Source: Metabacillus niabensis (GTDB taxonomy: Bacteria; Bacillota; Bacilli; Bacillales; Bacillaceae). Taken from it: a DNA stretch of 34,154 nucleotides. Under the pieces are notes generated by a model. The model saw only the letters and a program-made list of their open reading frames with translations, was not told where the DNA came from and did not search any database. This document shows positions 1 through 34,154 of the stretch, one piece after another. Each line of letters opens with the position of its first letter. The stretch's first letter is position 1. Made by a program: the position numbers and the translations under genes. Location: positions 1 to 34,154 of the forward strand of contig NZ_CADEPK010000019.1 in assembly GCF_902829255.1 (NCBI RefSeq), given 5' to 3'.

Positions 1-367
1 GTTTAGATTAGCTTAATAGATAACCTTTAAGTTAGCAAATAATATTCAGACAACTGCTTGTTAATATTTTATCCGTTACTATAGTCCCTATACTTTCCGG
101 GTAATAATCCCCTAGAGATTTAATATCAGGTGTCTCATTTATCAAACCAAACAATTGAATATAAATCTAAAGTATAAATAAACTTTATATATCAGCATAT
201 TATACTATTATCATTTCTCTCAACTATTTATAGTTGTTAAATTTTAAAGTTTAAAGTTATATAATCCAAATTTACTAGAAAATAAAAAAGAAAATATTGT
301 TATTTTTTGTAGAATATTCTAGAATGTTATTGTTAAAACTTAATTTTCTATAGGGGGAAATCTAAAA
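1..367. other. AT-rich upstream region of the surface-protein gene
   Basis: No open reading frame or RNA gene could be supported here. The stretch is very AT-rich. A perfect 12-bp palindrome, tagaatattcta, lies at 310-321, about 45 bp before the start codon at 368, and could be a regulator site. A TATAAT at 260-265 has no well-spaced -35 partner, so I do not call a promoter. The ribosome binding site of the next gene is the agggggaaa just before its ATG. Confidence 0.4.
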
Positions 368-922
368 ATGAAAAAATTAGCTATTTCAATCCTAACATTA
401 GCGTTCTTATTTGTTGGTTTTAACATTGCTAGTGCAGCTGGAGACAAAAACTGTCCTGATTTTGCTAGTAAAGAAGAGGTAATGGATTTCTGGTATTCTA
501 ATGGTTATAGTGCTGACAACGACCCTCATGGCTTGGATCGAGACAACGACGGTTATCCTTGTGAAGTTAACAAGGGAGACTATGATAATTATGTAGCTTC
601 AAAAGAGGCTGAAAAAGAAACAGATTCTAACGAAGATACGAATAAAAACGATACTAGCTCTGAACAACCAGCAAATACCGAAACATCTAATTCAAACAAG
701 TCTGATGATTCTAATAGTGATAATGACAAAGAATCTTCAACTGCACCTGAAAATTCTAATAACACTTCAAGCAATAATAACTCAAATTCTTCGAACAATG
801 ATGCAAAAGAGGGAGAGAAGTTACCAGATACAGCAACTAACTCTGTAGCAATGATGGGTGTATCTGCAGCAATGTTACTTGTAGGTTTCTTCTTAGTATT
901 CCGCAAGAAACAAACTAACTAA
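368..922 (+). CDS. Excalibur-domain surface protein with LPDTA sortase signal
   Basis: Secreted, wall-anchored protein of 184 residues. It starts with a signal peptide (KK at 2-3, hydrophobic core, ASA cleavage site near 23-24). An Excalibur calcium-binding domain follows at about 27-68: Cys29 and Cys65 flank the region and the loop DRDNDGYPC at 57-65 is the typical EF-like DxDxDG motif. Residues 80-150 are a low-complexity Ser/Asn/Asp/Glu linker, as in wall-spanning stalks. The C-terminus has LPDTA at 152-156, a hydrophobic segment and a basic tail (RKK). LPDTA is the kind of signal used by class D sortases; in Bacillus subtilis YhcR and YfkN carry LPDTS/LPDTA. The downstream sortase gene makes a substrate-enzyme pair. 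The role of the Excalibur domain here is unknown; calcium binding is inferred. Confidence 0.88.
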   Translation: MKKLAISILTLAFLFVGFNIASAAGDKNCPDFASKEEVMDFWYSNGYSADNDPHGLDRDNDGYPCEVNKGDYDNYVASKEAEKETDSNEDTNKNDTSSEQPANTETSNSNKSDDSNSDNDKESSTAPENSNNTSSNNNSNSSNNDAKEGEKLPDTATNSVAMMGVSAAMLLVGFFLVFRKKQTN

Positions 923-937
923 TAGTAGCAAACTACA

Positions 938-969
938 GAAAACGGCATTTTACCTGCCGTTTTCTTTTT
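938..969 (+). terminator. Rho-independent terminator or attenuator between substrate and sortase genes
   Basis: A perfect 10-bp stem, gaaaacggca / tgccgttttc, with a 7-nt loop is followed by five T. It sits 15 bp after the surface-protein stop and 14 bp before the sortase start. No separate sortase promoter is visible in this gap, so partial readthrough would give more substrate than sortase. Confidence 0.85.
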
Positions 970-983
970 AAGGGAGTTAAGGT

Positions 984-1643
984 ATGAGAACTTTTATAGG
1001 AGTATTGTTCATTTTCACATCCCTAATAACTGGAACTTATTATTTTATGGAATGGTATTTAGGTCGTTCATCAGCAGAGCAAATGGAACAAAGCGAAGTA
1101 GTAGCTATACAACATGAAATTGAATCAGCCACTATTGATAAAACAAACACTACTAATGATTTACTAAAGAATCATCATACAAGTGTCGTTACAACAACTA
1201 ATAAACCTACACAAATTCCTTCTAGTACCTTAAATTTTGAAAAGGGTGAGAAAATCTCCACTTTATTAATTCCAAAATTAGAGCAAAAATACTCAGTATA
1301 TTGGGGAACTGATGAAGATGTTCTCAAACAAGGGGTAGGTATGTTTGTAAGTGAATTAACTACAGCTCCAGATGGAGGAGGACATACCGTTATCAGTGGT
1401 CACCGCGATACAGTGTTTTATCGCCTGGATGAGCTTAAGGAAGGGGATTACTTGAATGTCGAGTACAAAGATGTTATTTATACATATCAAATAAGTAATA
1501 TCTTTATCACTGATGCAGACGACAGAAGTGTAATTGTAAAGAAGGATTCACCTACGTTAACATTAACAACATGTTATCCATTTAACTATGTTGGTCATGC
1601 ACCTGATAGATATATCATTCAAGCGGACTTAATCGCAAATTAA
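984..1643 (+). CDS. srtD: Class D sortase
   Basis: Transpeptidase of 219 residues that cleaves LPxTA-type signals and links surface proteins to the cell wall. Residues 1-22 form an N-terminal membrane anchor, and the catalytic beta-barrel spans about 85-217. The catalytic triad can be read directly: His140 (in SGHRDT), Cys197 (in TLTTCYPF) and Arg209 (in PDRY). The TLTTCYPF context and single N-terminal anchor fit class D (YhcS/SrtD) rather than class A or B. The start at 984 follows a purine-rich aaggga/taagg region. Its natural substrate is very likely the LPDTA protein just upstream. The srtD symbol is assigned from class and context. Confidence 0.88.
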   Translation: MRTFIGVLFIFTSLITGTYYFMEWYLGRSSAEQMEQSEVVAIQHEIESATIDKTNTTNDLLKNHHTSVVTTTNKPTQIPSSTLNFEKGEKISTLLIPKLEQKYSVYWGTDEDVLKQGVGMFVSELTTAPDGGGHTVISGHRDTVFYRLDELKEGDYLNVEYKDVIYTYQISNIFITDADDRSVIVKKDSPTLTLTTCYPFNYVGHAPDRYIIQADLIAN

Positions 1644-1760
1644 CCATAGCAAACACTATTTATTTTTAAAATCTCTTTTCATTACAAATTAAAACACTCC
1701 ATTTTGATAGACAGTAGAAAAAGTGGGTGTTCATCTTGGCAAAGGGGGGGTTTTTTATTT

Positions 1761-1787
1761 ACTTCACCCCAAAATTTGACGTTAAAT
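1761..1787 (+). repeat. Left copy of inverted 26-bp sequence outside the beta-glucoside operon
   Basis: The sequence acttcaccccaaaatttgac plus gttaaa recurs in reverse complement at 6407-6432 with two differences in 26 bp. Together they enclose the licT-bglP-bglH operon. It looks like a solo transposon end or a divergent small element. No transposase is present. Confidence 0.5.
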
Positions 1788-1788
1788 C

Positions 1789-1823
1789 AAAAAAGGATGT
1801 ACCATCTTAAGTACATCCTTTTT
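1789..1823. terminator. Terminator downstream of sortase and bglH
   Basis: A 12-bp stem, aaaaggatgtac / gtacatcctttt, with an 8-nt loop has A-runs and T-runs on both sides, so it can act on either strand. It lies between the sortase gene (plus) and the end of the phospho-beta-glucosidase gene (minus). Confidence 0.75.
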
Positions 1824-1904
1824 CAAGAAATTACTACTATAAGCTCCTATCAACATCCCACCTCTGCAAAAGATGGTAAAAATGATAGAATGATTCATTT
1901 ACTA

Positions 1905-5224
<3,320 letters not shown>

Positions 5225-5281
5225 CCGTTTTATCCTCCATTCTCACATAACCTAAAATGACTTGTTGCAGATAAAAATGAA

Positions 5282-5332
5282 TAAAAAAATACCTAAATGA
5301 ATCCCTCTTTAAATAAAGGGTTCATTTAGGTA
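5282..5332 (-). terminator. LicT-controlled terminator upstream of bglP
   Basis: On the minus strand a long stem (12 bp, tacctaaatgaa pairing with ttcatttaggta, plus an inner ccct/aggg block) is followed by a run of seven T. Its 5' arm begins inside the RAT element, so antiterminator binding and terminator folding exclude each other. Confidence 0.9.
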
Positions 5333-5356
5333 TAGCCTGCATGACAGTAACAATCC
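5329..5356 (-). promoter_or_regulatory. Ribonucleic antiterminator (RAT) site upstream of bglP
   Basis: Read on the minus strand, GGATTGTTACTG, a short loop, then GCAGGCTATACC matches the conserved LicT/BglG target that folds into an asymmetric hairpin. Its first G is the last base of the licT stop codon (5356-5358), so the site starts exactly where licT ends. It shares its ggtata end with the terminator 5282-5332. Confidence 0.92.
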
Positions 5357-6192
5357 TAATCACTCGTTATTCTTTTTATATGGATCGTTAGGTAGATTAG
5401 CTCATCTTCCTCTAGGTCTCTTCCAAATTCCTTTTTAATATACTCCCTAATTTTCAATGCACAGGCGTACTCGTTTGTATACTTTTCCTTTAACATGAAA
5501 ATGAAACTTGACGTCCCAGCATCATCCAATTTAACACCACTAAACAATCGTTGAAAGAAAAATTTCAAGTGTGTGATAAATCGTTCATAATTTAGCGAAT
5601 ACTCGTCCAATTCAATTTTGAAGTGATATTTTATAATACTAAGGATATTTTGGATAACCTTTGCTATTTCAGAAACTCGGCTTACTTGTCCCATATCAAG
5701 CTCCGCATTTACGATATGCAAAGCAATAAAACCAGCTTCATCTTCTGGTAACTCAACCCCAAGTCGGTTTCTAACAATTGATAACGCTTCTTTTCCAATC
5801 AAGAACTCATGATTATAAAACCTCTTGATTTCCCATAGAAGGGCATTCTTAATTTCCATGCCATTCTGATAGCGCTCAATCGCATAACTAATATGGTCGG
5901 TCAATGTTAAGAAGATATTTTCACTTAGTTTCTTACCAAGTGAAACTTTCGCAAAGCTAATGATTTCATTGGCTACCTGAATGTGTTCCATCGGGATCGA
6001 AGAAAGCATTTGGGTTAATTTATTGACATTCCACTCTTTTGAACTGAGATAAATGTTCTCAATTCGAGTTTCATCAATTACATCGCCGACCTTTTTCTTA
6101 AAGCCGAGCCCCTTACCCATAACGACAACTTCCTGATTATCTTGATTCCTAGACAATACGATATTATTATTAATTACTTTATATACATTCAT
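5356..6192 (-). CDS. licT: Transcriptional antiterminator of the BglG/LicT family
   Basis: RNA-binding regulator of 278 residues that prevents termination at RAT-linked terminators when beta-glucosides are present. Residues 1-55 are the co-antiterminator RNA-binding domain, with KVINNNIVLSRN and GKGLGFKKK. PRD1 (about 65-170) and PRD2 (about 175-278) follow. The four regulatory histidines are visible: His100 and His159 in PRD1, His208 and His271 in PRD2, close to LicT numbering. It would be inhibited by BglP-dependent phosphorylation of PRD1 and activated by HPr phosphorylation of PRD2, as known for LicT. It is the first gene of the operon, and a second RAT in its own leader suggests autocontrol. 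Confidence 0.94.
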   Translation of the reverse strand: MNVYKVINNNIVLSRNQDNQEVVVMGKGLGFKKKVGDVIDETRIENIYLSSKEWNVNKLTQMLSSIPMEHIQVANEIISFAKVSLGKKLSENIFLTLTDHISYAIERYQNGMEIKNALLWEIKRFYNHEFLIGKEALSIVRNRLGVELPEDEAGFIALHIVNAELDMGQVSRVSEIAKVIQNILSIIKYHFKIELDEYSLNYERFITHLKFFFQRLFSGVKLDDAGTSSFIFMLKEKYTNEYACALKIREYIKKEFGRDLEEDELIYLTIHIKRITSD

Positions 6193-6238
6193 AGATAGTC
6201 CCTATTCTTTATAAATTCATCATCTACAACAAAAAATA

Positions 6239-6269
6239 GGTATAGCCCACAATAAAGCGGTAACAATCC
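6239..6269 (-). promoter_or_regulatory. Second RAT site, in the licT leader
   Basis: Minus strand reads GGATTGTTACCG, a loop, then GGGCTATACC, a clear RAT. Downstream (6199-6240) only a weak pairing (cctattttt / aagaatagg) with no good T-run is seen. The partner terminator is therefore weaker than at bglP and may only dampen licT expression. Confidence 0.8.
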
Positions 6270-6278
6270 TCAACCACA

Positions 6279-6308
6279 AGTCTAGCATAGGTGATTTCTA
6301 CTTGTCAA
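6279..6308 (-). promoter_or_regulatory. Promoter of the licT-bglP-bglH operon
   Basis: On the minus strand TTGACA (6303-6308), an 18-bp spacer and TAGACT (6279-6284) with an extended TGC just before it make a sigma-A type promoter. It lies about 10 bp before the RAT of the licT leader, so transcripts would begin just before that RAT. No convincing cre site is visible nearby. Confidence 0.6.
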
Positions 6309-6406
6309 TTTGATATTTAATAGATTAAAAGAATATTTTTAGGTAATATTAGTTAGGAAAGAAGTATTATTATAGCAAGTAGCTAATGTCTAATTTTTTA
6401 TTTCGG

Positions 6407-6432
6407 TTCAACGTCAAATGTTGGGGTGAAGT
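6407..6432 (-). repeat. Right copy of inverted 26-bp sequence outside the beta-glucoside operon
   Basis: Reverse complement of 1761-1786 with two differences; shared core acttcacccca and tttgacgtt. A partial mirror of its own end (ttgggg...ccccaa, 6421-6450) follows directly. No transposase and no clear target duplication were found. Confidence 0.5.
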
Positions 6433-6599
6433 AATTTTTACTTTCCCCAACATGAACATCCATGTTTTAGACTTATGTGTTAATAAATATAATCATAAGT
6501 AAAATTAATTTCAATGTATGCATGTTATTCATAGGTTTATACACGGCTTTATTTTATGTTACAAAAGAGAGTACTGTAGTCGAAATCAACCTAAACAAA

Positions 6600-6645
6600 A
6601 ATAAAGACCAAATTGATAACAAAATGGTCCTTATTATATTTTCTT
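6600..6645. terminator. Bidirectional terminator after the lipoprotein gene
   Basis: The arms aataaagacca (from 6600) and tggtccttatt enclose a loop of about 15 nt, with A-rich and T-rich flanks on both sides. It serves the minus-strand lipoprotein gene whose stop codon is at 6653. Confidence 0.65.
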
Positions 6646-6652
6646 ACAGCAT

Positions 6653-7279
6653 TTATTTTTCGTTATCATGTTCTAAAGCATCTGGATAAATGATTTCATC
6701 AAAAACTTCTTCAGTAGTTTGGTCCTTTATAGTAATGGTCACTTTGTTGCTATTTGGCTCACCACCATTAAATGTCTGATACATGACTCCTGACATCCCT
6801 AGGCCAAGTATTGCAACACCGTCCAAACTGTTTTCATAAGCATCTCTGTCTACAACAACTATAAATTCAGAAAATGTATCATTATGGGTAATATCTTTAA
6901 TTGATTTATATTCTCCACTTTTCTTTGTTTCTTGGATTGTTTTATTTATCTCAGCTTCTAATTCTTCTACCATTTCTTTATGCTTTTCTTTGGACATTTT
7001 ATATGTGAGAGAGCCATCATCATTCTTTACGACCTCTTTTACTCCCTCTTTTTTAGCATTTGAAATAACAGTATCAATATCTTCTCCCTCAAACATGGTA
7101 GCTGGTACCGTTATTTCTACATTTAAAAGACCTTTATCGACATCTACGTTCGGTTGTTTAGCACCTTCTTTCTTTTCTTGAGTAGTATCCTTTTCTTCAT
7201 TTGTCCGATTATCATTATCTGAACAGGCAGTTGGAATGAACATCATTAAAAGTATAAACGTGATGATTAACTTCTTCAT
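6653..7279 (-). CDS. Predicted lipoprotein of unknown function
   Basis: A 208-residue exported protein. The signal peptide ends in the lipobox IPTAC with lipidated Cys19, followed by a charged Asp/Asn/Glu/Lys linker to about residue 45. The mature part (about 50-200) mixes strands and helices, with a charged helical stretch near 98-125 (MSKEKHKEMVEELEAEINKT) and no catalytic motif that I recognise. The ribosome site aggaggag is well placed before the ATG. It stands alone, with terminators on both sides, and so is probably monocistronic. I do not know its function. Confidence 0.85.
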   Translation of the reverse strand: MKKLIITFILLMMFIPTACSDNDNRTNEEKDTTQEKKEGAKQPNVDVDKGLLNVEITVPATMFEGEDIDTVISNAKKEGVKEVVKNDDGSLTYKMSKEKHKEMVEELEAEINKTIQETKKSGEYKSIKDITHNDTFSEFIVVVDRDAYENSLDGVAILGLGMSGVMYQTFNGGEPNSNKVTITIKDQTTEEVFDEIIYPDALEHDNEK

Positions 7280-7580
7280 GAAAACTCCTCCTTATTCATT
7301 TTTTAAATCGGCTGCCAAATCATACAAATCTATTTAAAGATGATTTTTCCCTTTAATCTGAACTATATAGTATGATTTTATTCTTTTTTCAGGTGCTAAA
7401 CTTTTTTAATGAATAAAACCCGGTGAAGTTCCACAAAAAGTGAAATTTAACCGGGTTTTTGATTTAAACATTGTTTAAGCTTACTTTATATATAATCCTG
7501 GGCATTATAGTCTATTGATAGGAAGGATACTACTTTATGTCTGTTATCATGTGAAGAACAGCTACTTTTTGGGTCACATT
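7280..7580. other. Intergenic region, lipoprotein to dus
   Basis: About 300 bp with no gene. It contains the dus terminator (7414-7460), and the lipoprotein promoter is expected in 7290-7400. A small palindrome, actatatagt, lies near 7362. No further signal was supported. Confidence 0.4.
7414..7460. terminator. Terminator downstream of dus
   Basis: Arms aaaacccggt and accgggtttt, with a 24-nt loop and T-runs on both strands. It lies about 120 bp after the end of the dihydrouridine synthase gene on the minus strand. Confidence 0.75.
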
Positions 7581-8561
7581 TTACTGTTCCGTATCCTCAA
7601 CATTATAATCAAAGGTATCAAGCAATGCACGTACTTCATCCGTTGATTTTGTGTTCATCAATTGATTTCTTAATTCACTTGCTCCACGAAACCCTTTGAC
7701 GTAAATCTTAAAAAAGCGATGAAGAGGTTTAAATCGACGTGGTTCTAATTCAGTTGAATATTTATCATGGAGGTCAAGGTGCAATCTTAACAAATCAAGC
7801 AATTCCTGACTAGTATGCTCTCTTGGCTCTTTTTCAAAGGCAAATGGATTTTTAAATATTCCACGGCCAATCATAACTCCATCAACACCATACTGTTCAG
7901 CGAGCTTCAAGCCAGTTTGACGGTCAAGAATATCCCCATTGATTGTTAACAGTGTTTCTGGTGCAATCTCGTCACGTAGTTTCTTTATCTCCGGAATCAA
8001 CTCCCAATGAGCATCTACTTGGCTCATTTCTTTTCTAGTCCGTAGATGGATCGAAAGATTTGCGATATCCTGTTTCAAAATATGTGTTAACCAATCCTTC
8101 CACTCGTCTACATTTGTGTAACCAAGTCGAGTCTTCACACTTACAGGTAAGCCCCCTGCTTTTGCAGCTTGTACAATTTCAGCAGCAACCTCTGGACGAA
8201 GGATAAGGCCACTTCCCTTACCTTTAGACGCCACATTAGCTACAGGACAGCCCATATTGATATCTATGCCTCTAAACCCAAGTTCCGCCATCCCAATACT
8301 CATTTGCCGAAAATACTCTGGCTTATCCCCCCATATATGTGCAACAATTGGCTGTTCATCTTCGGTAAAAGTCAAACGTCCACGCACACTTTGTTTTCCA
8401 TCTGGGTGGCAATAACTCTCCGTGTTTGTAAACTCAGTAAAAAACACATCAGGTCTAGCTGCTTCACTCACGACATGGCGAAAAACAACATCTGTCACAT
8501 CTTCCATTGGTGCCAGTACAAAAAAAGGTCGTGGTAATTCACGCCAAAAATTATCTTTCAT
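7581..8561 (-). CDS. dus: tRNA-dihydrouridine synthase (YfjN/DusB2-like)
   Basis: Flavoenzyme that reduces uridines of the tRNA D-loop to dihydrouridine with NADPH. The N-terminal TIM barrel shows LAPMEDVTD, the catalytic Cys in NMGCPVANV, the FMN-contacting VSVKTRLGY and IHLRTR, and GVMIGRG. A C-terminal helical tRNA-binding domain follows. The sequence strongly resembles B. subtilis YfjN. The reading frame is open to a TTG at 8573, but the aaagga site only 1-2 bp before that codon argues against it. The ATG at 8561 (MKDNFW..., 326 residues) or the TTG at 8567 is better. It lies next to the tRNA cluster, which is probably incidental. Confidence 0.93.
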
Positions 8562-8901
8562 ATTCAAACTCAAATCCTTTCATCATCAAATACCTGGTCA
8601 AACCTTCGTCTCTATATTAAAAAGTGAAAATGTTCCGCTTTTTTACACTTAAAGCATGCTTAATGACTTTTTATCAGACTTTAATTTAGAACATTATAAA
8701 CTTTACTATTACTAAATAAAAAATGCAAAGGAAACAGAGCAATAAAGACAGTTTTGCTCATAGTTTAGGTACATTATCTAGATTACCACTGTATATTGTT
8801 AGAAATACTATTATCATTAGGATGGGGATAGAATCACATACTTTATCCTACACTCGATTTAAACTTATTGCTAAGATATTGAAGTTTAGTATTGGAGATA
8901 A
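8562..8901. other. Intergenic region, dus to tRNA cluster
   Basis: About 340 bp with no supported gene. A 60-codon plus-strand frame (8723-8905) has no ribosome site or family resemblance and I leave it out. The dus promoter should be here on the minus strand, but I could not fix its -10/-35 boxes. Confidence 0.4.
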
Positions 8902-8936
8902 ATAAAAAACGCTCCTTACAATACGTAAGAAACGTT
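8902..8936 (-). terminator. Terminator of the tRNA operon
   Basis: On the minus strand aacgtttcttac pairs over 12 bp (with wobbles) with gtaaggagcgtt around a 5-nt loop, followed by six T. It lies 30 bp beyond the last tRNA gene. Confidence 0.85.
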
Positions 8937-8966
8937 GAATTAATCTCATTTACAATCGATACATAA

Positions 8967-9048
8967 TACCAGTGGTCGGGGTCGAACCGACACTCCCGAA
9001 GGAACACGATTTTGAGTCGTGCGCGTCTGCCAATTCCGCCACACTGGC
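8967..9048 (-). tRNA. tRNA-Leu (CAA)
   Basis: Class II tRNA with a long variable arm and anticodon CAA in the loop actCAAaat. It is the last tRNA of the cluster. The acceptor has a terminal G.T pair, and the 3' CCA is not encoded. Confidence 0.93.
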
Positions 9049-9068
9049 AAAGCAAAATAAAATTCAAA

Positions 9069-9157
9069 TGGTGCCGAGGACCGGAATCGAACCGGTACGG
9101 TAGTCACCTACCGCAGGATTTTAAGTCCTGTGCGTCTGCCAGTTCCGCCACCCCGGC
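9069..9157 (-). tRNA. tRNA-Leu (TAA)
   Basis: Class II tRNA with a long variable arm (cggtaggtgactaccg region) and anticodon TAA in actTAAaat. CCA is encoded. Confidence 0.95.
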
Positions 9158-9172
9158 AAGGGTTAGTTTAAA

Positions 9173-9246
<74 letters not shown>

Positions 9247-9255
9247 ATTTTAAAC

Positions 9256-9330
9256 TGGAGCGGAAGACGGGATTCGAACCCGCGACCCCCACCTTGGCAA
9301 GGTGGTGTTCTACCACTGAACTACTTCCGC
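9256..9330 (-). tRNA. tRNA-Gly (GCC)
   Basis: Full cloverleaf with acceptor gcggaag/cttccgc and anticodon GCC in cttGCCaag. CCA is encoded. Confidence 0.95.
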
Positions 9331-9396
9331 GCTGACAATTATAAAATTTGTATACTCTAGCCTATGCAAGAGAATCAAAAATGTGTAATAAAAAAA

Positions 9397-9471
9397 TGGC
9401 TGGGCTAGCTGGATTCGAACCAACGAATGACGGAGTCAAAGTCCGTTGCCTTACCACTTGGCTATAGCCCA
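9397..9471 (-). tRNA. tRNA-Gln (TTG)
   Basis: Full cloverleaf that starts with T, as usual for Gln. Anticodon TTG in actTTGact. CCA is encoded. Confidence 0.95.
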
Positions 9472-9479
9472 CTGATTAA

Positions 9480-9556
9480 TGGGGCGGCTGATGGGAATCG
9501 AACCCACGAATGTCGGAACCACAATCCGATGCGTTAACCACTTCGCCACAGCCGCC
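9480..9556 (-). tRNA. tRNA-His (GTG)
   Basis: Anticodon GTG in attGTGgtt. The extra 5' G (-1) opposite C73, the identity element for His, is visible in the genomic sequence. CCA is encoded. Confidence 0.95.
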
Positions 9557-9566
9557 ATTATTTAAT

Positions 9567-9640
9567 TGGCAGGGGCAGTAGGAATCGAACCCACACCAAA
9601 GGTTTTGGAGACCTCTATTCTACCGTTAAACTATGCCCCT
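9567..9640 (-). tRNA. tRNA-Trp (CCA)
   Basis: Full cloverleaf starting aggggca, anticodon CCA in tctCCAaaa. The 3' CCA is encoded. Confidence 0.95.
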
Positions 9641-9648
9641 ATAATAAA

Positions 9649-9732
9649 TGGTGGAGGGGGGCAGATTCGAACTGCCGAACCCGAAGGAGCGGATTTACAG
9701 TCCGCCGCGTTTAGCCACTTCGCTACCCCTCC
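9649..9732 (-). tRNA. tRNA-Tyr (GTA)
   Basis: Class II tRNA with a long variable arm and anticodon GTA in actGTAaat. CCA is encoded. Confidence 0.95.
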
Positions 9733-9747
9733 ATATTGGTGAAACAG

Positions 9748-9820
<73 letters not shown>

Positions 9821-9940
9821 ATATTAAGTAAAAAGGACAATATAGTATTCATTTCAAACCAGTCACCCAAATCTCAGTCGGGTTAATCAAGAAGCAACTC
9901 GATTTGTGCGCTGATGCACTGCTACGAAGCTTATTCGATC

Positions 9941-9967
9941 GTGCTCTATCAATTGAGCTACACAGGC
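9941..9967 (-). pseudogene. tRNA 5'-half remnant (Thr-like)
   Basis: The minus strand reads gcctgtgtagctcaattgat plus agagc, the acceptor 5' strand and D-arm of a tRNA. It differs from the 5' half of the neighbouring tRNA-Thr at three positions. No anticodon or T-arm follows in the next 80 bases. It sits in the enlarged spacer between tRNA-Phe and tRNA-Thr and looks like debris of a past duplication or recombination. Confidence 0.7.
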
Positions 9968-9977
9968 AAATAAAAGG

Positions 9978-10050
9978 TGGCTCGGGACGGAATCGAACCG
10001 CCGACACATGGATTTTCAGTCCATTGCTCTACCAACTGAGCTACCGAGCC
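9978..10050 (-). tRNA. tRNA-Phe (GAA)
   Basis: Acceptor ggctcgg/ccgagcc, anticodon GAA in actGAAaat. The 3' end reads ACCT, so CCA is not fully encoded. It is flanked on both sides by unusually long spacers. Confidence 0.94.
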
Positions 10051-10226
10051 TTAATGTTTTCGGCTTCCGCTAAACTTCGAATCTCTGCGTCAGCTCATTC
10101 ATTCACATCCTCACGTATTCAAATACGCTCCGGTGTTCATTCATTCGCTTCCTTGATCTTCTCGCTTATCGAAACCCTTTTACTCTAGACTTAATTAACA
10201 TTTTATAAATAGCAATAAATTTAGAA
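10051..10226. other. 176-bp spacer insertion between tRNA-Asp and tRNA-Phe
   Basis: The tRNAs elsewhere in the cluster are 3-65 bp apart, but here 176 bp intervene. The block contains the palindrome cgtattcaaatacg (10114-10127) flanked by two cattcattc repeats and a GC-richer composition than the flanking spacers. It has no tRNA fold and no reading frame. It may be an inserted repeat element or rearrangement debris. Confidence 0.5.
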
Positions 10227-10303
10227 TGGCGGTCCGGACGGGACTCGAACCCGCGACCTCCTGCGTGACAGGCAGGCATTCTAACCAACTGAACTACCGG
10301 ACC
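10227..10303 (-). tRNA. tRNA-Asp (GTC)
   Basis: Acceptor ggtccgg/ccggacc, anticodon GTC in ctGTCac. CCA is encoded. Confidence 0.95.
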
Positions 10304-10320
10304 ATTTAATTAACTTAAAT

Positions 10321-10397
<77 letters not shown>

Positions 10398-10420
10398 ATA
10401 ATAGTATGTTTAACATTTAA

Positions 10421-10496
10421 TGGTGGAGGATGACGGGATCGAACCGCCGACCCTCTGCTTGTAAGGCAGATGCTCTCCCAGCTGAGCTAATCCTCC
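10421..10496 (-). tRNA. tRNA-Val (TAC)
   Basis: Acceptor ggaggat/atcctcc, anticodon TAC in ctTACaa. CCA is encoded. Confidence 0.95.
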
Positions 10497-10501
10497 ATAT
10501 A

Positions 10502-10576
10502 TGGTGACCCGTACGGGATTCGAACCCGTGTTACCGCCGTGAAAGGGCGGTGTCTTAACCGCTTGACCAACGGGCC
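10502..10576 (-). tRNA. tRNA-Glu (TTC)
   Basis: Acceptor ggcccgt/acgggtc, anticodon TTC in ctTTCac. CCA is encoded. Confidence 0.95.
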
Positions 10577-10596
10577 AAAGTTTGTTTTATCAGTAG

Positions 10597-10688
10597 TGGC
10601 GGAGAGCAAGGGATTTGAACCCTTGAGACAGCTTTCGCCGCCTACACGATTTCCAATCGTGCTCCTTCGGCCACTCGGACAGCTCTCC
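10597..10688 (-). tRNA. tRNA-Ser (GGA)
   Basis: Class II tRNA with a long variable arm and anticodon GGA in ttGGAaa. CCA is encoded. Confidence 0.95.
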
Positions 10689-10692
10689 AAAA

Positions 10693-10767
10693 TGGCTCCG
10701 CAGGTAGGATTCGAACCTACGACCGATCGGTTAACAGCCGATAGCTCTACCACTGAGCTACTGCGGA
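10693..10767 (-). tRNA. tRNA-Asn (GTT)
   Basis: First tRNA after the 5S gene, 12 bp from it. Acceptor tccgcag/ctgcgga, anticodon GTT in ctGTTaa. CCA is encoded. Confidence 0.95.
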
Positions 10768-10778
10768 ATAATATAATT

Positions 10779-10894
<116 letters not shown>

Positions 10895-11019
10895 CAATTG
10901 TGACAAAGACTATTATACTATCTTAGAAGAATTTTTCAAGTCTTTTTTGAAGAAAATATTCCTTCAAAACTAGATAACGATTTTTTATTCAATTCACTAA
11001 GCTTCTGCTTTTATATTTA

Positions 11020-11143
11020 GGTTAAGTCCTCGAACGATTAGTATCTGTCAGCTCCACGTGTCACCACGCTTCCACCTCAGACCTATCAACCTGATCATCT
11101 TTCAGGGTTCTTACTCACTAATGTGATGGGAAATCTCATCTTG
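11020..11143 (-). pseudogene. 23S rRNA remnant: last ~124 nt only
   Basis: On the minus strand the sequence from ccaagatgagatttcccat to the 3' end ...gaggacttaacc is the terminal part of a Bacillus 23S rRNA. Similarity stops abruptly at about 11143; the next bases are unrelated AT-rich DNA and then the terminator of the neighbouring dehydrogenase gene. The rest of 23S, the 16S gene and the rrn promoters are absent. This is either a real deletion that left a 5S-tRNA operon or an assembly collapse at a repeated rrn locus. Confidence 0.85.
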
Positions 11144-11220
11144 GGTGACTTATTTAATTCAAGTGTATTAACGGTTAATAGATAGATAATTTGGTAGACT
11201 TCTCTTCTAAATTAGTATAA

Positions 11221-11306
11221 AACACCCCATAAATTAGGGCGTTCCTTTGCCGTCAACATAGAAAAAGAAAAAGCGTGTTTTGAAACAAGATTAATCAAAA
11301 CACGCT
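11221..11306 (-). terminator. Terminator(s) downstream of the alcohol dehydrogenase
   Basis: The main hairpin has a perfect 11-bp stem, agcgtgttttg / caaaacacgct (11272-11282 with 11296-11306), followed on the minus strand by TTTTTCTTTTTCT. A second, weaker hairpin (aacgccc / ggggtgtt, 11221-11243), also followed by T on the minus strand, comes just after. Together they should isolate the dehydrogenase from the 5S-tRNA genes. Confidence 0.85.
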
Positions 11307-11405
11307 CTAAGTTACTTCCTATTAAATTTCACCTAACCATAATGATAAAAATCCGCGAATACCTTTAGCTTTTTAATTGCCCAAATGACTAAATTAACTT
11401 TTTAA

Positions 11406-12425
11406 TTATAGGTTCATATTCACTAGAATTTTGCATTGGCTGCGATCCTTTGTTAACAATTCGAAGCCTTTTTCAACAATATCATTTAACGCAATCTCAC
11501 TTGTAATGACTGATTTCCCATCAATTACACCATTAGCTAACAGACGAATGACTTCAGGAAATAAGCGAACGTATGCATAAGACCCACTGATTTTTGCTTC
11601 TGTTCTTACGATCATATTTGGATCAAAATTGACTGGTTTTTCCCATACACTGACAATTTTGAACTCTCCTCCAGGGCGCACGGCGCTTACTCCACTTGTA
11701 AATGTCGCTTGTACACCAGCTACATCATAGGCAACATTTACTCCACCATTCGTTTTTTCACGAATAAATGATACTGCATCTGTTTCGATTGGATTAATCA
11801 CATGTGTTGCTCCAAGTTCCAATGCTTTCTGGCGACGTTCATCTGCAACCTCTACAACAAAAATCTCACTTGCACCAGCTGCTTTAACAGCTTGTAACAA
11901 CAATAATCCGATTGGACCAGCACCAAATATTGCTGCAGTGTCACCAAGTCTTAATTGGCTTTGGCGAACTGCGTGCACAGCAACTGCCGTTGGCTCTACA
12001 AGTGCTCCAAGCTCTAAGCTCATGTTTTCAGGTAAGTGGAAAATATTTTCTTGATTCACCACTGCAAATTGGGCAAAGCCTCCTGAGACAGTATATCCAT
12101 AGCCTTGACGCTCTGTGCATAAGTTAACAAAGCCTCTTTGACAATTATCACATTTTCCACATGGAATTAGTGGTTCTACAGCTACCCGATCTCCCACTTT
12201 TCCATTTGTTACACCTTTACCTACTTCCACAACTACACCTGAAAACTCATGACCCAAAACAGGCTGAGTACGGATTGGATAAGAGCCGGCTACATACTCA
12301 TGCATATCGCTACCACAAATCCCTGCATATTCGACTTTTACCTTCACCATACCTTCTTCTAGAGCAGGTATTTCTGCATCTTCTACTCGAATATCTTTCA
12401 TTCCGTATATCTTTGCTGCTTTCAT
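11406..12425 (-). CDS. Zinc-dependent alcohol/polyol dehydrogenase (MDR family)
   Basis: NAD(P)-dependent medium-chain dehydrogenase of 339 residues. Catalytic zinc ligands Cys37, His59 and Glu60 lie in GICGSDMHE and GHEFSG. Structural zinc cysteines 89, 92, 95 and 103 lie in PCGKCDNCQRGFVNLC. The Rossmann motif is GAGPIG at 168-173. The overall pattern fits the sorbitol/2,3-butanediol/threonine dehydrogenase branch; the substrate cannot be fixed from sequence. It starts 6 bp after the TetR gene stop, with its ribosome site inside the tetR 3' end, so the two form an operon. It is probably induced by a ligand of the TetR protein, perhaps its own substrate or a related carbonyl compound. Confidence 0.9.
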   Translation of the reverse strand: MKAAKIYGMKDIRVEDAEIPALEEGMVKVKVEYAGICGSDMHEYVAGSYPIRTQPVLGHEFSGVVVEVGKGVTNGKVGDRVAVEPLIPCGKCDNCQRGFVNLCTERQGYGYTVSGGFAQFAVVNQENIFHLPENMSLELGALVEPTAVAVHAVRQSQLRLGDTAAIFGAGPIGLLLLQAVKAAGASEIFVVEVADERRQKALELGATHVINPIETDAVSFIREKTNGGVNVAYDVAGVQATFTSGVSAVRPGGEFKIVSVWEKPVNFDPNMIVRTEAKISGSYAYVRLFPEVIRLLANGVIDGKSVITSEIALNDIVEKGFELLTKDRSQCKILVNMNL

Positions 12426-12431
12426 CTTTCT

Positions 12432-13061
12432 TTACCTCTTTCCTTGTTCTGAAGTTGCTTGCAGTCCATTAATAATAAAGTTTACGGCAAAATCCGCTAC
12501 CTGTTCGGGACTCATTTCCGATTGAGTTCGATTCAAAAATGCATTATTGTGAGAAAACATTAATGTTCCCATTATAAAATTAACGGCTACGTCAACTGAT
12601 GGAAAATCAATCAAATTTTTCTCCTGACATTCCTGCAATATTAACCGAAGCTGTTCCCACGAAGGCAGAAATACATCAGTCAGCATCTCTAATCTCGGAC
12701 TATTCATCACTAACTCTTGCTGTAGTATACTAACTAATTCACTTTCTTCATTTCTAAAAATAACAAACTGTCTACAAAAGCTCTTAAGTGCACCTAACGA
12801 ATCTGATAAATCATATTTCATATTCTCAAACAATTGTCTAATTGGTTGAAACACTTCAAAGAAAACATTTTCTTTTCCACCAAAATGATAAGAAACAAGT
12901 GCCAATGAAACATTTGCCTCATGACAAATTTGTCTAACAGTCGTCCCTTCATAGCCCTTTTTCGCAAATAATTCCTTTGCTGCCCGAAGGATTTGATCTC
13001 TTACATCCTTATTTCTATCATTACTTCTGTTTTGTTTTAATGGACTCATTCCTTTCATCAC
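12432..13061 (-). CDS. TetR/AcrR family transcriptional regulator
   Basis: A 209-residue repressor-like protein. Residues 18-65 form the TetR helix-turn-helix: RDQILRAAKELFAKKGYEGT, then TVRQICHEANVSLALVSYHF. The ligand domain (about 75-200) is helical. The start is uncertain: the frame opens with GTG at 13061, followed at once by ATG at 13058 and another ATG at 13049, and none has a strong ribosome site. The promoter and palindromic half-sites just upstream suggest autorepression together with the downstream dehydrogenase. Confidence 0.9.
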   Translation of the reverse strand: MMKGMSPLKQNRSNDRNKDVRDQILRAAKELFAKKGYEGTTVRQICHEANVSLALVSYHFGGKENVFFEVFQPIRQLFENMKYDLSDSLGALKSFCRQFVIFRNEESELVSILQQELVMNSPRLEMLTDVFLPSWEQLRLILQECQEKNLIDFPSVDVAVNFIMGTLMFSHNNAFLNRTQSEMSPEQVADFAVNFIINGLQATSEQGKR

Positions 13062-13064
13062 TTT

Positions 13065-13126
13065 TGAACAAACGTTTTGAACAATTGTTCAATTAATAGT
13101 ATACGCTTGTTCCTAATCATGGTCAA
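13065..13126 (-). promoter_or_regulatory. tetR promoter with overlapping palindromic operators
   Basis: On the minus strand TTGACC (13121-13126), a 17-bp spacer and TATACT (13098-13103) give a good sigma-A promoter. A perfect 14-bp palindrome, tgaacaattgttca (13078-13091), covers the expected start point. A second, wider inverted pair, gaacaaacg (13066-13074) and cgcttgttc (13105-13113), reaches into the spacer. All half-sites share GAACAA, typical of TetR operators. Confidence 0.75.
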
Positions 13127-13220
13127 TCAAATAAGATTCACCTAGTTTTAAGTGATGCATCTACATACTTTCAGTGAAACAAAGGCTGTTTGTAGGCACT
13201 GTTCTTTTTGTAAAAAATAC

Positions 13221-13256
13221 AAAATTCCGCTCATCCAAACTTAATGGGCGGAATTT
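13221..13256 (-). terminator. Terminator of the GNAT gene
   Basis: Arms aaattccgctcat and atgggcggaattt (one wobble), with a T-rich stretch on the minus-strand downstream side. It lies about 30 bp after the acyltransferase stop. Confidence 0.75.
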
Positions 13257-13284
13257 AAAACTTCACGAATTTTTTTATAAAGGT

Positions 13285-13890
13285 TTAGCAATAACCTTGT
13301 TTCTTCTGACTAGTCTTGTAAATATCCGGCAGCTGTAAACGAAGCAGCTCTTCCATTTTTTCTTCATCTTTCCTTATTTCCCCAACATCAACTGCAATCG
13401 GAACAAGGCTCATTCCATTTGGACCGACCAATGGCTTTTCTTTTTGCTTGATTCTGAAGCCATACGATATCCGCATCATTCGATAAAATCTGTTTTCCAT
13501 TAATGCAATATAATACATTGGGTTATACTTTTTTACATGTTCAAGAAAAATATGAAAAAATAAATGAAAATATCCTTTACGTTGATAATCTTCATGAAGG
13601 CAAAGCTTATCAATTTCCCATACTTCTTTTTGATGGTGATAAATCTCTTTATATTGTGAAAAATCGGCACCCTTTTGGACTGTGCTATCAGGGTTATTTG
13701 GATGATACGGAATAAATTCAATCGTACCAATGACTTTTCTTTTTTTAATAAATGACTTTGGTATCGTTATTATATACCTTACTCCATTTTTAGCGTACGG
13801 ATCATTCACCCAGCCATATTTCTTACAATAATACTCCCACGTTAATTCAAATTCCTTTTGCTGTTTACGGGTACTTACAATTTCAAACAA
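13285..13890 (-). CDS. GNAT-fold acyltransferase next to a RiPP-like peptide gene
   Basis: A 201-residue protein with a GNAT fold. The acyl-CoA/ACP pyrophosphate loop reads EDYQRKGY at about 97-104, preceded by the strand VWEIDKLCL; the later helix-strand MENRFYRMMRISYGFR has the usual YxxxGF-like element. The long, Trp/Tyr-rich N-terminus and the pattern E-x-D-K-L-C-L resemble LuxI/FeeM-type N-acyl transferases as much as simple acetyltransferases. The start is TTG, with aggaggg 6 bp before it. The gene lies 58 bp after a 45-residue peptide gene on the same strand, with a hairpin between. I infer the peptide may be its substrate. It could instead be an unrelated GNAT enzyme. Confidence 0.75.
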   Translation of the reverse strand: MFEIVSTRKQQKEFELTWEYYCKKYGWVNDPYAKNGVRYIITIPKSFIKKRKVIGTIEFIPYHPNNPDSTVQKGADFSQYKEIYHHQKEVWEIDKLCLHEDYQRKGYFHLFFHIFLEHVKKYNPMYYIALMENRFYRMMRISYGFRIKQKEKPLVGPNGMSLVPIAVDVGEIRKDEEKMEELLRLQLPDIYKTSQKKQGYC

Positions 13891-13912
13891 GGGAAACCCT
13901 CCTAAAAAACTT

Positions 13913-13935
13913 GTCCCCCTTTGTACTTTGGGGAC
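13913..13935 (-). terminator. Hairpin/attenuator between peptide gene and GNAT gene
   Basis: On the minus strand gtccccaaagtac pairs with gtacaaagggggac (one bulge), followed by aag and six T. It is a member of the ggggac...gtcccc family seen elsewhere in the window, here placed so that it can attenuate transcription from the peptide gene into the acyltransferase gene. Confidence 0.65.
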
Positions 13936-13948
13936 TGACCCTTTCCTG

Positions 13949-14086
13949 TTAACTATCTAAAACGTCTCCTGGAAATCCAGGATTATGATCATCACCACCA
14001 CCAGGCGGCTTATCGGGAGGCCAGAATTTCATTGTCATGTTAACATCCAACACTTCTAGTTTAGGTGTACTCCAACTTTCCTTCAT
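13949..14086 (-). CDS. 45-residue RiPP-like precursor peptide (paeninodin-type leader)
   Basis: This small gene has an excellent ribosome site (aggaggggagtagt before ATG) and codes for 45 residues. The N-terminal half, KESWSTPKLEVLDVNMTM, matches the leader pattern of paeninodin-family lasso peptide precursors: W..P.L..LDV...T with Thr at -2 before the presumed cleavage. The remaining 26 residues are unlike a known core: KFWPPDKPP, then GGGDDHNPGFPGD and VLDS, rich in Pro, Gly and Asp with two Lys and one Trp. A lasso ring would need Gly/Ala/Ser/Cys at core position 1 and Asp/Glu at 7-9; here position 1 is Lys and the first Asp is at 6. No lasso cyclase, protease or transporter gene is nearby. 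The only neighbour is the GNAT gene downstream. Confidence 0.75.
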   Translation of the reverse strand: MKESWSTPKLEVLDVNMTMKFWPPDKPPGGGDDHNPGFPGDVLDS

Positions 14087-14397
14087 ACTACTCCCCTCCT
14101 TTAATGGTACCGTTTTATAAAGAACATAATGGCCATATGATTATCTCTTTTCATTTTCATACAGTCCACCATAGAGGATACTCGTGTTCTTCATAAAGAA
14201 CGTTTGCTATATCTTAACATCTTAATCTCTTAAAGTAAACAGATCCTTTTGAAAAAAAATTCAAGAATCATTAGTCACATCTATTACTAGTGAATAAGCA
14301 TTATTTATGTTAGGAAAAAACTGTATTCATGACCTTTTTCCTCAGAAAAAGCGATGAATTGCTCCATTATTTTATGATAAATAAGGAGGAAGTGCTT

Positions 14398-14454
14398 GTG
14401 AAGAATATCACAAATTTAGTTGTTTACATTCATCACTTAATGAAGCTCCTGTAA
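14398..14454 (+). CDS. Possible 18-residue hydrophobic peptide
   Basis: A GTG codon follows aaggagga at 8-nt spacing and opens a frame of 18 residues, MKNITNLVVYIHHLMKLL, ending in TAA. A run of seven T begins just after the stop, without an obvious hairpin. The ribosome site is as good as that of any gene in the window, but the frame is too short to judge by coding content. It may be a small peptide, the start of a decayed gene, or chance. Confidence 0.3.
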   Translation: MKNITNLVVYIHHLMKLL

Positions 14455-14490
14455 TTTTTTTATATCTTAAATAAAAGTGCCAGTCCGATA

Positions 14491-14523
14491 AAAACACTTT
14501 GGGGACAGTCCCCAAAGTGTTTT
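14491..14523. repeat. Perfect 16-bp-arm palindrome, ggggac/gtcccc family
   Basis: Arms aaaacactttggggac and gtccccaaagtgtttt are separated by a single a. Flanking A and T runs make it a possible bidirectional terminator. The ggggac-n-gtcccc core recurs at 13913, 14632 and 27330. Confidence 0.7.
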
Positions 14524-14631
14524 TTGAATACAATATATAGTTATCCACAAATCAAAACCACAACATATAGTACCGATTAAGTGTGAGGAACATATTTTAT
14601 CCCCTGAAAATGGGGCGCAAAAGTACAAATT

Positions 14632-14645
14632 GGGGACTGTCCCCC
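14632..14645. repeat. ggggactgtcccc palindrome
   Basis: A short copy of the ggggac-n-gtcccc family. It abuts the stop codon (14645-14647) of the neighbouring minus-strand gene and lacks the long T-runs of the other copies. Confidence 0.6.
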
Positions 14646-15043
14646 TATTCTTTTGTTTGGCGGAGGTATTTTATGTAGTTTGTTTTGTCTTCGAGTTCTC
14701 TTTCTAGGTAGCCGAGGTAGGCGAAGAGTAGGCTCATGTCTTTTGTGATTTCAGCTGTGCTGTCTTTTTTTATGTATTTTTCTTTAATCTTTTTTACTTC
14801 CTTTTTGACGACCCACCGTTCATTTTGTTGGTCATCCTCTGCAACTGTGAAATCTGTAACCGTTTCTGATGGAATCAATTCAATTCCCATAAATCTTTTT
14901 ACAGGGTTTTCCTTTGTTTTATTTAAAATATACACAAATTTTTCATCTTCTAGCTCCTTCAATGCGTCTGGATGAATATGAATGGTTTTAGGTATCGTAT
15001 CTTGATCAACGATAAAAGCCTTCAATTTATCTACGAGCTTCAT
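14645..15043 (-). CDS. Conserved-looking protein of unknown function, 132 residues
   Basis: I do not recognise this protein. The frame is open from 15079, but the ATG at 15043 (MKLVDKLKAF...) is preceded by gggggaaag and is the better start. It has no signal peptide or membrane segment. The middle (residues 30-75) reads as beta strands with FVYILNKTKENPVKRFMG, and residues 80-130 are highly charged and helical (WVVKKEVKKIKEKYIKKD, then FAYLGYLERELEDK), possibly a coiled coil. It is divergently oriented from the RNase J gene, sharing a 250-bp upstream region with it. Confidence 0.75.
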   Translation of the reverse strand: MKLVDKLKAFIVDQDTIPKTIHIHPDALKELEDEKFVYILNKTKENPVKRFMGIELIPSETVTDFTVAEDDQQNERWVVKKEVKKIKEKYIKKDSTAEITKDMSLLFAYLGYLERELEDKTNYIKYLRQTKE

Positions 15044-15293
15044 GTTCTTTCCCCCTATTCGTTTTTTTAAAAAAGTCACTCATCCCCTATAAAACAACCT
15101 ATTCATAAGGTCGACGAAAAATTACCTAGGCTGCGAATAACTTGGCAATTGCTTAAAATCCCCTCCTTATTACCATGTAGCAACTATTTTCATTCCATAG
15201 CAGAGTATTTTTCAGCCTAATAACAAATAACGTTTTTTTCCAACCATCTATGGGAATAATACAACTTAATATGACATGGTAGGAGGAAATCAT

Positions 15294-16964
15294 GTGAGCA
15301 CAAAAGGTAATTTATCTATTTTTGCTTTAGGTGGCGTAAATGAAATTGGCAAAAACATGTATGTTGTTCAATATGATAACGATATTTTAATCATTGATTG
15401 CGGTTCTAAGTTTCCCGATGAAAGTTTATTAGGAATTGATTTAATCATCCCTGACATTACCTACTTGGAAGAGAATAAAGATAAAATTCGCGCGTTGCTT
15501 GTTACACATGGACATGAGGATCATATTGGCGGTATCCCTTATTTCTTAAAAAAGTTAAACATCCCAATTTATGCAACCCGCTTCACTTTAGGATTGATTG
15601 AATTAAAATTATCTGAGCATAAGCTTCTTAGAGATACAGTGCTCAATCAAATCAACTCTGATTCAACACTTACGTTCGGTGAGGTTCAAGTAAGCTTTTT
15701 TAAAACAAATCATAGCATCCCCGATTGCCTAGGGATCGTGTTTCATACACCTGAGGGAAATGTCGTACATACAGGCGATTTCAAGTTTGATTTAACCCCT
15801 GTTAATAATCAGTATTCTGATATTCATAAAATGGCTGAAATCGGCAAACAAGGTGTTTTAGTTTTATTATCAGAAAGTACAAATGCCGAGCGTGCCGGCT
15901 TGACCCCTTCAGAGCAAATCGTTGGAGATCATGTTGAGGAAGCGTTCATGAAGGCAAAGCGTAAAGTCGTTATTTCGACCTTTGCTTCAAATATTAATCG
16001 CGTCCAGCAGGTCGTTAACGCGGCGCTAAAAACAAATCGAAAGCTTGCCTTACTCGGTAGAAGCATGGTTAATGTTGTTGATGTTGCGGTTGAACGCGGC
16101 TACTTGCAAATTCCAGAGGGGATGTTAATTGAACCACATGAAATTAACACCCTTGCACCTGAGCAAGTTGCCATACTATGTACAGGTAGTCAAGGTGAGC
16201 CGATGGCAGCACTTGCACGTCTATCAACAGGTAAATTTCGCGATGTTGATATTTTGCCAGATGATACGATCATTTTTGCTGCTTCACCTATACCGGGAAA
16301 TGAACGAAATGTTTCGCGAATTATTGACAGCTTCTTTTCTCTCGGTGCAAAGGTGATCTATGGATCAGGGAGTTCTACGAAAATGCATGTTTCAGGGCAT
16401 GGCTATCAAGAGGATTTAAAGCTTATGCTAACATTAATGAAACCAACCTATTTCATTCCAATTCATGGTGAATATCGCATGCTTCATCAGCATCGTCAAT
16501 TAGCTGAATCTGTTGGAGTTGAGGAAGGAAATACTTTCATTATCTCAAATGGTGATGTTGTTGATATTAAAGATAACGAAGCCGTTCAAACGAGAAAAGT
16601 ACCAGCGGGAGATACATTTGTTGATGGCGTCGGTGTAGGTGATATCGGCGGTACAGTTTTACGAGACCGCAAGCAGCTTTCAGAGGATGGAATGATTATT
16701 GTCGTCATTACGTTAAGTAAGACCGAAAGAAAAATACTTTCCGGTCCTGACACAATTACGAGGGGCTTCGTATATGTCCGCGATTCTGAGAAGCTATTAA
16801 AGGATGTAAATCACCTAGTAAAAAATACAGTAAATGAATTACAAAATGAAAATGTCCAGCAATGGAATGTCATTAAGCAAAATATTAAGAAGGAATTAGG
16901 ACAATATTTGTACGCCCAAACGAAAAGAAAGCCTATGATATTACCGGTAATCATTGAAATTTAA
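15294..16964 (+). CDS. rnj: Ribonuclease J-type exo/endoribonuclease
   Basis: Metallo-beta-lactamase/beta-CASP RNase of 556 residues acting in mRNA decay and RNA maturation. The zinc motif HGHEDHIGG (His72, His74, Asp76, His77) is intact, unlike B. subtilis RNase J2. Later motifs are HTGDFKFD, the beta-CASP segment with GRSM, HVSGHG and the C-terminal domain ending KRKPMILPVIIEI. The ATG at 15276 lies inside the ribosome-binding region; taggagga is 7 bp before GTG 15294, which I take as the start. The context differs from the usual rnjA-rpoE(epsilon) pair, so this may be an extra paralogue. The strand stands alone, with a large hairpin at the 3' end. Confidence 0.92.
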   Translation: MSTKGNLSIFALGGVNEIGKNMYVVQYDNDILIIDCGSKFPDESLLGIDLIIPDITYLEENKDKIRALLVTHGHEDHIGGIPYFLKKLNIPIYATRFTLGLIELKLSEHKLLRDTVLNQINSDSTLTFGEVQVSFFKTNHSIPDCLGIVFHTPEGNVVHTGDFKFDLTPVNNQYSDIHKMAEIGKQGVLVLLSESTNAERAGLTPSEQIVGDHVEEAFMKAKRKVVISTFASNINRVQQVVNAALKTNRKLALLGRSMVNVVDVAVERGYLQIPEGMLIEPHEINTLAPEQVAILCTGSQGEPMAALARLSTGKFRDVDILPDDTIIFAASPIPGNERNVSRIIDSFFSLGAKVIYGSGSSTKMHVSGHGYQEDLKLMLTLMKPTYFIPIHGEYRMLHQHRQLAESVGVEEGNTFIISNGDVVDIKDNEAVQTRKVPAGDTFVDGVGVGDIGGTVLRDRKQLSEDGMIIVVITLSKTERKILSGPDTITRGFVYVRDSEKLLKDVNHLVKNTVNELQNENVQQWNVIKQNIKKELGQYLYAQTKRKPMILPVIIEI

Positions 16965-16977
16965 TGAGGACTTACTC

Positions 16978-17067
16978 AAAAGGTTTAGAACCCTTCACAA
17001 ACACCAATATATAGTAAACTAATCCCATCATTAGTTTATATATGTGTTAGAGGGGTCTAAACCTTTG
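16978..17067 (+). terminator. Long imperfect hairpin after rnj
   Basis: The outer arms aaaggtttagaaccc and gggtctaaaccttt enclose an inner stem built from caatatatagtaaactaat and attagtttatatatgtgtt. The whole folds into a roughly 90-nt rod that ends in gttttt. It works as a terminator but is far longer than usual. Confidence 0.6.
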
Positions 17068-17277
17068 TTTTTGAGCCATCCTCCACCTTTTCATAAAAAA
17101 ACAAGACTATTTTCATTTACATTCCGACGACCAAGGCAGGAGTCTCGCACACATTAATCCAATCAACCTTTCCACCATAAAAAAACAAACAGACCCTTTA
17201 ACAATGTAAAGGGTCTGTTTTCTTTTCAAAGATAACAAAAAGTGTCATCCATGTTTTTATGGTTTATTTGTATGGTT
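17068..17277. other. Intergenic region, rnj to csp
   Basis: Contains no gene. Apart from the bidirectional terminator 17187-17220, I see nothing supported here. Confidence 0.4.
17187..17220. terminator. Bidirectional terminator between rnj and csp
   Basis: A perfect 14-bp stem, aaacagacccttta / taaagggtctgttt, with a 6-nt loop, A-run on the left and T-run on the right. It lies between the converging rnj and cold-shock genes. Confidence 0.9.
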
Positions 17278-17478
17278 TTATAATTTTTGAACGTTAGCAG
17301 CTTGCGGGCCTCTGTTTCCTTGCTCGATATCAAAGGAAACCTCTTGACCTTCCTCTAAGCTTTTGTAACCTTCTCCTTGAATTGAAGAAAAATGTACAAA
17401 TACATCTTCTCCACCTTCAACTTCAATAAATCCAAAACCTTTTTCTGAATTAAACCATTTTACTCTACCTTGTGCCAT
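17278..17478 (-). CDS. csp: Cold-shock protein, CspB family
   Basis: A 66-residue single-domain nucleic-acid chaperone. RNP1 (KGFGFIEV) and RNP2 (VFVHFSSI) are both present, and length and fold match Bacillus CspB. The start is ATG at 17478 ([17 protein letters not shown]), 9 bp after aggagg; the frame extends two codons further to a TTG but that lies too close to the ribosome site. It binds single-stranded RNA or DNA and melts structures in cold or growing cells. No obvious long conserved cold box could be recognised upstream. Confidence 0.95.
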
Positions 17479-17683
17479 TAACAATTTCCTCCTAAATCAA
17501 TCAAAACACGTTTGATGATAATTTCGATTATTATTATGTCCTTCCACCCCATTCTTAAACATAAAAATTAAAAAATAATTTTTTCATGCGGTATAACGCT
17601 ATTTTGTAGGAGGAACGATTTTCACAAATAGGAAAAATTATGTTAAAATTTTAATGATTGATTGTAAGAATATTTAAATAAAA
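17479..17683. other. Divergent intergenic region, csp to HAD gene
   Basis: AT-rich upstream DNA for csp (minus) and the HAD gene (plus). It holds the plus-strand promoter at 17621-17649; csp's own promoter should lie in 17500-17580 but was not resolved. Confidence 0.4.
17621..17649 (+). promoter_or_regulatory. Promoter upstream of the HAD phosphatase
   Basis: TTCACA (17621-17626), a 17-bp spacer and TAAAAT (17644-17649): five of six bases match the sigma-A consensus in each box. The transcript would begin near 17656 and carry the 143-nt inverted-repeat element 17684-17826 in its leader before the phosphatase start at 17858. Confidence 0.6.
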
Positions 17684-17826
17684 CGCTATGTTAAACATTG
17701 TTGGTGATTTCCGCATCAGGCATTCTTTTTCTGCGGGAAGTTAGGAAGCCTCTTCAGCTTAAGCCCATGGCTTCTCCAGCATATCTCGTGCCACCGCACT
17801 AATCAAAAATAACCTTTAACATAGCG
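17684..17826. mobile_element. 143-nt MITE-like element with 12-bp inverted ends and 8-bp target repeat
   Basis: The ends cgctatgttaaa (17684-17695) and tttaacatagcg (17815-17826) are perfect inverted repeats. Immediately outside, aaataaaa occurs on both sides (17676-17683 and 17827-17834), as an 8-bp target duplication would. The interior is clearly more GC-rich than its surroundings and contains further stems (gaagcc/ggcttc and ccgca/tgcgg). It has no reading frame. A non-autonomous insertion is the simplest reading; a structured leader RNA of the next gene is the alternative, and both may hold. Confidence 0.65.
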
Positions 17827-17857
17827 AAATAAAACTATATTAAATTTGGAGATAATA

Positions 17858-18649
17858 ATGACAAACTACAACATTTTATTTTTAGACATTGATGGAACGA
17901 TTTTGAGACCTGACGATACAATTGAACAATCGACAAAGCAAGCAATTGCTGAAGTAAAGGAAAAAGGCATTGAGGTTTTCCTTGCAACAGGCAGACCATT
18001 GCATGAAATATCTCATATTGCTGAGGAATTAAATATCGATTCATTTATTGGATATAACGGTGCCTTTGCGATTCATAAAGGCGAAGAAATTTTTAATTCT
18101 CCTATGAACCCTAAGACGGTTGAAAGCTATCTTGAAATTGCCAAAAACAATGGTCACGAGCTTGTGCTTTATACTCGTGAAAAAAATATTTTCCCAGACC
18201 TCGATAGTCCTGCTGTAAAAGATTTTTTAGAAGCATTCCATTTACACTATAATGAACAATTCACACCTGAGGTTGTTACTCATATTCTTGGGATTACTTT
18301 AATCAATTTAACTGAACAAGATCCAAAGCTATATGAAAAGGCAGATCCTACAATTCATTTATCACAAGTTAATGTCGATGGTTTACGTCATTGCTATGAT
18401 GTCATCCGTGATACGGTGAACAAAGGAGTTGCCGTCAGCCATATTCTTGAGCATTTGCAAATTCCGAAAGAAGCAGCAATTGCCTTTGGCGATGGGATGA
18501 ATGATAAGGAAATGCTCAGCACGGTAGGTGAAGGCTTTGCAATGGGAAACGGTCACCCTGAGCTTTTTCAATACGCAAAGCACAAAACGACAAAAGTAAC
18601 CGATTCTGGTATCTATAATGGATTAAAATCACTTGGTCTTGTGAAGTAA
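17858..18649 (+). CDS. HAD-family hydrolase, Cof subfamily (YkrA-like)
   Basis: Cytoplasmic sugar-phosphate-type phosphatase of 263 residues. Motif I DIDGT gives the nucleophile Asp10 and Asp12. Motif II is ATGRP and motif IV is AFGDGMNDKEML, all of the Cof (IIB cap) subfamily; the substrate is unknown. The start is ATG 17858, 7 bp after ttggaga, rather than the in-frame TTG at 17846 that overlaps this site. The gene is the first after the MITE-like element, so its expression may be influenced by that insertion. It ends before a bidirectional terminator. Confidence 0.9.
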   Translation: MTNYNILFLDIDGTILRPDDTIEQSTKQAIAEVKEKGIEVFLATGRPLHEISHIAEELNIDSFIGYNGAFAIHKGEEIFNSPMNPKTVESYLEIAKNNGHELVLYTREKNIFPDLDSPAVKDFLEAFHLHYNEQFTPEVVTHILGITLINLTEQDPKLYEKADPTIHLSQVNVDGLRHCYDVIRDTVNKGVAVSHILEHLQIPKEAAIAFGDGMNDKEMLSTVGEGFAMGNGHPELFQYAKHKTTKVTDSGIYNGLKSLGLVK

Positions 18650-18662
18650 TCGATTTACGTTC

Positions 18663-18697
18663 GGGAAATCCGTCCAGTAATCGGGACGGTTCCCTTT
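18663..18697. terminator. Bidirectional terminator, HAD gene and ugd
   Basis: The stem gggaa-a-tccgtcc / gggacgg-ttccc has a 7-nt loop and short T/A tracts. It lies between the converging HAD and UDP-glucose dehydrogenase genes and reaches the ugd stop codon. Confidence 0.7.
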
Positions 18698-20007
18698 CAT
18701 ATATTCCCCTTTACACCTACGCCTATATATGTGTAACCTAAATCGACCAATCTGTTACGATCAAGCGCATTTCTGCCATCAAAAATGACCGGTTTGTTTA
18801 CTTTTAACTTAATCGCTTCCCAATCGAGGTGTATTAGCTCCTTCCATTCTGTGACGAGGATAATCGCATCTGCTCCTTCTATTGCGCCTATCGGTGTTTG
18901 CGCGTAATTAATCATGGGGAAAATTCGTTTTATCTGATCAATTCCTTTAGGATCATAGGCTGACACAATGGCGTGATTTTGAATAAGATATTCGATTACT
19001 CGTAGCGAGGAGGCTTCTCTAATATCGTCTGTTTCTGGCTTAAACGTTAAGCCTAAAATAGCAATATGCTTATTCGTTAAGTCTCCTAGTGTATTTGCCA
19101 CATTTGTCATAAACCATTCAACCTGGGAATCATTTACGCTTTGTACTGCTTGAAGAATTTGAAATGGAACGTGATTTGCTGCTGAAAATGCTAATAATGC
19201 TTTAATATCTTTAGGAAAGCATGAACCTCCAAAGCCAATACCCGCTTGAAGAAAATCTGGACCTATCCGCTTATCTAGCCCCATACCTTTTGCTACATTT
19301 GTTATATCGACATTTAAATTCTCGCACAATCTTGCCAGTTCATTAACAAACGATATTTTCGTTGCTAAAAAAGTATTTGAAGCATATTTAATCATTTCCG
19401 CGTCGTTTAGCGCTGTAAATAAAATTTTCGATTGAAAATCGTTATATAAACTGTTCATTTTCATCTTCGCTCGGTCATTTTCACATCCTAAAATAATCCG
19501 ATCTGGCTGTAACGCATCTTTTAACGCTCTACCCTCTCTTAAAAATTCAGGATTTGAAACAAGATCAAATGGGATATCCACATTTCTCTTTTGCAATTGG
19601 GAGAATATAATTTCCTGAACCTTCTTCCCTGTGCCTACGGGAACTGTACTTTTCATAATGATTATTTTATAGTCATCGATAAATGTTCCAATCGATTGTG
19701 CCACTTGCTCAACAAATGAAAGATCTGCCTCACCAGATGGTAATGATGGAGTGCCGACAGTGATAAACACATATTCAGCTTGTTTGAGAGACTTCCTAAT
19801 AGATGTTGTAAATGATAGCTGACCAAGTTTCAGCTGCTGCTTCATCATATCTTCCATACCTGCCTCATAAAATGGAAGATATCCTTGTGATAGAAGCTTT
19901 ACCTTCTCTTCGTTATGTTCTACGACTACTACGTGATGACCATAAGCTGCAAAGGCGACACTTGTCGTCATTCCAACATAGCCCGCACCTATTACGGCAA
20001 TATTCAT
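18697..20007 (-). CDS. ytcA: UDP-glucose 6-dehydrogenase (YtcA-like)
   Basis: Oxidises UDP-glucose to UDP-glucuronate with two NAD. The 436 residues include the N-terminal GAGYVG Rossmann motif, KSTVPVGTG, SNPEFLREG, and the catalytic cysteine (residue 263) in GFGGSCFPKDIKAL, then a C-terminal UDP-binding domain with GLTFKPETDDIREA. The start is ATG 20007, with a ggggaaaa site; the TTG at 20022 lies upstream of that site. It follows the uridylyltransferase gene by 48 bp on the same strand. The pair plus the neighbouring epimerase and glycosyltransferases match the B. subtilis ytdA-ytcABC spore-glycan cluster, but tuaD would be possible by sequence alone. Confidence 0.93.
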   Translation of the reverse strand: MNIAVIGAGYVGMTTSVAFAAYGHHVVVVEHNEEKVKLLSQGYLPFYEAGMEDMMKQQLKLGQLSFTTSIRKSLKQAEYVFITVGTPSLPSGEADLSFVEQVAQSIGTFIDDYKIIIMKSTVPVGTGKKVQEIIFSQLQKRNVDIPFDLVSNPEFLREGRALKDALQPDRIILGCENDRAKMKMNSLYNDFQSKILFTALNDAEMIKYASNTFLATKISFVNELARLCENLNVDITNVAKGMGLDKRIGPDFLQAGIGFGGSCFPKDIKALLAFSAANHVPFQILQAVQSVNDSQVEWFMTNVANTLGDLTNKHIAILGLTFKPETDDIREASSLRVIEYLIQNHAIVSAYDPKGIDQIKRIFPMINYAQTPIGAIEGADAIILVTEWKELIHLDWEAIKLKVNKPVIFDGRNALDRNRLVDLGYTYIGVGVKGNI

Positions 20008-20055
20008 TTTTCCCCGCTCCAATCCAAGTTTATCTATCGTATTAAACTTCCTTAT

Positions 20056-20934
20056 CTATTTTTCGTTTGCTTGAATCCTGTTTAAATAATCTAGTACTTC
20101 ATCACGTAAATCATCTCGCTGTAAAGCAAAATCAATTGTTGCTCGAATAAACCCTAGCTTATTTCCGATATCATATCGCCTTCCGTGAAATTGATAGGCA
20201 TAAACGGCTTGGCGCTCATTTAATATTCGAATCGCTTCCGTTAACTGTACTTCACCACTAGAATCTGGAGGTAGTGTATTTAAAATTGAAAAAATTTCCG
20301 GTCTTAGGATATAGCGCCCTAAAATCGCATATTGAGATGGCGCCTCTTCTTTCTTTGGTTTTTCGACCAATGTTTCGATGTTTAATATATTTTCGTCTAT
20401 CTCACTACCCTTTGGTTTAATAATCCCGTATTGAGAGACTTCATCTTCTGACACCTTTTGAACGCCAACAATCGAGGAATGATACCTGTTGAAGACTTCA
20501 ATTAATTGCTGTAAACAAGGCTTTTCTGACATCACGATATCATCACCTAATAGAACAGCAAAAGGTTCATTGCCAACAAATGATCTTGCACAATTAATCG
20601 CATGTCCTAAACCCTTAGGTTCCTTTTGACGAATATAATGGATATTTGCAAGATTCGTAATTTTTTGCACCTCATGAAATAAGCTTAATTTATTCTTTTT
20701 CATCAAAGCATCCTCTAGTTCATATGTTTGATCAAAATGATCCTCAATCGAACGCTTACCACGCCCGCTAATGATAATAATATCCTCAATCCCTGAAGCA
20801 ACTGCCTCCTCCACGATATATTGAATCGTAGGTTTATCAACTATCGGCAGCATTTCTTTCGGTAATGCCTTCGTTGCTGGTAAAAATCTTGTCCCTAATC
20901 CAGCTGCTGGTATAATCGCCTTCCGTATCTTCAT
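20056..20934 (-). CDS. ytdA: UTP-glucose-1-phosphate uridylyltransferase (YtdA/GalU-like)
   Basis: Makes UDP-glucose from glucose-1-phosphate and UTP. All 292 residues fit the family: nucleotide-binding AAGLGTRFLPATKALPKEML at the N-terminus, PTIQYIVEEA, LLGDDI, VEKP and GRYDIG-type motif (GRRYDIGNKLGF). The ATG at 20934 has gagggg at 7-8 bp. It is the first gene of a two-gene operon with the UDP-glucose dehydrogenase and would supply its substrate. The symbol is assigned from context with ytcA, ytcB and cotI; housekeeping galU/gtaB is the alternative. Confidence 0.93.
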   Translation of the reverse strand: MKIRKAIIPAAGLGTRFLPATKALPKEMLPIVDKPTIQYIVEEAVASGIEDIIIISGRGKRSIEDHFDQTYELEDALMKKNKLSLFHEVQKITNLANIHYIRQKEPKGLGHAINCARSFVGNEPFAVLLGDDIVMSEKPCLQQLIEVFNRYHSSIVGVQKVSEDEVSQYGIIKPKGSEIDENILNIETLVEKPKKEEAPSQYAILGRYILRPEIFSILNTLPPDSSGEVQLTEAIRILNERQAVYAYQFHGRRYDIGNKLGFIRATIDFALQRDDLRDEVLDYLNRIQANEK

Positions 20935-21404
20935 TCAAATTCCCCTCATAATACAATTAAATTTTTCAACTTATTTATTTTTATGAAAGTCACCTAAAAA
21001 TGTATGGTGGTTTATCCTATACATAAAAAAATAGGTAGATGATAGCTACATTTAATAAAAAACAAACTAGCACAAATGTTACTTGGGTTTATAAGTAGTC
21101 AAACGTTTTCAAAGAATGGGTATTCCTATATCAAGAAGAAGCCTCAGAGACGTTCTAAAGAAGAACAAGCATTCACCTAAACCAACTAATTAAATAAATA
21201 CATGTAAAATAGTTTAGTTGTCCTATACAAATATTTTCCTTTCTCATAGGTTAATTAAAAGTATGCTCCAGTGTAAAAAACCACCTTCTATCAATTACAA
21301 AAAGTACTTTCTTGCCTGCACTTATTTTTTCATTATTGCAACTATAGAAATGGCGTAATTTATTCTGGTGTCACTACTTTAATATTTATGGCTGGAGGTA
21401 TATC
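20935..21404. other. Divergent promoter region of the spore glycan genes
   Basis: This 470-bp region separates the minus-strand ytdA-ytcA and plus-strand cotI operons. It holds a sigma-K-type promoter on the plus strand (21227-21253). On the minus strand CATACATT (20999-21006) equals the sigma-E -10 consensus but lacks a clear -35. No gene is supported. Confidence 0.45.
21227..21253 (+). promoter_or_regulatory. Sigma-K-like promoter of the cotI operon
   Basis: AC at 21227-21228, a 16-bp spacer and CATAGGTTA at 21245-21253 match the sigma-K pattern AC-N16-CATAnnnTA exactly. The transcript would begin about 145 bp before cotI. Late mother-cell expression fits a spore-coat kinase and coat-glycan enzymes. 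Confidence 0.6.
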
Positions 21405-22502
21405 GTGGAAAATACAATGATTATGCCATGGGAAGAGGATCCGCTTCAGGAATTTTATGTACCGGATTACATTATTCAATATGCCCATCAGGTTCTCGAA
21501 GCCTATGATTTTTCTGTTCATAGTATGAATGTCGTAACGACAAAGTCAGATAAAGGCGGGGCCATTTGGAAAATGGAAACGAATGCCGGTCCGAAAAGCT
21601 TAAAGCTATTACATCGAAGACCTGCAAGAAGCATGTTTAGCCTTGGCGCTCAAGATTATTTAGTACATCAACAAAATGCGAAAGTCCCACCAATTATCAA
21701 AACGAAGGACGGTAGCAGCTATGTCGAAGCTGGGGGAAAGCTATGGTTTGTCGCGGAATGGATTGAACCATTAACCCCTGTATCAAAAGATTTAACAGGG
21801 GCAAAGCACTTATGCCATGCACTTGGCGAATTTCACCGTTTAAGCAAAGGGTATGTCCCTCCACAGCATTCCGAAATTGCCTCAAGAGTACTGAAATGGC
21901 CGAAAAATTATCAAAAGGTTATTAATAAAATGGAATGGTTCCGTAACATAGCGATGGCCTATCAGGAAATGCCTGCAAGCTCTTACCTATTACAAGTTTT
22001 AGATGGCTTTGAGCAACAAGCAATAGCTAGCTATGAAAGATTACAAGCTTCAAGCTACACTGAGTTAGCACAGCTCGGAAACGAATACTGGGGACTTGTT
22101 CACCAAGATTATGGATGGTCAAATGGACAAATGGGTCAGGATGGCATGTGGATTATTGACCTAGATGGTGTTGCCTATGACCTGCCAATCCGTGATTTAA
22201 GGAAGCTTATTTCCGGCACAATGGCTGATTTATATCGTTGGGATACAACTTGGGTAAGAGAAATGATTTTAGCCTATCATGAAGCAAATCCAATTTCACC
22301 ACAGCTATATGATTTACTAATGATCGATTTATCCCTTCCAAACGAATTTTATAAAAACATTAAAGAAGTAGTCTATGAGCCTGAATTATTTTTAAATGAA
22401 CAGACTAGAGCCTTAATCCAAACAATTGTTGATACCGATCAAACGAAATGGCCTGTATTAGAAGAAATTCAACATGATTGGAAGGGAGTAGAACAAACAT
22501 GA
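21405..22502 (+). CDS. cotI: CotI/CotS-family spore coat kinase-like protein
   Basis: A 365-residue protein of the aminoglycoside phosphotransferase-like kinase fold used by CotI, CotS and YutH. The Brenner-type motif HQDYGWSN gives catalytic Asp235 (His233, Asn240), and IIDLDG gives metal-binding Asp252/254. Lys67 in SLKLLH is the likely ATP lysine. All key residues are present, so it may be active. The start is GTG, with a good ggaggt site. Its stop overlaps the ATG of the following glycosyltransferase (ATGA), the same translational coupling expected for coat operons. It is likely made in the mother cell from the sigma-K-like promoter upstream. Confidence 0.85.
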   Translation: MENTMIMPWEEDPLQEFYVPDYIIQYAHQVLEAYDFSVHSMNVVTTKSDKGGAIWKMETNAGPKSLKLLHRRPARSMFSLGAQDYLVHQQNAKVPPIIKTKDGSSYVEAGGKLWFVAEWIEPLTPVSKDLTGAKHLCHALGEFHRLSKGYVPPQHSEIASRVLKWPKNYQKVINKMEWFRNIAMAYQEMPASSYLLQVLDGFEQQAIASYERLQASSYTELAQLGNEYWGLVHQDYGWSNGQMGQDGMWIIDLDGVAYDLPIRDLRKLISGTMADLYRWDTTWVREMILAYHEANPISPQLYDLLMIDLSLPNEFYKNIKEVVYEPELFLNEQTRALIQTIVDTDQTKWPVLEEIQHDWKGVEQT

Positions 22503-24064
22503 ACATCTTAATGATTTGTACCGAGAAGCTGCCTGTCCCTCCAGTACTAGGTGGAGCTATTCAAACGTATATTGCTGGTAGTCTTCCATATTTAAAAAAT
22601 GCTCATACGATTACCGTTCTCGGTGTTAATGACCCATCTCTTCCCGACGAAGAAACAATTGATGGTGTTCGTTATGTCCGAATTCCTGGTAAAGTTTTTA
22701 CCGTTTATCAAGAAGGAGTCACACAATATCTTGAGACAAACGAGTTTGATCTGATTCATATTTTCAACCGTCCAAGACTTGTCCTCCCTGTTCGACAAGC
22801 AGCACCAAATGCCAAAATTACATTGAGTATGCACAATGATATGTTTTCTCCAGAAAAAATTAATCCTGAAGAAGCTGCTTTAGCACTCGAAGAAGTCTCA
22901 AATATCGTAACAGTTAGTGATTACATCGGCAATGAAATAAGTAGATTATTTCCACAGGCAGCGACAAAGGTGAAAACGATTTACTCTGGAGTAGATACAG
23001 AGCAATTTTTACCAGGTCATCACCCAAAAATGCGCCAAGTGAGAAATGAGCTTCGCAGAGCAAATGGATTAGAAAACAAAACGGTTCTCTTATTTGCTGG
23101 AAGACTATCACATAATAAAGGTGTAGATCGCTTAATTCGTGCCCTTCCTGAGCTTTCAAAACGTTTTAATGATCTAGCTTTAGTCATCGTTGGAAGCAAA
23201 TGGTTTAGCCAAAATGATGTAACCGATTATGTTGCTTACATTCGCTCCTTAGCAAATCGCTTGTCAGTACCAGTTGTCACAACAGGATTTGTCGCACCTA
23301 ACGAAATTCAAAATTGGTTTGCTGCTGCCGATTTATTCGTATGCACATCAGTTTGGCAGGAGCCTCTTGCACGTGTCCATTATGAAGCAATGGCTGCAGG
23401 GCTACCAATTGTTACGACAGCACGTGGTGGAAATCCGGAGGTTATTCAATTAGGAGAAAATGGGCTCGTTGTTGAAAATCCAGAAGATCCGAATAATTTC
23501 ACAGAAGCTATTTCTAAAATTCTTTCAAATAAAGCTTTAATGAAACGAATGGGGGAAAAGGGAAGAGAATTAGCCCTCACATTATACCAATGGGATCGTG
23601 TCGGCTCTGAAATTCTTGATGTTTGGAATCATGCTACATTGTCGCAATCTACAGCTCCAGTGCCAGCAGCTAATAAGGTTACTAGTATTGAAAAATATCG
23701 AAATGAACAGCGTCCAAATAAAACAACAGCTAAAAAAGCAACAGCCAAAGAATCTGCGACAAATAAAGCAACAGCTAAAAAAGCAACGGCCAAAAAATCC
23801 GCGACAAATAAAGCAACAGCTAAAAAAGCAATTGCCAAGAAAAATACCGTACAAACAGAACAAAGAAGTAAGCAACCAAGCAAACTAGTCGAACGCACCG
23901 TAGCTAATCTTGCCAACTCTACTCCAACTCCTACAAATCAAAATCAAAGTGGCACTAACCGCCAAAGCTCTTTAAACAAGAAAGTTCTTAAGTCATTCCT
24001 ACAAGAAATGCTTATAGCATCTACAAAGCAATCACTTGAAAAACTTGCACGACCATCTAAATAA
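22499..24064 (+). CDS. GT4 glycosyltransferase with Lys/Ala/Thr-repeat tail (CotSA/YtcC-like)
   Basis: A retaining glycosyltransferase of 521 residues. It has a GT-B fold from 1 to about 380: MNILMICTEKLP, then GGAIQ, LFAGRLSHNKG and the C-terminal EPLARVHYEAMAAGLP with the E-x7-E catalytic pair (about 288-296). From about 385 on it carries a long basic low-complexity tail with a 15-residue repeat (TAKKATAKESATNKA type, 2.5 copies, 45 bp in DNA), as in histone H1-like or AlgP-like tails, then a short helical end. The tail is not part of the family. ATG 22499 overlaps the cotI stop. It is related to the shorter glycosyltransferase at 26194. Spore-surface glycan synthesis is inferred. Confidence 0.9.
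   Translation: MNILMICTEKLPVPPVLGGAIQTYIAGSLPYLKNAHTITVLGVNDPSLPDEETIDGVRYVRIPGKVFTVYQEGVTQYLETNEFDLIHIFNRPRLVLPVRQAAPNAKITLSMHNDMFSPEKINPEEAALALEEVSNIVTVSDYIGNEISRLFPQAATKVKTIYSGVDTEQFLPGHHPKMRQVRNELRRANGLENKTVLLFAGRLSHNKGVDRLIRALPELSKRFNDLALVIVGSKWFSQNDVTDYVAYIRSLANRLSVPVVTTGFVAPNEIQNWFAAADLFVCTSVWQEPLARVHYEAMAAGLPIVTTARGGNPEVIQLGENGLVVENPEDPNNFTEAISKILSNKALMKRMGEKGRELALTLYQWDRVGSEILDVWNHATLSQSTAPVPAANKVTSIEKYRNEQRPNKTTAKKATAKESATNKATAKKATAKKSATNKATAKKAIAKKNTVQTEQRSKQPSKLVERTVANLANSTPTPTNQNQSGTNRQSSLNKKVLKSFLQEMLIASTKQSLEKLARPSK
23726..23840 (+). repeat. 45-bp tandem repeat inside the glycosyltransferase gene
   Basis: Unit starts with acagctaaaaaagcaac at 23726, 23771 and 23816 (about 2.5 copies) and codes for the 15-residue Lys/Ala/Thr unit. 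Copies are nearly identical, so the number may vary between strains. Confidence 0.9.
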
Positions 24065-24081
24065 GGAATCACATAAAATAA

Positions 24082-24103
24082 GCGGGATGAATCTTCATCC
24101 CGC
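24082..24103. terminator. Terminator between the glycosyltransferase and acidic protein genes
   Basis: Perfect 10-bp stem gcgggatgaa / ttcatcccgc with a 2-nt loop, followed by a T-rich stretch on the plus strand. Confidence 0.8.
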
Positions 24104-24168
24104 CATTTCATTTAAGCCCTCACTCAAAATTCCCATCTTTATCAATTGAGCTTTCACTTCATTATAAT

Positions 24169-24555
24169 CTAAAAGGAATCTTCTCTTAATCGATTAATTA
24201 GTTGCTTTCTTAAGCTGTTCACTCGCTCACCTGTGCTAGCTTCAGCCTCCTCAGAATCTTCTTCCAAACCTTCGTTCACTTCTTGTTCCAAATCGTCCTC
24301 TTCTTCATTCTCTTCTACTTCTACGTCATCATCTACTTTGTCTTCTTCGTCTTCTTCAGCATCGTCACTTTCATATTCAACTTCTACTTTTTCACCATCA
24401 ATCTCTAATGAAACATTACTACCAGCAAATAAATTATCTTCCTCAAGTGCATCTAAAAGGAATCTTAATGCTTCTTCAGCTGATACACCTTCTGATAATC
24501 CAACTTCCTCGTGAAATTCAACCTTAAGTTCAAACTTTTTTATTCCCTTTGCCAT
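24169..24555 (-). CDS. Asp/Glu-rich acidic protein, 128 residues
   Basis: Function unknown. Residues 1-65 look folded, with strands KKFELKVEFHEE and NVSLEIDGEKVEVEY around a helix SAEEALRFLLDALEE. Residues 66-110 are an almost uninterrupted acidic stretch, and the C-terminus ends in a mixed helix (RVNSLRKQLINRLRE). The start has a strong ribosome site (aggagggg). The gene is convergent with the glycosyltransferase that carries a strongly basic tail, suggesting, but not proving, an electrostatic partner. It is flanked by spore-coat genes, so a coat function is possible. Confidence 0.8.
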   Translation of the reverse strand: MAKGIKKFELKVEFHEEVGLSEGVSAEEALRFLLDALEEDNLFAGSNVSLEIDGEKVEVEYESDDAEEDEEDKVDDDVEVEENEEEDDLEQEVNEGLEEDSEEAEASTGERVNSLRKQLINRLREDSF

Positions 24556-24784
24556 CCGTTTCCCCTCCTACATATGATTAATAGTTTATAACTCAGACTT
24601 AGTTTATGACGCGAATTTAAAATGGTATAGTACAGCTTCCTCATGCAGTTATCATTCATTTAAAAGTTCACTACTTTAGTAGCCAAAATGATTTCACCTT
24701 CATTGCTTCTAGCGATATTCTTACATTTATCATTATTTTCTTTTGCATAATAGGTATTGGTTCATACACATGCCTTCGCTTTTA

Positions 24785-24793
24785 CATACATTA
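24785..24793 (+). promoter_or_regulatory. Possible sigma-K -10 box upstream of the 83-residue protein
   Basis: CATACATTA fits CATAnnnTA, and AC dinucleotides lie 15 and 17 bp upstream (24766-24769). The box is about 40 bp before the ATG. The spacing is slightly off the preferred 16. Confidence 0.45.
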
Positions 24794-24831
24794 ATTTAAA
24801 GACTTTACTATCTATAGGAAGGAGACCAATT

Positions 24832-25083
24832 ATGACATCATCTATTAATTATTGTAGTGCCCTACAATCATTACCTTCTGGATCAGAGGTTACAGTTCAT
24901 ACGAAAGATAAAAGCTATTATAATACAATTTTCAAAAGATATTATCCAAGAACAAATACAGCCCTAATTGTTATCGATCCGTTTTATAGCCTTGGTGGTT
25001 ATCCAGTTTTAATCCCTTGTCATGAAATTGTTTCGATTGATTTACCTAATTCAATACAGGGAGTTTCTGATGAGGATGAATAA
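24832..25083 (+). CDS. Small unknown protein in the spore glycan cluster, 83 residues
   Basis: I do not recognise this family. The ATG at 24832 has aaggaga 8 bp before; the frame is open further upstream but without a ribosome site. The sequence begins TSSINYCSALQSLPSGSEVT and reads as alternating strands (EVTVHTKDKSYYNTIF, TALIVIDPFY, VLIPCHEIVSID), a small beta-barrel pattern like SH3 or Sm folds, then a short acidic tail. No signal peptide. It lies between the acidic protein and the epimerase gene, transcribed with the epimerase (63-bp gap), so a coat or glycan role is likely. Confidence 0.75.
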   Translation: MTSSINYCSALQSLPSGSEVTVHTKDKSYYNTIFKRYYPRTNTALIVIDPFYSLGGYPVLIPCHEIVSIDLPNSIQGVSDEDE

Positions 25084-25146
25084 TCATCAAGCAACACCCT
25101 CATTACGCTTTCGAAAGTCACATTTCTTCCATCGAGTTGAGAGACA

Positions 25147-26094
25147 ATGAAAATCGTTGTAACAGGTGCAGCAGGATTTATCGGCTCCCATTTATGTGAG
25201 CAATTACTAACAGATAGCCGGAATGAGGTTGTAGGTGTTGATACGTTTATAGGACCGACTCCCCCTCCACTTAAGAAGCTTAATCTAACGAATCTAGTTA
25301 AATCCCCCTCTTTTCAATTTGTTAACGACGACCTTTTAACGATTGATTTAGATGAACTATTAAAGGATGTAGATGTCATCTATCATTTAGCTGGGATACC
25401 AGGAGTTCGTTCTAGCTGGGGAAGGGATTTTGACCCATATGTAAGGAATAATATTGTTGTTACACAGCGACTGTTAGAGGCAGCAAAAAATAAACGCATT
25501 AGTAAATTCATTTATGCTTCTACTTCATCTATCTACGGTGAAAAGGATGGAAAAGTGGCTGAGAATTCTTTACCTACTCCACTTTCTCCGTACGGAATTA
25601 CGAAATTAACTGGTGAGCATTTATGCCATGTATACCAAAAAAGCTTTAACCTCCCGATTATCATTCTCCGCTTTTTCACTGTTTATGGACCTAGACAGCG
25701 GCCAGATATGGCTTTTCATCGTTTTATTTTGCAAATGATAAAGGAAGAGACATTAACAGTATTTGGAGATGGATTACAATCAAGAGACTTCACCTATATT
25801 AGCGATTGTGTTAATGGGATTGCTAATGTTTTACACAAAGATGGCTTAATTGGAAGAACATTGAATATCGGAGGTAAAGAGAGAGCTACAATCAATGAAA
25901 CAATTTCGATTCTCGAGAAGTTACTAGGAAAGCGAGCAAACATACAATATTCTGGTAACATCAGCGGGGAACCAAAGCATACATGGGCAGATATTTCATT
26001 AGCCGAGAATCTACTGGACTATAAGCCAAGATGGACGTTAAAGGAAGGATTACAAAAGGAAATTGAGTATATCCGTTCTGCCTATTCTATCTAA
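25147..26094 (+). CDS. ytcB: NAD-dependent sugar-nucleotide epimerase (YtcB-like)
   Basis: Short-chain dehydrogenase-type epimerase of 315 residues. The N-terminal Rossmann motif is GAAGFIGSH (7-15). The active site has the Ser/Thr cluster STSSIYGE and Tyr149-x3-Lys153 (SPYGITK). The C-terminal half has ILRFFTVYGPRQRPDMA and DFTYISDCV, as in UDP-glucuronate/UDP-galactose 4-epimerases. In this cluster UDP-glucuronate from the ytcA-type dehydrogenase is the likely substrate, giving UDP-galacturonate; this is inferred. The ribosome site before ATG 25147 (ttgagagaca) is only moderate. It is followed after about 100 bp by the second glycosyltransferase. Confidence 0.9.
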   Translation: MKIVVTGAAGFIGSHLCEQLLTDSRNEVVGVDTFIGPTPPPLKKLNLTNLVKSPSFQFVNDDLLTIDLDELLKDVDVIYHLAGIPGVRSSWGRDFDPYVRNNIVVTQRLLEAAKNKRISKFIYASTSSIYGEKDGKVAENSLPTPLSPYGITKLTGEHLCHVYQKSFNLPIIILRFFTVYGPRQRPDMAFHRFILQMIKEETLTVFGDGLQSRDFTYISDCVNGIANVLHKDGLIGRTLNIGGKERATINETISILEKLLGKRANIQYSGNISGEPKHTWADISLAENLLDYKPRWTLKEGLQKEIEYIRSAYSI

Positions 26095-26193
26095 TAATAT
26101 GTGAGAATATGAAACTCAATCTACCTATTAGCTTAAAACAGATGACAAAGTATGCACTTAATACGTCTATGAGACTTAAAGGAAATGATACAA

Positions 26194-27330
26194 TTGAAAC
26201 TAGCCTTTATTTGTACAGAAAAGCTTCCCTCTCCCGCAATAAGAGGAGGAGCCATTCAAATTATGTTAGATGGGATTATTCCTTATTTCCAAAACCATCA
26301 AGTAACCATTTTCTCGATTACCGACCCTAAGCTCTCAAATCAAGAAACAGATGGATTTATTCAATATATACGGTTTCCTAGGGAAAACTATGAAATGGAT
26401 GTAGCGAATGCACTTAAAAACCAATCCTTTGATTTAATTCATGTATTTAATCGCCCAAATACGGTCCATCTATACAAGGCAGCATCACCAACAAGTAAAT
26501 TTGTCCTCAGTCTCCATAATGATATGTTTTCAGAGCTGAAGATGACAAAGGAAGAAAGCCTCCGGGCACTGAAACATGTCGATGCAATTACTACTGTTAG
26601 TCAATATATTAAACGAACGGTCACATATCGATATCCACAATATTCTCATAAAATATATGTATTATATTCAGGAGTCGATTTGACAAAATTTACGTCTATT
26701 CATGAGAAACAAGGCCAAGTGCTACAAAGAACGCTTCGACAACGCCACAAGCTTTCAGGCAAGCAGGTTGTTCTTTTTATTGGGAGATTAAATAAAACAA
26801 AAGGACCCCATTTATTAATTAAAGCACTTGAAGAGCTTATTCCTAAATACCCTCATATCTGTTTAGTCATCGTTGGAGGGAAATGGTTTAGTGAAAATAC
26901 TGTTGATGACTATGTACATTCTTTATATACATTAGCAGAAAACCATCGTGACCATATTTACTTTACGAACTATATTCCATCAGACGAAATCCCTCTTTAT
27001 ATGACAATGGCAGATCTATTCGTTTGCAGCTCACAATGGCATGAGCCTCTAGCACGTGTTCATTATGAAGCAATGGCAGCTGGACTTCCAATTATAACAA
27101 CGGACCGCGGCGGCAATGCAGAGGTAATTGCTCACAAGCATAATGGCTATGTCATTTCCGACTACGATAATCCACAAGCTTTTTCTCAAGCAATCGATTA
27201 TCTTCTTTCAAACCGAAATAAAGCAAAACAATTCGGTCTTGCTGGACGAAAAATCGTTGAAGAGCATTTCCAATTTCATCATGTAGCAGAAAGATTAGAA
27301 AACATTTATGTAACTAGTCTAAATTCATAG
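26194..27330 (+). CDS. ytcC: GT4 glycosyltransferase (YtcC-like)
   Basis: GT-B retaining glycosyltransferase of 378 residues. It is a paralogue of the enzyme at 22499 (shared starts ICTEKLP and GGAIQ, shared EPLARVHYEAMAAGLPI) but lacks the basic tail. The first in-frame ATG is 26185, but the TTG at 26194 is better spaced from aaagga and begins MKLAFICTEKLP, matching the paralogue's MNILMICTEKLP. It shares the operon with the epimerase, and a hairpin with ccccacat / atgtgggg follows. A spore-surface sugar polymer is the likely product. Confidence 0.9.
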   Translation: MKLAFICTEKLPSPAIRGGAIQIMLDGIIPYFQNHQVTIFSITDPKLSNQETDGFIQYIRFPRENYEMDVANALKNQSFDLIHVFNRPNTVHLYKAASPTSKFVLSLHNDMFSELKMTKEESLRALKHVDAITTVSQYIKRTVTYRYPQYSHKIYVLYSGVDLTKFTSIHEKQGQVLQRTLRQRHKLSGKQVVLFIGRLNKTKGPHLLIKALEELIPKYPHICLVIVGGKWFSENTVDDYVHSLYTLAENHRDHIYFTNYIPSDEIPLYMTMADLFVCSSQWHEPLARVHYEAMAAGLPIITTDRGGNAEVIAHKHNGYVISDYDNPQAFSQAIDYLLSNRNKAKQFGLAGRKIVEEHFQFHHVAERLENIYVTSLNS

Positions 27331-27361
27331 GGACAGTCCCCACATTTTTAATGTGGGGGTT
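27330..27361 (+). terminator. Terminator after ytcC, overlapping a ggggac-family core
   Basis: cccacat and atgtggg pair around a T-rich loop. The preceding bases gggacagtccc (27329-27340) form a competing core of the repeat family at 14491. There is no long T-run, so termination may be partial. Confidence 0.6.
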
Positions 27362-27455
27362 GTATCTTCCAATCATTTCTTTTTATCCTATTTATATGTA
27401 ACACTACATCCATAGGTTTTTTGCTAAAAGCTATACAAAAAGCAGGTGAATTATT

Positions 27456-27812
27456 GTGAAATACATAATTGTTATAACGATTGTAATGCTACTTTTGCTT
27501 GGGTGTAAGGCAAATAACACTTCTGAAATGATATCTGAACTAGAGAAACCTAATGATAATCGAACAATGAGCGGAGTCGTTTATTCAGGAATTGAAGGAA
27601 AGTGGTTACTTCTTAATGTAAAATCACCTCCTGATTTATCAAATTATGATTTAGAACAAGTGAAAAAAGAATTTAAAGACATTATCCAACTTTATAATTT
27701 GAACAGTAGAGTTCAATCAGGAGATAAAATCACAATCTGGTATGATTATATTAGAGAGTCTTATCCTCCGAAAACAAAGGTATTGAAGTATGAAAAGATA
27801 GTCGATAAATAA
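27456..27812 (+). CDS. DUF3221-like lipoprotein
   Basis: A 118-residue exported protein. The GTG start is preceded by caggtga. The signal peptide ends in LLLGC with lipidated Cys17. The mature part shows the DUF3221 pattern of strands and the closing block SGDKITIWYDYIRESYPPKT. Similar small Bacillus lipoproteins have no known function. The gene is flanked by terminators on both sides and is probably monocistronic. Confidence 0.8.
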   Translation: MKYIIVITIVMLLLLGCKANNTSEMISELEKPNDNRTMSGVVYSGIEGKWLLLNVKSPPDLSNYDLEQVKKEFKDIIQLYNLNSRVQSGDKITIWYDYIRESYPPKTKVLKYEKIVDK

Positions 27813-27855
27813 TTGATTTATTCATTCTTATTATTAAAAATTTTTAATACATAAA

Positions 27856-27884
27856 GAGGCATTGCTACAAACAATGCCTTTTCT
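27856..27884. terminator. Bidirectional terminator, lipoprotein and lacZ
   Basis: Perfect aggcattg / caatgcct stem with a 7-nt loop and a T-run on the plus strand, between convergent genes. Confidence 0.75.
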
Positions 27885-27909
27885 ATTTGTTCCAATATTT
27901 ATTTTTCAA

Positions 27910-31755
<3,846 letters not shown>

Positions 31756-31814
31756 GCGTGTCAAAGGGTGATCCGACACGCACTAACACCGCGAAGGCTC
31801 CGTGACAGCCCGCG
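31756..31814 (+). ncRNA. Two GC-rich hairpins upstream of a small membrane protein
   Basis: The first hairpin has gcgtgtc / gacacgc (31756-31762 with 31775-31781) and the second cgcg-aa-ggct / agcc-cgcg (31790-31814). They are much more GC-rich than the flanking DNA. The element ends about 45 bp before the ribosome site of the gene at 31876, without an intervening terminator. It matches no riboswitch class that I recognise. Strand and transcription are inferred from the downstream gene. Confidence 0.4.
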
Positions 31815-31875
31815 AAAGAAAGAAATTAACAACAAAGATTAACAACGCCTACAAAAAAAGTGAGGGTGATTGAAA

Positions 31876-32100
31876 TTGACTGGCCTTGTTGCAGTTATTT
31901 TAGTTTTTTCTATTCCAATCATTGCGATTATTACTAGCCATTTGGAGAGCCAATCAAAAAGAAAGCATAAAATGATTAAGGAAGAGCTAGAATTAGAAAA
32001 ACTTAAGCATGAAAACTTTAAATTGGAAACAGAAAAAATGAGACTTGAGCTTGAACAAATGAAAATTGAAGATTCATCCAACAAATCTAATATCCTTTAA
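31876..32100 (+). CDS. Small membrane protein with coiled-coil tail
   Basis: About 74 residues. Residues 2-22 form one transmembrane helix (GLVAVILVFSIPIIAIIT), and the rest is a highly charged helix (KHKMIKEELELEKLKHENFK, then a heptad-like LETEKMRLELEQ), a coiled coil facing the cytoplasm. The start is TTG: 31876 is better spaced than 31870 from gagggtga. The layout resembles small envelope-stress or scaffolding proteins, but I recognise no family. The GC-rich hairpins 31756-31814 lie in its leader. Confidence 0.65.
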   Translation: MTGLVAVILVFSIPIIAIITSHLESQSKRKHKMIKEELELEKLKHENFKLETEKMRLELEQMKIEDSSNKSNIL

Positions 32101-32337
32101 TAAATCTTCCAATCGGAGGATTTTACTTTTATTTATATCTAGTTTGTGCCTTCTGTTAAACTTACAAGCTGATTTCTTTACATGTGATTCGCTTTCTGCA
32201 GAAGAGCTATTCTCCTTATACACGTTCTTCTCCTGCTAAATCTCACGTTTCCGCTAATCAGCATTGTAAGAATATCAACCTCAAGCTTTAAAACTGCTTT
32301 AAATAAGATTGGGACATTATTATTTTTGGAGGGTATT

Positions 32338-32523
32338 ATGACATTTGCCATCATTCTCGTTATCTTAATTGGGATTTTAGCGCTTATTGGAACTTTATTG
32401 TTAGGTGGCAAGGGTGATCATAACTATGATGAGCAAACGAAAGGAAATATTTCACGTTTATCATGGATTTATATTCTTCTAGGTATCGCTATCGTTATTG
32501 CATTTGCAATTTATTTGTTTTAA
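32338..32523 (+). CDS. Small two-helix membrane protein
   Basis: A 61-residue protein with two transmembrane helices, about 3-26 and 43-61, joined by a short polar loop (GGKGDHNYDEQTKGNIS). The ATG at 32338 follows ggaggg at 6 bp; an in-frame TTG at 32326 overlaps that site. No function is recognised, and similar small proteins are common in Bacillus. Confidence 0.7.
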   Translation: MTFAIILVILIGILALIGTLLLGGKGDHNYDEQTKGNISRLSWIYILLGIAIVIAFAIYLF

Positions 32524-32564
32524 TAACGCTCCTAGAAGCCATTATTTCACTAAAGATCACCTTT

Positions 32565-32614
32565 TGAAAACGCATTCACAATATGTTCACAATTATCTCG
32601 TAAAAACGCTTTCA
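32565..32614 (+). promoter_or_regulatory. Two cre-like operators upstream of the 59-residue protein
   Basis: TGAAAACGCATTCA (32565-32578) and TAAAAACGCTTTCA (32601-32614) each match the CcpA cre consensus TGWAANCGNTNWCA at 13 of 14 positions. They lie about 65 and 100 bp before the start at 32677, with AT-rich TATAAT-like DNA between, suggesting carbon-catabolite control of that gene. Confidence 0.5.
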
Positions 32615-32676
32615 TTTAATGAGTATATTATACTATAATAGAATCAAATAGAAGATCATCTAAGGAGAGACTAAAT

Positions 32677-32856
32677 ATGAAACATTTCGTTTTTTTAATT
32701 GATACAGGAAATGAAACAATTGAACATAAAATTAATGCATCAGGAATGACAGATGCTGTAAAACGAATTAAAGATATTCAAAAAGATTTGAAGAAAAATG
32801 ACCATACAAAATTAAAAATAAAATTTAAGGGCGTTATTTATGGAAACGCTTACTAG
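32677..32856 (+). CDS. Small unknown protein, 59 residues
   Basis: A very good ribosome site (aaggagaga) precedes ATG 32677. The sequence begins MKHFVFLIDTGNETIEHKIN and ends KLKIKFKGVIYGNAY, with an amphipathic central helix (TDAVKRIKDIQKDLKK). It has no signal peptide. I recognise no family. Two cre-like sites upstream and a terminator downstream make it a well-formed single-gene unit. Confidence 0.75.
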   Translation: MKHFVFLIDTGNETIEHKINASGMTDAVKRIKDIQKDLKKNDHTKLKIKFKGVIYGNAY

Positions 32857-32869
32857 TTCATTTACCTTT

Positions 32870-32901
32870 AAGGATGACGATTATCATTGTCATCCTTTTT
32901 G
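32870..32901 (+). terminator. Terminator after the 59-residue protein
   Basis: Stem aaggatgac / gtcatcctt with a 10-nt loop and five T. It lies about 14 bp beyond the stop codon. Confidence 0.85.
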
Positions 32902-33011
32902 TTTGTCTACTTACACATCGATGTTTACACCGTGTTGGCTCATCATCCCCCGCTAATAGCGAAATCAAGCAAAACAACAAAAAAGTAAGCAAAGATTTCG
33001 AAAACAGGAAA

Positions 33012-33048
33012 TAAAAAAACAGCGCCACTGTTCATTTGGGCACTGTTC
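33012..33048 (-). terminator. Terminator of the YesL-type gene
   Basis: On the minus strand aacagtgcc pairs with ggcgctgtt (one wobble), followed by seven T. Confidence 0.8.
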
Positions 33049-33056
33049 CTTTCATC

Positions 33057-33770
33057 TTACAGCTCAGCTTGCTTTTCCTCAGGATTCACTTTTTTATTTG
33101 CGAGGATTTTATTCATTTTTTGATAATACCCAGTGAATGAAATTAACGCAATTAACGTCCCAGTAAAAAATGGAAGAAGAAACGTAAACATCGTTAAGCT
33201 AATATATAAAATTACGGCAACTCCGATGAGCATTAATATATTCGTAATTGGGTAAACAAGCGATAAAAAGAACGAATTTTTAATACTTGTTACAAAGGTC
33301 AATTCCGAATGTACTGTGTTTGAAAAGAAGGACAACGTGAAAAGAATTAAAAATAGTCCGGCAGCTAAAAATAGAGAACTAATGAACACATTTACTTGTG
33401 AAAAATAATAAAAATCAAATCCCCATATTATCCAAAGTAATGTGAAAACAATTCCTCCACATAAGCTTCTTACATAGTTTTCTTTGTAAAAACCCCAATA
33501 TGATTTTACTAAAGGAACATCTGTCTCCCCCATTACCCATTTTCTTACTACACCAAACATTGCAGTCGTTGCTGGGAAAAACAAGAAGGGTGATAAAACA
33601 GCAATCGTCAAAATTATCGTAAACGCAACTGATAAATCATCGGCTAGTAAAAGTGATAATAGCAAATAGCAAATAGGAATATTAAACAAAACCCATAATA
33701 TATTAATCACGGATAATCTCATGACCCATTCAAATACTCGATTTAGTCCACTCATCATTTCTGTCATCAT
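33057..33770 (-). CDS. DUF624/YesL-family membrane protein
   Basis: A 237-residue integral membrane protein with five or six transmembrane helices (about 18-40, 45-68, 105-125, 130-150, 165-188, 190-215) and a charged C-terminus. Its layout and the FNIPICYLL, GVVRKW and ENYVRS-type segments fit the YesL family, which usually lies near carbohydrate-utilisation genes in Bacillus; the exact function is unknown. The start is ATG 33770; a second ATG follows at once and the ribosome site (gggatgaa) is weak. No ABC-transporter genes lie in the window. Confidence 0.75.
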   Translation of the reverse strand: MMTEMMSGLNRVFEWVMRLSVINILWVLFNIPICYLLLSLLLADDLSVAFTIILTIAVLSPFLFFPATTAMFGVVRKWVMGETDVPLVKSYWGFYKENYVRSLCGGIVFTLLWIIWGFDFYYFSQVNVFISSLFLAAGLFLILFTLSFFSNTVHSELTFVTSIKNSFFLSLVYPITNILMLIGVAVILYISLTMFTFLLPFFTGTLIALISFTGYYQKMNKILANKKVNPEEKQAEL

Positions 33771-33912
33771 TTCATCCCGCTTTCATTATGCTTATCATGA
33801 AAAGTATTTCACGTCTATTATAGCATAAAGCGTTTCCATATAGTGAGTTTTCTATAGTTTGATAGATTTTGGAAAGTCATGAGTGCATGTCTAGATAGGA
33901 TAAATGAGCATT

Positions 33913-34154
33913 TTACCTGTTATTTTTCCTCCTCATATACTCAATTGTTTCCTTAATCCCTTCCTTATAAGGTGTTTTTGGTATCTTTCCAATCTCATTT
34001 TCATACTTTTCTCCTGATAAAACGACAGGCTCTTCGCTTAAATAAAACATCTCGACTACCTCCCGCATATCCTTGCTAAATAGACCGAGAAATTGAATCA
34101 TTGCTTTTGTAACAGTCGAAACCTTCCTATGATAGTTAACCGTTTGTCTTAATA
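33913..34154 (-). CDS. C-terminal part of an SDR/epimerase-like protein (cut by window end)
   Basis: The frame is open from the window end to the stop at 33913, so the visible 80 codons are only the end of a gene that starts beyond 34154. The closing residues (GEKYENEIGKIPKTPYKEGI, then KETIEYMRRK) resemble the C-terminus of NAD-dependent epimerase/dehydratase proteins. An internal ATG at 34101 is not a likely start because the upstream codons are open and fit the same protein. Confidence 0.6.
   Translation of the reverse strand, partial: LRQTVNYHRKVSTVTKAMIQFLGLFSKDMREVVEMFYLSEEPVVLSGEKYENEIGKIPKTPYKEGIKETIEYMRRKNNR

Follow-up and report, generated by a model that had tools for sequence, protein, structure and literature searches.

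The window analysed here comprises 34,154 nucleotides of the Metabacillus niabensis contig NZ_CADEPK010000019.1 (GCF_902829255.1), given on the forward strand. It carries two minus-strand genes separated by 58 bp, the first encoding a short precursor peptide and the second a putative acyltransferase of the GNAT type. The following features were recorded at this locus:

13285 to 13890, minus strand: gene for a GNAT acyltransferase of 201 aa with a predicted FeeM/LuxI-like fold, TTG start (sub-threshold Pfam matches, AlphaFold2 model, Foldseek, 36 aligned homologues)
13897 to 13903, minus strand: ribosome site of the GNAT gene, AGGAGGG (sequence reading)
13904 to 13935, minus strand: palindrome-like hairpin GTCCCC/GGGGAC followed by T6, between the two genes (fold z-score -0.74)
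13949 to 14086, minus strand: K1 precursor peptide gene, 45 codons encoding 45 aa, leader MKESWSTPKLEVLDVNMTM and core KFWPPDKPPGGGDDHNPGFPGDVLDS (ORF; NF033524 above cut-off; alignment with 34 other GNAT-linked peptides)
13952 to 14029, minus strand: core of 26 aa with Lys1 and a C-terminal Ser (both residues in 35/35 GNAT-linked cores)
14030 to 14086, minus strand: leader of 19 aa, W..P-LEVLDV-T(-2) (W5, L13 and T18 invariant in 35/35 aligned GNAT-linked peptides)
14093 to 14102, minus strand: strong ribosome site of the peptide gene, AAAGGAGGGG (sequence reading)

This arrangement agrees with the original prediction, which had described a 45-codon gene with a strong ribosome site and a GNAT gene 58 bp downstream. 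The paeninodin-type leader proposed there was likewise recovered, the peptide matching the NCBIfam model of paeninodin family lasso peptides (NF033524, lasso_PadeA_fam) with an E-value of 7.1e-11 and 41.7 bits against a cut-off of 27. Cleavage of the leader would take place after M19, a site placed by the lasso pattern. The core KFWPPDKPPGGGDDHNPGFPGDVLDS has Lys at position 1, its earliest acid (Asp) at position 6 and none at positions 7-9, as had been noted when it was described as devoid of lasso ring residues; it thus has neither the small residue at core position 1 nor the acid at 8-9 of the paeninodin ring. A chance ORF was considered and excluded, as 35 GNAT-linked peptides align.

The hairpin and T-run between the genes had been credited with raising peptide above enzyme output. 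The structure is present, but the RNA between the genes gains no folding stability over shuffled sequences (44 of 200 shuffles equally good), and it resembles the palindrome GGGGACWGTCCCC, of which the window's own genome holds 118 exact copies (reversed control, 0); in view of these two results, the hairpin gives no support to stoichiometric control, although unequal expression of peptide and GNAT is possible. An attenuator was rejected as a conserved feature on the same grounds; a simple scan found a hairpin-plus-T in 11 of 31 other intergenic regions (L093 and L095 left out). The palindrome, a REP-like dispersed element, occurs in the window at 14501-14513, 14632-14644 and 27329-27341 (one mismatch).

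The window GNAT falls under the Pfam gathering cut-offs for both FeeM (E 0.12; 12.6 vs 27 bits) and Acetyltransf_5 (E 0.0018; 19.4 vs 22.4 bits). Its AlphaFold2 model, built with 37 homologues, reached a pLDDT of 86 and a pTM of 0.83. When this model was searched with Foldseek, the ordinary GNAT SACOL1063 took ranks 1-2, FeeM (2g0b) rank 3 and BjaI, an acyl-CoA-dependent AHL synthase, ranks 5-7, with FeeM and BjaI both in the top five rows by E-value at a TMq of about 0.6. The comparison with LuxI and FeeM proposed earlier thus points to a possible likeness, with an ordinary GNAT in first place. Among the 37 GNAT members of the family, matches at E 1 or better were obtained with Acetyltransf_5 in 33, with Acetyltransf_1 in 29 (best E 1e-5) and with FeeM in 20 (best E 2e-5). 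Because the general Acetyltransf_1 model fits as well as FeeM and an ordinary GNAT heads the Foldseek ranking, the length of the acyl group is unreadable from the fold. A WEIDKLC block is invariant in the family, and we take it to resemble the WELSRF block found in LuxI proteins. The 36 aligned homologues are 39 to 94% identical to the window protein, and the family is therefore not one recent clone.

The distribution of the pair was assessed in 84,980 species, each represented by a single genome, using a GNAT alignment seeded by the exact motifs WEIDKLC and [IV]GTIEFIP, from which more divergent GNATs escape because both motifs derive from close homologues. The scan returned 35 loci, all in bacilli (Metabacillus, Peribacillus, Cytobacillus, Jeotgalibacillus, Cohnella, Alkalihalobacillus, Virgibacillus and others), and 33 of them had a gene for a PadeA-leader peptide adjoining the GNAT in the same orientation, which preceded it in 32 cases and followed it in L093. 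With the window and genome G129 added, the peptide lies beside the GNAT in 35 of 37 close homologues, as the original prediction had expected, and these 35 peptides (33 scan loci, window and G129) form the K1 set referred to below. The pairing of peptide and GNAT is therefore real and conserved. Both exceptions look decayed: upstream of its GNAT, L090 retains the tail of a K1-like core as an interrupted remnant in place of an intact peptide, and L112, which lacks the peptide, has a GNAT with NAPC instead of the NDPY motif.

In a separate set of 150 relatives, 17 genomes gave a GNAT match (E 0.001), ten of them strong (E 6.3e-49 or better) and each with a PadeA-family match just upstream. The seven others held only distant GNATs (20-31% identity), and the flanks fetched around their eight hits contained no PadeA-like peptide and no eps or lasso representative genes. 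Since these distant homologues lack the peptide, pairing is a property of the close GNAT subfamily. A GNAT usually occurring without the peptide had been named as a finding that would speak against the pair; only two of the 37 close homologues are of this kind, but seven of the 17 relatives with a GNAT have nothing except distant, unpaired ones. The eight distant hits were set aside as another subfamily, outside the 37.

Five features are invariant across the 35 aligned K1 peptides, namely W5, L13, Thr at position -2, core Lys1 and the C-terminal Ser, and NF033524 matches all 35 at E 1 or better. An acid at positions 7-9 occurs in nine K1 cores and is missing from the other 26; six have it at 8 or 9. 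These cores were compared with 48 distinct PadeA-type cores from GNAT-free loci, pooled from fetched loci through a motif filter and thus a subset of NF033524 hits. The latter begin with A, N, L, G or W and never with Lys (0/48), carry an acid at 8-10 in 47 cases and all end in Ser. Only position 1 and the C-terminus of the MAFFT alignment were used, as the Pro/Gly content makes core columns unreliable. When a K1-peptide profile was run over the 150 relatives, the top ten of its 51 hits were the ten GNAT-linked peptides, and 20 other loci fetched had neither GNAT nor Lys1 core (21 lower hits lay outside this set; L211 was read via the same place in L029). Core comparison and profile hits agree, so that Lys1 and the GNAT go together and the lasso ring acid is not conserved. 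The sequences thus support the view that the K1 core is not a lasso core, while a lasso ring may be possible for some members, the nine with an acid at 7-9.

Several further peptides were encountered in the fetched loci. The Pro of the RRE motif is missing in six of the 35 K1 leaders (L101, L104, L106, L109, L117 and L118), and the lasso-type precursor of L172 (G168, Sutcliffiella rhizosphaerae) likewise has a leader without it (WENLSLEVLDISMTM). Seven loci (L031, L037, L043, L154, L161, L162 and L172) share a lasso-type core that begins NGPGN(A/S)N.DCFD(V/I) and runs into a long tail with Cys and a final Ser. Locus L071 (G128:C37:84789-84995) encodes a peptide in which a PadeA leader precedes a linear core of GDS repeats (NNGRGKGAGGSGDSGDSGDSSDSNDSGDSFGS) and which may represent a second type of linear sibling; kinase, RRE, nucleotidyltransferase and ABC genes lie beside it, adjoining a lasso set, and a close GNAT is absent from the fetched locus. 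An additional PadeA-leader peptide, with the core FRCLPPLSVGTEEFNCES, lies downstream of the pair in L116, about 600 bp past the GNAT start.

We consider it reasonably probable that the peptide and GNAT genes together constitute a conserved RiPP module, whose product would be a linear, acylated sibling to the paeninodin-type lasso peptides. The K1 precursor keeps the handles by which lasso enzymes would recognise it, namely the W-type RRE motif, Thr at -2 and the C-terminal Ser; its core lacks a conserved ring acid and carries Lys at position 1 in place of Ala, Gly, Asn, Leu or Trp. The FeeM/LuxI-like GNAT would acylate Lys1, most likely on its side-chain amine, by analogy with NpuN, a GNAT reported to attach long acyl chains to the side chain of Lys1 in the precursor of nostolysamide (PMC13060382, in the text available). 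Ten K1 cores contain no lysine other than Lys1, which makes this residue the likely acceptor; the earlier proposal that core lysines in general are acylated would thus be narrowed to one position. The invariance of Lys1 is consistent with a fatty acyl group on a core Lys side chain, and the product, judged from its sequence, would probably be lipid-tagged and chain-like. The NpuN parallel is one of chemistry and not of demonstrated ancestry, as NpuN is a tandem GNAT whose substrate is a lanthipeptide with a Nif11 leader.

The GNAT might instead acylate the alpha-amine of Lys1 after leader removal, as in microvionin, the goadvionins and the lipoavitides, Lys1 then being retained for charge or fit. 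GNATs are known to lipidate RiPPs at the N-terminus, according to the accessible part of the same source (PMC13060382), and removal of the leader would free position 1; a lysine at this position in 35 of 35 cores would be unexpected if the alpha-amine alone mattered, and we regard this reading as unlikely.

More removed from acylation of the peptide is the view that the GNAT makes a small acyl signal in the manner of LuxI or FeeM, or acylates an exopolysaccharide, with the peptide as a separate neighbour. The modelled fold, which would resemble FeeM and the AHL synthases, points in this direction, as do matches of TIGR03694 (exosortase-system acyltransferase) to five of the 37 GNATs at E 1 or better (best E 8.9e-6) and the genes surrounding many of the pairs. 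Eps-like genes lie within about 6 kb of the GNAT in 12 of the 35 loci, labels in other genomes having been assigned by blastp against the genes of one genome, with ten of these checked against Pfam. The wider neighbourhood was described in eight genomes picked for a spacing of 25-38 kb between pair and lasso genes, where the intervening stretch was fetched and its genes were clustered. An eps-like set, nearly all on one strand, lay between lasso genes and GNAT in all eight chosen stretches, each with Wzz, a ParA/BY-kinase-like ATPase, an EpsC-like polysaccharide dehydratase, an EpsG-family protein, a DegT aminotransferase and glycosyltransferases. An EpsL-like sugar transferase, an EpsM-like acetyltransferase and an HTH protein were each present in seven, a CDP-glycerol transferase in six and a TagD-like protein in five, and the GNAT stood immediately before the Wzz gene in five.

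The GNAT nonetheless tracks the K1 peptide (35/37) and not the eps genes: in ten of the 35 loci, including L085 from the window's sibling species, eps and lasso representative genes are both absent within 6 kb, and the 20 non-K1 PadeA loci carry no GNAT. A signal- or polysaccharide-directed GNAT with an unrelated peptide beside it is therefore improbable. The pair of the window is itself isolated, the sugar genes at 18.7-27.3 kb being of a different kind. By Pfam, the interval 18697-27330 encodes a UDP-glucose dehydrogenase, a GalU-like nucleotidyltransferase, an APH-type kinase, two GT4 glycosyltransferases and an epimerase, which we take to be a polysaccharide set of the spore-coat type.

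The proposed module requires a source of leader-processing enzymes. A Pfam scan of 20 of the window's ORFs found neither a lasso cyclase nor a leader peptidase or ABC exporter. A whole-genome profile search placed the sole B2 (PF13471, Transglut_core3) and the sole PqqD domain (PF05402, that of B1) on another contig, C408 (6.9 kb), together with a lasso precursor (GGKGTTQVD...), a partial cyclase (C) gene, an HprK-like kinase, an NTP_transf_5 nucleotidyltransferase and ABC genes. Cyclase, B1 and B2 are thus not clustered with the window peptide, and B1, B2 and the partial C all lie on C408. The reported absence of cyclase, protease and exporter genes near the pair accordingly holds for the window contig but not for the genome, and the idea of an orphan working without lasso machinery was not upheld among the homologues. 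B2 is present in 36 of 37 GNAT genomes (34 of 35 from the scan, plus G000 and G129), against 42 of the 150 relatives and 33 of the 140 without a close GNAT (Fisher p 4e-5, for genomes that are not independent and with kinship ignored). A PqqD-type RRE (PF05402) also occurs in 36 of 37, with one copy in 25 genomes, two or three in 11 and none in one. As the 25 have a single PF05402-detectable RRE each, they hold no dedicated RRE for the K1 leader, and such an RRE was rejected.

Pair and B2 lie within 40 kb of each other in 25 of 35 genomes: the distance is at most 5 kb in eight, 23-39 kb in 17 and 191 kb in one, while eight have them on separate contigs and one has no B2. In L103, L115 and L116 the pair is placed between the lasso nucleotidyltransferase and an ABC gene, and 14 of the 35 loci have, within about 6 kb, an ABC gene sharing 50% identity or more with the lasso ABC (L113, at 33%, left out). 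Homologues inside lasso clusters had been expected to speak against the original prediction; K1 peptides do sit in or beside such clusters, but as an extra precursor tied to a GNAT. By the simplest route, the leader would be captured by the lasso B1 (RRE) and cut after T-M by B2, in trans in the window's genome. PbaB1, the RRE of paeninodin, is reported to prefer W leaders in the part of PMC13381572 available. Halalkalibacter nanhaiisediminis (L091, G081/G156), which has an intact pair but neither B2 nor a PqqD RRE, and the six K1 leaders without the motif Pro argue against this route, although the lasso-type leader of L172 lacks that Pro too; the eight genomes with pair and B2 on separate contigs and the one with 191 kb between them also count against it.

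A further reading is that the lasso cyclase still closes the K1 peptide into a lasso or a branched macrolactam. The lasso-type leader, the lasso C genes near some loci and the nine cores with an acid at 7-9 would agree with closure, but 26 of 35 cores lack such an acid and Lys1 is found in none of the 48 cores of GNAT-free loci, which renders it very improbable. Equally remote is a leader mimic that occupies lasso B1/B2 and tunes lasso synthesis, its fate set by GNAT modification, which would fit the common leader type and the linkage to lasso clusters but would have no need of an invariant Lys1 and C-terminal Ser (35/35).

A linear, acylated product would set K1 peptides beside several known systems. 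With the paeninodin-family lasso peptides of NF033524 (paeninodin, pseudomycoidin) they share the W..P.LEVLDV..T leader, the C-terminal Ser, polysaccharide loci and B1, B2, kinase and ABC genes in the genome; unlike that family, they have a GNAT partner and a core of Pro/Gly/acidic make-up that starts with Lys and lacks a conserved ring acid. Linear polyphosphorylated peptides (LPPs) are similar in that they, too, are predicted to be linear RiPPs and occur together with paeninodin clusters and polysaccharide loci, but are described in the available text as having a YxxPxVLxHQxIxFETxxS leader, their own RRE and a SipW-like peptidase (PMC13381572). All 35 K1 leaders have W at the motif and lack the HQ..FET stretch, and the one PqqD-type RRE of the window's genome sits in the lasso cluster. 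The terms GNAT, acyltransferase and acetyltransferase have no occurrence in the main text of the LPP paper (PMC13381572).

The selidamides and nostolysamides likewise pair a GNAT with a RiPP precursor, and the nostolysamide acceptor is Lys1; as far as the accessible text goes, they differ in Nif11- or nitrile-hydratase-type leaders and often in lanthionine enzymes, and the tandem GNAT NpuN contrasts with the single-domain window protein of 201 aa (PMC13060382). A GNAT encoded beside the precursor, the mark of selidamide loci, is what was observed in 35 of the 37 close homologues. Albusnodin-type acetylated lasso peptides also tie a GNAT (AlbT) to a lasso-type precursor with a modified Lys side chain, but albusnodin is, in the portion of the source available, a true lasso of Streptomyces, with Lys10 as acceptor and the GNAT inside the cluster (PMC8498205). 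The FeeM, LuxI and exosortase-associated acyltransferases may resemble the window GNAT in predicted fold and give weak profile matches; the window protein differs in scoring under curated cut-offs and in having a ribosomal peptide as partner.

The remaining steps of the proposed acylated-sibling route would draw on the same lasso cluster. HprK-like kinases of the paeninodin family are described as phosphorylating the C-terminal Ser, to which a nucleotidyltransferase can add hexose (PMC8498205, part available). As this Ser is a known target in the lasso family, phosphorylation and hexose addition may extend to K1 peptides, and a lasso-type ABC exporter would release the product. That paeninodin clusters sit in capsular polysaccharide loci has already been published (PMC13381572, in the text available). 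A speculative and improbable extension is that the product tethers membrane to matrix, with acyl-Lys1 as anchor, the Pro/Gly/acidic core as stiff spacer and the C-terminal Ser phosphate with its sugar joined to the exopolysaccharide of the linked eps-like operon, the sibling lasso being the threaded counterpart.

PadeA leaders, GNAT-lipidated RiPPs and linear RiPPs beside paeninodins (LPPs) are already known singly; the combination of a K1 core, a paeninodin leader and a FeeM-like GNAT was not found in the literature searched, with supplements and most subscription papers out of reach. NF033524 names the K1 peptides lasso precursors although their cores lack lasso-making features. They look like a second product line, in which leader recognition is held in common with the lasso pathway and a GNAT step is added. 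This overlap between K1 and lasso systems bears on the evolution of RRE sharing among RiPP pathways, and the recurring layout of lasso genes, eps-like operon and K1-GNAT pair makes the role of paeninodins in polysaccharide loci testable through one two-gene module.
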